Origin: Cellulomonas dongxiuzhuiae
Lineage (GTDB): Bacteria > Actinomycetota > Actinomycetes > Actinomycetales > Cellulomonadaceae
Length of the DNA stretch: 64,000 bases
Reading direction: 5' to 3'
Assembly: GCF_018623035.1 (NCBI RefSeq)
Contig: NZ_CP076023.1
Span: forward strand, 3,844,001-3,908,000
This document shows, one piece after another, positions 1 through 64,000 of this stretch. Each line of letters opens with the position of its first letter. Position 1 is the stretch's first letter. The position numbers and the translations under genes were made by a program. The notes under the pieces are model-generated. The model searched no databases. It saw only the letters and a list, made by a program, of their open reading frames with translations, and had not been told where the DNA came from.

Positions 1-1
1 G

Positions 2-1480
2 CTGGAGGACACCGTCCACACCGCCGGACGCGTGGCCGAGTCGGGCGGCACGTGGCAGCATGCCTGGCCCGGCGTGTACTTCGAGGGGCGCTTCCGCGGC
101 ACGGCCGTCGGGATCGTCCTGGACGACGCGACGGGCGACTACGACGTCGCGATCGACGGCCGCACGGTCGAGACCCTCGTGGCCCCCGGCCGCGTGACGC
201 ACGTCGTCGACGGGCTGAGCGCGGGCGAGCACACGGTGCGGGTCGTCAAGCGCTCCGAGGCGCCGTGGGCGGTCAGCACGTTCGGCGGGTTCGTGCCGGT
301 CGACGGCAGCACGATCCTGGCCGCCCCGGGGCCCCGTGACCTGCAGCTCGAGCTCATCGGCGACTCCTACACGGTCGGGTACGGCAACACGTCGACCTCC
401 CGCGAGTGCACGTCCACGCATCTGACCCGCACCACCAACACGGACCTGAGCTTCGGTGCGCTGACCGCCCGCGCCCTGGGCGCCGACTACCAGGTCAACG
501 CGTTCTCCGGCCGCGGCATGGTGCGCAACTACGGCGGCGGCGACGCGGGCACGAACTTCCGGACGCACTACGACCGCAACCTGCCCATGGACCCGGCGAC
601 CGCCGGCGACCCTGCGCCCGGGTGGGACCCCGACGCCGTCGTCATCGGCCTGGGCATCAACGACTTCTCGACGGCCGTGGGCAGCGGTGAGCCGTGGACG
701 ACGGCGTCGCTGCGCGAGGCGTGGGTCGAGGCGTACCACGGGTTCCTCGACACGCTCCGCGAGCGCTACGGCGACGACGCCTACCTCGTCGTCACCGGCA
801 CGTACGTGCACACGGGCACCGACCTGCCGGACCTCGCGCAGCGCGTCGTCGACGAGCGCAACGCCGCCGGCGACGACCGCGTCCGCTACTGGTACTACGG
901 CAACGAGGGCCTGGACTACGGCGGCTGCGACTGGCACCCGTCGGCCGCGGACCACCGCGTCATCGCCGCGCAGCTGACGGCCTACCTGGAGGACCTCGAC
1001 CTGGGCGGCGACCCGGAGCCCACGCCGACGCCGACACCCACGCGGACGCCGACACCCACGCCCACGCCCACGCCCACGCCCACGCCCACGCCCACCGTGT
1101 CACCGACCCCGTCGGTCAGCCCGACGTCCACGTCGTCCCCCACACCGACGGTCAGCCCCACCCCCACGCTCCCGCCCGTAGCCGCGTGCCGCGCGACGCT
1201 CACCGTGGTCAGCTCGTGGCCGGGTGGCTACCAGGCGAACGTCGAGGTCACGGCGGGTTATTCGCCGATCTCCCGGTGGCGGACGTCGTTCACCCTCCCC
1301 GAGGGCGGGGCGCTGACGCAGTCGTGGTCGTCCGTCGCGACGACGTCGGGCTCGACCGTCACGGTGGGCGACGCGTCGTGGAACGGGTCCCTACCGGCCG
1401 GTGCCACGACCACCTACGGCTTCCTCGGGACCGGCACCCCGCCCTCCGCGAGCACCCCTGTCGCCTGCTCGGCCGGGTGA
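2..1480 (+). CDS. CE2 acetylxylan esterase with C-terminal CBM2 (5' end outside window)
   Basis: Secreted carbohydrate esterase expected to remove acetyl groups from xylan. The frame is open to the left edge, so the signal peptide and start are missing. In order: a beta-jelly-roll N-terminal domain typical of family CE2, an SGNH hydrolase domain with the nucleophile motif [10 protein letters not shown] (Ser codon 365-367), a GLGINDF block, and the catalytic Asp/His block [12 protein letters not shown] long Thr-Pro linker (about 1018-1175) follows, then a CBM2-like module starting at [16 protein letters not shown] and ending with a second Cys near the C-terminus. The module is a little short for CBM2 but keeps the flanking cysteines and the WPGGYQ aromatic motif. 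It fits with the GH10 and GH51 genes downstream as part of xylan debranching. The class is well supported; the exact substrate is inferred. Confidence 0.9.
1018..1098 (+). repeat. Hexanucleotide tandem repeat encoding Thr-Pro linker
   Basis: A run of cacgcc-type hexamers, nearly pure from about 1064 to 1094, encodes alternating Thr and Pro between the esterase and CBM2 domains. Such runs can change length by slippage in 6-bp steps without breaking the frame. Confidence 0.8.
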
Positions 1481-1589
1481 CGGGTCGACGACGAGTGTGA
1501 CGCGTCCCGCACCGCGGCTCACACGATCCGGCCCGGCGGCGGGACCTCGTGACCACTGACGAGGTCGTCGGACGGCCCAGGGTGGAGGG

Positions 1590-1856
1590 ATGGCCCGTAC
1601 GTCCCCCGCTCTACGACCCCGCACCGCCCGCCACGACGCCGCCTCCGGCATCCTGACGGTCCGTCTGACGTCCATCTCGGCAGGCACCTGGGCCGAGTAC
1701 GAGTACCGCGACGTCCCCGTGAACGTCGCGCACCGCGTCACGAGCGCCGGCTCTCGGCTGCCGGCCGCGTTGCTCGAGCACGTCACGGAGCGCTACGCCG
1801 TCCGCCGCCGCGGCACCCCCCGCTGGATCGAGCCGACGACCACCGACCCCGCCTGA
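1590..1856 (+). CDS. Small KTSC-domain-like protein
   Basis: An 88-residue protein. Its core resembles the KTSC domain: a beta-hairpin (SGILTVRLTS), an aromatic YEYRDVP motif, then a helix and the ending HVTERYAVRR. KTSC domains occur alone or fused to RNA- and phage-related proteins, and their function is not well defined. Compared with the family consensus the expected Lys-Thr-Ser-Cys residues are not obvious, so this is a divergent member. The start ATG at 1590 follows a purine-rich GGTGGAGGG that can serve as ribosome binding site. The gene is transcribed towards the HAD gene and ends just before a long hairpin. Confidence 0.6.
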   Translation: MARTSPALRPRTARHDAASGILTVRLTSISAGTWAEYEYRDVPVNVAHRVTSAGSRLPAALLEHVTERYAVRRRGTPRWIEPTTTDPA

Positions 1857-1865
1857 CACCAGACA

Positions 1866-1912
1866 GAGCGTGAGGGGACGCCGTCGCAGGACGACGGCAA
1901 CCCCTCACGCTC
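1866..1912. terminator. Bidirectional terminator between convergent genes
   Basis: A 12-bp perfect stem (1866-1877 with 1901-1912) encloses a second 7-bp stem (1880-1886 with 1892-1898). It lies between the convergent ends of the KTSC and HAD genes, where a shared terminator is expected. Confidence 0.75.
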
Positions 1913-1927
1913 ACGTCGTGGGACGCG

Positions 1928-2680
1928 TCAGGCGAACGCCTCCGGCAGCGCCGCGCGGACCTTGGCCGGGGTGTCCTCCCAGCCCTCCACCGCGACGCAC
2001 GGGACGCCCGTCGAGATGACCGGGTAGTCGTTGCCGCCCTCGTCGAGGCGGTCGCCGAAGAACACGGCCTGCGTCGGCTTCAGACCCAGGCGTGCCAGCA
2101 GGCGGTTGACGCCGTACGCCTTGTCGATGCCCTTGCGCGTGATGTCGACGGACGTCGACCCGCCGGAGCGGACCTCGAGGTCCGGGAGCTGCTCGGCGAC
2201 GGCCGCACGCAGCCGCTCCTTCTTGGCGCCGTCGGGGTCCCACGCCGCCTTGGCGTCGACCGGGGCCTCCTGGCCGAGCGCGGAGAACGTCACCTGGCTG
2301 CCGCGCAGCTCGATGCGGTCGCCCCAGGTGCTCTCCTCCCACAGCCCGAGCTCGCGCGCCGCCTTCTCGACGGCGGTGGCGGCGCGCGCCGACTCGTCGT
2401 CGGTCAGCGGCTCGCTGTAGACCTCGGACCAAGCGGCGCCGTCGTGCACCAGGTACCGGGTCCCGCACGTCGGCAGGACGTGCAGCCGGGACAGGGCCGC
2501 GGTGTCGTCGATCGACGAGAGGAGCTGGGCGTCGAACTGCTCGAACCGGCCGCCGGAGATGATGCCGACCTGCGCGACGCGCGTGAGCGCGACGATCATG
2601 TCGACGATCTCGGGGTGGACCTTGCTCTTCGACGGGGCGAGGGTGTCGTCCAGGTCGAACAGCGCGAGCTCGTACGTCAT
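1928..2680 (-). CDS. HAD-IIB hydrolase, eukaryotic-type phosphomannomutase-like
   Basis: A 250-residue cytoplasmic HAD phosphatase or mutase. The N-terminal motif I is LFDLDDTLAPSKSKV (nucleophile and acid Asp pair), followed by a cap domain. The C-terminal motif is FFGDRLDEGGNDYPV. The GGND block, the spacing and the total length (about 246 residues in human PMM2) match the alpha-phosphomannomutase branch, so a role in mannose-phosphate metabolism is possible; it could also be a sugar-phosphate phosphatase. The ATG at 2680 is chosen because GGAGGATCG lies directly upstream and the HAD motif begins eight residues in; longer upstream reading is low-complexity. It is monocistronic and convergent with the KTSC gene. 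Confidence 0.85.
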   Translation of the reverse strand: MTYELALFDLDDTLAPSKSKVHPEIVDMIVALTRVAQVGIISGGRFEQFDAQLLSSIDDTAALSRLHVLPTCGTRYLVHDGAAWSEVYSEPLTDDESARAATAVEKAARELGLWEESTWGDRIELRGSQVTFSALGQEAPVDAKAAWDPDGAKKERLRAAVAEQLPDLEVRSGGSTSVDITRKGIDKAYGVNRLLARLGLKPTQAVFFGDRLDEGGNDYPVISTGVPCVAVEGWEDTPAKVRAALPEAFA

Positions 2681-2857
2681 CGATCCTCCGAGGTGCGGGC
2701 GGCGCCCACCGGACGTGGACCCGCGCGGGGCTGCGGCCGCGGGATGACGCGCGGCTGAGCCGGTGGCCCCGCAGCCGGCCCACGGTACCCGGAAGGGCAC
2801 CGTTCCCGGGGCGAAACGACGCGACGGACGCCGCCGCCTGCCCTACGGTCCGGAGAC

Positions 2858-3586
2858 ATGGGGACGCGCAGGGGGACGATCCTGACCATGGGGGGCGGCG
2901 GGTTCTCGATGCCCGAGGTCGCCGGCGCGGGCGCGCTCGACGAGCTCGTGCTGGGCCTGACCGGCGCGGACACCCCGCGCGTGTGCTTCGTGGGGACCGC
3001 CAGCGGTGACGCCGCGTCCTACGTCGAGCGGTTCCTCGACGCGTTCGAGGGCCGCGCGCGCACGTCGGTGCTCGCCCTGTTCGGCAACGGGCCCGAGGGT
3101 GCGATCCCGCTGGACGCGCTCGAGCGCGTGCTCGAGCAGGACGTCGTCTACGTCGGCGGCGGCTCGACCGCGAACCTGCTGGCGGTCTGGCGACTCCACG
3201 GCCTGCCGGAGCTGCTGGCGCAGGCCGCGCGCGGCGGCACGGTGCTCGCGGGCATCTCGGCAGGCATGAACTGCTGGTACGAGGCGTCGAGCACCGACTC
3301 GTTCGGCCCGTACGCGCCGCTGCGCGACGGGCTGGGTCTGCTGCCCGGCTCGGCGTGCCCGCACTACCGCTCGGAGCCGGGCCGGCGCGAGTCCTACCTG
3401 CGGTGGGTGGCCTCCGGCGAGCTGCCCGACGGCTACGCGGCCGACGACGGCGTCGCACTGCTGTGGCGCGACGGCGCCCTCGTCGAGGCCGTCACCGAGG
3501 CGCCGGGCGCGCAGGCGTTCCGCGTCCGGCGGGCGGGCGGCGACGTCGACGAGACCCCGGTGCCGACACGCGCGCTCGCGGCCTGA
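2858..3586 (+). CDS. Peptidase E-like S51 family protein
   Basis: A 242-residue cytoplasmic protein of the S51 (dipeptidase E / cyanophycinase-like) family with a class I glutamine-amidotransferase fold. The nucleophile elbow GISAGMNCW places Ser at residue 134, and the catalytic His is probably H169 in GSACPHYRSE. The N-terminal TMGGGGFSM and the YVGGGSTANLL block are typical of the family, whose peptidase members cleave Asp-X dipeptides. It lacks a signal peptide. A remnant of a second S51 gene lies near 59.2 kb. Confidence 0.85.
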   Translation: MGTRRGTILTMGGGGFSMPEVAGAGALDELVLGLTGADTPRVCFVGTASGDAASYVERFLDAFEGRARTSVLALFGNGPEGAIPLDALERVLEQDVVYVGGGSTANLLAVWRLHGLPELLAQAARGGTVLAGISAGMNCWYEASSTDSFGPYAPLRDGLGLLPGSACPHYRSEPGRRESYLRWVASGELPDGYAADDGVALLWRDGALVEAVTEAPGAQAFRVRRAGGDVDETPVPTRALAA

Positions 3587-3719
3587 CGCCCCACGCGCGC
3601 AGGGTGTGCAGCCCGGCCGGTGACCCGTCGCGATGGTCCGCGCTCCTGCGACCTCCGGTACGTTGACGCCCCTGTCCGCACGCGCTCCGGCGCACGACGA
3701 GGGGGAGGCGCGACGCCGC

Positions 3720-4064
3720 GTGCACCGCAACCACGTGTACGTGTTCGACGTCGCCGCAGCCCGCCCCGCGACCCTCGACGACGTCGACGTCGTCCGCACC
3801 GCGCTGCTCGACCTCGTCGCCGACGCGGGCCTCCACCCCGTGGGTTCCGAGGCCCTCCACCGCTTCACGCCGCAGGGCCTGAGCCTGGCGATCCTCCTCG
3901 CGGAGTCGCACGTCGCGGTCCACACGTGGCCCGAGCACGCGACCGCCTACGTGACGCTGACGACGTGCCGCCGCCCGCCGGCCGGGTTCGTCGAGCGCAC
4001 GCGTGCCGCGCTCGCGGACGCGCTGGGCGGCGACGTCGTGGGCCGCACGATGGACGACGCATGA
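3720..4064 (+). CDS. speH: S-adenosylmethionine decarboxylase proenzyme
   Basis: Makes decarboxylated S-adenosylmethionine, the aminopropyl donor for spermidine-type polyamines. The protein self-cleaves before a Ser that becomes a pyruvoyl group. In the motif LAESHVAVHTWPE, starting from the GTG at 3720, the key residues fall exactly at Ser63, His68 and Cys83 (LTTC), the numbering known for the short bacterial enzyme of Thermotoga maritima. For that reason, and because GGGGGAGG lies about 10 bases upstream, I prefer this GTG to the ATG at 3633, which would add 29 low-complexity residues. The stop codon overlaps the next start (ATGA), so translation is coupled to the DUF4178 gene. A terminal aminopropyltransferase in the same operon supports the role. 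Confidence 0.9.
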   Translation: MHRNHVYVFDVAAARPATLDDVDVVRTALLDLVADAGLHPVGSEALHRFTPQGLSLAILLAESHVAVHTWPEHATAYVTLTTCRRPPAGFVERTRAALADALGGDVVGRTMDDA

Positions 4065-4765
4065 CCCGCCCCCGGGCGCGGATGCGGCTCGGCAAGCACC
4101 TCGTCGGTCGGCCGCCGTGGCGTTCGCTGCCGCACGGCGTCGTCGTGTACGGCGAGTGGGACCCCGAGGACCGCACGACGTACTACTGGGAGGAGTGGGA
4201 GCTCCTCGGGTACGAGAACACGGACTTCTGGGTCGAGTACGACCACTACACCCACAAGGTGACCCTGTACCGCCCCGTGGAGGTCCACGAGGACCTGGAC
4301 CCGCGCCACCTGCGCGAGGGCCAGCGGCTCGCCGTGACGTTCGGCGGGCAGGAGCACCGGCTCGTCGTCGGCGAGGTCGGCGCGGGGACGATCCGGCACC
4401 TCGCGGGCGGGTTCACCTACGACCTGCAGCTGGGCCAGGAGGTCGCGTACGCCGAGCTGCAGGGCGACGGCGTGGTCCTGTCGGTCGAGCGGTTCGACGA
4501 CCGGGTGCTGGACGTCTACCAGGGCACGGTGCTGGACGCCGCCGGTCAGAAGGCGCACTTCGGCCGCCGGGTCGCACCCCGCCGCGGCGCGGGTGCGTGG
4601 GTGGCCGCCGTGGTCGTGGCGGCCGTCCTCGGGCTCGCGGGGGCGTGCGGCCCCACGACCGAGACCTGCACGCCGCGCACCGTGGTCGCCGCCGACGGCA
4701 GCACCACGACCGAGCAGGACTGCGTGCGGCGGTCCGTGTTCGGCAGCGGCGGCGTGGGCAAGTGA
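4061..4765 (+). CDS. DUF4178 protein with C-terminal membrane anchor
   Basis: A 234-residue protein. The N-terminal 170 residues match the DUF4178 pattern: a beta-rich fold with the YYWEEWELLGYE and DFWVEYD blocks and repeated aromatic/acidic strands. A single hydrophobic segment (about residues 180-200, WVAAVVVAAVLGLAGACG) and a short Cys-containing tail follow, so the domain probably sits on the cytoplasmic side of the membrane. The ATG overlaps the speH stop. DUF4178 is repeatedly linked to DUF350, PspA-like and polyamine genes in other bacteria, but its biochemical role is unknown. Confidence 0.8.
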   Translation: MTRPRARMRLGKHLVGRPPWRSLPHGVVVYGEWDPEDRTTYYWEEWELLGYENTDFWVEYDHYTHKVTLYRPVEVHEDLDPRHLREGQRLAVTFGGQEHRLVVGEVGAGTIRHLAGGFTYDLQLGQEVAYAELQGDGVVLSVERFDDRVLDVYQGTVLDAAGQKAHFGRRVAPRRGAGAWVAAVVVAAVLGLAGACGPTTETCTPRTVVAADGSTTTEQDCVRRSVFGSGGVGK

Positions 4766-4811
4766 GCACGTCCGCACACCCCTGGCGCACCACGACGAAG
4801 GAGAACCACGC

Positions 4812-5015
4812 GTGATCACCGATCTGCTCTCGACCGTCCTCTACTCGGTCCTCGGCATCGTCCTGCTGCTCGTGACCATCGTGGTGGTGAACAAGGTCTT
4901 CCGGCTGAACCTGCACCGCGAGCTGGTCGAGGAGCACAACGTCGCGTTCGGCATCCTCATCGCCGGCGTCGCGGTGGCGATCGGCATCATCATCGCGGGC
5001 GTCATCGGCTCCTGA
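4812..5015 (+). CDS. DUF350 (YjfL-like) small membrane protein
   Basis: A 67-residue integral membrane protein with two hydrophobic helices (about 5-26 and 43-66) joined by a charged loop KVFRLNLHRELVEEHNVAFG. The loop and the GILIAGVAVAIGIIIAG helix are characteristic of DUF350, here a single repeat rather than the usual two or more. The GTG at 4812 is supported by AAGGAG nine bases upstream. It lies between DUF4178 and the membrane aminopropyltransferase with short gaps, so it is part of the polyamine operon. No enzymatic role is known. Confidence 0.8.
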   Translation: MITDLLSTVLYSVLGIVLLLVTIVVVNKVFRLNLHRELVEEHNVAFGILIAGVAVAIGIIIAGVIGS

Positions 5016-5025
5016 CAGGACGCGC

Positions 5026-6591
5026 GTGGACCTCGAGGAGCAGGCACCGGTGACGGCTCCGCCGCCGGTGAGCGGGCGGACGATGGACCGGCCCACGGTC
5101 TTCGCCGCCGCGCTGCTCGTCGCGGTCGGCGGCATCGTCTACGAGCTCATCCTCGGCACGGCGGCGTCCTACCTCGTCGGCGACTCGGTCGTCGCGTTCT
5201 CGGTGGCCACCGGCGTGACGCTGTTCGGCATGGGGCTGGGCTCGCTCCTGGCGCCGCACCTGCCGGGGCCGTCGGGCATCGCGTTCGTCCGCAACGAGCT
5301 GGTGCTCGGCCTGGTCGGCGGGGCCTCGGTGCTCGTGCTCTTCTGGGCCTACGGGTCGACGTCGCTGTACTGGCCCGTGTTCGTGCTGCTCGCGCTGGCG
5401 ATCGGCACCGGCATCGGCGTCGAGATCCCGCTGCTGGTGGCGCTGCTCAAGGAGCACGGCCGCGACGCGTCGGTCGGGCTGCTGTCGAAGGTGCTGGCGC
5501 TGGACTACCTCGGGGCGCTGCTGGCGTCCCTGCTGTTCCCGTTCGTGCTGCTGCCGACCCTCGGCCTGGTCCGCACGGCGCTCGCCGTCGCGATCCTCAA
5601 CGTGAGCGTCGCGCTGTTCATGCTGGCCCGCATGGGCCACCACCCGCGGTGGACGTGGTCGACGTCGTCGGCGCTGGCCCTGCTGGTCGCGGTGTTCGCG
5701 GTGTCGTCGGGCGTCGAGGCGGTGCTCAGCACGCGGCTCTACGAGGACCCGGTGGTCGCGGCGACCACGTCCCGGTACCAGAAGCTCGTCGTGACCGACT
5801 ACCAGGGCGACGTGCGGCTGTACCTGGACGACCAGCTGCAGTTCTCGTCGGCCGACGAGGCGCGGTACCACGAGACGCTCGCGCACGCGACGCTGACGTC
5901 GGTCGCGGCACCGGCGTCCGTGGCGATCCTCGGTGGGGGTGACGGGCTGCTCGCGCGCGAGGTGCTGCGCTACCCGTCGGTGCGGGAGGTTGTCGTGGTG
6001 GACCTCGACCCCGCGGTCACGGACCTCGCGCGCGACAACCGGCTGGTCCGCGACCTCAACGAGGGGTCGCTCGACGACCCGCGCGTCACGGTCGTCAACG
6101 CCGACGCGTTCGGCTGGATGCGCGGGACCGACGCGACCTTCGACGCCGTGCTCGTCGACCTGGTGGACCCGTCGAACGAGCGCGTGGCCAAGCTCTACTC
6201 GGTCGAGTTCTACGCCGCGGTCGCCGCGCACCTGCGGCCCGGGGGCGTGCTGGCGACCCAGGCGACGTCGACGTTCTTCACGCCGCACGCGTTCTGGCAG
6301 GTCGTCGCGACGCTCGAGGCGGGCGCGCCGGGGCGCACCGTCGTACCGCTGAGCGTCAACGTGCCGTCGTTCGGTGAGTGGGGCTTCGCGCTCAGCCTGC
6401 CGGGGGACGGGTCGGCGCTGCTCACGCGCACGCCCCTGCCCGACGGCCTGCGGTTCCACGACGCGACGTCGCTCGGCGCCACGACACGGCTGCCCGGCGA
6501 CCTGCCGCCGGCCGACGCCGAGCCGTCGACCCTCCTGTCACCCCGGATCCACACGACCTACCAGGGCGACATGCGGCACTGGCGGTACTGA
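5026..6591 (+). CDS. Membrane-embedded polyamine aminopropyltransferase (spermidine synthase-like)
   Basis: A 521-residue two-part protein. The N-terminal half (about residues 20-225) has around seven transmembrane helices and resembles the membrane domain fused to SpeE in many bacteria. The C-terminal half is a Rossmann methyltransferase-like aminopropyltransferase domain: the SAM-binding loop VAILGGGDGLLAREV, an acidic VVVVDLDPAV strand and the catalytic-site block AVLVDLVDPSNE. The product would be spermidine or a related polyamine made from the aminopropyl donor supplied by speH. The GTG at 5026 lies 10 bases after the DUF350 stop. The gene ends at a strong bidirectional terminator, so the operon has four genes. 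No putrescine-forming enzyme is present nearby, so the acceptor amine comes from elsewhere. Confidence 0.85.
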   Translation: MDLEEQAPVTAPPPVSGRTMDRPTVFAAALLVAVGGIVYELILGTAASYLVGDSVVAFSVATGVTLFGMGLGSLLAPHLPGPSGIAFVRNELVLGLVGGASVLVLFWAYGSTSLYWPVFVLLALAIGTGIGVEIPLLVALLKEHGRDASVGLLSKVLALDYLGALLASLLFPFVLLPTLGLVRTALAVAILNVSVALFMLARMGHHPRWTWSTSSALALLVAVFAVSSGVEAVLSTRLYEDPVVAATTSRYQKLVVTDYQGDVRLYLDDQLQFSSADEARYHETLAHATLTSVAAPASVAILGGGDGLLAREVLRYPSVREVVVVDLDPAVTDLARDNRLVRDLNEGSLDDPRVTVVNADAFGWMRGTDATFDAVLVDLVDPSNERVAKLYSVEFYAAVAAHLRPGGVLATQATSTFFTPHAFWQVVATLEAGAPGRTVVPLSVNVPSFGEWGFALSLPGDGSALLTRTPLPDGLRFHDATSLGATTRLPGDLPPADAEPSTLLSPRIHTTYQGDMRHWRY

Positions 6592-6609
6592 CGCTTCGAC
6601 GGTCCGCGA

Positions 6610-6642
6610 CGGCCGCCGGTGCTGTGCACGCACCGGCGGCCG
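6610..6642. terminator. Bidirectional terminator after the polyamine operon
   Basis: Perfect 13-bp GC-rich stem (6610-6622 with 6630-6642) with a 7-base loop, between the convergent aminopropyltransferase and LamG-like genes. Confidence 0.8.
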
Positions 6643-6674
6643 CTCGCGAACGCTGCCGCGGAGACGCCCCGGGG

Positions 6675-8186
6675 TCAGGCGCCCGCGCTGCAGAGCCGGC
6701 GCTCCTGCGTCACGTCGATGACGCCGCCCCAGGTCCGCACGCCGCTGACCGCACCGACCCACGGCGACGAGCCGTCCGACGTCCCTCCGACCCGGAACGC
6801 GCCCGTGCCGGCCGCGCCGCTCTCGAGGGACGCAGGCTCACCGGCCTCGGGACTGGGGCTGCCCGGCTCCTCGGCGGTGCCGAGGTGGCAGACGTCGAGA
6901 CGCACGGTGCCGGACGCGGCATCGCGCACCCCGAAGAGCGCGACCCACGCCCCGGGGACGACGGGGACCACGGAGGTGGCCGTCGAGGTCTCCCCCGCGG
7001 ACCCGGCCACCGTGAGGGACCAGCAGGACGCGACGTCGTCGGTGCAGCCCGTCGTGCCCACACCCAGCCGGAACACGCTGCCGCCGTCACCGTCCTGGCT
7101 GACGGCGGTGGCGTCCACGTCGCTCGCGTCGGCCCGGACGAAGGCGACGACCGACCAGCTCCCGGTCGTGTCCAGCACGGGGCCGGCGGTCGACGCCGCG
7201 TCGGTCGGCTCGTCCAGCAGCAGCGCGGAGTCGGCGCCACCCCAGAGCTCGGCCCGCAGACCGGCGGTCCACGTGGTCGACGGCGTCAGCGTCAGGGCGT
7301 TGCTGCCGTCGGTGGACAGGACGTCCGCCGACGTCGCCCCGGCTCCCTCGTCGAGCGTCCAGCGTGCGTTGCCGGACGGCGCGGCCGACGCCGACGCGAC
7401 GATGAAGCGGTACGTCCGCTCGGGGCTCACGTTGCCCGCGGCGTCCACGGCCTGCACCGTCAGCACGTGCGTCCCCGCCGTGCTCGGCGTCCACCTGACC
7501 GTCGCGGCCGTGGTGCCCGGCGCGAGGTCCACGCGGGCCGGTCCCCCGTCGAAGGCGTACAGGAAGGCGACGACGTCCGTCGCGCCACGCGCCTCGAGCC
7601 GGAAGTCGCCCGCGAGGCCCACACCACCACCGGTGGTGTCCTCCGCGTAGACGGCACCTGCTCCTGGGACGGCCGTGACGTCGGGGGCCGCGGGGGCCGC
7701 GACGTCGACGACGACCCGGCAGTGCACGGCGGGTCCCTTCCGGTTCTTGGCGTCCCGGGCGTGCACCCGCCACTCGTACACCCCGCCGTCGCGGAGCAGG
7801 CCGGCGGGCACCTGCACGGCGTGGACGGCCCCCGAGGCCTGCGCGGCGGTGGGACCGGACGACCACAGGGGCCGGCCCGAACGTCCGTCGCGCACCTCGA
7901 AGACGCCCCGCACGCTGTCGCCGTCGGCGTCGGCGAGGGTCGCGCGCAGCGTGGGCGTGGTGGATCGCAGCGGTGACGCCGCCGTGGCCGAGCACGCCGA
8001 GTCCGGCGACGACGTGCCGACCCCGGTGGGGCGGTCGGGCGCGTGGTTCACGTGCCGCGGCGGGTGCGCTCCGGGGCCGCCGTGCGCCTGCGCGGCTCCC
8101 GGGAGGAGCGCCAGCGCGGCGGTGAGCGCGGTGACCGTCATCGCGCGGACGACCGCGGCCGGACGGAGGGACGAGAGACCGTGCAC
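6675..8186 (-). CDS. Secreted LamG/concanavalin-like protein with Ig-like repeats
   Basis: A 503-residue exported protein. A signal peptide with hydrophobic core AMTVTALTAALALLPGAAQA is followed by a His-rich short stretch, two immunoglobulin/FN3-like domains (roughly 55-160 and 165-270) and a C-terminal LamG-like jelly roll (about 275-490). The latter contains paired cysteines in GCTDDVASCWSLTV and ends in GVIDVTQERRLCSAG. Similar modules occur on actinobacterial surface and sugar-binding proteins, but there is no catalytic domain. The GTG at 8186 is preceded by AGGAGGT at ideal distance; longer versions lack a ribosome site. Function is not known; binding to glycan or cell wall is a guess. 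Confidence 0.75.
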   Translation of the reverse strand: MHGLSSLRPAAVVRAMTVTALTAALALLPGAAQAHGGPGAHPPRHVNHAPDRPTGVGTSSPDSACSATAASPLRSTTPTLRATLADADGDSVRGVFEVRDGRSGRPLWSSGPTAAQASGAVHAVQVPAGLLRDGGVYEWRVHARDAKNRKGPAVHCRVVVDVAAPAAPDVTAVPGAGAVYAEDTTGGGVGLAGDFRLEARGATDVVAFLYAFDGGPARVDLAPGTTAATVRWTPSTAGTHVLTVQAVDAAGNVSPERTYRFIVASASAAPSGNARWTLDEGAGATSADVLSTDGSNALTLTPSTTWTAGLRAELWGGADSALLLDEPTDAASTAGPVLDTTGSWSVVAFVRADASDVDATAVSQDGDGGSVFRLGVGTTGCTDDVASCWSLTVAGSAGETSTATSVVPVVPGAWVALFGVRDAASGTVRLDVCHLGTAEEPGSPSPEAGEPASLESGAAGTGAFRVGGTSDGSSPWVGAVSGVRTWGGVIDVTQERRLCSAGA

Positions 8187-8382
8187 GGGTACCTCCTGGG
8201 TGGTGGGCGCCGCGTCGGCGCGGGTCGGCGGTACCGGGTGCGCCGCGACACCCACGGAACATAGCGGACCGGTCGGCCATCGCGGGGTGAGTCCGACAGA
8301 ACCGACCGGTCCGACATCGCCGATCGTCCGCTGGCGCGACGCTGCCGCGGCCGACCCGCTGCGGCAGCGTCCGGGGACCTGC

Positions 8383-9081
8383 CTAGGCGTCCGTCACCTC
8401 ACCGACCGCCAGCGGCCTGTCCAGCCCCACCACGCCCAGCTCGACGCGCGCGATCCCGTCGACCGGCAGCGCCGACGACGCCCCGAGCCCGGCCGCGGTC
8501 CGCTCCCCCGTGCTCGTCCACGTCGCCACCACCGTCCGCTGCCCGTCCGGGCCGACGAGCACCAGCTCGTACACGCCCTCGGGCAGCTCGGCCGCCTCGT
8601 ACGCGCACGTCCAGTCGAGGCGCGTCCCCCACCGGGCGGGCGCGAGCGTGAGGTCGGCGCTGACACCTGACCCGCCGACCGGCGCGAGGGCGACCGTGCG
8701 CGCCCCGGCCGGGCCCGCCGCCGGGGCGGAGGCGACCGCCGTCGGGCGCGACGCGATGGTCGCCGTCACCGCCGCGCCCGTCGCCCCCGCGAGGACGACC
8801 AGCGCGGCCGCGGCGCCCGCGAGCGCGAGCCGGCCACGACTGCGCCGCTGCCGCGCCGCCTCGGCCACCCGTGCCAGCGGGACGACGTCGGCCAGGGGCG
8901 CGTCCGCCGCACCGGGCTCCGGGACCATGCTCAGCAGCGCGGGCATCCCGGCGAGCTCGCCGACCGCCGCCCGGCACGCGTCGCACCCGGCCAGGTGCTC
9001 CTCGAACTCCCGCCGCTCGGCCGGCGCGAGCGCGCCCAGCACGTACGCGGCGTCCCAGTCGCGGTACGGGTCGGTGCTCAT
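8383..9081 (-). CDS. Membrane anti-sigma factor with zinc-binding HxxxCxxC motif
   Basis: A 232-residue anti-sigma factor. The N-terminal anti-sigma domain carries the HxxxCxxC zinc motif (H29, C33, C36 in EEHLAGCDACRAAV). One transmembrane helix (about 84-108) separates it from an extracytoplasmic beta-rich domain (120-232) of the anti-sigma-K C-terminal type that ends in a GVVGLDRPLA-like strand. It should hold the upstream ECF sigma factor inactive and release it after an outside signal. Its ATG overlaps the sigma stop (ATGA), the usual coupling that keeps both proteins in balance. Confidence 0.9.
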   Translation of the reverse strand: MSTDPYRDWDAAYVLGALAPAERREFEEHLAGCDACRAAVGELAGMPALLSMVPEPGAADAPLADVVPLARVAEAARQRRSRGRLALAGAAAALVVLAGATGAAVTATIASRPTAVASAPAAGPAGARTVALAPVGGSGVSADLTLAPARWGTRLDWTCAYEAAELPEGVYELVLVGPDGQRTVVATWTSTGERTAAGLGASSALPVDGIARVELGVVGLDRPLAVGEVTDA

Positions 9082-9593
9082 GACGTCACTCCCCTCTCCT
9101 GCAGCGCCAGGCGCAGCGCGCGCAGCGCGTAGTGCAGCCGCGACTTCACGGTCCCGGGAGGGACGCCGTGCTCGGCGGCGAGCTCCGCGACCGAGCGTCC
9201 GCCGTAGTACGCGCCGACGACCACCGCGCGATGGTCGGGCGACAGGGCCTCCAGCGCGTCGGCGACCAGCCAGCGGTCGAGGACGGCCTGCGTCGCGTCG
9301 CCGGCGGCCGTCTCCGGCGGGACGTCGGACGGCGTCTCGTGGCGGCGGTGGGCGCTGCGCGCGTCGTCGACGACGAGGTGGCGCGCGACCGTGAACAGCC
9401 AGGCCCGCACCGACGGCTCGGGTCGCGTCAGCACCTCGGGGTGTCGCCACGCGCGCAGCAGGGTCTCCTGCACGACGTCGGGCGCGCGGGCGGGGTCGGT
9501 GAGGCGTGCGACGTAGCGGTGCAGCGCGGCGGCGTGCGCGGCGTGCGTGGCGTGCAGCAGCGCGTCGGCGCCGCCGTCGACCTCACCCGTCAC
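9078..9593 (-). CDS. ECF RNA polymerase sigma factor
   Basis: A 171-residue group 4 (ECF) sigma factor. Region 2 includes the -10 recognition segment PDVVQETLLRAWRHPE, and the SVRAWLFTVARHLVVDDARS segment follows. Region 4 has the helix-turn-helix SVAELAAEHGVPPGTVKSRLHYALRALR. The N-terminus is short and starts at ATG 9593. The gene lies between yceI-like and anti-sigma genes in one unit. The three-gene arrangement suggests that the sigma factor controls its own operon; I could not identify a convincing ECF promoter by eye. Confidence 0.9.
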   Translation of the reverse strand: MTGEVDGGADALLHATHAAHAAALHRYVARLTDPARAPDVVQETLLRAWRHPEVLTRPEPSVRAWLFTVARHLVVDDARSAHRRHETPSDVPPETAAGDATQAVLDRWLVADALEALSPDHRAVVVGAYYGGRSVAELAAEHGVPPGTVKSRLHYALRALRLALQERGVTS

Positions 9594-9635
9594 GTCGCCA
9601 CCTCCGTCGTCGGGCCGTGCCCGGACCTCACGCCC

Positions 9636-10304
9636 TCAGGACGCCGTCAGCCGCAGGTCGAACTCGACGGCCCCGGTGTCCTCGACGGTGACGAACCCGA
9701 GCGAGGGCGCCTCGATGCCGAAGTCCGCGAACGTGACCGGCACCGAGCCCACCACCTGCACGGTGTCACCCGAGGCCGCGACCTGCGCGTCGACGGTGAC
9801 CTGCTGGGTCACGTCGCGGATCGTCAGGTCACCGGTCAGCTGCACTTCGCTCGCACCGTCGCCCAGGTCGGCGGGCTCGGTGAGCGTGAACGTCGCCGTC
9901 GGGTAGTTGCGCACCTGGACGGCCTGGTCACGGAAGTAGGTGTCGCGCGGCGGCTGGTCGGTCGCGATGCTCGCCATGTCGACCTCGATCTCGCCGGCCG
10001 TGAGGCTGCCGTCCTCGACGGTGACGGCGCCCGTCACCTGCTCGGTGCGTCCGGTGACCGTCACGTCCTGCCCGCGCAGGACCTCCTCGAGGCGGTAGCC
10101 CGCGAAGGACCCGTCGGTGACGGTCCACGTGCCGTCGGTCGCCTCCACCGGCTCGCCGGTGACGCTCGCCTCGAGCGTCGGTGCCGCGTCGGCCCGGCTG
10201 TTGCCCCAGTCGGCGTACAGGCCCGGTCCGACGACCACGGCCAGCACCCCGAGCACGACGACGACAGCGCCGACCCCTGCCCACACCTTCGCGTTCCGAC
10301 TCAT
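9636..10304 (-). CDS. YceI-family lipid/isoprenoid-binding-like exported protein
   Basis: A 222-residue protein with an N-terminal membrane anchor or uncleaved signal (about residues 7-30) and a YceI-like lipocalin beta-barrel (about 60-222). Family blocks seen are DGTWTVTDGSFAGYRLEE, EVDMASIATDQPPRDTYFR and FGIEAPSLGFVTVEDTGAVEFDL. YceI proteins bind polyisoprenoid or amphiphilic molecules in the cell envelope. The ATG at 10304 is chosen because GGGAGGAG lies just upstream; the ATG at 10322 would sit on top of this site. It is followed 42 bases later by the sigma gene and is probably part of the same stress regulon. Confidence 0.85.
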   Translation of the reverse strand: MSRNAKVWAGVGAVVVVLGVLAVVVGPGLYADWGNSRADAAPTLEASVTGEPVEATDGTWTVTDGSFAGYRLEEVLRGQDVTVTGRTEQVTGAVTVEDGSLTAGEIEVDMASIATDQPPRDTYFRDQAVQVRNYPTATFTLTEPADLGDGASEVQLTGDLTIRDVTQQVTVDAQVAASGDTVQVVGSVPVTFADFGIEAPSLGFVTVEDTGAVEFDLRLTAS

Positions 10305-10443
10305 CGGTCCCACTCCTCCCACCCCCTGCGACGGCCCGTCGCGGACCCTTCACCGTCAAGACGAGAGGGACCACGGGATGGTTCACCGACCGACAAAGCT
10401 CGTGGGCGGGCTCCGGGACACCTGGCGTCCCCAGCGCCGCCCG

Positions 10444-10941
10444 CTACGGCTCCTGACCCACGGCGCGCTGCATCAGCACCACCTCGAAGCCCGGGCGGTC
10501 GGTCACGCCGACCGGCTCGAAGCCCCACGCCCGGTACACGTCGTCGAGGTGCGGGTTGGACGCGCGGTGGTCGAGCCGCAGCCACGTCACGCCCGCGGCG
10601 CGCGCCCGCTCCCCGGCCCACTCGACGAGCGCCCGCCCCAGCCCGGTGCCCGACGCCCGGCGGTCGACCATCAGCCCGTGCACGTACAGCGCGGGCGCGT
10701 CGTCGTCGCCCCAGTACTCGGGGTCGGTGCCGATGACGCGGACGCTGCCGAGCAGCCCCGCGTCGTCGCGGACCACCCACCACTGACCGTCGGCGACCTG
10801 CGCCCCGATGCGCTCGGCCGGCACGGACCCGACGGGCCACTGGTCGATGCCGCGCGCGGCCATCCACTCCTCGAGCGAGCGGCGCAGCGCGTGGATCGCG
10901 GGCGCGTCGGCGGCGGTGGCCTGCTGGGGTTCGACGTCCAC
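10444..10941 (-). CDS. GNAT-family N-acetyltransferase
   Basis: A 165-residue acyltransferase of the GNAT superfamily. The acetyl-CoA binding motif A is ALYVHGLMVDRRASGTGLGRALVEWAGERA, followed by WLRLDHRASNPHLDDVYRAWGFEPVG, which is the typical beta5-alpha4 region. The substrate is unknown. The GTG start at 10941 has only a weak ribosome site. It stands alone, divergent from the TPR-like membrane protein. Confidence 0.8.
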   Translation of the reverse strand: MDVEPQQATAADAPAIHALRRSLEEWMAARGIDQWPVGSVPAERIGAQVADGQWWVVRDDAGLLGSVRVIGTDPEYWGDDDAPALYVHGLMVDRRASGTGLGRALVEWAGERARAAGVTWLRLDHRASNPHLDDVYRAWGFEPVGVTDRPGFEVVLMQRAVGQEP

Positions 10942-11127
10942 GGCAACCGACGGTACCGCTGCCGGGGCCGGACGCGGTGCCGGTGGCGGTGCAGGCCTGC
11001 GCCGCCGTGCTCAGCTGATAGTGATGCACGTCACATCTGGACCGCGCCCGCGGCCCTACGTGCCGGTCCAGACTCCGGTGCAGACCACACGGGCCGTCGG
11101 CCCGTCCGACCCCACGGGAGCGCGGCC

Positions 11128-12606
11128 ATGAACAGCATCGACGGTCAGAGCCTGCTCCTCGGGTTCGTCGCCAGCGCAGACCGGATGGACGAGTTCGCCG
11201 TCATGCGCGACGTGGCGGAGTTCGCCGCCGCGCGCGGGCTCGCGGAGGACCGGACCACCGAACGGGCACGCATCGCGGTCCTCGCGGGCCGCCCCGACCA
11301 CGCCCTCGAGCTGCTCCCCGACGTCGACCGTGCGGTGGGCGACTCCGTCGAGCTCACATGGCGCGACGTCGTCGCGCTCGCTGCGTGGGCGGCCCAGGGG
11401 GACCTCGAGGCGCTCGGCGCCCTCCACCGCGTCGGGCAGGGCCTGCAGGGACCGCAGTCGGTGGCGCACGGCTACCTGCTGGCCCGCGCCGCGGAGCAGT
11501 GCGGCCAGCAGGAGCTGGCGGACAGCATCTGGCGCGCGCTGCTGGAGGTGGCCCCGGGCACGATGGTGCTGCGGCGGCGCGTGATGGTCGCCGACGTGCT
11601 CGGCCGCTCGACGAACGACGCGAAGGAGGCGACACGGCCGATCGGCCGGGCCGCCCGGCTGCTCACCGAGATGATCCCGCGTCCGGAGGACGGCACCGCA
11701 CCCGCGCTGGACGTGGTCCGGCGCCTCGAGGAGCGCGGTGACCACGCCGGCGCCCGTCTGCTGCTCGAGGCGCTCGTGCAGATGCGACCCGTGGCCACCG
11801 GGGTGGTCGAGCTCCGTGACGAGCGCGCGACGCCTGCGTCGTGGTGGCGCGAGCGCGTCCCGGGTCTGGTGGCTGCGGTCGTCGCCGCGGCGGTCGCCGT
11901 CGCCGCGGGCCTGGGCGTCGCGCCCACGTGGGCACCGATCCTCGCCGTGGTGGTCGCAGCCGCGGTGTGGCGGTGGTGGCGACTGCCCGAGGGCACGGAC
12001 CTGTCGGCCACGGACGCGGGCGTCCTGCGCCACATCCGCCGCTGGCTGCCCGACGTCCCCGACGAGCGGTCGGCGAAGAGCCGCAACGTGGGCGCGGCGC
12101 TGACGGGCGGCGTCATCGGGTTCGTCGTCGCGCTCACACTGGCCGGGATCGTCACCGAGGGCCTCATGGCGGACGCGTACGCCACGCAGTCCGCCCGTAT
12201 CGACGCCGTCGTGTGGCCGCTGGTGCTGCTGCTGACGCTCGTGTGCGCCGCGGGCGGGCAGCGCCTGCTGCGGCCGGCGGTGCGCCGCGCCGCGCAGACA
12301 TACGTCGACCAGCAGCGGGCGACGAGCGTCATGCAGTCCTGCACGTGCCTGCAGACGGTCGGCATGCGCAGCGTCGAGACGGAGACCTACCTCGAGAACC
12401 ACCTGCAGGACGCGGACGCCGAGGTCGCCGCGCTCACACCCACCCTCACGGACGGCACCGCCTCGCTGCACCAGTGCCCGGTGTCGCGCACGCCGTGGCT
12501 GCTGGTGCGCGCCGCGGGGCGTGAGGCGCTGCTGCTCCGGGGCACCCTGCTGCGCACCAAGGCCGAGCCCACCCCGGAGGCGGCGGAGACCGGCGGCTAC
12601 CTCTGA
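11128..12606 (+). CDS. TPR-like membrane protein of unknown function
   Basis: A 492-residue protein not assigned to a named family. Residues 1-215 are helical and rich in Ala/Leu/Arg with a TPR-like periodicity (for example DHALELLPDVDRAV, LARAAEQCGQQELADSIWRALLEVAP). Four hydrophobic segments follow (about 236-258, 262-275, 330-350 and 362-382). A C-terminal cytoplasmic region holds a Cys pair SCTCLQT and a beta-rich end that includes SRTPWLLVRAAGREALLLRG. The ATG at 11128 follows GGGAG. The layout suggests a scaffold or sensor at the membrane. A paralogue would be needed to say more. Confidence 0.65.
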   Translation: MNSIDGQSLLLGFVASADRMDEFAVMRDVAEFAAARGLAEDRTTERARIAVLAGRPDHALELLPDVDRAVGDSVELTWRDVVALAAWAAQGDLEALGALHRVGQGLQGPQSVAHGYLLARAAEQCGQQELADSIWRALLEVAPGTMVLRRRVMVADVLGRSTNDAKEATRPIGRAARLLTEMIPRPEDGTAPALDVVRRLEERGDHAGARLLLEALVQMRPVATGVVELRDERATPASWWRERVPGLVAAVVAAAVAVAAGLGVAPTWAPILAVVVAAAVWRWWRLPEGTDLSATDAGVLRHIRRWLPDVPDERSAKSRNVGAALTGGVIGFVVALTLAGIVTEGLMADAYATQSARIDAVVWPLVLLLTLVCAAGGQRLLRPAVRRAAQTYVDQQRATSVMQSCTCLQTVGMRSVETETYLENHLQDADAEVAALTPTLTDGTASLHQCPVSRTPWLLVRAAGREALLLRGTLLRTKAEPTPEAAETGGYL

Positions 12607-12642
12607 CCGCAGGGGCACGGGCGCCGGCGCGAGACGGGCAGG

Positions 12643-13050
12643 TCACGCGACGGGCGCCTCCAGCACGTCACGCAGCCGCGCGAGGTCGGCACGCACCAGG
12701 GCCTCGTCGCGGGCGAGCTCCACGTCCGTCATGCCGGGTGCGCGGCGCAGCGTGAGGACGACGTCGCACGCGTCCGGGCCGTCGGCGACGACACGCATCG
12801 GCACGCGCACGACCAGCCCCGACGGCGTCACCACCTCGTGGTCCAGGACGCCGAGGTCGTTGCGCGGCGCGAACGTCACGCGCGCGCGGCCCTCCGGCGT
12901 CACGACGAACCACTGCCCGTCGGCCTCCTCGACCTGCGTCCCCAGGCCGGGCGCCCAGCGCGAAAGGTTGGCCGGGACGGACGCGAACGCGTAGACGTCC
13001 GCGGCGCGGCGCGCGATCCGCACGCCGAGGTGCAGGGTGTCGGTGGTCAC
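12643..13050 (-). CDS. SRPBCC-family (START/polyketide cyclase-like) protein
   Basis: A 135-residue single-domain protein with a helix-grip fold pattern: the N-terminal VRIARRAADVYAFASVPANLSRWAPG, the central strands WFVVTPEGRARVTFAP and VLDHEVVTPSG, and a long C-terminal helix. Members bind small hydrophobic ligands, and Cellulomonas homologues are uncharacterised. Start GTG 13050. It lies 35 bases downstream of the alpha/beta hydrolase gene on the same strand and may share its transcript with GH51. Confidence 0.75.
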   Translation of the reverse strand: MTTDTLHLGVRIARRAADVYAFASVPANLSRWAPGLGTQVEEADGQWFVVTPEGRARVTFAPRNDLGVLDHEVVTPSGLVVRVPMRVVADGPDACDVVLTLRRAPGMTDVELARDEALVRADLARLRDVLEAPVA

Positions 13051-13085
13051 CGGTCGATGCTCGCAGCGACCACCGACACCCGCCG

Positions 13086-13880
13086 TCAGGCCGCGTGCTC
13101 GGCGAGGAACCCGTCGACCGCCGCGTGGAAGGCGTCCGGCTGGTCGCGGCGCACGCAGTGCCCCGCCCCCGGGACCACCACCGTACGCACCAGCGGGTTG
13201 TCGAACCCGTCCGCCCGCGGCGCCATCGGCGCCTCCTCCGGCAGGACGAGCAGCGTCGGCACCTGCAGCGCGCCGAACGCCTCCTCCCACGCCGCGTCGC
13301 CCAGGAAGAGCCCGACCCGCAGGTACTCCTGGTCGACGTCCGCGCGGGTGGCGGCCCACGCGTCGATCTCGGTGTCGCTCCACGGCGTCTCGCGGCGCAT
13401 GCGCGCGACCTCCGCGTCGCGGTCCTCGATGACGACGTGCGTCTGGCCGAGCATCATCGCCGAGAACTGCGGGTCCGGCGTGCGCACACCCGTCGGCTTC
13501 GCCGGGTCCTCGACGACCAGCGCGCGGACCTTCTCCGGGCGCGCCAGCGCCGCGCGCAGGCCGAGCAGACCACCGAGCGAGTGCCCCATGAGGAACACCG
13601 GCGCCGGCTGGGCGTCGAGCAGCGCGACGACGTCGGCGAGCATCACCTCGGGCGCCTGCGGCAGCTGCTCGGGGGTGAAGCGCGGCGACGAGCCGTGGCC
13701 CCGCAGGTCGGGCGCGACCACGTGGTACCGGTCCCCCCAGTGCGCGAGGAGGTCGGGCCACGTGGTCCCGGAGTCCGTCAGGCCGTGCACGAGCACGACC
13801 GTCGGCGCCCCGGGGTCACCCGAGCGGTGGACGGCGAGCGCGTCCGTCGGGGTCAGGGCCCCGGTCACGTCGGCGCTCAT
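13086..13880 (-). CDS. Alpha/beta hydrolase
   Basis: A 264-residue cytoplasmic hydrolase. The oxyanion block [18 protein letters not shown] and the nucleophile elbow GHSLGG (Ser in [14 protein letters not shown]) are clear, an acidic residue follows in the later strands, and the catalytic His is in [14 protein letters not shown]. The substrate is unknown; esters or lactones are likely. The ATG overlaps the stop of the GH51 gene (ATGA), so the two are co-translated. An esterase acting on acyl groups of arabinoxylan oligosaccharides is a reasonable but unproved inference. Confidence 0.85.
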
Positions 13881-15403
13881 GCGCCGAGCTCCAGCCGGAC
13901 CGTCGTGTACGAGCGTGCCGGCAGGTCGACCTCGAGGCCGAGCGCGTGCCGCCGGACGCCGTCGTGCGCGACGGGAGCGACCGCGTCCGGGCTCTCCGGG
14001 CTGTTGTGCGTCTGGATCGTCGGGGCCGTCAGCACGCGCGCCGAGAACCCGGTGACCTCGCGGCCCCGCAGGTCGAGCACGACCGACGTCGGGGCGTCGG
14101 CGTCGAGGTTCGACAGCGACACGAGCGCGGCGCCGTCCTTGCTCGACGCGGACATCGACAGCATCGGCACGGCCTTGCCCTCGACCTCACGCGTGGGGAG
14201 CTCGCCCTTGACGTGGACCGCGAGCGACGACGCGTCGTGGTGACCGGTGTTCATCTCGAACACGTGGTAGGTCGGCGTCAGGACGAGGGCGCCCGAGTCG
14301 GGATCCGTGAGGATCATCGCCTGCAGCACGTTGACGGTCTGCGCGATGTTCGCCATCGAGATGCGGTGCGCGTACCGGTGGAACGTGTCGAAGTGCGTGC
14401 TCGCGACGAGCGCGTCGCGCAGGGTGTTCTGCTGGTACAGGAAGCCGGGGTTGGTCCCCTCCTGCACGTCCCACCACGTGCCCCACTCGTCGACGACGAG
14501 GCCGATGCGGTGCTCGGGGTCGTAGGCGTCCATGACGTTGGAGTGCCCGCGGACGAGCTCCTCCATCTTGTGGGCGCGGCGCATGGTGACGTACCAGTCG
14601 TCGGTGTCGAACGCCGTCGCGTGCCCCTTGACGCTCCAGTCGCCGGACATCGTGTAGTAGTGCAGCGAGATGCCCTGGAAGAAGCCGCGCGGGTCGCACC
14701 CGCAGCCGAGCTTCTGCGAGACCTTCATGAGGGCCTCGGTCCACGCGTAGTCCTCCGCGTTGGCGCCGGCGGCGATCTTGTAGACGGTGTTGCCGCCGTG
14801 GTTGCGCACGTACGTCGCGTACTGGCGGGCCAGGTCGGCGTAGTGCTCCGCCGTCATGTTGCCGCCGCAGCCCCACGGCTCGTTGCCGATGCCGAAGAAC
14901 GGGACCTTCCACGGCTCGTCGCGGCCGTTGGCGCGGCGCAGCGCGGCCATGGGCGAGTCGTCGGCGCGCGTGAGGTACTCGACCCACTCGCTCATCTCCC
15001 GGACCGTGCCCGACCCGACGTTGCCGTTGACGTACGGCTCGGCGCCGAGCATCTCGCACAGGTCCATGAACTCGTGCGTGCCGAACGAGTTGTCCTCGAC
15101 GACGTCGCCCCAGTGGGAGTTGACCATGCGGGGGCGCTGGTCACGCGGCCCGATGCCGTCGCGCCAGTGGTAGTCGTCCGCGAAGCAGCCGCCGGGCCAG
15201 CGCAGGTTCGGGATCTTGAGCCCGCGCAGCGCCTCGACGACGTCGGTGCGGATGCCGCGGACGTTCGGGACGTCGGAGTCCTCGCCGACCCAGAAGCCAC
15301 CGTAGATGCAGCGGCCCAGGTGCTCGGCGAAGTGGCCGTACACGTGGCGGCTGATCGTCGGCCCGGGCAGGTCGAGGTCGATGACGGCGGTCAGGGAAGA
15401 CAA
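13877..15403 (-). CDS. GH51 alpha-L-arabinofuranosidase (intracellular)
   Basis: A 508-residue enzyme that removes L-arabinofuranosyl side groups from arabino-oligosaccharides. There is no signal peptide. The GH51 acid/base is E175 ([13 protein letters not shown]) and the nucleophile is E306 ([11 protein letters not shown]). Other family blocks are [20 protein letters not shown] and the beta-sandwich C-terminal domain from about 390. The length agrees with the family (about 500). I place the start at the TTG 15403 because AAGGGA lies six bases upstream and [13 protein letters not shown] is the expected N-terminus; the longer reading upstream is promoter DNA. It is divergent from the LacI gene and coupled to the hydrolase downstream. 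Confidence 0.92.
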
Positions 15404-15506
15404 AGGGGGTCCCTTCGGTGATCGGTGCCGGGCGTCGACGCTGACGCTCCTGCAGGAGGACGCCGCGGTCACGAGGGGCCACACCCTCGTCGTCGAGGGC
15501 ACGTTT

Positions 15507-15514
15507 TATCGTTA
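15507..15514. promoter_or_regulatory. Candidate LacI-type operator in GH51/lacI intergenic region
   Basis: The core TATCGTTA is the only clear AT-rich island in the 203-bp divergent spacer and is nearly palindromic around a central CG (context TTTATCGTTACA). Related 8-mers lie upstream of GH10 (18742), GH5 (36851) and GH9 (52741). Binding by the adjacent LacI protein is an inference. Confidence 0.4.
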
Positions 15515-15606
15515 CATGCGGCGCACCCTGACCTTCAGGCACGGATTCTCGAATGTCAAGCACGAACGCCGCGCCGTGGGGGGGTCGGCGTCCGTAGGGT
15601 ATCGAC

Positions 15607-16608
15607 ATGCCCACACTCAAGGACGTCGCGAGAGCCTCGGGCGTCTCCGTCATGACGGTCTCGAACGTCGTGAACGGCCGACCGCGCGTCAGCGAGGCCA
15701 CGCGCCGGCGCGTGCTCGAGGCGGTCGACGAGCTGGGCTACCAGGTCAACCTCACCGCGCGCAGCCTGCGGGCCGGCCGCAGCGGCACGATCGCGCTGTC
15801 CATCCCCCGCGTCGACCACCCCTACTTCGCCGAGCTCGCCGCCGCCGTCACCGACGCGCTGCTCCCCAGCGGGCAGCACCTCGTCGTCGAGCAGACCGGC
15901 GCGAGCCGCGAGGGTGAGCTGAGCGCGCTCTCGCAGGCGCGGCTGCAGATGTACGACGGCGTGCTGCTGTCCGTCGTCGGGCTCAGGGACTCCGAGGTCG
16001 CTCGGCTGCACAGCGACATGCCGCTGGTGCTGCTCGGTGAGAAGCCGATGCCGACCCAGCGCGACCACGTGATGCTCGGGAACTTCGAGGGCGCGCGGCT
16101 CGCGACGGCGTACCTCATCGAGCGGGACGCACGCCACGTGGCCATCGTCGGAGGCGTGGCCGACGACGCGCCCGCGGGCATGGAGGGCACGCGCACCGCC
16201 GGCTGGCGCGCCGCGCACGAGGAGGCGGGGCTCGTCCCCGACGAGCGCCTGATCCTGCCGCCCGACCACTTCGCCATGGCGGAGAGCCGCGCGACCATCG
16301 GTGCCGCGATCGACGCCGGCCTGGAGATCGACGGGGTCTTCGCGGTGACCGACCAGGTCGCGATCGGCGTCGTGGCGGGCCTGCACGACCGCGGTCTGCG
16401 CGTCCCGGACGACGTCCAGGTGGTCGGCTTCGACGACCTCGAGGTGAGCGAGCACCTGGTCCCGGGCCTGACCACCGTCGACCCGCGCGTGGACCTCGTC
16501 GTCGCCGAGGCGCTGCGGCTGCTCGAGCGCCGGATGTCCGGCGACGAGGGCGCGGCCGAGCACCTCGTCATGCCGGTGAGGCTCGTGGTCCGGGGGACGA
16601 CGCGCTGA
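15607..16608 (+). CDS. LacI-family transcriptional regulator
   Basis: A 333-residue repressor. The N-terminal helix-turn-helix TLKDVARASGVSVMTVSNVVNG with hinge helix (about 1-60) is followed by a periplasmic-binding-protein-like sugar sensor domain (61-333), including the DGVFAVTDQVAIGVVAGLHDRGLRVPDDV and VGFDDLEVSEHLVPGLTTV blocks. Its divergent position from GH51 suggests that it represses arabinofuranosidase expression and responds to arabinose or an oligosaccharide. Central-CG AT-rich sites in this spacer and upstream of other CAZyme genes may be its operators. The start ATG 15607 is short of a good ribosome site and could be leaderless. Confidence 0.9.
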   Translation: MPTLKDVARASGVSVMTVSNVVNGRPRVSEATRRRVLEAVDELGYQVNLTARSLRAGRSGTIALSIPRVDHPYFAELAAAVTDALLPSGQHLVVEQTGASREGELSALSQARLQMYDGVLLSVVGLRDSEVARLHSDMPLVLLGEKPMPTQRDHVMLGNFEGARLATAYLIERDARHVAIVGGVADDAPAGMEGTRTAGWRAAHEEAGLVPDERLILPPDHFAMAESRATIGAAIDAGLEIDGVFAVTDQVAIGVVAGLHDRGLRVPDDVQVVGFDDLEVSEHLVPGLTTVDPRVDLVVAEALRLLERRMSGDEGAAEHLVMPVRLVVRGTTR

Positions 16609-16627
16609 CGCGTCGCGGCGTCGCGCC

Positions 16628-17077
16628 TCAGGCGCAGTAGTCGCAGTTGCCCGTGCCGGCCAGCGTCATGTGGCACGTCGGGCAGACGGGGGCGACGCGC
16701 TCGGGCTCGGCCGAGGACCGGCGCGGCTTGGCCGCGGGCGCGCGACGCTGGGGCGCGCGGGCCGCACGCGCGGGCGCCGCCACCGGGCCGCCGCCGGGCT
16801 GGGTCACCTCGAAGCCGCGCTTGCGCAGGATCGCTGCCGCGCTCGACAGGCTGCCGCTGAGGTCGTCGGGCGTCGCGATGCGTCCCGTCGCGAAGCGGTG
16901 GGCGACCCCGACGACGGCCGGAAGGTCGTAGTCCCGGCCCTCGTGCTGCACCGTCCACTCGTCCTGCGGCACGAACCCGTACACCGCGAGGAAGTCGTCA
17001 CCGCCGCGACGGTCGTACTCCTCGATCGCCTGGAGGACGTGCTGACGCGCTACGGAGGAGAAGGTGGCCACGCTCAC
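16628..17077 (-). CDS. Orphan protein with ScoMcrA-type head domain and zinc ribbon
   Basis: A 149-residue protein. Residues 1-80 match the N-terminal head domain of ScoMcrA-like restriction enzymes (VLQAIEEYDRRGGDDFLAVYGF ... YDLPAVVGVAHRFATG ... ILRKRGFEV). A basic Ala/Pro-rich linker (about 85-130) leads to a C-terminal zinc ribbon with two CxxC pairs, CPTCHMTLAGTGNCDYC. The SRA and HNH parts of the full-length nuclease are absent, so this is a stand-alone module, not a working restriction enzyme. The GTG at 17077 is chosen for the GCAGGAGA site nine bases upstream. It probably binds DNA. The family assignment is from memory of the motif. Confidence 0.7.
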   Translation of the reverse strand: MSVATFSSVARQHVLQAIEEYDRRGGDDFLAVYGFVPQDEWTVQHEGRDYDLPAVVGVAHRFATGRIATPDDLSGSLSSAAAILRKRGFEVTQPGGGPVAAPARAARAPQRRAPAAKPRRSSAEPERVAPVCPTCHMTLAGTGNCDYCA

Positions 17078-17133
17078 GAGCCTACGTCTCCTGCCACGCG
17101 CGCAGCGCCGCGCACCCTGCCACCGAGACGTGA

Positions 17134-17169
17134 CAGCGGGCACGGTCCCGAGGGAGACCGTGCCCGCTG
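17134..17169 (-). terminator. Terminator after GH10 xylanase
   Basis: 14-bp perfect stem (17134-17147 with 17156-17169) with an 8-base loop, starting 27 bases after the stop of the minus-strand xylanase gene. Confidence 0.8.
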
Positions 17170-17195
17170 CCGGGGTGGAGCCTGCGCTCAGCCGA

Positions 17196-19067
<1,872 letters not shown>

Positions 19068-19586
19068 TCACGTTCCTCGCCCCTCCTCCTTCACGTCCGA
19101 GGCCGGCACGAGGGGTTCGAGCACGACGACGACCGTCTCGGTCCGTCGGTGCGCGGCGTGCGCGTCGAACGTCGGGTCGAAGCGCAGCCACGTCCGCCAC
19201 AGCCGGTCGCGCTGGGCACCCGTTGCCGCGCGCGCCCGCACCGCCCGCGACCCGTCGGGCAGATCGACGGTCGTCTCGGGGTGCGCCTGCAGGTTGAGCC
19301 ACCACGCCGGGTGCCCCTCGCCCCAGCCGTTCATGGCGACGGTGACGACGTCCGGCCCGTCGAGGGCGTAGGCGACGATCGCCCGATGCTGGTTCCCCGT
19401 GCGACGGCCCACGGTGTGCAGCACCATCGTGCCGAAGCGGTCCCCCCGCGGCGGCCAGAGCCCCAGCCGGCCACGTGACACCCGGTGGATCCCCCGGTGC
19501 ACCACCCACGCGGTGCGGACGAACGAGCGCGGCGGCAGCCACGGCCGGCGGCTCTCAGGTCCTGCGGCGGTCCCGGTCTCGCCCAT
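19068..19586 (-). CDS. F420/deazaflavin-dependent nitroreductase-family protein
   Basis: A 172-residue protein of the DDN-type split beta-barrel family. Motifs are MVLHTVGRRTGNQHRAIVAYALDGPDVVTVAMNGWGEGHPAWWLNLQAHPETTV, shown here in fragments: LHTVGRRTG, the AWWLNLQAHPE block and the WLRFDPTFD block. The members bind coenzyme F420 and act as quinone or nitro reductases. The N-terminal amphipathic stretch (residues 20-50) is common in membrane-associated members. The ATG at 19586 follows GGAGGGCGAGC. Confidence 0.8.
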   Translation of the reverse strand: MGETGTAAGPESRRPWLPPRSFVRTAWVVHRGIHRVSRGRLGLWPPRGDRFGTMVLHTVGRRTGNQHRAIVAYALDGPDVVTVAMNGWGEGHPAWWLNLQAHPETTVDLPDGSRAVRARAATGAQRDRLWRTWLRFDPTFDAHAAHRRTETVVVVLEPLVPASDVKEEGRGT

Positions 19587-19724
19587 GCTCGCCCTCCGTC
19601 GCTACGCCACGCCCGGGCGGACGTGGAGGAACGGTACCGAAGGCGCGGACCGGACATCCATGCCCGCACGACCTGGCGGCGCCACTCGGCACCGCTGTTA
19701 CTCGAGAAGACGATGCCGCAGGCC

Positions 19725-20249
19725 TCACGGCCAAGCGCCGATCGTGGAGCGCGCCGACTCCTCGACGTCGCGCCCGCCGGACATGGCGCCGAGAACGACC
19801 GCGAGCAGCTCTCCGGCCAGCTCGAAAGCCATTGGGGATGACTCGACCGGATCGAACGCCGCGCGGTCGAGAGTGAACCGACCAGCCGGCAGGCCTCCCT
19901 TGAGGACGCCGGCGACAGATGGACGCACAAACTCTTCCGGGAGACCCGGCACGAGCGGACTCCACAACGTGCTCGCACACGTGGGCGCCCCCGCAGGCTC
20001 CGTCCCCGACGTCCGCACCTCGATGACCAGGTCCTCTCCCTCGTGCGGCGTGAAGGCCCCTCCGACCAGGGCGCGTGGCATCAGCCCGCCCCCTCGCCGG
20101 AGGATCTCGACGACGCACCTTGCCGGTGCGTCCGACGTCGATGCCGCGTGACTGGAAGTCGTCTCACGCACGACGCCCTCGGTAGCGAACGCCGCCGTCG
20201 ACTCGTCCCCGACGACGGCGGCACGTCTGGACCCGACGGAGATGATCAC
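19725..20249 (-). CDS. Hypothetical protein
   Basis: A 174-residue protein that I do not recognise. The start GTG at 20249 has a good GGAGGTGG site, which supports a real gene. No transmembrane segment, signal peptide or known motif is evident; the N-terminal third is polar, and the rest has a hydrophobic helix near the end (FELAGELLAVVLGAM). Base composition is more mixed than in the neighbours (more A/T at wobble positions), which may indicate transfer. It lies 18 bases after the stop of the small upstream gene and is likely co-transcribed. Confidence 0.55.
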   Translation of the reverse strand: MIISVGSRRAAVVGDESTAAFATEGVVRETTSSHAASTSDAPARCVVEILRRGGGLMPRALVGGAFTPHEGEDLVIEVRTSGTEPAGAPTCASTLWSPLVPGLPEEFVRPSVAGVLKGGLPAGRFTLDRAAFDPVESSPMAFELAGELLAVVLGAMSGGRDVEESARSTIGAWP

Positions 20250-20267
20250 CCCACCTCCGGCGATTCT

Positions 20268-20450
20268 TCACCTCGGCCGCGATGCATCATCCTCGTTTCG
20301 CAGGGAGACGATTCCCTCACCGTGCTCTGCGACCAACTTCTCCCGCGCCTCGGCCGAGGACCGCGCCATGACGCTCACCCGGAGGCCGGGCCGATCCGCG
20401 ATCCAGATGAATCCTCGATGCTCTCGAGCAACGCTGGTGTCTCTGTCCAC
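20268..20450 (-). CDS. Small hypothetical protein
   Basis: About 60 residues from the GTG at 20450; a longer version from GTG 20555 is possible. The conserved-looking core is FIWIADRPGLRVSVMARSSAEAREKLVAEHGEG, followed by VSLRNEDDASRPR. It forms a strand, then a long helix, then a strand. No function is known to me. It precedes the hypothetical gene at 20249 with an 18-base gap. Wobble positions are less GC-rich than in flanking genes. Confidence 0.5.
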   Translation of the reverse strand: MDRDTSVAREHRGFIWIADRPGLRVSVMARSSAEAREKLVAEHGEGIVSLRNEDDASRPR

Positions 20451-20648
20451 GTCCCGTCCAGGTCTATTTGAAGGGTGCGAGGCATACGCCACTGTTGCAG
20501 ATACCTCCGATGATCGTTCCTGGACCCTTGAGCAAGCATCCTGGCGGGGGGTCACGGACAGGTATCCATGCTGGAGCAGCCCTTCTCGTGCCCGTCACAC
20601 GACGTCGACATCCCGGAGCCCGCGCCCGCCTCCGGGACCGCCGTCCGT

Positions 20649-21491
20649 TCAGCCGCCGAACGGCAGCACCGGTCGACCGGGCACCTCGACGCGCACGCGG
20701 AACAGCGCACCGGCCTCGGGCTCCGGGTCCTCCAGGTGCTCGCGGGACGTGGAGATGTACAGGTCCCGCAGGTCCGGGCCGCCCAGCGTGCACGCCGTCG
20801 TCAGGCGGACGGGCACCTCGACCTCCGCCAGCACGTCGCCCGTCGGCGACACGCAGCGGACGCGGCCGGCACCGTTGAGCGCGACCCACACGTTCCCTGC
20901 CGAGTCGACCGTCAGCCCGTCGGGGCTCTCGTCCGTGCCGGATACGAACGGCCGCTGGTTGGTCAGGCGCCGGTCGACGACGTCGAACACGTCCGTGCGG
21001 CCCGTCGCGGTGTCGTCGTAGTAGGCGCGCGTGCCGTCGGGCGAGAAGTCGAGGCCGTTGGAGATGGTGACGTCGTCGAGCACGACCTCCACGTCACCAC
21101 CGGGCGTGATCCGGTACAGCCGCGCACCGCCGGGCCGGGCGTCGTACGCCATGGACCCCACGTACAGCGTCCCCCACGGGTCGCACCCGGCCTCGTTCAT
21201 CCGCACGCCCGGGTCCGACCACAGCTCCGGCTGCGGCGTCGGCAGGCCGTCCGGCGACTCCGCGAGCCCGATGCCACGTTCGAGCCCCACGACGTAACCG
21301 CCCCGCGAGCGCGGCCGCACGAACGCCGCGACGTCCCCCACGTGCAGGCGCTGCACGCTCCCGTCGTCGCCCAGCGTCAGCAGGTCGCCCGCGAGCATGT
21401 CCACCCAGCGCAGACCACCCCACGTCGGTGACCAGCACGGACCCTCGCCGTGGTAGGCGACGGCGTCGGTGACCTGCTCGGCTCGCAGCAC
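20649..21491 (-). CDS. SMP-30/gluconolactonase-family sugar lactonase
   Basis: A 280-residue six-bladed beta-propeller of the SMP-30/LRE family, cytoplasmic. Metal-site blocks are YHGEGPCWSPTWGGLRWVDM (Glu), NEAGCDPWGTLYVGSMAYD (Asn), ISNGLDFSPDGTRAYYDD (Asn) and the Asp in DESPDGLTVDSAGNVWVAL. It probably hydrolyses a sugar-derived lactone. Proximity to xylan and arabinan enzymes makes arabinonolactone or xylonolactone plausible substrates, but this is inference. The GTG at 21491 follows GAGGGAGC. Confidence 0.85.
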   Translation of the reverse strand: MLRAEQVTDAVAYHGEGPCWSPTWGGLRWVDMLAGDLLTLGDDGSVQRLHVGDVAAFVRPRSRGGYVVGLERGIGLAESPDGLPTPQPELWSDPGVRMNEAGCDPWGTLYVGSMAYDARPGGARLYRITPGGDVEVVLDDVTISNGLDFSPDGTRAYYDDTATGRTDVFDVVDRRLTNQRPFVSGTDESPDGLTVDSAGNVWVALNGAGRVRCVSPTGDVLAEVEVPVRLTTACTLGGPDLRDLYISTSREHLEDPEPEAGALFRVRVEVPGRPVLPFGG

Positions 21492-21641
21492 GGGTGCTCC
21501 CTCGGACGGTGACGTGGCTGGTGACGAGCCTCGCGCGGACCGGTGCACGTCGCACGTCGGCACGCGGGGCCGGGGCGCAGGGCGCGCGGGTCCGTGGGAC
21601 CGTCGTCGGGCGCAGGCCCGGGGCCCGTACCATTCGGCCCC

Positions 21642-22766
21642 ATGAGAGCAACGAGGCTCGTCCGGAACGGGGCCGTGCTGAGCGCCGCTGCCGCGCTCGC
21701 GCTCGTCGGCTGCACGTCAGCCGCCGACCCGTCCCCCACACCGACGCCCACGCCCGCCGCCGCCCCCGACGTCGCCCTGCGCGACCTGCCCCGCGAGGGT
21801 CTGGCGATCGGTGTCGCCGTCGCCGGTGGCGGGCACCACGCCGCGTCCGGCTACCCGGACCCGTTCGGCGAGGACGAGGCCTACCGCGACGTGATCGCCG
21901 AGCAGTTCTCGTCGGTGACCCACGAGAACCAGCTCAAGTGGGAGTTCCTGCGGCCCACCCGCGAGGAGTTCCGGTTCGAGGGCGCGGACGCCGTGATCGA
22001 CTTCGCGGAGGCCAACGGCCAGCAGGTGCGCGGCCACACCCTGCTGTGGCACTCGCAGAACCCGCGCTGGCTCACGAGCGGCACGTTCACGGACGACGAG
22101 CTGCGCGCGCTCCTGCAGGAGCACATCGCCACCGTCGTCGGCCGGTACCAGGGCCGGATCGTGCACTGGGACGTCGCGAACGAGATCTTCGACGACAAGG
22201 GCGTGCTACGCACCGAGGAGAACCCGTTCCTCGCGCGCTTCGGCACCGCGATCGTCGCCGACGCGCTGCGCTGGGCGCACGAGGCCGACCCCGACGCGGT
22301 CCTGTACCTCAACGACTTCAACGTCGAGTCCATCGGGGCCAAGTCCGACGCGTACCTCGCGCTCGCGACCGAGCTGCTCGCGGTCGGTGCGCCGCTCCAC
22401 GGGTTCGGCGTGCAGGGCCACCTGTCGACGCAGTACCCGTTCCCGTCCGACCTCGAGACCAACCTGCGGCGGTTCACCGACCTGGGCCTGGAGGTGGCGA
22501 TCACCGAGCTCGACGTCCGCGTCCCCGTCGACGCCGCGGGCCGCGCCGAGCCCGACGACGTCGAGAAGCAGACCGACTACTACGGGCGCGCGGTCGCCGC
22601 CTGCGTCGCCGTCGAGCGCTGCACGTCCCTGACCCTGTGGGGCGTGACGGACCGCTACTCGTGGGTCCCGGGCTGGTCGCCCGGCGAGGGTGCGGCGACC
22701 GTCCTGGACGAGGACCTCGCGGTCAAGCCCGCGTTCACCGCGGTCGCGGACGCCCTGCGGTCCTGA
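21642..22766 (+). CDS. GH10 xylanase, lipoprotein
   Basis: A 374-residue xylanase anchored to the membrane. The signal has lipobox LALVGC with Cys24, followed by a short Pro-Thr spacer. GH10 covers about 45-370: THENQLKWEFLRP, LLWHSQNPRW, acid/base E181 (WDVANEIFDD), nucleophile E289 (AITELDVRV) and LTLWGVTDRYSW. There is no binding module. It is likely to act on xylo-oligosaccharides close to the cell, complementing the secreted GH10 enzymes. The ATG at 21642 lacks a clear ribosome site, so the message may be leaderless. Confidence 0.93.
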   Translation: MRATRLVRNGAVLSAAAALALVGCTSAADPSPTPTPTPAAAPDVALRDLPREGLAIGVAVAGGGHHAASGYPDPFGEDEAYRDVIAEQFSSVTHENQLKWEFLRPTREEFRFEGADAVIDFAEANGQQVRGHTLLWHSQNPRWLTSGTFTDDELRALLQEHIATVVGRYQGRIVHWDVANEIFDDKGVLRTEENPFLARFGTAIVADALRWAHEADPDAVLYLNDFNVESIGAKSDAYLALATELLAVGAPLHGFGVQGHLSTQYPFPSDLETNLRRFTDLGLEVAITELDVRVPVDAAGRAEPDDVEKQTDYYGRAVAACVAVERCTSLTLWGVTDRYSWVPGWSPGEGAATVLDEDLAVKPAFTAVADALRS

Positions 22767-22851
22767 CGGGGCCCGGGTCGCGCCCGGCCGTGGCGTCAGT
22801 ACGCTCGCCAGGACGGCAGCCGCGCCGGGCGCCGCGTGGAGGGGAGCCGCC

Positions 22852-23151
22852 ATGACCGAGGAGCCGACGGGACCCACCCCCGTGGTCGAGCACGACGAGC
22901 CGAGGCGTCGCTACGTCCTGCGGATCGGCCCCGAAGAGGTCGGTGAGCTGGGGTACTCCGTCGCGGCGGACCGGGTCGTCCTCGAGCACACCCGCGTGGA
23001 CGAGGGCCGGCAGGAGAAGGGCCTGGGCTCGCAGCTCGTGCGGTACGCGCTCGACGACGTGCGCGGCGCCGGGCGCCGCGTCGTCCCGCAGTGCCCGTTC
23101 GTCCGGGCGTACGTCGAGCGGAACCCGCAGTACGCCGACCTCGTCGACTGA
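22852..23151 (+). CDS. Small GNAT-like N-acetyltransferase (YidJ/NATD1 type)
   Basis: A 99-residue single-domain acetyltransferase of the short Yjdj-type family. It contains LEHTRVDEGRQEKGLGSQLVRYALDDVRGAGRRVVPQCPFVRAYVERNP, given here in parts: the GLGSQLV acetyl-CoA loop and the PQCPFVRAYVERNPQY end, which are both family hallmarks. The ATG at 22852 follows GGAGGGGAG. The substrate is unknown. Confidence 0.85.
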   Translation: MTEEPTGPTPVVEHDEPRRRYVLRIGPEEVGELGYSVAADRVVLEHTRVDEGRQEKGLGSQLVRYALDDVRGAGRRVVPQCPFVRAYVERNPQYADLVD

Positions 23152-23163
23152 CCGGCGGACGCC

Positions 23164-23188
23164 GCGGGGCGCGCCGTCAGCGCCCCGC
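23164..23188. terminator. Hairpin between convergent genes
   Basis: 9-bp perfect stem (23164-23172 with 23180-23188). It overlaps the last codons of the minus-strand DinB gene and follows the stop of the plus-strand acetyltransferase. Confidence 0.55.
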
Positions 23189-23758
23189 CACGTCACGCGC
23201 CGCCTGCTCGATGCGCGCGCGGTACGCCGCCCACTCGTCCGGGCTCCGGCTCGGCACGTTCGGGTCCCCCGCGACGAGCCCCGTGCTCCCGTCGAGCTGC
23301 TCGCGCAGGACGTCCGCGTGGCCGGCGTGGCGGGCGACCTCCGCGAGGACGTGGACCAGCACCTCGTGCAGCGTGACGCGCGGCTCGCTCCACCACGGGA
23401 CCTCGCCGACGGCGTCGAGCGGCAGCGCCTCGAGCGTCCTGTCGGCGTGCTCCGACGACTCCTGCCACAGGTCGAGGACGGACGCGCGGCTCTCGTCCGC
23501 CGGGACCCCCATGTCCGCGTCCGGCTCGGCACCGTCGGCGTACCAGGGCAGGTCGCGCGGCGCGGGCCGCCCGAAGACCTCACCGAGGTAGCCGACCTGC
23601 ACGCTCGCGACGTGCTTGACCAGGCCGAGCAGGTTGGTGCCGGTCCCGGTGAGCGGGCGGCGCGCGTCGTACTCGTCGAGCCCGTCGAGCTTGCCGACGA
23701 GGCCCTCGCGCTGGCGGCGCAGGTACCGGTGCAGCGTGGCCTTGGCGTCGGTGTCCAT
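23177..23758 (-). CDS. DinB/DUF664-like metal-binding helical protein
   Basis: A 193-residue four-helix-bundle protein of the DinB superfamily. The putative metal ligands are His in LVKHVASVQVGYL and the HEVLVHVLAEVARHAGHADVLREQLDG region (HxxxH pattern). Related proteins include mycothiol-dependent enzymes, which fits an actinobacterium. The start ATG is at 23758; upstream in-frame codons are possible. Its substrate is unknown. Confidence 0.8.
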   Translation of the reverse strand: MDTDAKATLHRYLRRQREGLVGKLDGLDEYDARRPLTGTGTNLLGLVKHVASVQVGYLGEVFGRPAPRDLPWYADGAEPDADMGVPADESRASVLDLWQESSEHADRTLEALPLDAVGEVPWWSEPRVTLHEVLVHVLAEVARHAGHADVLREQLDGSTGLVAGDPNVPSRSPDEWAAYRARIEQAARDVAGR

Positions 23759-23914
23759 GGCGGCCACGATGCCACCGGGGACCGACACCGCACATGGGGA
23801 TGGTGGGGCCGGCGAGCCCGGGCGGCGTCATGCCGGGGTTCGCCGGGGTCGGATCGACCCTGCCCAGCACGTCGGGATGGGCGCAACGGCGCCCGCTGAT
23901 CTACGGTCAGGCGG

Positions 23915-24385
23915 GTGAGCACACCGTCGGCACCCTCGGGCAGCAGCCCGAGCACGGACGGCGGCCTGCCCACCTCGCGTCCCCCGGCACGGTTCACGCC
24001 GGTGCGCCGCTGGGTGCTCGACAGCCTGGCCGACCTCGGGGGCTTCCGGCAGCAGCTCCGCGGGGAGATCGACGCCCGGTCCGGGGAGCCCGCCGACGCG
24101 GTCCTCGGCGGCGTGGCGCACGACCTGGTGCTGGTCGCCTCCGAGCTCACGACCAACGGGATCCGGCACGGTCGGCCGCCCACCACCGTCGAGCTCCTGC
24201 AGGACGGCGACCACTTCCTGCTGACGGTGGCCGACCACGACCTGAGCGGCGTACCGCGCTTCGCGGGCGACCGCCCGCCCGGTGACGGCGGGTACGGCCT
24301 GCAGATCGCGCGGCGACTGGCGCGGGACGTCGGCTGGTACCGGACCGACACCGTCAAGGTGATCTGGGCCGAGCTCGGCGCCTGA
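23915..24385 (+). CDS. Anti-sigma-type ATP-binding regulator (HATPase_c)
   Basis: A 156-residue protein with a GHKL ATPase fold like RsbW or SpoIIAB. N-box: DLVLVASELTTNGIRHG. G1 region: TVADHDLSGVPR. G2 region: GDGGYGLQIARRLARDVGW. It has no histidine kinase dimer domain, so it is probably a serine kinase or anti-sigma switch used by actinobacteria in stress signalling. The N-terminal 30 residues are low-complexity. Start GTG 23915. No partner anti-anti-sigma factor is adjacent. Confidence 0.8.
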   Translation: MSTPSAPSGSSPSTDGGLPTSRPPARFTPVRRWVLDSLADLGGFRQQLRGEIDARSGEPADAVLGGVAHDLVLVASELTTNGIRHGRPPTTVELLQDGDHFLLTVADHDLSGVPRFAGDRPPGDGGYGLQIARRLARDVGWYRTDTVKVIWAELGA

Positions 24386-24523
24386 CCGCGAAACCCTTCA
24401 GCGCAGGGCGGCGGCGCCCGTGCCGTTGACACGCGCTCCGGCACCCCCGAAGCATGGTGAGGTGCGCACGCCGCACCGCGTGCCCGTCGACGTGCACGCG
24501 CGCTCGGGAGCTGGGGGGAGCTC

Positions 24524-27205
24524 ATGTCCGTGCCCACGTCCGCCCGTCGCCTCGTCGCCGGGCTCTGCACCGGGGCCCTGCTGGTCCCGCTGGTCGTCAT
24601 CGGCGGCCCGGCCGCGCAGGCGGCCGCACCGGTCACCGTCGCCCCGTCGAGCCCGCTCGTCACCGCGGCCGAGGGTGACGTCGCGACCGTCGCCCTGACC
24701 GCGACCACGGGCGACGGCGCCGCGCTCGCCGCGCCCGTGACGGTCTTCTGGTCCACCGGCACCGGCACCGCGTCCGGCGGCGCCGACTACACCGAGACCG
24801 GCGGGGTGGTCACGTTCCCGGCCGGTGCCACGTCCGGGTCCACGCAGGAGGTCGCCGTCGAGATCGCGGCCGACGACGCCGCGGAGACCACCGAGACCGT
24901 CCCGCTGACGTTCAGCACGACCACCGCGGACGCGACGGTCACCGGCGGTGCGACCGTCGCCGTCCTCGCGAACGGCTTCCCGTACCTCGACGCGACGCTG
25001 CCGGTCGACGAGCGCGTCGACGACCTGCTCGGGCGGATGACGCTCGCGGAGAAGGCCGGCCAGATGACGCAGGCCGAGCGCGCGAACGTCGCCGGCAGCC
25101 CGGGCCGGGTCGCGTCCCTGGGGCTGGGGTCGGTGCTGTCGGGCGGGGGCTCCACGCCGACCCCGAACACCCCCGCGGGCTGGGCGGACATGGTCGACGG
25201 GTTCCAGACGCAGTCGCTGTCGACACGCCTGTCCATCCCCCTGCTGTACGGCGTGGACGCCGTCCACGGGCACAACAACCTCGTCGGTGCGACCGTCTTC
25301 CCGCACAACATCGGCCTGGGCGCGATGCGCGACCCCGGCCTCGTCGAGCGGGCGGCCCACATCACGGCCGCCGAGACCCGCACGACCGGTCCGCAGTGGT
25401 CGTTCGCGCCGTGCATCTGCGTCGCGCGCGACCTGCGCTGGGGCCGCACCTACGAGAGCTTCGGGGAGGACCCGGCGCTCGTGGTGCTCAACGAGACCGC
25501 GATCGACGGCCTGCAGGGCCCGGCCCGCAGCGAGGTCGACCGGCCCGACCGCGTGCTCGCGTCGGTCAAGCACTTCGCCGGGGACGGCGACACCACCTTC
25601 GGCACCGGCAGCGGTGACTACACGATCGACCAGGGCGTCACGATCACCAGCCGCGAGGACTTCGAGCGCATCGACCTGGCGCCCTACGTCCCCGCGGTCC
25701 GTGACCACCGCGCCGGCACCGTCATGCCGTCGTTCTCCAGCGTCGACTGGACGGAGGACGGCACCGGCAACCCCGTGAAGATGCACGCGCAGACCGAGCT
25801 GGTCACGGGCTGGCTGAAGGGCGAGCAGGAGTTCGACGGGTTCGTCATCAGCGACTGGGAGGCGATCAAGCAGCTCCCCGGCGACTACGCCGCGCAGGTC
25901 CGGGCGAGCGTCAACGCGGGCGTCGACATGTTCATGGAGCCGAACAGCCCGGACCCGTTCGTTGCGACGCTCATGGGCGAGGTCCGCGCCGGGCGGGTCC
26001 CCGTGGCGCGCGTCGACGACGCGGTGCGCCGCATCCTGCGGCAGAAGGTCGAGCTGGGACTGTTCGAGCACCCGTACACCGACCGCGCCGGCCAGGGGTC
26101 GATCGGGTCGGCCGAGCACCGGGCCGTCGCGCGCGAGGCCGTCGTGAAGTCGCAGGTGCTGCTGCGCAACAGCGGCGGTGCGCTGCCGCTGGCGAAGGAC
26201 GCGCGCATCTACCTCGCCGGGCGGGCCGCCGACAACATCGGCATCCAGGCGGGCGGCTGGACCGTCACGTGGCAGGGGCAGCCGGTGAAGGACCTGATCC
26301 CGGGCACGACGATCCGCGCCGGCATCGGCCAGGTGGCGCCCGACGCGCAGGTCACGTTCAGCGAGGACGCCTCCGCGCCGACCGACGGCAGCGACGTCGG
26401 TGTCGTCGTGGTGGGCGAGACCCCGTACGCCGAGGGCTTCGGCGACGTCGACGGGCCCGGCTGGCCGTGGGACCCGTCCGACGGCGGCGTCCCCCGCGAG
26501 CCGGGCAAGCAGCTCACCCTGACGCCCGCCGACCAGGCGGTGGTCGACACCGTCTGCGGCGCGATCGACACGTGCGTCGTCCTCGTCGTCGCGGGCCGCC
26601 CCAACGTCGTCGCCGACCCGGACGGGCAGGTCGACGCGCTCGTCGCGTCGTGGCTGCCCGGGAGCGAGGGCGCGGGCGTCGCGGACGTGCTGTTCGGCGA
26701 CGCGCCGTTCACGGGCCGCCTCGGCATGACATGGCCCCGGACGCCCGAGCAGGAGCCGATCAACGTCGGCGACGCCGACTACGACCCCGAGCTGCCGTTC
26801 GGCTGGGGGCTGCGCACCGACTCCGCCCGCGAGCGGCTGACGGACCTGGCCCGCGAGCTCGCGTCGTCGCGCGACCGGGACGTGCGCCGCGCGCTCGCGG
26901 AGATCGCCACGGCCGTCCAGCAGGGCGGCTGGACGGGCTCCGGTGGGGCCGCCGACGAGCGGACGGTGCTGCGGGCCCTCGGCCGGGCCGTCGACCGGCT
27001 GGCGGGGGGCGACGGGCTGACGTGGCAGCAGATGGACACGCTGATCTCGGTGCTGCGGGACGCCGCGCAGCAGCGCGTGGTCGAGGCCGGCGACGACGCC
27101 CCGCCCGGCTGGGCCGCCGACCTGGCCGACGCCGAGCACGCGCTGCTCGTGGGCGAGTACGCCCGCGCGGCGCACCTGCTCCTCGGGGTGGCCGGGCACC
27201 GCTGA
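24524..27205 (+). CDS. Secreted GH3 beta-glucosidase/exoglucanase with Calx-beta domain and helical tail
   Basis: An 893-residue extracellular enzyme. Signal peptide 1-33 (ending GGPAAQAA). A Calx-beta-like module spans about 35-150 ([20 protein letters not shown]). GH3 N-terminal barrel about 165-480 has the nucleophile Asp444 in [10 protein letters not shown] and [19 protein letters not shown]. The GH3 alpha/beta sandwich spans about 510-760. It then carries an unusual Arg/Ala-rich helical tail (about 770-893) with no recognised fold. The GH3 motifs resemble exo-1,3/1,4-beta-glucanases. The start ATG is preceded by GGGGGGAG. It is transcribed alone. Substrate range is inferred from the motifs. 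Confidence 0.9.
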
Positions 27206-27410
27206 GGCCCGCAGCCCGGCCCAGGCCGTGACGCCTGTCGCCGGGCTCCGGCGAACCGGGACCTCGCGCCGCGGCTCTCCCTGTCCCCCGCGACCGTCGG
27301 GCCGGGACTACGCGTCCGCGCGACGCGACTACGCGCCACGGGTGATGCGCCACGCACCGCCGGCGGACGAGCCTGGACCTGCTGATCCGGCCGAGCGCGA
27401 GGAGCCCACC

Positions 27411-28235
27411 ATGCCGTACGTCACCACCGATGACGGTGCCCAGATCTTCTACAAGGACTGGGGGTCCGACGGGAGCCCGGTGGTCCTCAGCCACGGGTGG
27501 CCGCTGAACGCCGACGCGTGGGACGCCGCGGCGCTGTTCCTCGCCGAGCACGGCCACCGCGCGGTCGCGCACGACCGGCGTGGTCACGGCCGGTCCACGC
27601 AGACCTGGCACGGCAACGAGATGGACACCTACGCCGACGACCTCGCCCGGCTGCTCGACACGCTCGACCTCACGGACGTCACCCTCGTCGGGCACTCGAC
27701 CGGTGGTGGCGAGGTCGTCCGCTACGTCGGACGGCACGGGACCGCGCGCGTCGCCAGGATCGTGCTGGTCAGCGCCGTGCCGCCGCTCATGCTGCGGACC
27801 GACGACAACCCGGGCGGCCTGCCCCTCGAGGTCTTCGACGGCCTGCGTGCCGGTGAGCGCGCCGACCGCGCCCAGCTCTACCGCGACCTCGCCGACGGGC
27901 CGTTCTTCGGCCACAACCGCACCCACGACGTCGACCAGGGCTTCCGCGACGCCTTCTGGCTGCAGTCGATGGCGTGCGGCCACCGGGCGGCGTACGAGTG
28001 CATCGCGGCGTTCTCCGCCACCGACTTCCGCGCCGACCTCGCGGCCGTCGACGTCCCCACCCTCGTCATCCACGGGGACGACGACCAGATCGTGCCCTTC
28101 GCGGTCGGCGGTGAGCGCTCGGCCGCGCTCGTCGCGGGCGCCACCCTGAAGGTCTACGCGGGCAGGCCGCACGGCCTGCCCGACACCGACCGGGAACGGC
28201 TGCACCAGGACCTGCTCACCTTCATCGACGCCTGA
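27411..28235 (+). CDS. Alpha/beta hydrolase (non-heme chloroperoxidase-like)
   Basis: A 274-residue hydrolase with blocks typical of bacterial chloroperoxidase-like esterases: [37 protein letters not shown], nucleophile elbow [14 protein letters not shown], later Asp in [10 protein letters not shown] and His in [12 protein letters not shown]. The natural function is probably esterase or perhydrolase. It forms a pair with the next hydrolase, 10 bases downstream. The ATG follows GAGGAGC. Confidence 0.88.
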
Positions 28236-28245
28236 GGAGACCGAC

Positions 28246-29088
28246 ATGACCGGCACCCGCCCCGACACGATCGTCCTGGTCCACGGCCTGTGGATGACGC
28301 CGCGCAGCTGGGAGGACTGGATCCACCACTACGAGGCGAAGGGCTTCCGCGTGCTCGCGCCCGCGTACCCCGGGTTCGAGGTCGAGGTGGAGGCCCTGCG
28401 CGCAGACCCCGACGTGATCGCGCGGCTGACCGTGCCCGCGACCGTCGACCACCTCGCCGCCGTCGTCGAGTCCGTCACGACACCGCCGATCATCGTCGGC
28501 CACTCGTTCGGCGGCACGCTGACCCAGCTCCTGCTGGCCCGCGGGCTCGGTGCCGTGGGTGTCGTCATCGACTCGGCACCCACCGAGGGCGTCCGGGTCA
28601 CGCCCGTGTCCCAGGCGCGCTCCCTGTTCCCGGCCCTCAGGAACCCGGCCAACCGGCACCGCGCGGTCGCCTTCACGCCCGAGGAGTTCCACTACGCGTT
28701 CGCGAACACGCTGACCGCCGAGGAGTCCCGGCGCGTGTGGGAGCGGTACGCCATCCCGGCGCCGGGTCACTGGGTCTTCGAGTACGGCCTGATCGCCAAC
28801 TTCAAGCCCGGGCACCAGGACACCTGGGTCGACTACGACGCGGACCGGGCGCCGCTGCTGTTCGTCGCGGGCGAGGAGGACCACATCATGCCGCCGTCCG
28901 TGAACCGCAAGAACGCCGAGCACTACCACCGGTCGCCGGCCGTCACGGAGTACCGCGAGCTCGCGGGACGCGACCACTGGACCTGCGGTGCGCCCGGCTG
29001 GGAGGAGGTCGCCGACCTCGCGCTGGGGTGGGCGCTCGACCACGCCCGGACGGACCGCCCCTGGGTGACCGCTCGGGCGACGCCGTGA
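28246..29088 (+). CDS. Alpha/beta hydrolase
   Basis: A 280-residue hydrolase. The oxyanion block is IVLVHGLWMTPRSWEDW, the nucleophile elbow is VGHSFGGTLTQ, an acidic residue is in VAGEEDHIMP and His is in LAGRDHWTCGAPGWEE. Its sequence is distinct from the upstream hydrolase, so this is not a tandem duplicate. The ATG follows GAGGAG. The two genes are probably one transcript, with the products of one potentially substrates of the other; this is inferred from spacing alone. Confidence 0.85.
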   Translation: MTGTRPDTIVLVHGLWMTPRSWEDWIHHYEAKGFRVLAPAYPGFEVEVEALRADPDVIARLTVPATVDHLAAVVESVTTPPIIVGHSFGGTLTQLLLARGLGAVGVVIDSAPTEGVRVTPVSQARSLFPALRNPANRHRAVAFTPEEFHYAFANTLTAEESRRVWERYAIPAPGHWVFEYGLIANFKPGHQDTWVDYDADRAPLLFVAGEEDHIMPPSVNRKNAEHYHRSPAVTEYRELAGRDHWTCGAPGWEEVADLALGWALDHARTDRPWVTARATP

Positions 29089-29112
29089 CGGTCCCGCGTC
29101 GCCGCCCGGTGC

Positions 29113-30171
29113 TCAGAGCCAGCGGCGCCGCTTGAAGACCCGGTAGAGGCCGAAGCCCATCACGACCATGGCGGCGACGGCCAGCGGGTAGCCCAGCCGC
29201 CAGTCGAGCTCGGGCATGTGCGTGAAGTTCATGCCGTAGATCGTGCCGACGAGCGTGGGGGCGAAGAGGATGGCCGCCCACGAGGAGATCTTCTTGACCT
29301 CCTCGTTCTGCGCCAGGCCCGTCTCGGAGAGCCGCCGGGTCTCCTCGTTCTGCACCAGGCTCGCCTCGGACAGCCGGCGCATCTCCTCGTTCTGCGCCTG
29401 GGTGACGAGGGTGGAGTGCACGGTGAGGGCGTTCTCCAGCAGCACCTGGAAGGAGTCGGCGCGGTCGCTGATGCGCAGCGCGTGGTCCAGGACGTCGCGC
29501 ATGCGGCGCTGCAGCTCGACGTCGACCCGGTACTTGTCGGCGCCGCGCAGCAGGCCGTCGAGGATGTCGCGCAGCGGTCCGGTGGCGCGCTGGAACGCGA
29601 TCACCTCGCGGAGCAGCTCGTAGATGCGCCGGGACACCGCGGGGTCGCCGCCGAAGAGCTGGTCCTGGATCTCGTCGATGTCGTTCTCGAGGCCGGCGAC
29701 GACGGGCGCGTACCCGTCGACGACCTCGTCGCACACGGCGTACAGGACCGCCTCGGGTCCCAGCGCGAGGAGCTCGGGCGCGGCCTCGAGCCGGCGTCGC
29801 ACGGCGCCGAGGTCGGGGTTCGTCGCGTGTCGGACCGTCACGACGAACTCCGGCCCGATGAACAGGTGGACCTCGCCGAACTCCACCTGCTCCTCGGCGT
29901 CGAGGTACCAGGCCGGCCGCAGGACGACGAACAGCGTCTCCCCGTAGCGCTCGATCTTGGCGCGCTGGTGCCCCTTGAGCGCGTCCTCGACCGCGAGCGG
30001 GTGCAGGTCGAACTCGGCGGCCAGCGCGTGGATCTCGTCCGCGTCGGGCCGGTAGAGCCCGATCCACGCCATCCCGCTGTGGTCCCGCAGCTGCTCGAAC
30101 GTCTCCTCGAGCGTGACCGGGGTCAGCGTCCGTCGACCCTCGACGTAGATCCCGTTGTCGACGAGCGTCAT
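29113..30171 (-). CDS. corA: CorA-family magnesium/cobalt transporter
   Basis: A 352-residue divalent cation channel. A cytoplasmic alpha/beta funnel domain (1-255) is followed by two C-terminal transmembrane helices joined by the conserved loop GMNFTHMPEL (GMN motif) and a basic tail RVFKRRRWL. The stalk helix before TM1 carries three copies of a 14-residue unit (QNEEMRRLSEASLV, QNEETRRLSETGLA, QNEEVKKIS), encoded by a 42-bp DNA repeat; ordinary members have one such unit. The ATG at 30171 overlaps the stop of the DUF1990 gene, making this the third gene of the yndJ-like operon. Confidence 0.9.
   Translation of the reverse strand: MTLVDNGIYVEGRRTLTPVTLEETFEQLRDHSGMAWIGLYRPDADEIHALAAEFDLHPLAVEDALKGHQRAKIERYGETLFVVLRPAWYLDAEEQVEFGEVHLFIGPEFVVTVRHATNPDLGAVRRRLEAAPELLALGPEAVLYAVCDEVVDGYAPVVAGLENDIDEIQDQLFGGDPAVSRRIYELLREVIAFQRATGPLRDILDGLLRGADKYRVDVELQRRMRDVLDHALRISDRADSFQVLLENALTVHSTLVTQAQNEEMRRLSEASLVQNEETRRLSETGLAQNEEVKKISSWAAILFAPTLVGTIYGMNFTHMPELDWRLGYPLAVAAMVVMGFGLYRVFKRRRWL
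29299..29395 (-). repeat. 42-bp tandem repeat inside corA
   Basis: The 13-mer CTCCTCGTTCTGC recurs at 29299, 29341 and 29383, exactly 42 bases apart. It marks two extra copies of a 14-residue heptad-like unit in the CorA stalk helix. The copies differ at several wobble positions, so the duplication is not very recent. Confidence 0.85.
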
Positions 30172-30719
30172 GCCGTCCCCACCCTTCGCTGCCGTGCCCG
30201 GTGCAGCCGACGGGCTGCGCGGGCGAGCATACGGACGTAGAGCCTCTGGCCCAGCGGCACGAGTGGCCCGAGCAACCGCACGCCCGGCCACGCCGGGTGG
30301 CTATACGCCTCGACGTCGAGCCAGACGTCACCGTCGCACAGCACCACGCGGAACGCCTCCTCGCCGGCGAACGGGTGGCCGCGGAGCGTGCCGTACCCGA
30401 AGCCCTCGTCGTCCGCCCACACCACGCGGCAGGGGGCGCGCAGCGCGACCGGGCCCACCCCGAGGAGCGTCACGACCCGCCGGCCGGGTGCCGCGGCACC
30501 GTCGGCTCGCACCCGCACGCCCGCGGTGCGGTGCACCCGCCAGGCGCAGACGTCGTCCGCGAGTGCCGCGCGGGCCGCCTCGTCACCGCCGCGCACGACG
30601 CGGTGGCGCACGCGCAGCACGCGGTCGCCGGGCGGCACGCCCGCCCGGCTCCACGGCGCGCCGGCACGCTCCCGGGTCGCCCCGACGGGCGCGTACGTCA
30701 GGTCGTCGTCCACGCTCAC
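30168..30719 (-). CDS. DUF1990 family protein
   Basis: A 183-residue soluble protein matching DUF1990 (UPF0548): N-terminal LTYAPVGATRE, central VVTLLGVGPVALRAPCRVVW, and the signature GFGYGTLRGHPFAGEEAFRVVL with VWLDVEAYSHPAWPGVRLLGPLVPLGQRLYVRML, here broken into parts. The function is unknown; it is often beside or fused to YndJ-like membrane proteins, as here. The GTG start at 30719 overlaps the stop of the upstream gene (GTGA), and its own stop overlaps the corA start (ATGA). Confidence 0.85.
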   Translation of the reverse strand: MSVDDDLTYAPVGATRERAGAPWSRAGVPPGDRVLRVRHRVVRGGDEAARAALADDVCAWRVHRTAGVRVRADGAAAPGRRVVTLLGVGPVALRAPCRVVWADDEGFGYGTLRGHPFAGEEAFRVVLCDGDVWLDVEAYSHPAWPGVRLLGPLVPLGQRLYVRMLARAARRLHRARQRRVGTA

Positions 30720-31660
30720 CACTCTCCCGTCCCGGTCCGTCGTGCGGGCACCGGTGCGGCGACGCCGACGCGCGGGGCCGAACGCAGCCGCAGGGAGACG
30801 AGCGAGCCGAGGACGACGGCCAGGGCGTTGAGCGCGCCGTGCGTCGCGACCATCCACGACAGGTCCGGGTGCGGGACGTCGACGACCCCGCCGACCGCCC
30901 ACCACAGCGCCAGCAGCATCGCGACCCCGCTGCCCGCCACGGCGGTCGCCGCCCACGCGCCGGCCGCACGGGAGCCGCCTCCCCGCCCGGCTGCGCGCGC
31001 CGCGCGCCACGCGGCCGTCGTGGCGCACCAGATGCCGCCCGTGAGCACGACGGTCCCGACCAGCTCCGCCTCCTGCGACACGAGATAGCCGACGAGCACC
31101 GCCGCCACGCCGAGCGTCACACCGGCGGCGCCGGCGCGGGCGAGCCGGCTGCCACCGCCGGCCTCGGCGCGCACGGCCAGGCCCGCGGCGAGGCACGCCC
31201 CGAAGCCGGCGAAGAGCATGTGCGGCACCGTGAGCAGCAGGATGTCCCCGTCGAAACCGAGCACCGACGCACCCGCGCGGTCGGCGACGAGCGCGAGGGC
31301 CCCGACGGTCGTGACGCCCAGCGCGACGGTGACGGCGACGTCGGACACACCCCGGCGGTGGGTCCGGGGTGCGGTCCACGCGCACCCGGCTGCGAGGAGC
31401 AGCACGACGGTGGCGACGGCGAACGGCACCGCCGCCCCCACCGCGGCGGGACCGCGCGGGAGCAGCAGCGCGAGCGCGGCGGCCGCACCGACGAGCGGCC
31501 AGCCCGGCGACCTCGGACGGGGCACCCGGACCGCGCCTGCGGCGTCGAGCAGGCGCAGGCCCAGCGGCAGCACGACGACGGCCCCGAGGGCGACCGCCGC
31601 CTGGACCCCCGCGAGCGCTGCGGGGGCGAGCTGGTGGTCGACCACGGGCGTCGATGTCAT
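30716..31660 (-). CDS. YndJ-like multi-pass membrane protein
   Basis: A 314-residue integral membrane protein with about eight or nine hydrophobic segments. Conserved polar positions include HMLFAGFGACLAAGLAV (His in helix), SQEAELVGTVVLTGGIWCATTAAW and DLSWMVATHGALNALAV, which match YndJ-like proteins of Bacillus and actinobacteria. The function is unknown. It is the first gene of a three-gene operon (YndJ-like, DUF1990, CorA). The start ATG is 10 bases from a perfect 38-bp palindrome, and there is no ribosome site, so the mRNA may be leaderless. Confidence 0.75.
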   Translation of the reverse strand: MTSTPVVDHQLAPAALAGVQAAVALGAVVVLPLGLRLLDAAGAVRVPRPRSPGWPLVGAAAALALLLPRGPAAVGAAVPFAVATVVLLLAAGCAWTAPRTHRRGVSDVAVTVALGVTTVGALALVADRAGASVLGFDGDILLLTVPHMLFAGFGACLAAGLAVRAEAGGGSRLARAGAAGVTLGVAAVLVGYLVSQEAELVGTVVLTGGIWCATTAAWRAARAAGRGGGSRAAGAWAATAVAGSGVAMLLALWWAVGGVVDVPHPDLSWMVATHGALNALAVVLGSLVSLRLRSAPRVGVAAPVPARRTGTGEW

Positions 31661-31669
31661 GGTGCCATT

Positions 31670-31707
31670 GAACACACTCAGTTGAACATGTTCAACTGAG
31701 TGTGTTC
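31670..31707. promoter_or_regulatory. Perfect 38-bp palindrome at the promoter of the YndJ-like operon
   Basis: Each half is GAACACACTCAGTTGAACA, so the palindrome also contains the pentamer GAACA twice per half-site (direct repeat with 9-base spacer). On the minus strand it covers a plausible -35 (TTGAAC), 17-base spacer and -10 (TTCAAT) that would start the transcript at or very near the ATG. Best read as an operator for a dimeric or tetrameric repressor; the regulator is not nearby. Confidence 0.7.
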
Positions 31708-31819
31708 GCCCAGGGGCCTCGGAACGGCGCGCACCCGCGCCGCCCGCGCTCGCAGCCGACCGCGCTCGGTGCCGCGCTTCCCTCCGCGCCCGCACGGATG
31801 TCGGACCACGACGCGAAAC

Positions 31820-33347
<1,528 letters not shown>

Positions 33348-33378
33348 TCCGCTCCACCTGACCGGCTCCGCGCCGGGC

Positions 33379-33418
33379 ACGACGGCGCCGCACCCTCCCC
33401 GGGGTGCGGCGCCGTCGT
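33379..33418 (+). terminator. Strong terminator after GH10
   Basis: 17-bp perfect stem (33379-33395 with 33402-33418) with a 6-base loop, starting 31 bases after the xylanase stop. Confidence 0.85.
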
Positions 33419-33452
33419 CGTCCCGTCCAGGCGGGCCTCGTACCATCGACGC

Positions 33453-34430
33453 GTGCCACCCGTCTCCCCGCTCCCGGCACGTCACGGCCTCGGCGCCGCC
33501 CACCTGTGCACCCCGTCCCGCACGCGGGGCGTCGCGGACGCGTGGCCGACGATGGGCGCGTGGCTGCGCCACCGGCTCCCCGAGCACGTCGACGTGGCAG
33601 GGATGCTCGCCGACGGCAGCTTCGTCGACGAGGACGGCCGCGCGCTGCGTGATGACGACCCGTACGTGCCGGCGCGGCACGTGTGGTTCCACCGGATCGT
33701 GCGCGACGAGCCCGTCGTGCCCGGCACGATCCACGTGGTGCACCGCGACGAGCGGCTCGTGGTCGTCGACAAGCCGCCGTTCCTGTCGACGATCCCGCGC
33801 GGGCGGCACATCGTGCAGAGCGTCGTGGTGCGGCTGCGCGACGAGCTCGACCTGCCGGAGCTCTCACCACTGCACCGCCTCGACCGCGGCACGTCCGGGA
33901 TCCTCCTGCTCGCCACCGAACGCCGCTGGCGCGGCGCCTACCAGACGGCGTTCGAACGCCGGACGATGGACAAGACGTACCGCGCCCTCGCGCCGTTGCG
34001 CGCCGACCTGGAGCTCCCGACGGTCGTGCGCAACCACCTGCGCAAGGTGCGCGGGACCCTGCACGCCGAGGTCGTGCCCGACGCCCCGGTCAACGCCGAG
34101 ACGCTCGTCGAGCTCGAGCGTGAGGTCGACGGCCTGGGCGTCTACCGGCTGACCCCGCGCACCGGGCGCACCCACCAGCTGCGTCTGCACCTGAGCGATC
34201 TGGGCATCCCCATCGTCGGCGACCCGCTGTACCCGGTGCTGCGCGACGTCGACCTCGACGACTTCCGGGAGCCGATGCAGCTCCTCGCCGCCGGGATCGC
34301 GTTCACCGACCCCGTCGACGGGCGGCGCCGCGAGTTCCGCAGCGTCCGGTCGCTGCCGCTGACCTCTGCGATGCCGCCGGCGGCGCGGGTCCCTGCGGCG
34401 GTCGGCGAGCGCTCCGCGGCGACGACGTAG
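33453..34430 (+). CDS. RluA-family pseudouridine synthase
   Basis: A 325-residue RNA modification enzyme. The RluA motif HRLDRGTSGILLLA contains the catalytic Asp144. Other blocks are VVDKPPFLSTIPRG, KTYRALAPL, GRTHQLRLHLSDLGIPIVGDPLYP. There is no S4 domain; instead there is a roughly 85-residue N-terminal extension. The target may be tRNA or rRNA. Start GTG 33453. It follows the xylanase terminator and is independent. Confidence 0.9.
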   Translation: MPPVSPLPARHGLGAAHLCTPSRTRGVADAWPTMGAWLRHRLPEHVDVAGMLADGSFVDEDGRALRDDDPYVPARHVWFHRIVRDEPVVPGTIHVVHRDERLVVVDKPPFLSTIPRGRHIVQSVVVRLRDELDLPELSPLHRLDRGTSGILLLATERRWRGAYQTAFERRTMDKTYRALAPLRADLELPTVVRNHLRKVRGTLHAEVVPDAPVNAETLVELEREVDGLGVYRLTPRTGRTHQLRLHLSDLGIPIVGDPLYPVLRDVDLDDFREPMQLLAAGIAFTDPVDGRRREFRSVRSLPLTSAMPPAARVPAAVGERSAATT

Positions 34431-34438
34431 TCGACCGT

Positions 34439-34461
34439 CCCGGGCCGCCCGCCGGGGCCCG
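34439..34461 (+). terminator. Possible weak terminator after rluA-like gene
   Basis: 7-bp GC-only stem (34439-34445 with 34455-34461) nine bases after the stop. Short, so low confidence. Confidence 0.35.
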
Positions 34462-34532
34462 GCTCCCGGAGCGCCCGAAGGGGCGGGGGACGGGACCTTG
34501 GCAGACGGCCCGACGATCGTCACAGTGGAGGC

Positions 34533-35855
34533 ATGTCCACGTCCGGACCGCTGCCCGCCGCGTTCGAGGGGGACGTCCTGGTGCCGGGGTCGCCCGGGTA
34601 CGACGCCGCGCGCACCGTCTGGAACGGGGCCGTCGACCGCCGCCCCGCGTACGTCGTGCGGTGCGCGGGCACCGATGACGTGCGCACCGCCGTCCGGGTC
34701 GCGCGCGAGCTCGACCTGCCGCTGGGCGTGCGCGGCGGGGGGCACAGCGCGGCCGGGTGGGCCGTGCCGGACGGCGGCCTCATGGTCGACCTGTCCCGCA
34801 TGCGGGGCGTCGCCGTCGACCCGGTGTCCCGGACCGCGCGGGTCCAGGGCGGGGCGCTGCTCGGTGCGCTGGACGCCGCGGCGCAGGCGTACGGGCTCGC
34901 CACGACGGCGGGCATCGTCTCGCACACGGGCGTCGGTGGGCTCGCGCTCGGGGGCGGCGTCGGCTGGCTCGCGCGGATGTACGGCCTGACCTGCGACAAC
35001 GTGCTCGGGTACGAGGTGGTGACCGCCGACGGCGACGTCGTCCAGGTGTCGGCCGACGAGCACCCCGACCTGTTCTGGGGACTGCGCGGCGGCGGTGGCA
35101 ACTTCGGCGTCGTCACCCGCTTCGACCTCGCGCTGCACGACGTCGGCACGCAGGCCCTGACCGCCGAGGTCGACCTCGACCCGGCGGACGGGCTCGACGC
35201 GCTGCGGACGTGGCTGGCGATGATGCACCAGGTCCCCCGGCGGGCCACGCTCGTCGCGCAGGTCGCGGCCCACGGGCCGCTCACGCTCGGGTTCGTGTGG
35301 GTCGGGCCGCCCGACGGCGCGACGCCGCTGGTCGCGCAGCTCGACGCGCTCGGCACCCCGCTCGCGCGGCGGGTCGCGCCGCTGCGGTACCTGGACCTCC
35401 AGCGCCGGTTCGACGTCCACACGGCGTACGGCTTCCGGCGCTACGCGAAGAGCCACTACGTCCGCGAGCTGCCCGACGCGGGGCTCGAGGCGTTCCTCGC
35501 CCACACCGAGGCCGACGTGGGCGGCGCGAACCTCGTCGCCTACGGCGGCGCGGTGGCCGACGTCGACCCGGACGCGACGGCCTTCGCGCACCGCGACGCG
35601 TGGTTCGAGTACGACGCCGGCGCCTCGTGGCTGGACCCGGCCGACGACGAGCGCCGTGCGGCGACGTGCCGGCGGCTCGCCGCGACGATCGAGCCGTGGA
35701 GCGTCGGCGTGTACGTCAACGCGCTGGGCGTCGAGGGTGCGTCACGCGTCCGCCAGGCCTACGGCGACGCCACCTACGCGCGGCTGCGGCACGTGAAGTC
35801 GGCCTGGGACCCGCAGAACGTCTTCCGGCTGAACCAGAACATCCCGCCCGCGTGA
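34533..35855 (+). CDS. BBE-like FAD-linked oxidoreductase
   Basis: A 440-residue flavoprotein of the VAO/berberine-bridge type. The FAD-binding PCMH domain (about 35-205) has RGGGHSAAGW (His71) and GLTCDNVLGYE (Cys154), the pair that attaches FAD covalently at two positions in this family. The substrate domain ends in the BBE C-terminal signature RLRHVKSAWDPQNVFRLNQNIPP. Homologues oxidise sugars, alkaloids or secondary metabolites; an oligosaccharide oxidase is plausible in this context. There is no signal peptide. Confidence 0.9.
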   Translation: MSTSGPLPAAFEGDVLVPGSPGYDAARTVWNGAVDRRPAYVVRCAGTDDVRTAVRVARELDLPLGVRGGGHSAAGWAVPDGGLMVDLSRMRGVAVDPVSRTARVQGGALLGALDAAAQAYGLATTAGIVSHTGVGGLALGGGVGWLARMYGLTCDNVLGYEVVTADGDVVQVSADEHPDLFWGLRGGGGNFGVVTRFDLALHDVGTQALTAEVDLDPADGLDALRTWLAMMHQVPRRATLVAQVAAHGPLTLGFVWVGPPDGATPLVAQLDALGTPLARRVAPLRYLDLQRRFDVHTAYGFRRYAKSHYVRELPDAGLEAFLAHTEADVGGANLVAYGGAVADVDPDATAFAHRDAWFEYDAGASWLDPADDERRAATCRRLAATIEPWSVGVYVNALGVEGASRVRQAYGDATYARLRHVKSAWDPQNVFRLNQNIPPA

Positions 35856-35871
35856 GCCGAGGGACGAGCGG

Positions 35872-36720
35872 TCAGGCCGTCTGACGCCGCCGGCGCGCGA
35901 TCAGCACGAGGCCGGTGCCGGCCAGGAGTGCGGACGCGGCCAGCGCGGCCAGCGGCCCCTCGGCGACGCCCGTGGCAGCGAGGACCACGGGACGCTGCGT
36001 GCCGCGCGCCACCGTCACCGCGGGAGCCGCGGGGGCGGGTGCCGCGGGGGCGGGTGCCGCGGGCGCAGGGGCCGCGGGCACGGCCGGGACGACGGGCGGC
36101 TGGGCCGCCTGCTCGTCGAGCTCGCGCGCCACGAACTGGCCGCTGACGATGAACTCGCGCAGCTCGGCGGGCGAGGCCTCCAGCGCCACCTGCGTCGCCT
36201 CCCACAGCGCGGGCGAGGACTCGGGGGTGATGGCGTCCAGGATCCTGGCGGCGGCGAGCTCGTCGTCGGCGTACTGGGCCCTGGGCAGGCCGTTCGTGAG
36301 GAACTCCGACCACACGGCCGGGTCGTCGCTGGCCACGGCGGCCTGCACGGCCCGGTCGACGTGCGGCTTCGTCGCCGTGTTGATCAGACGCGACAGGCGG
36401 AGGCGCTCGTCGATGTGGAACGCGGGCAGGTAGCCGCCGTCGACGAACGCCTTGAGCTCCTCATCGGTGCCCGCGAGCGCCGCGGTCGCCACCCGGCGCG
36501 TCACCGTCCCGTCGGGCGCGGTCGCCTGGACCTGCTCCGCCCAGGCGCGGTACTCCTCGTCGGTCGTGCCGTGGAACCCGGCCAGGACGAACGCCCGGTG
36601 GTCCGCCACCGCGTCGGCGGCGGCGGGCACGGCGCCCAGCCCCAGCCCCACCGCGACCAGCAGCACGGCGATCCCGAACGACCTCATCAGCTTCCGCACA
36701 GCACGCACGCCTCTCGTCAT
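35872..36720 (-). CDS. ALF-repeat surface protein with sortase (LAATG) anchor
   Basis: A 282-residue exported protein. The signal peptide has a basic start and the hydrophobic core GIAVLLVAVGLGLGAVPAAA. The body has ALF-type helical repeats (AALAGTDEELKAFVDGGYLPAFHIDERLRLSRLI-like blocks, seen at about 60-100 and later near 165-200). A Pro-Ala repeat stalk follows (PAAPAPAAPAPAAPA). The C-terminus carries LAATG (codons 35968-35982), a hydrophobic segment and the RRRR tail, matching a class E sortase cell-wall signal. The start ATG at 36720 has AGGT at proper distance. It is convergent with the BBE-like gene (16-base gap). Probably displayed on the wall. Confidence 0.8.
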   Translation of the reverse strand: MTRGVRAVRKLMRSFGIAVLLVAVGLGLGAVPAAADAVADHRAFVLAGFHGTTDEEYRAWAEQVQATAPDGTVTRRVATAALAGTDEELKAFVDGGYLPAFHIDERLRLSRLINTATKPHVDRAVQAAVASDDPAVWSEFLTNGLPRAQYADDELAAARILDAITPESSPALWEATQVALEASPAELREFIVSGQFVARELDEQAAQPPVVPAVPAAPAPAAPAPAAPAPAAPAVTVARGTQRPVVLAATGVAEGPLAALAASALLAGTGLVLIARRRRQTA

Positions 36721-36850
36721 CCCCCTGCACCTGACGGTGCGGCACCCGCGCGGGACGAGCAGCCGCGGGGACTCTACCCGTTCCGCCCGGGTCGCGTCGG
36801 GGGTTTTCGACGTCTTTGTCACGGCCTCCTGGCCACCACGAACCACGGCG

Positions 36851-36858
36851 AATCGTTT
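36851..36858. promoter_or_regulatory. AT-rich CG-centred 8-mer upstream of GH5
   Basis: AATCGTTT, about 115 bases before the GH5 start, in the only AT-rich patch of that spacer. It resembles the candidate sites at 15507, 18742 and 52741 with one mismatch to a perfect palindrome. Confidence 0.3.
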
Positions 36859-36972
36859 TGCGCGATCCGCGCGGACCGCGCCGTCTGGGACCGTCGACCT
36901 CGTCCGTGGAACGTTCCCACGCAGTCGCCCGGGATCCGGGCGCGGCCCACGACGACCCGACGAGGAGTCCCG

Positions 36973-39126
36973 GTGACCACTCCCGCACGGCACGGACGCA
37001 TCCGCAGGCTCTGGGCACCGGTCGTCGTCGCACTCGTCGCACTGGTCGGCGGGCTCCTACCGGCGGTGGGGGCGCAGGGCGCGGCCGGGTGCCGCGTCGA
37101 GTACACGGTGCCGTCGCAGTGGCCCGGTGGCTTCACGGCCGACGTGACGGTGACCAACCTGGGCGACGCCCTCGACGGCTGGCGGCTGGCGTGGACGTTC
37201 CCGTCGGGGCAGCGCGTCACGCAGTCCTGGAACGCCACGACCAGCACGTCCGGCGGGCAGGTGGTCGCGACGAACGCGGCGTACAACGCCCGCGTGGCGA
37301 GCGGCGGCTCGGTCTCGTTCGGCTTCCTCGGCTCCTGGACCGGCAGCAACGCGGCCCCGACGACGTTCACGCTCGACGGCGTGACGTGCACGGGGCAGGT
37401 CGGTGGCTCGCCGTCGGCGACCCCGTCCCCCACCGCGTCGCCGACGCCGGTCGTCACACCGTCGCCCACGCCCGACGTCACGACGTCGCCCGGGCCCACC
37501 CCGTCGACGTCACCGCGCCCGACCCCGTCCTCGGAGCCGGCCGACGCCATGGCGACCGTCGCCGCCATGCAGCCCGGCTGGAACCTCGGCAACACGCTCG
37601 ACGCCATCCCGGACGAGACCGCCTGGGGCAACCCGCTGACCACCCGCGAGCTGCTGCACCACGTCCGCTCCGAGGGCTACAACAGCATCCGCATCCCCGT
37701 GACGTGGACGGACCACGTCGGCCCGGCCCCCGACCACACGATCGACCCGGTCTGGCTCGCGCGGGTCGAGCAGGTCGTCGACTGGTCCCTCGACGAGGGC
37801 TTCTACGTGATGCTCAACCTGCACCACGACTCCTGGCAGTGGGCCGACGACTACCCGACCGACCGCGAGGCGGTCCTCACCCGGTACCGCGCGCTGTGGG
37901 ACCAGATCGCCGTCACGTTCCGCGACCGCTCCTCGCGGCTCGTCCTCGAGAGCCTGAACGAGCCGCAGTTCGCGGGCGCCACGGACGAGCAGGGCGACGT
38001 CCTCGTGCAGGAGCTCAACACCGACTTCGTCGAGCGCGTGCGCGCCACGGGCGGCGGCAACGCGACACGCCTGCTCATCCTGCCGACGCTGCACACCAGC
38101 AGCGAGCAGCCCCGCCTCGACGCGCTCGCCGAGACGATCGAGCAGCTCGACGACCCGAACCTCGCCGCCACCGTGCACTTCTACGGGTGGTGGCCGTTCA
38201 GCGTGAACATCGCCGGCGGCACCCGGTACAGCACCGAGGTCGAGCAGGACCTGATCGGCTCGTTCGACCGCGTGACGGACACGTTCGTCGAGCGCGGCGT
38301 GCCCGTCGTGATCGGCGAGTGGGCGCTGCTGGCCTGGGACCACACCCGGCCCGGGATCATCCAGCGCGGCGAGTTCCTCAAGTACCTCGAGGCCGTCGGG
38401 TACCACGCCCGCACCCGCGGACTGACGACGATGGTCTGGGACGCCGGGCAGTTCCTCGACCGCAACGCGCTGACCTGGCGCGACGAGGGCGTGCACGACA
38501 TGATGCGCGCGAGCTGGACGGAGCGCTCCGGCACCGCGTCGTCGGACCGGGTGTACCTGCCGGGCAGCGGCTCGATCACCGCGAGGTCGCTCACCCTGAA
38601 CCCCAACGGCACCACGTTCCGGGGGTTGTGGCACGACGGCACGGAGCTGGTGCGGGGCACGGACTACACCGTCGACGGCGACCGGCTGACCCTGACGGGG
38701 TCCGCGTTGACCCGGCTGGCGGGCGAGCGCGGGTACGGCGTCGCGACGACGGTCGAAGCGCGCTTCTCCCAGGGCGTGCCGTGGGCGATCGACGTCATCG
38801 CCGCGGACGTCCCGGTCCTCGGCGCCGCGACCGGCACCACCACGTCCTTCGCCATCCCCGCACAGCTCCGGGGCGACCAGCTGGCGACCATGGAGGCACG
38901 CTACGACGACGGCTCGAACGCGGGCCCGCCGTCGTGGACGTCGTACAAGGAGTTCTGGAGCAGCTTCCGGCCCGACCCCGCGACGGGGACGATCCTGCTC
39001 ACGCCGGAGTTCTTCGCCGAGGTGGCCGACGGGCGCGTCACGCTCACCTTCCACTTCTGGAGCGGTGAGCAGGTCACCTACACGATCACCCGCACCGGCA
39101 CGACGGTCGTCGGCGTCCCGGAGTGA
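36973..39126 (+). CDS. Secreted GH5 (subfamily 4-like) endoglucanase: CBM2-GH5-X2-CBM46 type
   Basis: A 717-residue extracellular glucanase. Signal peptide 1-38, CBM2 about 39-140 (CRVEYTVPSQWPGGFTADVTV), Ser/Thr/Pro linker about 145-192, GH5 about 195-525 with GWNLGNTLDA, acid/base E330 (LESLNEPQFAG) and nucleophile E449 (VVIGEWALL). The C-terminal two modules are an X2/Ig-like domain (about 535-620) and a terminal beta-domain resembling CBM46 (about 625-710). The order agrees with multi-modular GH5_4 enzymes that act on cellulose, beta-glucan or xyloglucan. The GTG at 36973 follows GAGGAG. The subfamily is inferred from motifs. Confidence 0.9.
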   Translation: MTTPARHGRIRRLWAPVVVALVALVGGLLPAVGAQGAAGCRVEYTVPSQWPGGFTADVTVTNLGDALDGWRLAWTFPSGQRVTQSWNATTSTSGGQVVATNAAYNARVASGGSVSFGFLGSWTGSNAAPTTFTLDGVTCTGQVGGSPSATPSPTASPTPVVTPSPTPDVTTSPGPTPSTSPRPTPSSEPADAMATVAAMQPGWNLGNTLDAIPDETAWGNPLTTRELLHHVRSEGYNSIRIPVTWTDHVGPAPDHTIDPVWLARVEQVVDWSLDEGFYVMLNLHHDSWQWADDYPTDREAVLTRYRALWDQIAVTFRDRSSRLVLESLNEPQFAGATDEQGDVLVQELNTDFVERVRATGGGNATRLLILPTLHTSSEQPRLDALAETIEQLDDPNLAATVHFYGWWPFSVNIAGGTRYSTEVEQDLIGSFDRVTDTFVERGVPVVIGEWALLAWDHTRPGIIQRGEFLKYLEAVGYHARTRGLTTMVWDAGQFLDRNALTWRDEGVHDMMRASWTERSGTASSDRVYLPGSGSITARSLTLNPNGTTFRGLWHDGTELVRGTDYTVDGDRLTLTGSALTRLAGERGYGVATTVEARFSQGVPWAIDVIAADVPVLGAATGTTTSFAIPAQLRGDQLATMEARYDDGSNAGPPSWTSYKEFWSSFRPDPATGTILLTPEFFAEVADGRVTLTFHFWSGEQVTYTITRTGTTVVGVPE

Positions 39127-39147
39127 CGCGGTGCCGGACCAGACCGC

Positions 39148-40437
39148 TCACGGGACGGCGGTCGGTCCCGCGAGCGTCGGGCGGGCGACGTCGACGCACG
39201 ACATCGCCACCGTGTCCCCGCCCGCGAGCGCCGTGACCCGAGCGGCCGCCTCCGAGAGCCGCTGCTCGGGGAGCCGCCCGCTCCGGACCGCCTCGACGAG
39301 CGCGTCACGCATCCGCACGGCCTGGCGCCCGTCCGTCGTCAGGACGGCGTCCGCGCCCGCCGCGACCGCCTCGACGGCGGCTGCCGGGAAGTCCCACCGC
39401 AGGTTCACCGCGCCCATCCCGACGGAGTCGGTGATCGCGACCCCCTCGAAGCCCATGTCACGCAGCAGCGCGTAGGCGCGCGGGCTCAGCGACGCGGGCC
39501 GGTCGGGGTCGAGGGCCGCGTACTGCAGGTGGTTGAGCATGATCACCGGCGCACCGGCGTCGATCGCGCGCTGGAAGGGCAGCAGGTCCGTCGCCATCAG
39601 CTCGTCGAGCCCGGCGGTCACGAGCGAGGACGTCGCGTGCGAGTCGACGGTCGAGCGCCCGTGCCCCGGGAAGTGCTTCATCGTGGGCCGGACGCCCGCG
39701 TCGGTGAGGCCCTGGGCGTACGCGAGCCCGTAGTCGGCGGCCGTGGCGGGGTCGGCGCTGAACGACCGGTCGCCGATGACTCCCCCGGCCGGGCCGTCGT
39801 CGAGGTCGAGGACGGGCGCGAGGTCGAGGTCGACGCCGACCGACGCGAGCGCCGCGCCCGTGGCGGCGGCACGCTGGCGCACCACCTCGGGGGTCTCACG
39901 CTCCGCCATCCGCCGCGGCGACGGCCCCGCGCCGACGACGCCGCGCATGAGCGCGACCCGGCCCGACTCCTCGTCGGTCGACACGAGCAGGGGCCGGCCC
40001 GCGGCGGCGCGCAGCCCTGCCGACAGCGTCGCCACCTGCTGCGCGGTCCCGACGTTCGACTCGGACAGGAACACGCCGCCGACGCCGAGCGCGACGACCT
40101 CTCGCGCGAGCGGCTCCGTGGCGGTGCGCACATCCGGCAGTCCGACGACGAGCGTCGCCGCGGCGCGCTGCTCCAGCGGCGCGGGGACGCACGTGGGCGA
40201 GGGCGTCGGGGTCGGCGTCGGGGTACGGGCTGCCGCCCGCATCGTCGGACGCGCGACGCCCTCGTCCTGCGTGTCGTCGAGAGCGACCGAGGTGAGGGCG
40301 CCCGCACCGAGGCAGACGACCGCGAGACCGGCGAGCGCCACGCCACGGGCGCGCGACGCGCGCGGTGAGCGGCGCGCGTGTCGCGGCGCGGCGTCGCCGG
40401 CACCCTCGGAGGGTGCGGCGGGCGGTGGGGGCGTCAC
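39148..40437 (-). CDS. Exported GH3 beta-N-acetylglucosaminidase (NagZ-like)
   Basis: A 429-residue enzyme. A transmembrane or signal segment (about 32-55) precedes a Thr-Pro linker and the GH3 barrel. The motif KHFPGHGRSTVDSH has the Asp-His dyad specific to beta-N-acetylglucosaminidases of family GH3, and the nucleophile Asp is in VAITDSVGMGAV. Role in peptidoglycan recycling or chitin-derived sugars is expected. Unlike the classical cytoplasmic NagZ it is exported. The GTG at 40437 has a weak ribosome site. Convergent with the GH5 gene (21-base gap). Confidence 0.88.
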   Translation of the reverse strand: MTPPPPAAPSEGAGDAAPRHARRSPRASRARGVALAGLAVVCLGAGALTSVALDDTQDEGVARPTMRAAARTPTPTPTPSPTCVPAPLEQRAAATLVVGLPDVRTATEPLAREVVALGVGGVFLSESNVGTAQQVATLSAGLRAAAGRPLLVSTDEESGRVALMRGVVGAGPSPRRMAERETPEVVRQRAAATGAALASVGVDLDLAPVLDLDDGPAGGVIGDRSFSADPATAADYGLAYAQGLTDAGVRPTMKHFPGHGRSTVDSHATSSLVTAGLDELMATDLLPFQRAIDAGAPVIMLNHLQYAALDPDRPASLSPRAYALLRDMGFEGVAITDSVGMGAVNLRWDFPAAAVEAVAAGADAVLTTDGRQAVRMRDALVEAVRSGRLPEQRLSEAAARVTALAGGDTVAMSCVDVARPTLAGPTAVP

Positions 40438-40547
40438 CTCGGCAGGCTATGTCGGGCCGCGGGCGACGGCCTCCCGAGTCGTCGCTGGGGCGCCCGGACG
40501 TGAGCGGCGACACCCGAGGAGGTGACGTCGGTGAGCTCGCGCGGGCG

Positions 40548-40837
40548 TCAGCCCGCGGTGCCGCGGGTGCGGACCCGTCCCCGCGGGGGTCGCTCCGCGC
40601 GGGACGTCCGGCTCTCCGGGGGCGCCCGGTCCGCGGCGCGGTGCGGCAGCGCGGACGTCACCGCGCCACCCACCAGCAGGACGCCGGCGGCGATGCCGGT
40701 CGTGATGCGGCTCGCCTGGACGAGCGCCTGCTCGGCCTCGGTGTCGGCGTCGGCGCTCGCTGGGTCGGCCCCGAGCGCAGGGATCCCGGCACCGGCCGAG
40801 TCGTGGAGGCGAGGACCAGCGAGTAGATGGCGTTCAC
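40548..40837 (-). pseudogene. Frameshifted short membrane-protein ORF coupled to the MFS gene
   Basis: A GTG at 40837 overlaps the MFS stop (GTGA) and starts VNAIYSLVLAS, then the frame becomes meaningless. The next frame holds a natural-looking continuation: ALGADPASADADTEAEQALVQ, then a helix ASRITTGIAAGVLLVGGAVTSALPH and a basic tail ending at 40548. A one-base shift near 40800-40805 would restore one reading frame of about 95 residues. Either a decayed gene or an assembly error. The C-terminal helix is like the end of MFS transporters. Confidence 0.4.
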
Positions 40838-42123
40838 GCGGTGTCGGGAGAATCCAGCACACCGTCGGGAGTCGCGACCGCGGTCGCACGACGTCCCGCG
40901 CGCAGGCCGAACCCGGCGCAGATCCCGAGCACGCCTGCCGCAGCGGCGGGCCAGAAGACGTGCGGGAGCGACCCCGCGAGAGCGCCGCCGGCCGCCGCTC
41001 CCCCGGAGACGCCGAGCACCAGCGCCGTGGCCGGCAGCGCCATCGTCGACGCGACGAGCCCCGGCGGCGCCACCTGCTCGGCGCGCGCGTAGCCGCTGAC
41101 GAGCAGCGTCCCGGCACCGACCCCGAGGACGACCGCCCACGCGGCCGCGCCCCAGGGGCCGGGCAGCGCGGCGAGCCCCAGCGCGCCGACGAGAACCGCC
41201 ACACCGCCGGCGACCACGCGCGCGGCGATGCTCCCGCGACGGACCCGCCGGGACAGGGCGAGGCTCGCGATCCCGCTGCCGACCCCGGCGCAGGCGTACA
41301 CCAGGCCGGTGAGCTCCTCGGTGCCGCGCGTGGCGTTCACGGCCGTGAGCCCGGTCTGCGTCGCGCCGAACGCGACGCCGACCGCGAGGCACGCGAGCAT
41401 CGGCGCCAGGAGCGGGCGCAGGTCGAGCCGCGCGACGGCCTGCGCCGTCCCGACGGCCGTGCGGGTGCGCCGCGGCCAGGCGGCGCGGTCCGTCCACAGG
41501 TACGCGGCGAAGGCGCCCTGCCCCACGACGGCAAGGCCGACGAGGACCCACAGCGCCGGCACCGGGCCGAGCAGCGCCACCAGCAGCCCGGCGGCCACGG
41601 GCCCGACGACGAACCCGAGCTCGTCGGCGGCCACCTCGTAGCCCAGTGCGCGGCGGACCAGGTCCGGCCCACCGCTGCGCCGGGCCAGGTGCGACCAGCG
41701 GGAGCGGGCGATCGACCCGACCTGCGGGTTCGCCGCCCCGACGACCGCAGCGCACAGCAGCAGGAGCCACGGCGCGGCGTCCTGCGTGGTCGCCATGAGG
41801 ACCGCCAGCAGGCCGGTGACCTGCACGGCGGTCGCCGCGGTGACGACGGGCAGCGGCCCCCAGCGGTCGACGCCGCGCCCCACGAGCGGGGCGCCGACGG
41901 CGGTGCCGATGCCGACGGCCGCCACCGTGGCGCCGCCGAGCGCGACGCCGAGGCCGGACGAGGCCACGAACATCAGCAGGCCCAGCTGGATCATCGAGGA
42001 CGGGATGCGCCCGGCCAGGGCGGTGACGAGGAAGGGCAGGCCGCCGGCGGCAGGCAACGAGAGGCGGGCCGCGGGGGCGCCGCTGGGCGCGTGCGCGCGC
42101 GAGGGCGCGAACTGGTACGTCAA
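40834..42123 (-). CDS. MFS transporter
   Basis: A 429-residue major facilitator superfamily permease with about 12 hydrophobic segments. The N-terminal helix cluster includes VDRWGPLPVVTAATAVQV; this GRGVDRWG loop is the family motif between TM2 and TM3. A long basic loop follows the sixth helix (RTDRAAWPRRTRTAVGT). Probably a drug or sugar efflux carrier. The start TTG at 42123 has CCGGAG eight bases upstream; the longer upstream reading is low-complexity. Downstream gene is a broken ORF coupled by GTGA. Confidence 0.85.
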   Translation of the reverse strand: MTYQFAPSRAHAPSGAPAARLSLPAAGGLPFLVTALAGRIPSSMIQLGLLMFVASSGLGVALGGATVAAVGIGTAVGAPLVGRGVDRWGPLPVVTAATAVQVTGLLAVLMATTQDAAPWLLLLCAAVVGAANPQVGSIARSRWSHLARRSGGPDLVRRALGYEVAADELGFVVGPVAAGLLVALLGPVPALWVLVGLAVVGQGAFAAYLWTDRAAWPRRTRTAVGTAQAVARLDLRPLLAPMLACLAVGVAFGATQTGLTAVNATRGTEELTGLVYACAGVGSGIASLALSRRVRRGSIAARVVAGGVAVLVGALGLAALPGPWGAAAWAVVLGVGAGTLLVSGYARAEQVAPPGLVASTMALPATALVLGVSGGAAAGGALAGSLPHVFWPAAAAGVLGICAGFGLRAGRRATAVATPDGVLDSPDTA

Positions 42124-42252
42124 GGTGGGTGCTCCGGGGGTGCGTCGAGGACCCGTGCGCCCCACCCCACACACGGAAGACTGCCCCTGAGCTGATACCA
42201 GGGTACGACGGCTCCGGGACTGCGTCCCGGGGGCACGTCGTGAGCGGCCAGC

Positions 42253-42287
42253 CGGTGCACCGGCGGGAGGACCCCGCCGGTGCACCG
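42253..42287 (-). terminator. Terminator after multidomain GH10
   Basis: 15-bp perfect stem (42253-42267 with 42273-42287), five-base loop, eight bases downstream of the minus-strand xylanase stop. Confidence 0.85.
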
Positions 42288-42294
42288 CTCTGCC

Positions 42295-44682
42295 TCAGCC
42301 GCAGGAGGCGCCCGCGTGGCCGGCCTGGTAGCTCGTCAGCGCCGGCTGCCAGCTGACCACCGTCGCACCCGTGACCCGCAGGTTCCCCGCGGCCACGCTC
42401 GCACCCGGCGCGGTCCAGGTCCGCTCGAACGACGCCCCCGGCATGAGCAGGCGGCCCGAGACCGACCACCAGGGCGTCGCCGCGGCGACGAGCACCGGCA
42501 CGCGCTCGTCGTTGCGGACGTGCACGGTGACGCGCGGGCGGCCGGCGACGCACTCGGCGGTGGCCGACACGGTCAGCGAGACCTCCCGCGGCGTGCCCGG
42601 CAGCACGCTCGGTGTGACCGGCACCGACACCGCGGACGGCTCGGAGTCGCCCGCCGCGTTCGTCGCGACCACCGTGAACGTGTACGCCCGGCCGTTCGTC
42701 AGGCCCGTGACCTGGCAGGACGCGCCGTCTGTCGTGCACGTCGCGCCGCCCGGTGCGGCGGTGACGGTCGACACCGTGACGGGGCTGCCGCCGTCGTCGG
42801 CCGGGGGCGTCCAGGACACCGTCGCGGAGCCGTGCCCGGCGACCGCGGAGACGGCCGTCGGCGCCGCGGGGGCGCTCGCCGGCGGGACGACCGCGGCCGG
42901 CCACGTCACCAGGACCTCGTCACCGGCGTCGGAGACCTTCTCGACCTTGATCGTGTTGACCGAGAACGCGTTGCCGCCCCCGCCCCCGCGGATGCCGATG
43001 TTGCCGATGAGGCCATCGGCGGGCTGGTCGCCGTCGAGCGTGATCTGCGTGACCAGGTCGTAGCTGCCCATGTTGACCATGCCGCTGTTGAAGTACGCGG
43101 GGATGTGCGTGGCGACCTCGCCGGCGGCGTACGGGTGGGCGTTGACCGCGGCCCCGTCGGCGCTGGTGTAGCCGCCGTTGGTGTTGTCCCTGACCCAGCG
43201 GACGCGGATCGCCGTCGTGCCCTTGGCGGTGTAGTTCACGGTCACGCGGTAGGTCGCGCCCGGCTCGGGGCGGAAGGCCACCTCGCCGTCGTCGGTCGTG
43301 GACCACGGCCACGCCTCGGCGTCGTCGCCCAGGACGATGTTGGCGCCGCTCCAGGAGTCGCCGGCCGACGTGTCGAACACGTGCACGCCGGGCACGGGCG
43401 GACGCTCCTCGCCGCCGGAGGTGTCGATGTACTCGTGCGTCGCGAGGAACTGCTCCGGGTACAGGATGCCGAGCAGCGCGAGCTTGGCGTGGCCGTCGTA
43501 GTCGTAGGGCATGGCGAACTCGCCGCCCTTCCAGCCGGTGGCGACGTCCCGCACGCCCGCGAGCTTCACGGCGGTGACGACGTGGGGGTTGCTCGTCGTG
43601 TTGGCGGGGCCTGCGGCGTAGTCGCGGTAGACCGAGAACAGCTCGGCGTACTTCATGCCCTGGTTGTTCTCGTTCTCGGGCGTCAGCTCGCCCGGCGGCA
43701 GGGCGATGTCCATCTCGGTCACGTTGACCTCGACGTTGCCGAGGGTCGCGAAGAGACGGATGTTCTCCTCGACGGCCGTCACGTCGGTGGCCAGGTTGTA
43801 GTGGCCCTGCATGCCGATGACCTCGATGAGCGGCTTGCCACCCGGGCGCAGGTCGGCGTGGCGCGCGTTGATGTCCTTGACCATCTCGTAGACGACGCGC
43901 GCCTTGGCCGGGGAGTCCAGGCCGAAGTCGTTGTACACGAGCTTGACGTCCCAGCCGTTGGCGTCGACGACCTCGGCCGCCTTGAGGAACGCGAGCTCGA
44001 CCCAGTCGGCGCCCAGCGCCTGGTACCAGCCCTCGCCCTTGGCCAGCGAGCCGCGCCAGTCGGCCGGGTTCGCGGTGCCGACGGCCTCGTTCACGACGTC
44101 GATCGCGACCAGGCGCTCACCGAAGTGCCCGAGGACGGCCTCGATGTGGGTGTTGAGGTTCTCCAGGGCCACGGCGCTGTCGAACGTGCCGGGCTGGTCG
44201 AACCGGGCGGGGGGCGCGTCCCACATCCACGTCGGCGTCTGGGAGTGCCACGCCAGGGTGTGCCCGTACATGGCGAGGTCGGGGTTGCGGGTCGTGTACC
44301 GCGCGAACGCCGCCTCGGCCGGGTCGAAGGTGAAGACGCCCTTGTCCCGCTGCGTGCTCTCGGGCTTCATCTCGTTGCCCGGCGTGTAGGAGGCGTAGTT
44401 GTAGACCAGGCCGTCGACCTCGCCGGCACCGAAGATGCCGAACGAGAAGTGGTCCTCGTAGACGTCCTTCATCGCCGGGTAGTGCTCGAACGTCTGCCCG
44501 CTGGGCGGGAGCGCGGGCTCGGCGGCCGCGGCCGCCGGGTGGGCGGGTCCGAGCGCGGCGAGGCAGAGCAGTCCCGCGAGCGCCGTGGCGAGTGCGGGCC
44601 GCGTCACCCCCCTCGCCCTGCGGGCGCCGCGGAACGGGGCCACCCTTCCGTTCGCGCTGACGTCCGGTCGCGAAGCCGACAT
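42295..44682 (-). CDS. Multidomain secreted GH10 xylanase
   Basis: A 795-residue extracellular enzyme. Signal region to about 54 (long basic N-terminus then LATALAGLLCLAALG). GH10 spans about 65-415 with NEMKPEST, LAWHSQTPTWMW, acid/base E199 (IDVVNEAVG) and nucleophile E323 (NVTEMDIAL). A jelly-roll binding-like module (about 430-580, WSGANIVLGDD) follows, then an FN3 domain (602-692) and a C-terminal Ig-like module with Cys pair (700-795, REVSLTVSATAEC ... AGASCG) common in actinobacterial glycosidases. There is no CBM2. The ATG at 44682 follows GGAGGGA. The first binding module does not match a family I know with confidence. Confidence 0.9.
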   Translation of the reverse strand: MSASRPDVSANGRVAPFRGARRARGVTRPALATALAGLLCLAALGPAHPAAAAAEPALPPSGQTFEHYPAMKDVYEDHFSFGIFGAGEVDGLVYNYASYTPGNEMKPESTQRDKGVFTFDPAEAAFARYTTRNPDLAMYGHTLAWHSQTPTWMWDAPPARFDQPGTFDSAVALENLNTHIEAVLGHFGERLVAIDVVNEAVGTANPADWRGSLAKGEGWYQALGADWVELAFLKAAEVVDANGWDVKLVYNDFGLDSPAKARVVYEMVKDINARHADLRPGGKPLIEVIGMQGHYNLATDVTAVEENIRLFATLGNVEVNVTEMDIALPPGELTPENENNQGMKYAELFSVYRDYAAGPANTTSNPHVVTAVKLAGVRDVATGWKGGEFAMPYDYDGHAKLALLGILYPEQFLATHEYIDTSGGEERPPVPGVHVFDTSAGDSWSGANIVLGDDAEAWPWSTTDDGEVAFRPEPGATYRVTVNYTAKGTTAIRVRWVRDNTNGGYTSADGAAVNAHPYAAGEVATHIPAYFNSGMVNMGSYDLVTQITLDGDQPADGLIGNIGIRGGGGGNAFSVNTIKVEKVSDAGDEVLVTWPAAVVPPASAPAAPTAVSAVAGHGSATVSWTPPADDGGSPVTVSTVTAAPGGATCTTDGASCQVTGLTNGRAYTFTVVATNAAGDSEPSAVSVPVTPSVLPGTPREVSLTVSATAECVAGRPRVTVHVRNDERVPVLVAAATPWWSVSGRLLMPGASFERTWTAPGASVAAGNLRVTGATVVSWQPALTSYQAGHAGASCG

Positions 44683-44701
44683 GGGGTCCCTCCAGGGGGC
44701 T

Positions 44702-44727
44702 CCCCCGGCGCGCCGTTGCGCCGGGGG
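44702..44727 (-). other. 10-bp hairpin in the 5' leader of the GH10 gene
   Basis: Perfect stem 44702-44711 with 44718-44727, six-base loop, located between the candidate operator and the ribosome site (which begins about 10 bases downstream). It may stabilise the mRNA or attenuate transcription. There is no uridine tract. Confidence 0.5.
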
Positions 44728-44740
44728 GTCGAGTTTGGCA

Positions 44741-44758
44741 AACGTTCTCTGCGAGAAC
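44741..44758. promoter_or_regulatory. Inverted repeat GTTCTC-TGC-GAGAAC with AACGTT core
   Basis: A perfect 6-bp inverted repeat (44744-44749 with 44753-44758) overlaps an AACGTT hexamer (44741-44746), about 60 bases upstream of the GH10 start. The minus strand reads GAACGTTT, the same 8-mer found upstream of the GH10 at 31923. Candidate LacI-family site. Confidence 0.45.
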
Positions 44759-44898
44759 TTGCTCGAACCTAGCCGGGTGGAGGCCGGGTGTGTCAAGGCG
44801 CGTGGACGACGAGACGGGGGTTCCGCAGCGCGGGACGTGAGGGCGGACGCCCTGCGGACCCCGCGCCGGTCACCACCGCCGCGAGGTCCGCCCCGGCC

Positions 44899-45297
44899 TC
44901 AGGCGTGGGCGATCGCCTCGATCTCGACGCGCAGGTCCGGCCGGACGAGGCGCTGGATCACGAGCAGCGTGTTCGCGGGGTAGTCACCCTCCGGGTACAG
45001 CGTCGGGAACAGCGCCTCCCGGGCGGCGTAGAACCGGGGGATGTCGTCCGCGGAGACCAGGTAGGTCGTGAACTTCATGACGCTGCCCAGGCCCAGGCCC
45101 TCCGACTCCAGGGCGACCCGCAGGTTCTCGAACGTCAGACGCACCTGTTCGGCGAGGTCCTCGGGGACGTCGCCGTCCGCCGTCATCCCGACCTGGCCGG
45201 CGATCGTCACGACGTCCCCCGCGCGGGCCACGTGCGAGTAGGCACCGAGCGGTGCGGGGAGCGTCGTCGGGTTGGTGCGCGTCACGGTCGTGCTCAT
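44899..45297 (-). CDS. RidA (YjgF/YER057c/UK114) family protein
   Basis: A 132-residue trimeric RidA-type enamine/imine deaminase. Motifs: LGAYSHVARAGDVVTIAGQVG, VPEDLAEQVRLTFENLRVALE, VMKFTTYLVSADDIPRFY and the ending YPANTLLVIQRLVRPDLRVEIEAIAHA. The catalytic Arg of active members would be R115 in LVIQRLVRPDLRVEIEA-type context. The ATG overlaps the FAH stop (ATGA). Last gene of the seven-gene cluster, consistent with a late step removing a reactive enamine or imine. Confidence 0.88.
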   Translation of the reverse strand: MSTTVTRTNPTTLPAPLGAYSHVARAGDVVTIAGQVGMTADGDVPEDLAEQVRLTFENLRVALESEGLGLGSVMKFTTYLVSADDIPRFYAAREALFPTLYPEGDYPANTLLVIQRLVRPDLRVEIEAIAHA

Positions 45298-46163
45298 CGG
45301 GTTCCTCCAGTGGTGGTGCGGCAGGTGTTGACGAGGGTGCCGATCCCCTCGATCTCCAGCTCCATGACGTCACCGTCGGCCAGCCGCACGGGCGGCGTGC
45401 GGAAGGCGCCGACGCCGAGCGGCGTCCCCGTCGCGATGAGGTCACCGGGCTGGAGCGTGAAGCTGCGGGACAGCACCGAGATGATCTCCGCGACCGAGAA
45501 GATCATCTGCTTCGTGCTCGAGTCCTGCATCGCGACCCCGTTCACCCGCGCCCGGACGGCGAGGTCCTGCGGGTCGGGGACCGAGGCGGCCGGGACGACG
45601 ACCGGCCCGACCGGGCAGAAGGTGTCGAGGCTCTTCGACCGGACCCACTGCTGCTCGACCTTCTGGATGTCGCGCGCCGTGACGTCATTGACGATCGTGT
45701 ACCCGAAGACGTGGTCGAGCGCCGTCTCCGGCGACACGTCACGGGCCGCCGCGCCGATGACGACCCCGAGCTCGACCTCCCAGTCGACGGCGTCGGTGAC
45801 GGTCGTGTCCCAGACGACGTCCGCACCGTGCCCGGCGAGGCTGGACGGGTGCTTGGCGAACACGACCGGTGCCGTCGGCGGCTCGACACCGAACTCGCGG
45901 CAGTGGTCGGCGTAGTTGAGGCCGATCGCCACGATCATGCCGGGCGCGGTGACCGCCGGTGCCAGGGGGGCGTCCGGGAAGCCGGGAGTCCCGCGGGTCG
46001 CCAGGGCGTGCTGGATGCGCGGGAGCCAGTCCGCGTCCGCGCGGACGAGCGCGTCCAGCGTCCGCGGGGCGCCCGGCAGGGCGTCGGGCACGTCGACCCA
46101 GCGGGAGGCGTCGGCGGCGAAGAGGGTCGGCCCCGCTGCGGTGGCGAGGTGTCCGAGCTGCAT
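45294..46163 (-). CDS. Fumarylacetoacetate hydrolase-family protein
   Basis: A 289-residue enzyme of the FAH superfamily. Metal site: VDWEVELGVVIG (Glu) after VFAKHPSSLAGHGADVVWD, then GYTIVNDVTARDIQ, and the C-terminal signature LQPGDLIATGTPLGVGAF. These enzymes hydrolyse or decarboxylate acylpyruvates and related ring-opened carboxylic acids. The ATG at 46163 follows CCAAGGAG. It lies between the ABC transporter genes and ridA and is likely one of two catabolic enzymes in the cluster. Confidence 0.88.
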   Translation of the reverse strand: MQLGHLATAAGPTLFAADASRWVDVPDALPGAPRTLDALVRADADWLPRIQHALATRGTPGFPDAPLAPAVTAPGMIVAIGLNYADHCREFGVEPPTAPVVFAKHPSSLAGHGADVVWDTTVTDAVDWEVELGVVIGAAARDVSPETALDHVFGYTIVNDVTARDIQKVEQQWVRSKSLDTFCPVGPVVVPAASVPDPQDLAVRARVNGVAMQDSSTKQMIFSVAEIISVLSRSFTLQPGDLIATGTPLGVGAFRTPPVRLADGDVMELEIEGIGTLVNTCRTTTGGTR

Positions 46164-46222
46164 GGAGGTGCTCCTTGGTGTGTCGGTGGCGAAGTCGGTG
46201 TCGTGCCGGCGCCGAGCCGGCC

Positions 46223-47035
46223 TCAGCGTCTCGTCCAGGCCAGGGCGCGGCGTTCGGCCGTCCCCAGCAGCAGCGCGTCGACCACCCGCATGACGACGAT
46301 GAACACGAGGGCGGTGGCGACCATGTCGTCGTAGCGCAGGAGCCGGAAGGCGGTGTAGATCTGCGACCCGATGCCGAGCGGCTGGCTCATGGCCTCGACG
46401 AGGACGACGATCTTCCAGCTGAAGGCGAACGACGTCCGCGCCGCGACGAGCAGCGCCGGTGCCACCTGCCGCACGAGGACCTGCGTGACGTACTGCAGCG
46501 GCGAGAACCGGTAGACGCGGGCCAGCTCGTCGAGCTGCACGTCGCGCGCCCGGACGCCGCTGTGCACGACGGTCACCGCGAACGGCACGACCGCGAGCGT
46601 CAGCGCGACGATCCCCGAGGACTCCTCGGTGCCCAGCACGAGGATCGCGAAGATGACGTAGACCGGGTCCGGGACGGCGAGCGCGATGACCACGATCGGC
46701 CGGAAGAACGCCTCGACGATGCGGTTGTAGCCCATCGCGATGCCGAGCACGGAGCCGATGACGGTCGCACCCACGAACGCGATCGCGATCCGGTAGAGCG
46801 TGATCCCGGCGTTGCTCAGCGTCGCGGGGTCGGTGACGACGCCGGGCAGCGAGCCGAGGATCGCCCCGATCGACGGCACCCAGCCACCCGACAGGAACGC
46901 CGTGAGCTCCCACGCCGCCGCGAGCAGGACGAGCGCGACGAGCGACGGCAGGCCCGTCGGGCCGCCGGCCCGGCGACCGCGCCGGGGTGGCGAGGCGATC
47001 CCGGTCACCGCCCCGGGTGGCGCCACGACCGTCAT
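46223..47035 (-). CDS. ABC transporter permease (nitrate/sulfonate/pyrimidine-precursor type)
   Basis: A 270-residue inner-membrane permease with six hydrophobic segments. The EAA loop is VQLDELARVYRFSPLQYVTQVLVRQVAPALLVAAR. It is the second permease of a heteromeric importer with a substrate-binding lipoprotein. The ATG overlaps the ATPase stop (ATGA). Confidence 0.88.
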   Translation of the reverse strand: MTVVAPPGAVTGIASPPRRGRRAGGPTGLPSLVALVLLAAAWELTAFLSGGWVPSIGAILGSLPGVVTDPATLSNAGITLYRIAIAFVGATVIGSVLGIAMGYNRIVEAFFRPIVVIALAVPDPVYVIFAILVLGTEESSGIVALTLAVVPFAVTVVHSGVRARDVQLDELARVYRFSPLQYVTQVLVRQVAPALLVAARTSFAFSWKIVVLVEAMSQPLGIGSQIYTAFRLLRYDDMVATALVFIVVMRVVDALLLGTAERRALAWTRR

Positions 47036-47823
47036 GCCGAGGCCTCGGCCGGGACGTCGGTCCACAGGTCGACGACGCGCGCGACGATCGCCGCCTCGAT
47101 CGCGGCGAGGGTGGCGTCCTCGTACGCCCGGGGGCGCGGGACGTCCACGGTCACGGTCTCCAGGACCCGGGCGGGGCCGGGCGTGAGGATGAGGATCCGG
47201 TCCGCGAGGAAGACCGCCTCCCGGACCGAGTGCGTCACGAAGAGCACCGGGGTCGGGCGCAGCGCGAACAGGTCACCGAGCTGCTGACGCATCTGCCGGG
47301 CCGTGACCTCGTCGAGCGTGGAGAACGGCTCGTCCATGAGGACGACCGCGGGGTCGATGGCGAGGGCGCGCGCGATCGAGACGCGCTGGCGCTGGCCCCC
47401 GGAGAGGCGCAGCGGCCAGGCGTCGCGGTGCGCCTCGACCCGGAGCATGCGCAGGTACCGGTCGATCCGCTCGGGCCACTGGTCGCGCGGCACGCCCGCG
47501 GCCGAGAGCACGATCTCGAGGTTCTGCGCGACCGTGCGCCACGGCAGCAGGCGGTGGTCCTGGAACACGTAGCCGATCCGCGGCGCGGCACCTGCGGTGC
47601 TCGTCACGTCGCGCCCGGCGATCGTCGCGGTCCCGGCGGCCGGGGCCAGAAGGCCGCTCAGCACCTGCAGCAGCGTCGACTTGCCGCAGCCGCTGGGACC
47701 CAGGACGGCGACGAACTCGGAGGGCCCCACCTCCAGGTCCACGTCGCTGACGGCGAGCCGCTGCCCGTCGTAGCTCACGGCGAGGTCCTTGACCTCGATG
47801 TACGGGGATGTCGATGTCGTCAT
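47032..47823 (-). CDS. ABC transporter ATP-binding protein
   Basis: A 263-residue ATPase. Walker A GPSGCGKST (residues 42-50), Q-loop in GYVFQDHRLLPWRT, signature LSGGQRQRVSIARALA, Walker B VVLMDEPFSTLDE and switch VTHSVREAVFLAD. The pattern is that of SsuB/TauB/NrtD transporters for small organic anions or pyrimidines. The start overlaps the permease stop upstream. The complex should have one ATPase gene and two different permeases. Confidence 0.92.
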   Translation of the reverse strand: MTTSTSPYIEVKDLAVSYDGQRLAVSDVDLEVGPSEFVAVLGPSGCGKSTLLQVLSGLLAPAAGTATIAGRDVTSTAGAAPRIGYVFQDHRLLPWRTVAQNLEIVLSAAGVPRDQWPERIDRYLRMLRVEAHRDAWPLRLSGGQRQRVSIARALAIDPAVVLMDEPFSTLDEVTARQMRQQLGDLFALRPTPVLFVTHSVREAVFLADRILILTPGPARVLETVTVDVPRPRAYEDATLAAIEAAIVARVVDLWTDVPAEASA

Positions 47824-48626
47824 GAGCGGTCTCCACGCCAACGCAGGGCGAACTTCTCGAGAGGCCGGAGGACGAGGTACTCCGAGCCGAGCAGCAGGAC
47901 GATGAACGTGATGAGCCACAGGACGAGCTCGTCGATGAGGAAGCGGTCGAAGGCCTGCGTGAACCGGTGCCCCACGCCGCTGTTGACCGCGAAGATCTCC
48001 GCGAGGACGACGACGCGCCAGGCGTGGGCGTACTCGTTGCGCACCGAGGACATCGCGTAGGGCACGAGGTGCGGGAGCAGCACGTGGCGGACCGAGCGCA
48101 CCGTCCCGAACCGGTAGACCGACGCCATGTCGGCGAGCTGGTGGCCCATCGCGGCGAGGCCCTGACGCAGGCTGATCGCGACGAACGGGAAGCAGGCGAC
48201 GGCGACGACGAGGAAGACCCCGGCCTCCGAGCGCTTGAACACCATGAGCGCGAGCAGCGCGACCAGCACGCTCGGCAGCCCGAGGGCCAGGTCGACGTAA
48301 CGACTCACCACGCGCGCCCAGAACCCGCCGCGGACGATCACCCACGCCGCCACGGCCCCGAGGGCGACCGCGGTGGCCAGAGCCAGGACCACGCGGACGG
48401 CGCTCGCCCCGATGTCGCCCCAGATGCCGGACGCCAGGAAGGCGGGGTAGGCGGCGAGGGTCTCACCGATCGGCGGGATGAACCTCGTGCGCTCGCTCCC
48501 CCACCACCACAGCACCGCGAACGCGGCCAGCCCGAGTGCACCGGCCACCGCGGTGGTGGGGTGCCGGCCGGCACCCCACCACCGCGGCCGCGGCCCTGCC
48601 TCGAGGACCGCTGCCGGGGAGGTCAC
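47820..48626 (-). CDS. ABC transporter permease
   Basis: A 268-residue permease with six hydrophobic segments and the EAA-type loop MGHQLADMASVYRFGTVRSVRHVLLPHLVPYAMSS (seen in parts). The GTG overlaps the stop of the substrate-binding protein gene (GTGA). It differs from the other permease in sequence, so the importer is heterodimeric. Confidence 0.88.
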   Translation of the reverse strand: MTSPAAVLEAGPRPRWWGAGRHPTTAVAGALGLAAFAVLWWWGSERTRFIPPIGETLAAYPAFLASGIWGDIGASAVRVVLALATAVALGAVAAWVIVRGGFWARVVSRYVDLALGLPSVLVALLALMVFKRSEAGVFLVVAVACFPFVAISLRQGLAAMGHQLADMASVYRFGTVRSVRHVLLPHLVPYAMSSVRNEYAHAWRVVVLAEIFAVNSGVGHRFTQAFDRFLIDELVLWLITFIVLLLGSEYLVLRPLEKFALRWRGDRS

Positions 48627-49678
48627 GGCAGGAGTTCCTCGAGGATGACGGCGATCGGCTGCTCGGCGACCTCCTCGATGAGGAGGTCGTTCTCCGCCAT
48701 GAGCGCGAGCCAGTCGTCGAGCTGCTCGACGTCGTCCTGCGTGAAGTCGTCGAGGTAGCAGGGCAGGTCGGCGCAGTAGGTGATGAAGGCCTCGAGCTCC
48801 TCGTCGCTGCCTGCGGCGATCCACTCCTTGTACGGCTCCTGCGCGAAGAGCTCGTAGTCCGTCGCCTCGATCTCCGCGACGGCCTCCTTCCAGGCCGCGA
48901 GGACACCCTTGGCGGTCTCCGGGTTCTCCTCGAGCCACGCACGGCTCGCCGCGAGGTTCGTGAGGTACGGCGACCAGCCTTCGTTCACGTCGGCCCAGGC
49001 CTTCGCCGGCTCGAAGACGTAGCGGCCGGGTGCGTCGAGGACCGCACGGAGCGCGAGCGGCTCGTAGTCGACGATCGCCTCGACCTCGCCGCTCGCCAGC
49101 AGCTCGGGCAGGGCAGCCGGACCTGCCTCGCGCAGGTCGTAGTCGGTGAAGAAGTCGATGCCGTAGAGCTCCTTGAGCATGAGCGCGATGACGGTGGTGG
49201 TGCCGCTGTCGACACCGAAGTGCCCGACCTTCAGCCCGACGAGGTCCTCGGGCGTCTGGTAGGGCGAGTCCTCCCGCACGACCATGCTCATCATCGTGTT
49301 GAGCGACGGGTAGAAGACGACGGTGTCGTAGCCCTGAGCCTGGGCGAGGGTCATCGTCACGCCGTCCTGCTCGACGGCCACGTCGGCACCCCCGATGAGC
49401 AGGTTCGTCGCTGCGGCGTCGGGGTCGACCTCGACCACCTCGGCGCGGAAGCCGTGCTTCTCGTCGAGGCCCATCTCCTGGATGACGACGACGGGCACGC
49501 CGGCCGGGTCGGCCGGGAACGCCTGGAACCGGACGACGGGGAGGTCGTCCTCCTCGCTCGTGCCCGGCCCCGCGGCCGCCCCCTCCGGCGAGCCGCCGGA
49601 GCAGGCCGCCAGGGCGGCGGCGACCAGGAACAGGCCGGCGGTCCCGAGTGCGCCCGGGCGGGTCAGTCTGCTGCTCAT
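48623..49678 (-). CDS. ABC transporter substrate-binding lipoprotein (NMT1/SsuA-like)
   Basis: A 351-residue extracytoplasmic binding protein. The lipobox is LAAC with Cys26. The fold is the NMT1/THI5 or SsuA type: FPADPAGVPVVVIQEMGLDEKHGFRAEVVE, LIGGADVAVEQDGVTM, SLNTMMSMVVREDSPYQTPEDLVG. These bind small ring or anionic compounds such as pyrimidine precursors, taurine or nitrate. The C-terminal 80 residues are acidic. The substrate is unknown and is the key to the cluster. Start ATG at 49678. Confidence 0.9.
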   Translation of the reverse strand: MSSRLTRPGALGTAGLFLVAAALAACSGGSPEGAAAGPGTSEEDDLPVVRFQAFPADPAGVPVVVIQEMGLDEKHGFRAEVVEVDPDAAATNLLIGGADVAVEQDGVTMTLAQAQGYDTVVFYPSLNTMMSMVVREDSPYQTPEDLVGLKVGHFGVDSGTTTVIALMLKELYGIDFFTDYDLREAGPAALPELLASGEVEAIVDYEPLALRAVLDAPGRYVFEPAKAWADVNEGWSPYLTNLAASRAWLEENPETAKGVLAAWKEAVAEIEATDYELFAQEPYKEWIAAGSDEELEAFITYCADLPCYLDDFTQDDVEQLDDWLALMAENDLLIEEVAEQPIAVILEELLP

Positions 49679-49748
49679 CGTGTCCTCTTTCGTCGCGGGG
49701 GAAGGACTACTGACGGCCGGGCGCCCTGCTCGGTCCACGAGCGTGCGG

Positions 49749-50369
49749 TCAGGGCGTACCGGGGTGGACGGACACCCTCAGGGGGGTCGGGTTGAAGCCC
49801 GTGCAGGGGTTGTTCTCCTGGGGGCAGTTGGAGATGGCGACGAGGAGGTCGCGCTCGGCCCGCAGGGTCATGTGGTCGCCCGGCCCCGACGGCGGCTCGT
49901 GGTCGATCGAGACGGTGCCGTCGGGCTCGACGAGGTAGCGCAGGAAGATGTTGAAGCACATCGGGATGTCGGACCGGGCGAGACCCCACGGGCGGACCGC
50001 GTCCTCGAAGTTCTCCATGCAGCCGCGCGCGGCCTGGCTCTCCCCGTAGCGGACGACGTCGAGCGCGTAGGAGCAGGAGCCGCAGATCACGTCGTTCACA
50101 CCGACGGTGTCCTCGACGATCGTCATCATCGGCCGGGCCTTGTCGGAGTACAGGACGTGGCCGGTGCTCACGTAGATCGTGCCGTTGAGCTTGGCGGTGT
50201 GGGCCGCCCAGAACTTCTCGCGGAGGTCCGTGAGGTCGTAGCAGACGAGGTCGACCGCCTGGGAGCCCTCGAGGTCCTCGATGCGCAGCAGCTCACCGGC
50301 GCGCAGCTCGGCCGCCCAGTGGCCGCGCGCGGGGATCACGTCCTCGCGGGACGGCTTGGTATATTGCAT
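49749..50369 (-). CDS. DUF1989 (urea carboxylase-associated type) protein
   Basis: A 206-residue protein matching DUF1989: RIEDLEGSQAVDLVCYDL, WAAHTAKLNGTIYVSTGHVLYSD, CSYALDVVRYGE, CFNIFLRYLVEPDGTVSIDHEPPSGPGDHMTLRAERDLLVAISNCPQENNPC and N-end GFNPTPLRVSV (read in pieces). In other bacteria it sits beside urea amidolyase or guanidine carboxylase genes, which are absent here. First gene of the cluster; its start codon lies inside a 15-bp inverted repeat shared with the gntR promoter. A -10-like TACGAT seven bases upstream suggests a leaderless message. Conserved Cys and His residues hint at metal binding. Confidence 0.88.
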   Translation of the reverse strand: MQYTKPSREDVIPARGHWAAELRAGELLRIEDLEGSQAVDLVCYDLTDLREKFWAAHTAKLNGTIYVSTGHVLYSDKARPMMTIVEDTVGVNDVICGSCSYALDVVRYGESQAARGCMENFEDAVRPWGLARSDIPMCFNIFLRYLVEPDGTVSIDHEPPSGPGDHMTLRAERDLLVAISNCPQENNPCTGFNPTPLRVSVHPGTP

Positions 50370-50372
50370 ACC
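50358..50372. promoter_or_regulatory. Operator-like inverted repeat at DUF1989 start
   Basis: GGTAT-N5-ATACC (50358-50362, 50368-50372), overlapping the DUF1989 start codon. The same architecture occurs at 51158 upstream of gntR. GntR/FadR-family operators often have this form. Confidence 0.65.
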
Positions 50373-50456
50373 GTGGATCGTAGTTCGCTCATGTTTCGCA
50401 GAGCAACAGTTCCTTGTAACGATCGGTTGAACGGCGGACCGGGCGCCGGGCGGCCG

Positions 50457-51149
50457 TCAGTCGGTCGACTCGTAGGCCTCGACCGCGCGGAGGGTGGAGC
50501 GCAGGTGCTCCGTCTGGCGCTCGACTGCGGCCTCGGGGTCACGGTCCCGGAACGCCTGCAGCAGCGCCCGGTGCTCCTCGTTCGCCTCGCGCATCCCGAG
50601 ACCGCCGGCGCGCAGGGCCAGGGCGACCTGGACCGCGGACGCGTCCCGCAGGCCGCCGATCATCGAACGCAGGAGCCGCGACTCGACCGTCGTCATGAGC
50701 ACGGCGTGGAACTGGCGGTTGAGCTCCGTCCACTCGCCGACGTCGGTGGTGGCGTCCATCGCGTCGCACAGCGCCTCGGCACGTTCGAGGTCGGCAGCCG
50801 TGCAGCTCCCGACCGCCGACCGGGTCGCCATCTCCTCGAGCACGATGCGGATCTCGTACGTCTCGCGCGCCCCGGCGAGCGTGGGGGTGTGGACCACGGC
50901 GGTCCGGTAGGCGTCGAAGTCCACGAGTCCCTCGCCGACCAGGTCACGGATCGCCTCGCGCACCGGCGTCCGGCTGGTCCCCAGCTGTTCGGCGATGTCC
51001 GTCAGCACCAGCGGGGTGCCGGGCGCGAGCTCGCCGCTGAGGATCGCGTGGCGGAGCTCCTCACGGACCGCCTCATGGGCCGTACGACGCGTCAACCCCG
51101 ACAGGCGCCCGCGCTGGGTACTCGAGCCCGTTGTCCGTGAAGAGACCAT
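50457..51149 (-). CDS. GntR-family transcriptional regulator (FCD type)
   Basis: A 230-residue regulator. Winged helix about 25-90 with AVREELRHAILSGELAPGTPLVLTDIAEQLGTSRTPVREAIRDL (in parts) and a C-terminal FCD all-helical ligand domain (about 100-225) with RIVLEEMATRSAV, LNRQFHAVLM (His) and EHRALLQAFRDRDPEAA (His). FCD proteins bind carboxylates or sugar acids through a metal site. The ATG at 51149 lies nine bases downstream of the inverted repeat 51158-51172. It probably represses itself and the DUF1989 cluster. Confidence 0.9.
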   Translation of the reverse strand: MVSSRTTGSSTQRGRLSGLTRRTAHEAVREELRHAILSGELAPGTPLVLTDIAEQLGTSRTPVREAIRDLVGEGLVDFDAYRTAVVHTPTLAGARETYEIRIVLEEMATRSAVGSCTAADLERAEALCDAMDATTDVGEWTELNRQFHAVLMTTVESRLLRSMIGGLRDASAVQVALALRAGGLGMREANEEHRALLQAFRDRDPEAAVERQTEHLRSTLRAVEAYESTD

Positions 51150-51157
51150 GGAACAAC

Positions 51158-51172
51158 GATATTCCGTATACC
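51158..51172. promoter_or_regulatory. Operator-like inverted repeat upstream of gntR
   Basis: GATAT-N5-ATACC (51158-51162, 51168-51172), one base away from perfect symmetry, same spacing as the site at the DUF1989 start. On the minus strand TATACG lies in the -10 position. Confidence 0.6.
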
Positions 51173-51351
51173 GGGCCCCGCGCCCCGCGCCCGTCGTGAG
51201 GGTGATCACCGTCAGGGCCACGGCGCGGCGTCCGCGTGGGCGAGGACCGGGACCACACATGGTTGATGGCACAACTGAGAACTCGCGCCCCCTTGCGCAT
51301 CGGCCGCGACGGGCCCTGGTCACGCGCGGGCATCTGGGCTTCACTCCTGAC

Positions 51352-52071
51352 ATGTCCCGTTTCGCGATGAGGGCGACGGCGTCGCTGCTGCTGCTCGCGT
51401 CCGCCGTGATGTTCGTGGCCGCCGCGGTGCAACGGTGGTGGCCCGCGTGCCGGCGGGGGGCCTTCGAGACGGACGCGTGCCTCCGGCTGCAGGACCACGC
51501 GTTCGACCACCTGCTCGTCGCCGACCCGTGGACGCCCGCCGGGCACGCGGCCCAGTACGCCGGCGTGGCGATGATCGTGCTCGCGGGTGCCGCCGTCGTG
51601 CTCCCGTTCCTCCTGGTCCGACGGCCGCTCTGGTTCGCGGTCACGGTGGCGATCTCGACCGCGGGAGCCCTCACTCTCCTCGGTGCCCACGCCTGGACGT
51701 CGGGAGTGGGCGGACAGGTCCAGCCCACGCCGGGGCTCACGGCCGCGGTGCTCGTCCTGACCTTCGTCGTCCCCGTCGCCGCCGGCATCTGGGCGACACG
51801 TGAGCGCGGGGCCGGGCCCGACCCGGCCCGCGACCCGTGGACGCTCGCGCTCGCGGCCGCGCTCATCGTGTCCAGCCCGCTGCCGACCATGCTCCTCGGC
51901 CCCGTGGTGGTGCTGTACTCCTCGCACGACACGAGCCCGTGGTCGGACGCGGTGGTGAGCCTTCCGCTGGTGGCAGCGGCGACACTCGTCTGGAAGGTCA
52001 CCCCGCGCGGCACGCCGCGTGCACCGGCACCTCCGCGGCGGGCCGGCACGCTCGCGGACGTGCCGGGGTGA
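51352..52071 (+). CDS. Multi-pass membrane protein of unknown function
   Basis: A 239-residue protein with about six hydrophobic segments (roughly 8-28, 64-86, 92-112, 122-142, 158-178, 192-212) and short polar loops. Two Cys lie in the first loop (ACRRGAFETDACLRLQ). I do not recognise a family. Start ATG 51352. The stop overlaps the start of the HAD gene (GTGA), so the two are coupled. Confidence 0.7.
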   Translation: MSRFAMRATASLLLLASAVMFVAAAVQRWWPACRRGAFETDACLRLQDHAFDHLLVADPWTPAGHAAQYAGVAMIVLAGAAVVLPFLLVRRPLWFAVTVAISTAGALTLLGAHAWTSGVGGQVQPTPGLTAAVLVLTFVVPVAAGIWATRERGAGPDPARDPWTLALAAALIVSSPLPTMLLGPVVVLYSSHDTSPWSDAVVSLPLVAAATLVWKVTPRGTPRAPAPPRRAGTLADVPG

Positions 52072-52709
52072 AGAGGTACGTCCTGCTCGACCACGACGGC
52101 GTCCTCGTCGACACCGAGCACTGGTACTACGAGGCCGGGGCACACGCGCTGGCCGAGGCGGGCGTGACCCTGGACAAGGCGCGGTACCTCGGCGACATGA
52201 CCCAGGGGCTCGGCACGTGGGACCAGGCCCGGGCGGCAGGCGTCGACGAGCAGACGATCGACCGGCTCCGCGCGGTGCGCGACGCCCGCTACCAGGAGCA
52301 CCTGCGGACGCAGCCGATCGAGATCGACGGTGTCGTCGAGGCGCTCGCCGAGCTGTCCCAGCACGCCCGCCTGGCCGTCGTGACGAGCTCCAAGCGCGCG
52401 GACTTCGACCTCATCCACGCCGAGCGCCGGATCCGCGGGTTCCTGGACTTCGTCCTGGTGCGGGAGGACTACGGACGCGCCAAGCCGCACCCCGAGCCGT
52501 ACCTCATGGGCCTGCAGCGTTTCGGTGCCGCCAGGGCCGACACGCTCGTCGTCGAGGACTCGGAGCGCGGGCTCCGGTCGGCGGTGGCGGCCGGGATCGA
52601 CTGCGCGGTCGTGGACAACGACTTCACCCGCAGCGGTGACTTCTCGGGGGCGCGGTACCGGATCGGGACGCTGAGCGAGGTCCTCGACATCGTCCGGGGA
52701 GCAGGTTGA
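52068..52709 (+). CDS. HAD-superfamily phosphatase (subfamily IA)
   Basis: A 213-residue HAD hydrolase. Motif I is LLDHDGVLVDTEHWYYE, motif II is VVTSSKR, the lysine of motif III is in GRAKPHPEPYLMGL and motif IV is VVEDSERGLRSAVAAGIDC. The cap is a small helical type as in beta-phosphoglucomutase or phosphoglycolate phosphatase. Start GTG 52068 overlaps the upstream stop. The substrate is unknown. Confidence 0.88.
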   Translation: MKRYVLLDHDGVLVDTEHWYYEAGAHALAEAGVTLDKARYLGDMTQGLGTWDQARAAGVDEQTIDRLRAVRDARYQEHLRTQPIEIDGVVEALAELSQHARLAVVTSSKRADFDLIHAERRIRGFLDFVLVREDYGRAKPHPEPYLMGLQRFGAARADTLVVEDSERGLRSAVAAGIDCAVVDNDFTRSGDFSGARYRIGTLSEVLDIVRGAG

Positions 52710-52740
52710 CGACACCGGTCCCGGTTCTGACGCGTCTCCT

Positions 52741-52748
52741 AATCGATT
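52741..52748. promoter_or_regulatory. Perfect palindrome AATCGATT upstream of GH9
   Basis: 8-bp perfect palindrome centred on CG in the GH9 upstream region, 138 bases before the start codon. Similar to TATCGATA at 18742. Confidence 0.4.
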
Positions 52749-52885
52749 CCGGCGGCGCACCACCATCGGACCGGCCGGCTCCCCGACCTACCGTGACGAG
52801 AGCGCTCCGGCGACGGCCGGCCCAGGGTCGGGCCGCGGCAGCCGTGGGCGCCGTCCGCCACGTCGTCTCCCACCTGAGGACCGCC

Positions 52886-55153
52886 ATGTCACCGATCACC
52901 CGACGACGCGCGCGGCGCCGCGGCTGGTCCGCCGCCCTCGCCGTCGCCACCGCCCTGACCGTCGCGGGCGTCACCGCGCCGACCGCCCTCGCGGCCCCCG
53001 ACCCCGGCACGCCGGTCAAGGTCAACCAGGTCGCCTACGTGCCCGGCGTCGCCAAGGTCGCGACGCTCGTCAGCACGTCGACCACCCCGGTCGCGTGGAC
53101 CCTGCACGACGCGGGGGGCCGCACCGTCGCCGAGGGCACGTCGACGGTCAAGGGCGCCGACACGCTGTCCGGCGACCGCACGCACCTCATCGACTTCTCG
53201 TCCTACGACACCCCCGGCACCGGGTACGTGCTGTCCGCCGGCGGGTCCAGCAGCCTGCCGTTCGACATCTCCGCCGACCCGCTGAAGAAGCTCCGCTACG
53301 ACGCGCTCGCGTTCTTCTACCACCAGCGCTCGGGCATCGCGATCGAGGCCCAGTACGTCGGCAGCACCTACGCGCGCGCCGCCGGGCACCTGGGCGTCGC
53401 GCCCAACCAGGGCGACACGAACGTGCCGTGCCGGCAGTCCTGCGGCTACAGCCTGGACGTGCGCGGCGGCTGGTACGACGCGGGCGACCAGGGCAAGTAC
53501 GTCGTCAACGGTGGCATCGCGACGTGGCAGCTGCAGAACGCGTACGAGCGGACGCTGCACGTCGACGGCGCGGACCGCGCGGCGCTCGGCGACGGCAGGG
53601 CCGCCATCCCGGAGCGTGCCAACGGCGTGCCGGACGTGCTCGACGAGGCCAGGTGGGAGCTCGAGTTCCTGCTGCGCATGCAGGTGCCCGCCGGCCGCAC
53701 CGACGCCGGCATGGTGCACCACAAGATGCACGACGAGAACTGGACGGGCATCCCGACGATCCCCTCGCAGGACGCCCAGCGCCGGATCCTCGCGCCCGTG
53801 AGCACGGCCGCGACCCTCAACATGGCGGCCGTCGCCGCGCAGGCGTCGCGCCTGTGGGAGTCGTACGACCCGACGTTCTCCGCCAGGGCCCTGGCGGCCG
53901 CGCGGACCGCGTACGCGGCGGCCAAGGCGAACCCCAACCGCATCGCGTCGAGCACCGACGGCACGGGCGGCGGCGCCTACAGCGACGCGTCGGTCACCGA
54001 CGAGTTCTACTGGGCCGCGGCCGAGCTCTTCGCCACGACGGGTGAGTCGTCCTACCGCGCCGACGTCACCGGCTCGTCGTTCTACCAGGGCGTGAGCTTC
54101 GCGCAGCGCGGCTACGACTGGGGCTGGACCGGCGGCATGGGCGACACGACGCTCGCGCTCGTCCCGACGGACCTGCCCGCGGCCGACGTCGCCGCGACGC
54201 GCTCCGCGATCGTGTCGTTCGCCGACGCCGCCCTGACGCGCCTCGCGAACCAGGCGTACCCGGCGCCCAACAACGCCGGCAGCGTCTACTACTGGGGCTC
54301 GAACGGCCAGGTCGCGAACAACGCCAACGCGCTCGCCCTCGCCTACGACTTCACCGGCCAGGCCAGGTACCGGACGGCCGTGTACGGCGCGCTCGACTAC
54401 TTCCTGGGCCGCAACCCGCTCAACCAGTCGTACGTGGCGGGCTACGGAGAGAAGGCCGTGCGCAACGTGCACCACCGCTTCTGGGCGAACCAGAACGACT
54501 CGTCGCTGCCGATCGCGCCGCCCGGGTCGTTCTCCGGCGGTCCCAACAGCGAGCTGCAGGACCCGGTGGCGGCCGCCGAGCTCGCCGGCTGCGCGGCCCA
54601 GAAGTGCTTCGTCGACGACATCGAGGCGTACTCCGTCAACGAGGTCGCGATCAACTGGAACTCCGCGCTGGTCTGGCTCACCGCGTGGGCGGCCGAGCAG
54701 GCGGGCGGGACGACGCCGACTCCGACGCCGACCCCCACGCCGACGCCGACGGTCACTCCGACACCCACGCCGAGCGTCACCCCCACGCCCACCCCGTCGC
54801 CGACGGCCACCCCGTCGCCCACGCCCACCCCGACGACGTCGGCGGCCTGCCGGGTGACGTACTCGGCGAACTCGTGGGGTTCGGGCTTCACCGCCTCGAT
54901 CACGGTGACCAACACCGGCTCGGCCGCGTGGTCGTCGTGGCAGCTCGGCTTCACGTTCCCCGGTGACCAGAAGGTCACGCAGGGCTGGAGCGCGACCTAC
55001 AACCAGACGGGCGCCGCGGTCACCGTGACCAACGCCGCCTGGAACGGCTCGCTGGCCGCAGGCGGGTCGACGAGCATCGGCTTCAACGGCTCGTACAGCG
55101 GCACCAACGCCGCACCCACCGGGTTCACGGTCAACGGGGCCCCCTGCTCCTGA
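52886..55153 (+). CDS. Secreted GH9 cellulase with N-terminal Ig domain and CBM2
   Basis: A 755-residue endoglucanase. Signal peptide about 1-37, CelD_N-type Ig domain about 40-130 (VKVNQVAYVPGVAKVATLV), GH9 catalytic domain about 135-615 with the Asp pair D198/D201 (GGWYDAGDQGKYV) and acid E586 (YSVNEVAINWNS), His in NVHHRFWANQ. A long Thr-Pro linker (about 620-655) precedes a C-terminal CBM2 (about 657-755; CRVTYSANSWGSGF ... Cys near end). The Ig-GH9 order is that of theme B/D endoglucanases or cellobiohydrolases. The ATG at 52886 follows GAGGA. It ends at a bidirectional terminator. Confidence 0.95.
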   Translation: MSPITRRRARRRGWSAALAVATALTVAGVTAPTALAAPDPGTPVKVNQVAYVPGVAKVATLVSTSTTPVAWTLHDAGGRTVAEGTSTVKGADTLSGDRTHLIDFSSYDTPGTGYVLSAGGSSSLPFDISADPLKKLRYDALAFFYHQRSGIAIEAQYVGSTYARAAGHLGVAPNQGDTNVPCRQSCGYSLDVRGGWYDAGDQGKYVVNGGIATWQLQNAYERTLHVDGADRAALGDGRAAIPERANGVPDVLDEARWELEFLLRMQVPAGRTDAGMVHHKMHDENWTGIPTIPSQDAQRRILAPVSTAATLNMAAVAAQASRLWESYDPTFSARALAAARTAYAAAKANPNRIASSTDGTGGGAYSDASVTDEFYWAAAELFATTGESSYRADVTGSSFYQGVSFAQRGYDWGWTGGMGDTTLALVPTDLPAADVAATRSAIVSFADAALTRLANQAYPAPNNAGSVYYWGSNGQVANNANALALAYDFTGQARYRTAVYGALDYFLGRNPLNQSYVAGYGEKAVRNVHHRFWANQNDSSLPIAPPGSFSGGPNSELQDPVAAAELAGCAAQKCFVDDIEAYSVNEVAINWNSALVWLTAWAAEQAGGTTPTPTPTPTPTPTVTPTPTPSVTPTPTPSPTATPSPTPTPTTSAACRVTYSANSWGSGFTASITVTNTGSAAWSSWQLGFTFPGDQKVTQGWSATYNQTGAAVTVTNAAWNGSLAAGGSTSIGFNGSYSGTNAAPTGFTVNGAPCS
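54716..54838 (+). repeat. Thr-Pro linker repeat in GH9
   Basis: Imperfect hexanucleotide repeats (ccgacg / cccacg units) encode the linker between the GH9 domain and CBM2. Confidence 0.65.
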
Positions 55154-55188
55154 CCCGGACGGCCCGGGGCGTCCCCCGGAGTCGACGG

Positions 55189-55217
55189 CGGCCGCCGGTC
55201 CTCACGACCGGCGGCCG
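55189..55217. terminator. Bidirectional terminator after GH9
   Basis: 12-bp perfect stem (55189-55200 with 55206-55217), five-base loop, between the convergent GH9 and acetyltransferase genes. Confidence 0.8.
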
Positions 55218-55221
55218 TCCG

Positions 55222-55839
55222 TCACGCCTGGGGCCCGTCGTCGGGCGCTGCGGGCACCGTCAGCGTCATCACGCAGTTGCCCTTGCCCTTCGGGCGCTGG
55301 TAGGTGAAGCCGAGCTGCTCGTACATCGTCCGGGTCGCGTTGTAGAGGAACGACGACGAGGTCTTCTTGCCGGGCGGCAGGTCGTGCGGGTAGGACTCGA
55401 CGAGGCCGCCGCCGGCGGCGGCGATGAGCGCCAGGGCGCCGCGCACCGCGACCGACGCCATGCCCGAGCGGCGGTGGTCGCGGTCGACGAACAGGCAGGT
55501 GATCCGGTAGTCCGGGCGCTGCTCGAGGCCCCGCTCCCACTCCTTGCGGTGCTGGATGTTGGGCAGCTCGTCGACGGTCCCGTACTGGGCCCACGCCAGG
55601 GCGGTGTCAGCGTCCATGACGAGCGCCGCGTGCGATCGTCCGGCCGTGACGAGCCGGCGCTTGAACTCGCGGTGGCCCAGCGCCCGGCGCTCGTCCACCG
55701 GGTCGGGGTAGAGGTGGAAGTACGTGCACCAGCAGCCGCCCCACACGCCGTTGTGCCGCTCCGCCAGGCCTGCGAAAGCGTCCCAGGTCTGCGCGTCGAG
55801 CGGTGCGATCCGGTAGCCGTCGACGGCCACGTGGCCCAT
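55222..55839 (-). CDS. GNAT-like acetyltransferase
   Basis: A 205-residue protein with a GNAT fold in the second half: ITCLFVDRDHRRSGMASVAVRGALALIAAAGGG (acetyl-CoA loop, in parts), YNATRTMYEQLGFTYQRPKGKGNC. The N-terminal half contains GVWGGCWCTYFHLYP, a Cys/Trp-rich element typical of a conserved actinobacterial subgroup. The substrate is unknown. Start ATG 55839. Confidence 0.8.
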   Translation of the reverse strand: MGHVAVDGYRIAPLDAQTWDAFAGLAERHNGVWGGCWCTYFHLYPDPVDERRALGHREFKRRLVTAGRSHAALVMDADTALAWAQYGTVDELPNIQHRKEWERGLEQRPDYRITCLFVDRDHRRSGMASVAVRGALALIAAAGGGLVESYPHDLPPGKKTSSSFLYNATRTMYEQLGFTYQRPKGKGNCVMTLTVPAAPDDGPQA

Positions 55840-55932
55840 CTCGCGAACGTACGCGCGGCCCCACGCCGCGACAACCCCCACGGGTGCTATGCGAGGTGGG
55901 ACCGCGCGAGGACCTCCGCGTAGGGTGCCCCG

Positions 55933-56508
55933 ATGACCCCCGAACGTCGGACCACCCGCCTCGTGATGCGCCAGTGGACGGACGCCGACCTCGAGCCGTT
56001 CGCCGCGCTGAACGCGGACCCCGAGGTCATGGAGCACTTCCCCGCACCGCTGACGCGCGAGGCCAGCGACGCCCTCGCCGCGCGGGCGCGGGCCGGTCTG
56101 GAGGCCAACGGGTGGGGCCTGTGGGCGGTCGAGGTCGACGGCCGCTTCGCCGGGTTCACGGGCCTGGCGCGCCCGACGTGGGACCCGTCGCTCGTCGAGG
56201 TCGGGTGGCGCCTCGCCCGCTGGGCGTGGGGTCACGGCTACGCGACCGAGGCCGCGCGCGCGGCGCTGGCCGTGGGCTTCGAGGAGGCCGGGCTGACGGA
56301 GATCGTGTCGTTCACCGCGGTGGGCAACGAGCGGTCGCGCGCCGTCATGCGGCGGATCGGCATGACGCGGGACCCCGCCGACGACTTCGACTACCCGACC
56401 ATCCCGGAGGGTCACCCCCTGCGGCGCAGCGTGCTCTACCGCATCCGGTCGTCCTCCTGGACCCGGTCGGGCTCCGGGTCGACCGCGAGCGGGACCGCCG
56501 AGACCTGA
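55933..56508 (+). CDS. RimJ/RimL-type N-acetyltransferase
   Basis: A 191-residue GNAT enzyme. N-terminal RRTTRLVMRQWTDADLEPFAAL, central VGWRLARWAWGHGYATEAARAAL (acetyl-CoA site) and FTAVGNERSRAVMRRIGM follow the RimJ/RimL pattern. The last 25 residues are Ser-rich and not conserved; they arise because the reading frame runs 73 bases into the convergent hydrolase gene. Start ATG 55933. The target could be a ribosomal protein or small molecule. Confidence 0.85.
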   Translation: MTPERRTTRLVMRQWTDADLEPFAALNADPEVMEHFPAPLTREASDALAARARAGLEANGWGLWAVEVDGRFAGFTGLARPTWDPSLVEVGWRLARWAWGHGYATEAARAALAVGFEEAGLTEIVSFTAVGNERSRAVMRRIGMTRDPADDFDYPTIPEGHPLRRSVLYRIRSSSWTRSGSGSTASGTAET

Positions 56509-57230
56509 GCACTCCTCAGGTGCCGGTCGTAGAACCGGCACGAGTCCTCGAGCTCGAAGCGCGGCGTGGCCAGGTGCCCTCCCCTGTTCGCGTGCAGCGT
56601 CTTCTCGGTGCTGCCGAAGGTGTCGAACAGGTCGAGGGCGCGCTGCCTGGGGTTCCCCTCGTCGTCCCACTGCAGCAGGAGCAGCAGCGGGGTCGTCACC
56701 TGCCGCGCCTCCTCGCGCTGGGCGTGCGGCACGTAACCGCCGGCGTACAGACAGGCAGCCGCGATCCGCGGCTCGACGGCGGCCAGCCGGATGCCGAGGG
56801 CCGCCCACCCGGAGTACCCCACCGGGCCGGCGATCCCGGGCAGCTCGAGGAGTGCGTCCAGTGCGGTGCGCCAGTCGGGGACGGCGCCGACGACGAGCGG
56901 GCCGACGACGGACTCGAGGAGCTCGTCGGCCGGTTCGCCGGCCCGCACCGCGCGGCGCAGCTCGGCGCGAACCCGCTCGTCGGCCGCGGACCGGGGCCGG
57001 TCACCGCACCCGGCCGCGTCGATGGTGGCCACGGCGTAGCCGTGCTCCGCAGCCGTGTACCGCGCCCGGGCCACCAGACGGGAGTCCGACCGGGGCAGGC
57101 CGTTGTTGTGGGCCATCAGGATCAGCGGAGCGGTGGACCGGGGCGTCCACAGCGTCCCGGGGATCTCGCCGAGGAGGAAGTCGCGCTCCAGGACGCCGTC
57201 GTCGAGAGCCTGCTCGGAGGTGAGTCGCAT
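56436..57230 (-). CDS. Alpha/beta hydrolase (FrsA/dienelactone-like)
   Basis: A 264-residue hydrolase. Strand-turn block PLILMAHNNGLPRSDSRLVARARYTAAEHGYAVATIDAAGCG, nucleophile region PVGYSGWAALGIRLAAVEPRI (Ser in GYSGWA), the Asp strand TTPLLLLLQWDDEGNPRQRALDLF and the His block ANRGGHLATPRF. The form GYSGW instead of GxSxG is a variation. The C-terminus overlaps the 3' end of the convergent acetyltransferase gene. Start ATG 57230. Confidence 0.8.
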   Translation of the reverse strand: MRLTSEQALDDGVLERDFLLGEIPGTLWTPRSTAPLILMAHNNGLPRSDSRLVARARYTAAEHGYAVATIDAAGCGDRPRSAADERVRAELRRAVRAGEPADELLESVVGPLVVGAVPDWRTALDALLELPGIAGPVGYSGWAALGIRLAAVEPRIAAACLYAGGYVPHAQREEARQVTTPLLLLLQWDDEGNPRQRALDLFDTFGSTEKTLHANRGGHLATPRFELEDSCRFYDRHLRSAQVSAVPLAVDPEPDRVQEDDRMR

Positions 57231-57414
57231 GGTCGTACCCTTCGGGAGCCTGCGTGGGCGGGGCTCCCGGACGACCTACCGTCCGACCGTGACGTCGGAG
57301 GGGAGCACCCCTGTCGATCCTGCGTCCACGGGTACCACCCCCTTCGTCGTCTGCACGGCCCGTCCACGGTAGCGCCGGCCGGCGACCGTCAGGAAGGGTT
57401 CTCGTGGCGGGGTG

Positions 57415-57435
57415 GGACATCCGGGGAGGATGTCC
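57415..57435 (-). terminator. Possible terminator after tetR
   Basis: 8-bp perfect stem (57415-57422 with 57428-57435), five-base loop, 18 bases past the stop of the minus-strand TetR gene. Short. Confidence 0.4.
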
Positions 57436-57452
57436 GCCGCCCGCGAGCGCGG

Positions 57453-58118
57453 TCAGTCGCGCGGCAGGAAGCCCAGCAGCCCCGCGGTGAGCGCGGCCTG
57501 CAGCCCTTCGCGCAGGTCGAGGTGGAAGATGGCGAGCTCAGGCTCCTCCTCGAAGGCCGCCAGCAGGCTGGGGGGCGGCGGGACGTATGACGAGACCGCG
57601 CCCGCCGTGACGAGCGTGAGCAGGCCGAACCGGACCGCGTCGTCGCCGAGCTCGGGGACGACGCGCCGCAGGAGCCCGGCCATCGTCCCCAGGTGCGCGA
57701 GGGAGGCGCGCTTGTGCCGCTTGACCACCTCGACGGAGACGTTGTGCTCGAGGACGCCGCCCTGGGCGCCGAAGAGGTCGCACAGCACGGGACGGGCGGC
57801 GAGCGAGCGGCTGAGCACGTCGGCGAGCAGGGTCGCGCGCGCCTCGGGCGGCGCGTCGACCTCGACGCCCTCCGCCAGCTCCCCCTCCAGGTCGGCGAGC
57901 CAGACCCCCAGCCTGTCGTCGAGCAGCTCGAGCAGGACGGCCTCGCGGGACTCGAAGTAGCGCAGCACGTTGGACTTGGCCAGGCCGACGCGGCGGCTGA
58001 GCTCGTTCAGGCTGACGTCGGCCACGGGCATCTCATCGAGCATGGCCGCGGCGGTGTCGAGGATCGCGCAGCGCCGGATCTGCCGCTGCTCCTCGCTTCG
58101 CGCACGCTGGAACGTCAC
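57453..58118 (-). CDS. TetR-family transcriptional regulator
   Basis: A 221-residue repressor. Helix-turn-helix about 18-65: ILDTAAAMLDEMPVADVSLNELSRRVGLAKSNVLRYFESREAVLLELL. The C-terminal ligand domain has GLLTLVTAGAVSSYVPPPPSLLAAF. It is divergent from an SDR gene, with palindromic elements between; such pairs usually regulate each other. Start ATG 58118. Confidence 0.9.
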   Translation of the reverse strand: MTFQRARSEEQRQIRRCAILDTAAAMLDEMPVADVSLNELSRRVGLAKSNVLRYFESREAVLLELLDDRLGVWLADLEGELAEGVEVDAPPEARATLLADVLSRSLAARPVLCDLFGAQGGVLEHNVSVEVVKRHKRASLAHLGTMAGLLRRVVPELGDDAVRFGLLTLVTAGAVSSYVPPPPSLLAAFEEEPELAIFHLDLREGLQAALTAGLLGFLPRD

Positions 58119-58137
58119 GGCACGAGCCTAACTTGCG

Positions 58138-58200
58138 GACCGCCGGTCTCTTGACTAGCAGACCGGCGGTCGCTTACGTTCGTCGTAAGAGACCGGTGGT
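58138..58200. promoter_or_regulatory. Repeated operator elements between tetR and SDR
   Basis: A 12-bp perfect inverted repeat (58138-58149 with 58160-58171, spacer 10 bases) is built from ACCGCCGGT/ACCGGCGGT, and a third copy (AGACCGGTGGT) lies at 58190-58200. A second inverted repeat CTTACG-N5-CGTAAG covers 58173-58189. A -35-like TTGACT (58151-58156) falls inside the array, so TetR binding would block the SDR promoter. Confidence 0.7.
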
Positions 58201-58217
58201 ACATTGAGGAGCCTCCC

Positions 58218-59120
58218 ATGAACGAGCGCTGGACCCACGAGCACGTCCCCGACCAGAGCGGCCGCGTGGCCGTCGTCACCGGCGCCACCTCCGGCCTGGG
58301 CTACGAGACGGCCCGCGTGCTCGCCCAGCGCGGCGCGACGGTGGTCCTGGCCGTCCGCGACGTGGAGAAGGGCAAGCAGGCGGCCGCCCGCATGACGGGC
58401 GACGTCAGCGTCCAGGCCCTCGACCTGACGTCGCTCGCGTCGGTCCGGTCGGCCGCGGCCGACCTGCGCGCCGCGCACCCGCGCCTCGACCTGCTGATCA
58501 ACAACGCGGGCGTCATGTACACCCCGCGGCAGACCACCGCCGACGGCTTCGAGCTGCAGCTGGGCACCAACCACCTCGGCCACTTCGCGCTCACCGGCCT
58601 GCTGCTCGACCGCCTGCTGCCCACCCCCGGCTCACGCGTGGTGACGGTCGCCAGCACCGCCCACCGCCTGCGCGCCGCCATCCACTTCGACGACCTGCAG
58701 TGGGAGCGGTCGTACAGCCGCGTCGGCGCCTACGGGCAGTCGAAGCTCGCGAACCTCATGTTCACGTACGCCCTGCAGCGCCGGCTCGCACCGCTCGGCA
58801 CCACCGTGGCGGTCGCGGCCCACCCCGGGGTGTCCCGGACGGAGCTGCTGCGCAGCGCGCCCGTGGCGATGCGGCTGCTCGTCGACCGCATCGCGGCGCC
58901 CTTCCTCCAGGACGCCGCGATGGGCGCCCTGCCCACCCTGCGCGCCGCCACGGACCCGCACGTCGAGGGGGGCCAGTACTACGGCCCGGACGGGCGGCGG
59001 CAGATCAGCGGCCACCCGACGCTCGTCGCCTCCAGCCTGGAGTCCCACGACGAGGCAGTCCAGGAGCGACTGTGGACGGTGTCCGAGGAGCTCACGGGGG
59101 TGACGTTCCCCCTGGTGTGA
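58218..59120 (+). CDS. Short-chain dehydrogenase/reductase
   Basis: A 300-residue NAD(P)-dependent oxidoreductase. Cofactor motif VAVVTGATSGLGYETARVL, NNAG motif in LLINNAGVMYTP, catalytic Ser in VVTVASTAH and YxxxK as AYGQSKLANLMF. The sequence resembles protochlorophyllide-reductase-like SDRs of actinobacteria. It is controlled by the divergent TetR. The ATG follows TTGAGGAG. The substrate is unknown. Confidence 0.9.
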   Translation: MNERWTHEHVPDQSGRVAVVTGATSGLGYETARVLAQRGATVVLAVRDVEKGKQAAARMTGDVSVQALDLTSLASVRSAAADLRAAHPRLDLLINNAGVMYTPRQTTADGFELQLGTNHLGHFALTGLLLDRLLPTPGSRVVTVASTAHRLRAAIHFDDLQWERSYSRVGAYGQSKLANLMFTYALQRRLAPLGTTVAVAAHPGVSRTELLRSAPVAMRLLVDRIAAPFLQDAAMGALPTLRAATDPHVEGGQYYGPDGRRQISGHPTLVASSLESHDEAVQERLWTVSEELTGVTFPLV

Positions 59121-59161
59121 GGCCGCGGGCCACCGCGGGCACGCCCGCACCCTGCCGACCG

Positions 59162-59323
59162 GTGCGGGAAGACCGAGAAGTCGACGACGCCCAGGGTCCG
59201 GTCGTCCGGCGCGGGCGGCCACTCGACGAACCACTCCCCGATCCGCAGTGTCATCACCATGCTGCCGGCGCTCACGCCGACCCAGACGGTGCCGGGCAGG
59301 GACGGCAGCAGGTCCGCGAGCCC
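59162..59323 (-). pseudogene. Remnant of an S51 (peptidase E-like) gene
   Basis: About 54 residues on the minus strand keep the S51 core: GLADLLPSLPGTVWVGVSAGSMVMT (active-site Ser in GVSAGSM), RIGEWFVEW, and DDRTLGVVDFSVFPH. Both ends of the usual 200-residue protein are missing. No start codon of its own. It abuts a DUF1801 remnant on the other strand. Confidence 0.6.
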
Positions 59324-59339
59324 GGACTCCCGCGGCGAC

Positions 59340-59525
59340 GTCGACAAGGAGCGGTACTCGACGTTCGGGTTCACCACCGAGGCGGACCTCGACGACGACG
59401 CCGGTGCCTGGCCGACGTCGTTCGCGGTGAGCAGGCTCACGCCCGAGGCCGAGGCCACGCTCACGGCGCTGGTGACGCGGTCGCCGTCTGACCGGGCGGG
59501 CTGCGCACCCTCGCCGCGTCATTGA
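59340..59525 (+). pseudogene. Remnant of a DUF1801 (iron chaperone-like) gene
   Basis: The frame holds the C-terminal part of a DUF1801-like protein: DKERYSTFGFTTEADLDDD, then AWPTSFAVSRLTPEAEATLTALV, and a TGA stop at 59525. The N-terminal half is absent and is replaced by the minus-strand S51 remnant. Identification rests on recall of the motif. Confidence 0.5.
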
Positions 59526-59548
59526 CCGGCGACACCCCGTGCTGCACA

Positions 59549-60652
59549 GTGAATCGGGTGAAACGGGCGCTCGCCGTGCTCACCGTGGTCGCCTACCTGA
59601 CGCTGCCGCTCGGGTCCGCGAGCTCCGCGGAGCTCCTGCCGACGCTGCTGGTGGGTCTCGCGTACTGTGCGCTCGCCATCGTCGGGTTCCGCTTCGTCGA
59701 GGGGCGTCCCGCCTGGTGGGGGGCCGGGTACGCCGCCGTGCAGCTGGCGCTCGGCTTCGCGGTCTTCTCCCTGTCCGGTGCCGCGGTGGGCGCCGTCCTG
59801 CTCCTGGTCGTCCTGGTCGCGCAGGCGGTCCTGCTGCTGCCGCTGCCGGCCGCGGTCGCCGTGGCCGCCGTCGTCCCGCTCGTCCACCTCGGCATGCAGT
59901 GGCCGCGCGTGCTCGGGGAGGCTCTGAGCACCCTGGCGGTCAGCACGTTCACGGTGATCGTGACCGAGCTGCTGGTGCGGGAGCAGAGGGCCAGGGCCGA
60001 GCTCGCGGCCGCGCACGAGCGCTTGCGGGGGTACGCCGCGCAGGCCGAGCAGCTCGCCACGACCCAGGAACGCAACCGCCTGGCGCGCGACATCCACGAC
60101 GGTGTCGGCCACCACCTGACGGTCGTGCGCATGCTGCTCGAAGCGGCCCGCGCCGTCATCCCCACGGCAGACCCCGATCGCCTCGACGCCATGCTGGCCA
60201 AGGCGCAGGACCAGTCGGAGCAGGCCCTCGCCGAGGTCAGGCGGTCGGTGGCCGCGCTGCGCGAGCACCGTCCCGTCCTCGCGGACGCGTTGCGCACGCT
60301 CGCCGCCGAGGCGACGGAGGCCGGCGTCCCGACCGAGGTGGACGTCCGGGGCAGGGCCCGTCCGCTGCGCGCCGACGTGGACGAGTCCCTCTTCCGTGCG
60401 GCCCAGGAGGGCCTGACGAACGTCAGGAAGCACGCGGCCGCCACACGTACCGCGGTCGTGCTCGACTTCCGCGACGACGACCACGTCCGGCTCGAGGTGC
60501 GCGACGACGGTCGCGGCCTCGCGCAGGAGCCGGCGGACGGTTTCGGGCTCGCCGGGCTCCGCGAGCGCATGGCCGGCGTCGGAGGTCGCCTGTCCCTGGG
60601 CTCGACCCCGACCGACGGCGTCACCGCCCTCGTCGTCGAGGTGCCCGGGTGA
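59549..60652 (+). CDS. NarL-type sensor histidine kinase
   Basis: About 367 residues. Membrane part with five or six hydrophobic segments (about 6-130), short coiled region 140-170, HisKA_3 dimer domain with phosphorylated H183 in RDIHDGVGHHL, and a GHKL ATPase with N-box AAQEGLTNVRKHA and G boxes DDGRGL, FGLAGLRERM. GTG 59549 is preferred; another GTG is at 59558. It is coupled to the response regulator by a GTGA overlap. The signal is unknown. Confidence 0.85.
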   Translation: MNRVKRALAVLTVVAYLTLPLGSASSAELLPTLLVGLAYCALAIVGFRFVEGRPAWWGAGYAAVQLALGFAVFSLSGAAVGAVLLLVVLVAQAVLLLPLPAAVAVAAVVPLVHLGMQWPRVLGEALSTLAVSTFTVIVTELLVREQRARAELAAAHERLRGYAAQAEQLATTQERNRLARDIHDGVGHHLTVVRMLLEAARAVIPTADPDRLDAMLAKAQDQSEQALAEVRRSVAALREHRPVLADALRTLAAEATEAGVPTEVDVRGRARPLRADVDESLFRAAQEGLTNVRKHAAATRTAVVLDFRDDDHVRLEVRDDGRGLAQEPADGFGLAGLRERMAGVGGRLSLGSTPTDGVTALVVEVPG

Positions 60653-61287
60653 CGGTCCGTGTGCTGCTCGCCGACGACCAGGCCCTCTTCCGCGAGGCGC
60701 TCACGACCCTGCTCGAGGTGCAGCCGGGGATCGAGGTCGTCGGTGAGGCGGCGAACGGGGAGGAGGCGGTCCGCGCGAGCGCCGCGGCGCGACCCGACGT
60801 GGTCCTCATGGACCTGCGGATGCCGGTGCTCGACGGCATCGCCGCCACGGCCCGGCTCCGTGCCACGCAGCCCGACGTCCGGGTGATCGCGCTGACGACG
60901 TTCGACGACGACGAAGACGTCCTCGCCGCGCTGCGGGCCGGTGCGGTCGGCTACCTCCTCAAGGACGTGAGCTCGGCGCGGCTGGTCGAGGCACTCGTCG
61001 CCGCCGCTCGCGGGGAGACCGTGCTCCAGCCGTCGGTGGTGGCCAAGGTCGTCGCGCGGGTGGTGCGGATCCCGGCGGACACGGCGCCGTCGACGCACCC
61101 GCTCTCCGAGCGGGAGGTCGCGCTGGTGCGGCTGCTGGCCGACGGGCGCAGCAACCGCGAGATCGCCGGCGCCCTGTACCTCGCCGAGGGGACCGTGAAG
61201 AACCTCGTCAGCAGCGTGCTGTCGAAGCTCGAGGTGCGCGACCGCACGCAGGCGGCCCTGCGGGCACGGGACCTCGGCATCCTCTGA
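60649..61287 (+). CDS. NarL/FixJ-type response regulator
   Basis: A 212-residue regulator. Receiver domain with D55 (VVLMDLRMP), conserved Lys in YLLKDVSSARL, and LuxR-type DNA-binding domain LSEREVALVRLLADGRSNREIAGALYLAEGTVKNLVSSVLSKL (in parts). Start GTG 60649 overlaps the kinase stop. Probable target is the two-gene membrane unit directly downstream, inferred from position. Confidence 0.92.
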   Translation: MTVRVLLADDQALFREALTTLLEVQPGIEVVGEAANGEEAVRASAAARPDVVLMDLRMPVLDGIAATARLRATQPDVRVIALTTFDDDEDVLAALRAGAVGYLLKDVSSARLVEALVAAARGETVLQPSVVAKVVARVVRIPADTAPSTHPLSEREVALVRLLADGRSNREIAGALYLAEGTVKNLVSSVLSKLEVRDRTQAALRARDLGIL

Positions 61288-61301
61288 CCTCGGGGTCGTC
61301 A

Positions 61302-61324
61302 GGGTCACTCCCGGAGGGTGACCC
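61302..61324 (+). terminator. Possible terminator after two-component genes
   Basis: 7-bp stem (61302-61308 with 61318-61324). Weak. Confidence 0.35.
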
Positions 61325-61409
61325 GCGGCGTGACGATCGGCACCTGACGCGGCCGTGCGGTCGGCCGACGCTGTCGTGTGTCCGCACGTCGGATCCACGA
61401 GGAGTCGAG

Positions 61410-61805
61410 ATGAACCACGAAGAGCACGGCATCGCCCGCCACCCGGCGCGGCGGTTCACGCGGCACGCGGTGGAGATGGTGGCCGCGATGGTGGCGGGCA
61501 TGGTCCTGCTGGAGCCCGTCTGGTCGTTCGCCTGGCCAGGCCTGCGCGAGAGCACCACCGCGCAGGTGCTGGTGATGGCGACGAACATGTCGATCGGCAT
61601 GGCGGTGTGGATGCGGGTCAGGGGGCACGGGGTGGCGTCCATCGCCGAGATGGCCGCCGCGATGTACCTGCCCTTCCTGGTGCTGCTGCCGTTCAGCCGG
61701 GCCGGGGCTGTGACCGCCATGCAGCTGATGACGGCCGGGCACGTGCTGATGCTGGCAGCGATGGTCGCCGTGATGCTGCGGCGTCGCCACGAGTACGGGT
61801 GGTGA
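61410..61805 (+). CDS. Met-rich four-helix membrane protein
   Basis: A 131-residue integral membrane protein with four hydrophobic segments and unusually many Met residues (MVAAMVAGMVLLEP, VMATNMSIGMAVWMRV, MAAAMYL, MQLMTAGHVLMLAAMVAVML). The His-rich N-terminus (MNHEEHGIARHPARR) is cytoplasmic by the positive-inside rule. No family is recognised with confidence. The stop overlaps the start of the DJ-1-like gene (GTGA). Confidence 0.7.
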   Translation: MNHEEHGIARHPARRFTRHAVEMVAAMVAGMVLLEPVWSFAWPGLRESTTAQVLVMATNMSIGMAVWMRVRGHGVASIAEMAAAMYLPFLVLLPFSRAGAVTAMQLMTAGHVLMLAAMVAVMLRRRHEYGW

Positions 61806-63130
61806 GCCCGGTGCGCGTGTTCCTCAAGGTCGTCCTGCTCGTGCTCGCCGCGCTGGCGCTCCCCGCCGCGCTCGGCGGCCCGACGGCCGTCGGCGCCGTC
61901 ACCGGCCTCAACGCCCCGCGGACCGACGACGTGTCCCCCACCCCGGCGCCGGCAGCGTACGACCCGTCACGACCGACCGTGGCCGTGGTGGTGGGGGACG
62001 AGGGTGCGGTCGCGTCCGACGCCCTGGCCCCGTACGAGATCCTCGCCGGCACGGGTGCGTTCAACGTCTACACCGTCGCGCCCGGGAGCCACCCGGTGCC
62101 GCTCACCGGTGGGCTCGATCTCGTCCCGGACCTCACGTTCGGCGGGCTCGAGGACCTGCTGGGTGGGCCGGCGGACCTCGTGGTCGTGCCCGCGATGCCC
62201 GACGTCGGCCGGCCCACGACCAAGCCCGTCACCGCGTGGCTCACCACCCAGGCGAACGGTGGCGCCGTCATCCTCAGCGTCTGCAACGGGGGCGCCGTGG
62301 TCGCCTCGGCGGGGCTGCTCGACGGCCACCGCGCCACCGCCCACTGGCTGCGCCTCGACGGGTGGGCCGGCACCTACCCCGCCGTCGACTGGGTCGCCGG
62401 GACCCGGTACGTGGACGACGGGGCCGTCATCAGCACGGCCGGCGTCCTGTCGGGGATCGACGGCACCCTGCACGCCGTGCAGCGGCGGGTCGGAGAGGAC
62501 GCCGCGGTGCAGGCCGCACGGGCGATCGGCTGGTCGTACGACGCGTCGAGCGGCCCGCCGCGGATGGCGCGGACGCGGCTCGCACCGTCCGACGCGGTCG
62601 TCGCCCTCCACAGCGCCTTCGGCTGGGACCGGCCGCGCATCGGCGTCCAGCTCACGGACGGGGTGGGCGAGCTCGAGCTCGCCTCGGTGTTCGACACGTA
62701 CGCGCAGTCGCTGGCCGTGGACACGGTCGCCGTGGGCGACCGGCCGGTGAGGTCGCGTCACGGGCTGACGTTCGTGCCGCGCACCGCGTCGGTGGCCGGG
62801 CTCGACCGGCTCGTCGTCCCGGGTACGACCGGGCACCGCACCGTCCCCGGCATCGACGCCGTGCACCCCCACGAGCGACCCGGCTTCGCGTACGCCGCCG
62901 TGCTCCAGGACCTGGCACGGACGACCGACGTGGCCACCGCGCGGTGGACGGCGAAGGTCCTCGAGTACCCCGTCGACGGCCTGCCGCTCGACGGTCCGTC
63001 CTGGCCGTGGGCGCTGACCCTCCGGCCCCTCGCGCTGGGCGTGCTGGGCGTGCTGGTCGCGCTCGGTGTGCTCGGCCTGATGCGTCGCAGGGCGGGTGCC
63101 CGGGCAGGGCTCACCCGGCGAACCACCTGA
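61802..63130 (+). CDS. Membrane-anchored protein with two DJ-1/PfpI-like domains
   Basis: A 442-residue protein. N-terminal helix about 6-30 as signal or anchor; first DJ-1/PfpI domain about 58-225 with nucleophile elbow ILSVCNGGAVVA (Cys161) and HWLRLDGWAGTYP after it. A second DJ-1-like domain (about 250-360, IGVQLTDGVGELELASVFDTYAQ ... RLVVPGT) lacks a nucleophile Cys. C-terminal helix about 400-425 and basic tail. The two domains would face outside or between helices. The start GTG overlaps the previous stop. Likely sensor or chaperone/hydrolase at the membrane. Confidence 0.8.
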   Translation: MSPVRVFLKVVLLVLAALALPAALGGPTAVGAVTGLNAPRTDDVSPTPAPAAYDPSRPTVAVVVGDEGAVASDALAPYEILAGTGAFNVYTVAPGSHPVPLTGGLDLVPDLTFGGLEDLLGGPADLVVVPAMPDVGRPTTKPVTAWLTTQANGGAVILSVCNGGAVVASAGLLDGHRATAHWLRLDGWAGTYPAVDWVAGTRYVDDGAVISTAGVLSGIDGTLHAVQRRVGEDAAVQAARAIGWSYDASSGPPRMARTRLAPSDAVVALHSAFGWDRPRIGVQLTDGVGELELASVFDTYAQSLAVDTVAVGDRPVRSRHGLTFVPRTASVAGLDRLVVPGTTGHRTVPGIDAVHPHERPGFAYAAVLQDLARTTDVATARWTAKVLEYPVDGLPLDGPSWPWALTLRPLALGVLGVLVALGVLGLMRRRAGARAGLTRRTT

Positions 63131-64000
63131 CGCTCACCTCGTGCAGCCGCTGCTGCACCGCCGGGTCGTGGGAGACGGCGGGCGTCGTCGCCACCACCTC
63201 CCGGCGGTAGTAGCGCCCGGTGACCCCGGCCAGCGCGGGGTCCGTGGCCAGGCGCAACGCGGCGGAGGCGCCGTCACGGGGCGTCCGCATGCCGCTGCGG
63301 ATGAGCCAGCCGAGCGGACGCAGGGCCGCCGGGACGAGGTCGTCGACGATGCCGGTGGCCACGATGCCCGGGTGCACCGAGTTCACGGTGACCCCGTGCG
63401 GCCGCAGGAGGCGTGCGAGGTGGTAGCCGCTCGTGACGGTGAGCAGCTTGGCGCGCGCGTACGCCTCGAAGGCGACGAAGCCGTCGGCGGGGTTGACGCG
63501 GGTGAGGTCGTCGAGCTGCGCGGGGTCGAGGTCGGCCGGGCGGGCGCGTCCGAGGAGCTTGACCTGCCGGGTGTCGTTGAGGCTGTCGGACGCGACGTGG
63601 ACGACCCGCCCGCGCGCGGCGACGAGGTTCTCGCGCAGCAGGTGGGTGAGCCCGAAGGCGGCCAGGTAGTCCACGGCGACGTGCCTCTCGACGCCGTCGG
63701 GAGTCAGGCCGCGGTCGGGGAAGTGCGCACCGGCGTTGTTGACGAGCACGTGCACGTGCGGGTGGCGGCGGCCGATCGCCGTGGCGGCGTCGACCACACC
63801 GTGGCGCAGGGACAGGTCGGCCTCGACGACCTCGAACCGGCCGTGGTCGCCGACGGTCTCGCGCAGCAGGCGCTCGGTGCGCGGCGCGTCCCGGGCCACG
63901 GCCACCACGTGCGCGCCGGCGCGCGTCAGGTCCTCGACCAGGACCCGTCCCATCCCCCCGCCGGCCCCGGTGACGACGGCCACCCGCCCGGCGAGGTCGA
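63111..64000 (-). CDS. Short-chain dehydrogenase/reductase (5' end outside window)
   Basis: At least 295 residues of an SDR. The frame continues to the right edge (DLAGRVAVVTG), so the start is missing; the in-frame GTG near 63983 would cut into the cofactor motif. Motifs: VVTGAGGGMGRVLVEDL, LVNNAGAHFPD, Ser in VHVASDSLN, YARAKLLTVTSGYHLA (Tyr-Lys pair), and GVTVNSVHPGIVATGI. It resembles retinol-dehydrogenase/WW-domain-oxidoreductase-like SDRs. Its stop overlaps the end of the convergent DJ-1 gene by 20 bases. Confidence 0.88.
   Translation of the reverse strand, partial: DLAGRVAVVTGAGGGMGRVLVEDLTRAGAHVVAVARDAPRTERLLRETVGDHGRFEVVEADLSLRHGVVDAATAIGRRHPHVHVLVNNAGAHFPDRGLTPDGVERHVAVDYLAAFGLTHLLRENLVAARGRVVHVASDSLNDTRQVKLLGRARPADLDPAQLDDLTRVNPADGFVAFEAYARAKLLTVTSGYHLARLLRPHGVTVNSVHPGIVATGIVDDLVPAALRPLGWLIRSGMRTPRDGASAALRLATDPALAGVTGRYYRREVVATTPAVSHDPAVQQRLHEVSVRWFAG

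Follow-up and report, generated by a model that had tools for sequence, protein, structure and literature searches.

Upstream of a YndJ-like membrane protein gene in Cellulomonas dongxiuzhuiae lies a perfect palindrome of 38 bp, which very probably serves as the compound operator of a repressor of the TetR family (TetR_N plus TetR_C_23). This repressor would act in trans, its gene lying near 1.177 Mb of the same chromosome. The conserved, functional unit of this operator appears to be a 14-bp element, TTGAAC-N2-GTTCAA, and not the long palindrome, which was seen in the source genome only. Comparison of genomes points towards a small, apparently undescribed TetR regulon, in which the same few membrane-protein genes are linked to this element across many actinobacteria of several families.

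Within the window (the whole 64-kb stretch of DNA that was analysed), the palindrome occupies positions 31670-31707. Its two 19-nt arms (31670-31688 and 31689-31707) show 100% complementarity, join without a spacer and each hold two copies of GAACA, just as the earlier note had described. That note had also considered such symmetry very unlikely to arise by chance, and the expected number of zero-gap perfect palindromes with arms of at least 19 is indeed 1.1e-5 per 64 kb, or 7e-4 per genome, at the composition of the window. The next longest palindromes in the window have arms of 9, barring a perfect GC-rich palindrome of 40 bp at 48548-48587 (CCGCGGTGGTGGGGTGCCGGCCGGCACCCCACCACCGCGG), which is longer than the one studied here and is perhaps a terminator. 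The genome search that had been suggested returned the central 26 bp as a single copy in the 3.98-Mb genome, even allowing 3 mismatches; a REP or dispersed-repeat palindrome, for which many copies are needed, was rejected on this ground. Another inverted repeat, AT-rich, lies upstream of a GH10 xylanase gene at 31821-31836 (TTGAACGTTTAGTTCG), and its spacing, GAAC-N5-GTTC, differs from that of the operator. The features discussed below are as follows.

31670..31707, no strand assigned: proposed compound operator (the perfect 38-bp palindrome), comprising modules A, B and C less the outer two bases on either side
31696..31709, minus strand: module A, degenerate upstream module GCGAACACACTCAG, with 5 mismatches; completes the perfect palindrome
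31682..31695, minus strand: module B, TTGAACATGTTCAA, an exact copy of the operator core that opens with the proposed -35 hexamer
31668..31681, minus strand: module C, degenerate operator CTGAGTGTGTTCAA, mismatched at 3 of the 12 fixed positions and overlapping the proposed -10
31667..31695, minus strand: putative promoter TTGAAC-N17-TTCAAT, proposed from its sequence and the same geometry in relatives
30716..31660, minus strand: YndJ-like membrane protein gene (P0001, 30719-31660), the proposed controlled gene; PF14158, E 7e-67
30168..30719, minus strand: DUF1990 gene; PF09348, GTGA overlap with YndJ at 30719-30716
29113..30171, minus strand: CorA-like transporter gene; PF01544, ATGA overlap with DUF1990 at 30171-30168
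G000:C1:3909351-3909788 (L063:5352-5789), minus strand: gene encoding a small membrane protein of three helices, with no Pfam family assigned; its promoter holds two exact operators

On the minus strand, the palindrome resolves into three abutting 14-mers, GCGAACACACTCAG, TTGAACATGTTCAA and CTGAGTGTGTTCAA, followed by TGGCACC-ATG, and a gap of 9 bp separates its end from the YndJ ATG (31660-31658). The placement of a TTGAAC -35 (31695-31690) and a TTCAAT -10 (31672-31667) relative to this ATG is as previously described, with a 17-bp spacer between the hexamers; the -10 is weak, and the promoter is regarded as putative. The predicted transcript begins close to the A of the ATG and would be leaderless. 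The same geometry recurs elsewhere. Promoters of YndJ and TetR genes in Cellulomonas contain two abutting modules with TTGAAC-N17-TTCAAY running through them and the ATG mostly 7-8 bp further on. In promoters of the small membrane-protein gene, a conserved hexamer resembling a -10 comes ~16-18 bp after the TTGAAC of a first site (TAGCGT in Cellulomonas, CATACT ahead of TetR in Arthrobacter, and TACGCT in Micromonosporaceae), and a second site lies at the expected start.

Exact TTGAAC-RY-GTTCAA cores occur three times in the source genome: one lies within the palindrome, and the other two, spaced 37 bp apart, lie 1.8 kb past the end of the window in front of the small membrane-protein gene. Two cores with one mismatch each abut at 1,177,092 and 1,177,106, and the operon behind this double operator pairs a TetR-family gene with one for a small membrane protein. 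The TetR gene (G000:C1:1177657-1178316) lies beside nucS and ATP-synthase genes, and its product carries a TetR_N domain (PF00440, E 6e-18, above the cut-off) and a TetR_C_23 domain (PF17931, E 2e-20). A search of the source genome for further regulon members gave 15 sites with two mismatches, all inside coding sequences. The small membrane protein encoded beyond the window's end, whose structure model is of low confidence (pLDDT 59), appears to be encoded by a third member of the regulon, kept next to TetR in many genomes of the class. A different TetR gene, of the TetR_C_11 type (L063:4730-5293), adjoins the small membrane-protein gene in the source genome and C. avistercoris only, and has its own upstream inverted repeat containing TCTCATAGA.

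Within the genus, a scan of 81 genomes with the inner 20 bp of the palindrome matched 19 (reversed control 0), and the part common to the matches was TTGAAC-RY-GTTCAA. This exact core is present in 28 of the 81 genomes, again with no match for the reversed control. TetR was found in 27 of the 28 genomes with the core and in 3 of the 53 without it (Fisher P 5e-17), leaving one genome with the core alone and 50 with neither. The lone core (L163:5147, in G009) lies near the start of a gene for a 310-aa membrane protein that is followed by a GntR-like gene, and may reflect chance or another regulator. Nineteen other Cellulomonas genomes have the TetR gene directly behind the operator, with YndJ and DUF1990, sometimes fused, coming next; where the surroundings are in view, these cassettes sit downstream of nucS and ATP-synthase genes. 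TetR and YndJ-DUF1990 are apart in six genomes, including the source genome and C. avistercoris, and in these the dispersed YndJ-DUF1990 often adjoins a GH10 xylanase gene. The operator has been kept at both loci although YndJ-DUF1990 has moved away from TetR, and control is therefore probably exerted in trans. The earlier observation that no regulator gene is adjacent thus describes the source genome correctly but fails for most relatives.

An operator lies at the promoter of the YndJ or TetR-YndJ operon in all 25 assessable Cellulomonas genomes, a count that excludes a 26th (G002), truncated by a contig end. The earlier note had proposed looking for the palindrome upstream of orthologous operons; in its 38-bp form it is not conserved, whereas the 14-bp module is present in every one of these 25 genomes. 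Upstream of the TetR operon, the core or a one-mismatch version of it was found at 29 of 30 Cellulomonas TetR loci. The small membrane-protein gene occurs in 10 genomes, all with TetR, and each of its promoters carries two cores or near-cores at a spacing of 34-37 bp. Some variation in layout was also seen. Two genomes (G038 and G047) differ in arrangement, and the draft genome G070 has two TetR-YndJ-DUF1990 cassettes on separate contigs (L079 and L080), each with an operator, which may represent duplication or assembly contamination. At L104 (G012) an in-frame TGA interrupts the YndJ match, the upstream sites are spaced 15 bp apart versus 14, and a further GAACACGTTCG lies beyond them.

Relatives of this TetR were located by a scan of named genomes in Cellulosimicrobium, Arthrobacter/Paenarthrobacter, Actinoplanes, Micromonospora, Dactylosporangium, Phytohabitans and others. 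The exact core was present within the fetched 4.7-8.7 kb at 47 of 57 TetR loci (L193-L249), which were taken as lying outside Cellulomonas, although one of them (L236) is from Cellulomonas endophytica. Eight control palindromes of the same design gave no match in the same 476 kb, and the neighbours at these loci were again YndJ-DUF1990 or the small membrane protein. Exact-pattern operator scans found no core near the Actinomadura TetR relatives inspected. The strongest evidence comes from a blind test in which 394 genomes of the class were scanned, because this search relied on the DNA pattern only, namely two exact cores 30-46 bp apart. It yielded 44 pairs in 35 genomes (reversed control 0), and in 29 of 29 fetched loci outside the source genome the pairs directly adjoin a TetR, small membrane-protein or YndJ-DUF1990 gene. 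Control of the YndJ operon by an operator, as first suggested, is well supported by these comparisons, and the regulator then called unknown can now be named as a TetR_C_23-type protein of the TetR family, encoded in trans.

It is very improbable that another regulator (a different TetR, a MarR or a LexA-like protein) binds the operator and that the TetR link reflects genomic neighbourhood only. LexA-type boxes have the spacing GAAC-N4-GTTC, which does not fit the N2 found at every site, and an SOS box was rejected accordingly. Related half-sites are used by other regulators, since the MarR protein SCO3205 recognises TTnAAnnnTCAA (PMC3737563), and the unrelated TetR_C_11 gene described above adjoins a candidate target. 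However, the TetR_C_11 gene is absent beside other small membrane-protein loci, and the TetR_C_23 gene is the only one to co-occur with the site across the genus and the class, including in genomes where the genes are dispersed. The site could also be thought to control the divergent GH10 xylanase gene in place of the YndJ operon, as it sits between the two at ~215 bp from the xylanase start, and the xylanase gene adjoins YndJ in several relatives as well. We consider this extremely unlikely: the site lies only 9 bp from the YndJ ATG, and it accompanies the genes for TetR, YndJ and the small membrane protein even in those genomes and families that have no xylanase gene nearby. Finally, the proposal that the palindrome works as a structure (an RNA hairpin, attenuator or cruciform) and not as a protein site can draw on its folding as RNA to -30.6 kcal/mol (z -7.0), but is almost certainly wrong because the symmetry axis is not conserved, while the paired sites 30-45 bp apart elsewhere offer no such single hairpin and a transcript starting at the ATG would leave the palindrome untranscribed.

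In C. avistercoris and G059 the hairpin is centred on the junction of two modules, whereas in the window it is centred on the middle of a module; the double operators of the relatives thus have another axis, and the long palindrome itself is therefore not a conserved feature. The sister species C. avistercoris has two modules only, TTGAACATGTTCAG-TTGAGCGTGTTCAA, of which TTGAGCGTGTTCAA is the counterpart of module C; module A is missing and the sequence upstream is unrelated. At the same place the window has GAACACACTCAG, which matches, base for base, the reverse complement of the window's own downstream arm, CTGAGTGTGTTC. Given that just two modules are present in the sister species, the extra upstream module appears to be a recent change in the source lineage and, on this one comparison, was probably templated by the downstream arm through quasipalindrome correction. 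Templated repair of this kind would create a perfect palindrome in one step; such mutations are known from E. coli and yeast (PMC7202029, PMC3820800).

Under the TetR reading, dimers of the repressor would bind the central exact module and also, probably cooperatively, the abutting degenerate modules. Bound TetR would cover the -35 and the -10/start region, excluding RNA polymerase, until a small-molecule ligand releases it. Binding, cooperativity and release are here modelled on the TetR family in general. TetR proteins can act as activators too. As the operators overlap the -35 and start regions, repression is likely, and a block to RNA polymerase at the predicted site-promoter overlaps is the natural reading.

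The operon of YndJ, DUF1990 and CorA genes noted earlier is real as sequence, each gene having its Pfam match, and the 4-bp overlaps make a single transcript likely. DUF1990 is fused to YndJ in several relatives. Among the inspected loci, CorA follows DUF1990 only in the source genome and C. avistercoris, with the same ATGA overlap in both, and it appears to be a local addition to the operon; a general tie to Mg/Co transport therefore does not follow, and the link once drawn to such transport is weak. Searches of the literature for YndJ regulation, the role of YndJ/DUF1990, SCO4850 and the operator letters found nothing relevant. A fused YndJ-DUF1990 relative gave a confident structure model (pLDDT 87.5), in which the DUF1990 part is structurally similar to PYL and Bet v 1 proteins (Foldseek E 4e-4, VIA Z ~13), suggesting a START/Bet v 1-like fold (helix-grip, SRPBCC). 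The membrane part comes near CcoN of cbb3 oxidase (VIA Z 14.8, rmsd 3.9, 245 residues), a score to be read with the caution that helical bundles give high scores by chance. YndJ (P0001) has three invariant histidines in its membrane domain (H147, H264 and H274), a possible cofactor site for haem or metal. Descent of YndJ alongside CcoN or NnrS was rejected, the likeness being one of fold, with Pfam and PDB sequence searches giving no support; NnrS is too rare in the class for a profile to be built. A broader proposal, that a TetR sensor induces CcoN-like YndJ, a START-like DUF1990 that binds a ligand and the small membrane protein as a widespread actinobacterial module for stress or membrane lipids, and so a new membrane pathway, is speculative and rather unlikely.

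The candidate system shares several properties with those of TetR, QacR and KstR: an N-terminal TetR HTH with a helical C-terminal domain, and palindromic operators that overlap the -35/-10 or start at both the regulator's own operon and its targets. It differs from them in the form of its operators, with TTGAAC-N2-GTTCAA occurring either in 14-bp modules that abut or in pairs at a spacing of 30-45 bp, and in its targets, here YndJ, DUF1990 and a small membrane protein that no Pfam family covers. The half-site letters of the SCO3205 operator are superficially similar, but that system uses a winged-helix MarR protein, another spacing and other target genes (PMC3737563). PDB 3c07, a solved structure, is a putative TetR-family regulator of the same family; P0002 matches it at 7e-43 over its length, compared with 3e-100 for the TetR encoded beside a small membrane-protein gene in G262. 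The literature searched gave no operator, regulon or function for 3c07.

These findings would provide the TetR subfamily of the 3c07 structure group with an operator and a three-gene regulon, and would join YndJ, DUF1990 and a small membrane protein that lacks annotation in one conserved response shared by several actinobacterial families. They offer an example of a regulator and its target that have become separated in the genome with the operator retained at both places, and of a long 'perfect' palindrome that appears to be a lineage-specific elaboration of a 14-bp site. Through the ligand that would release the repressor, the function of YndJ and DUF1990 may become directly approachable.
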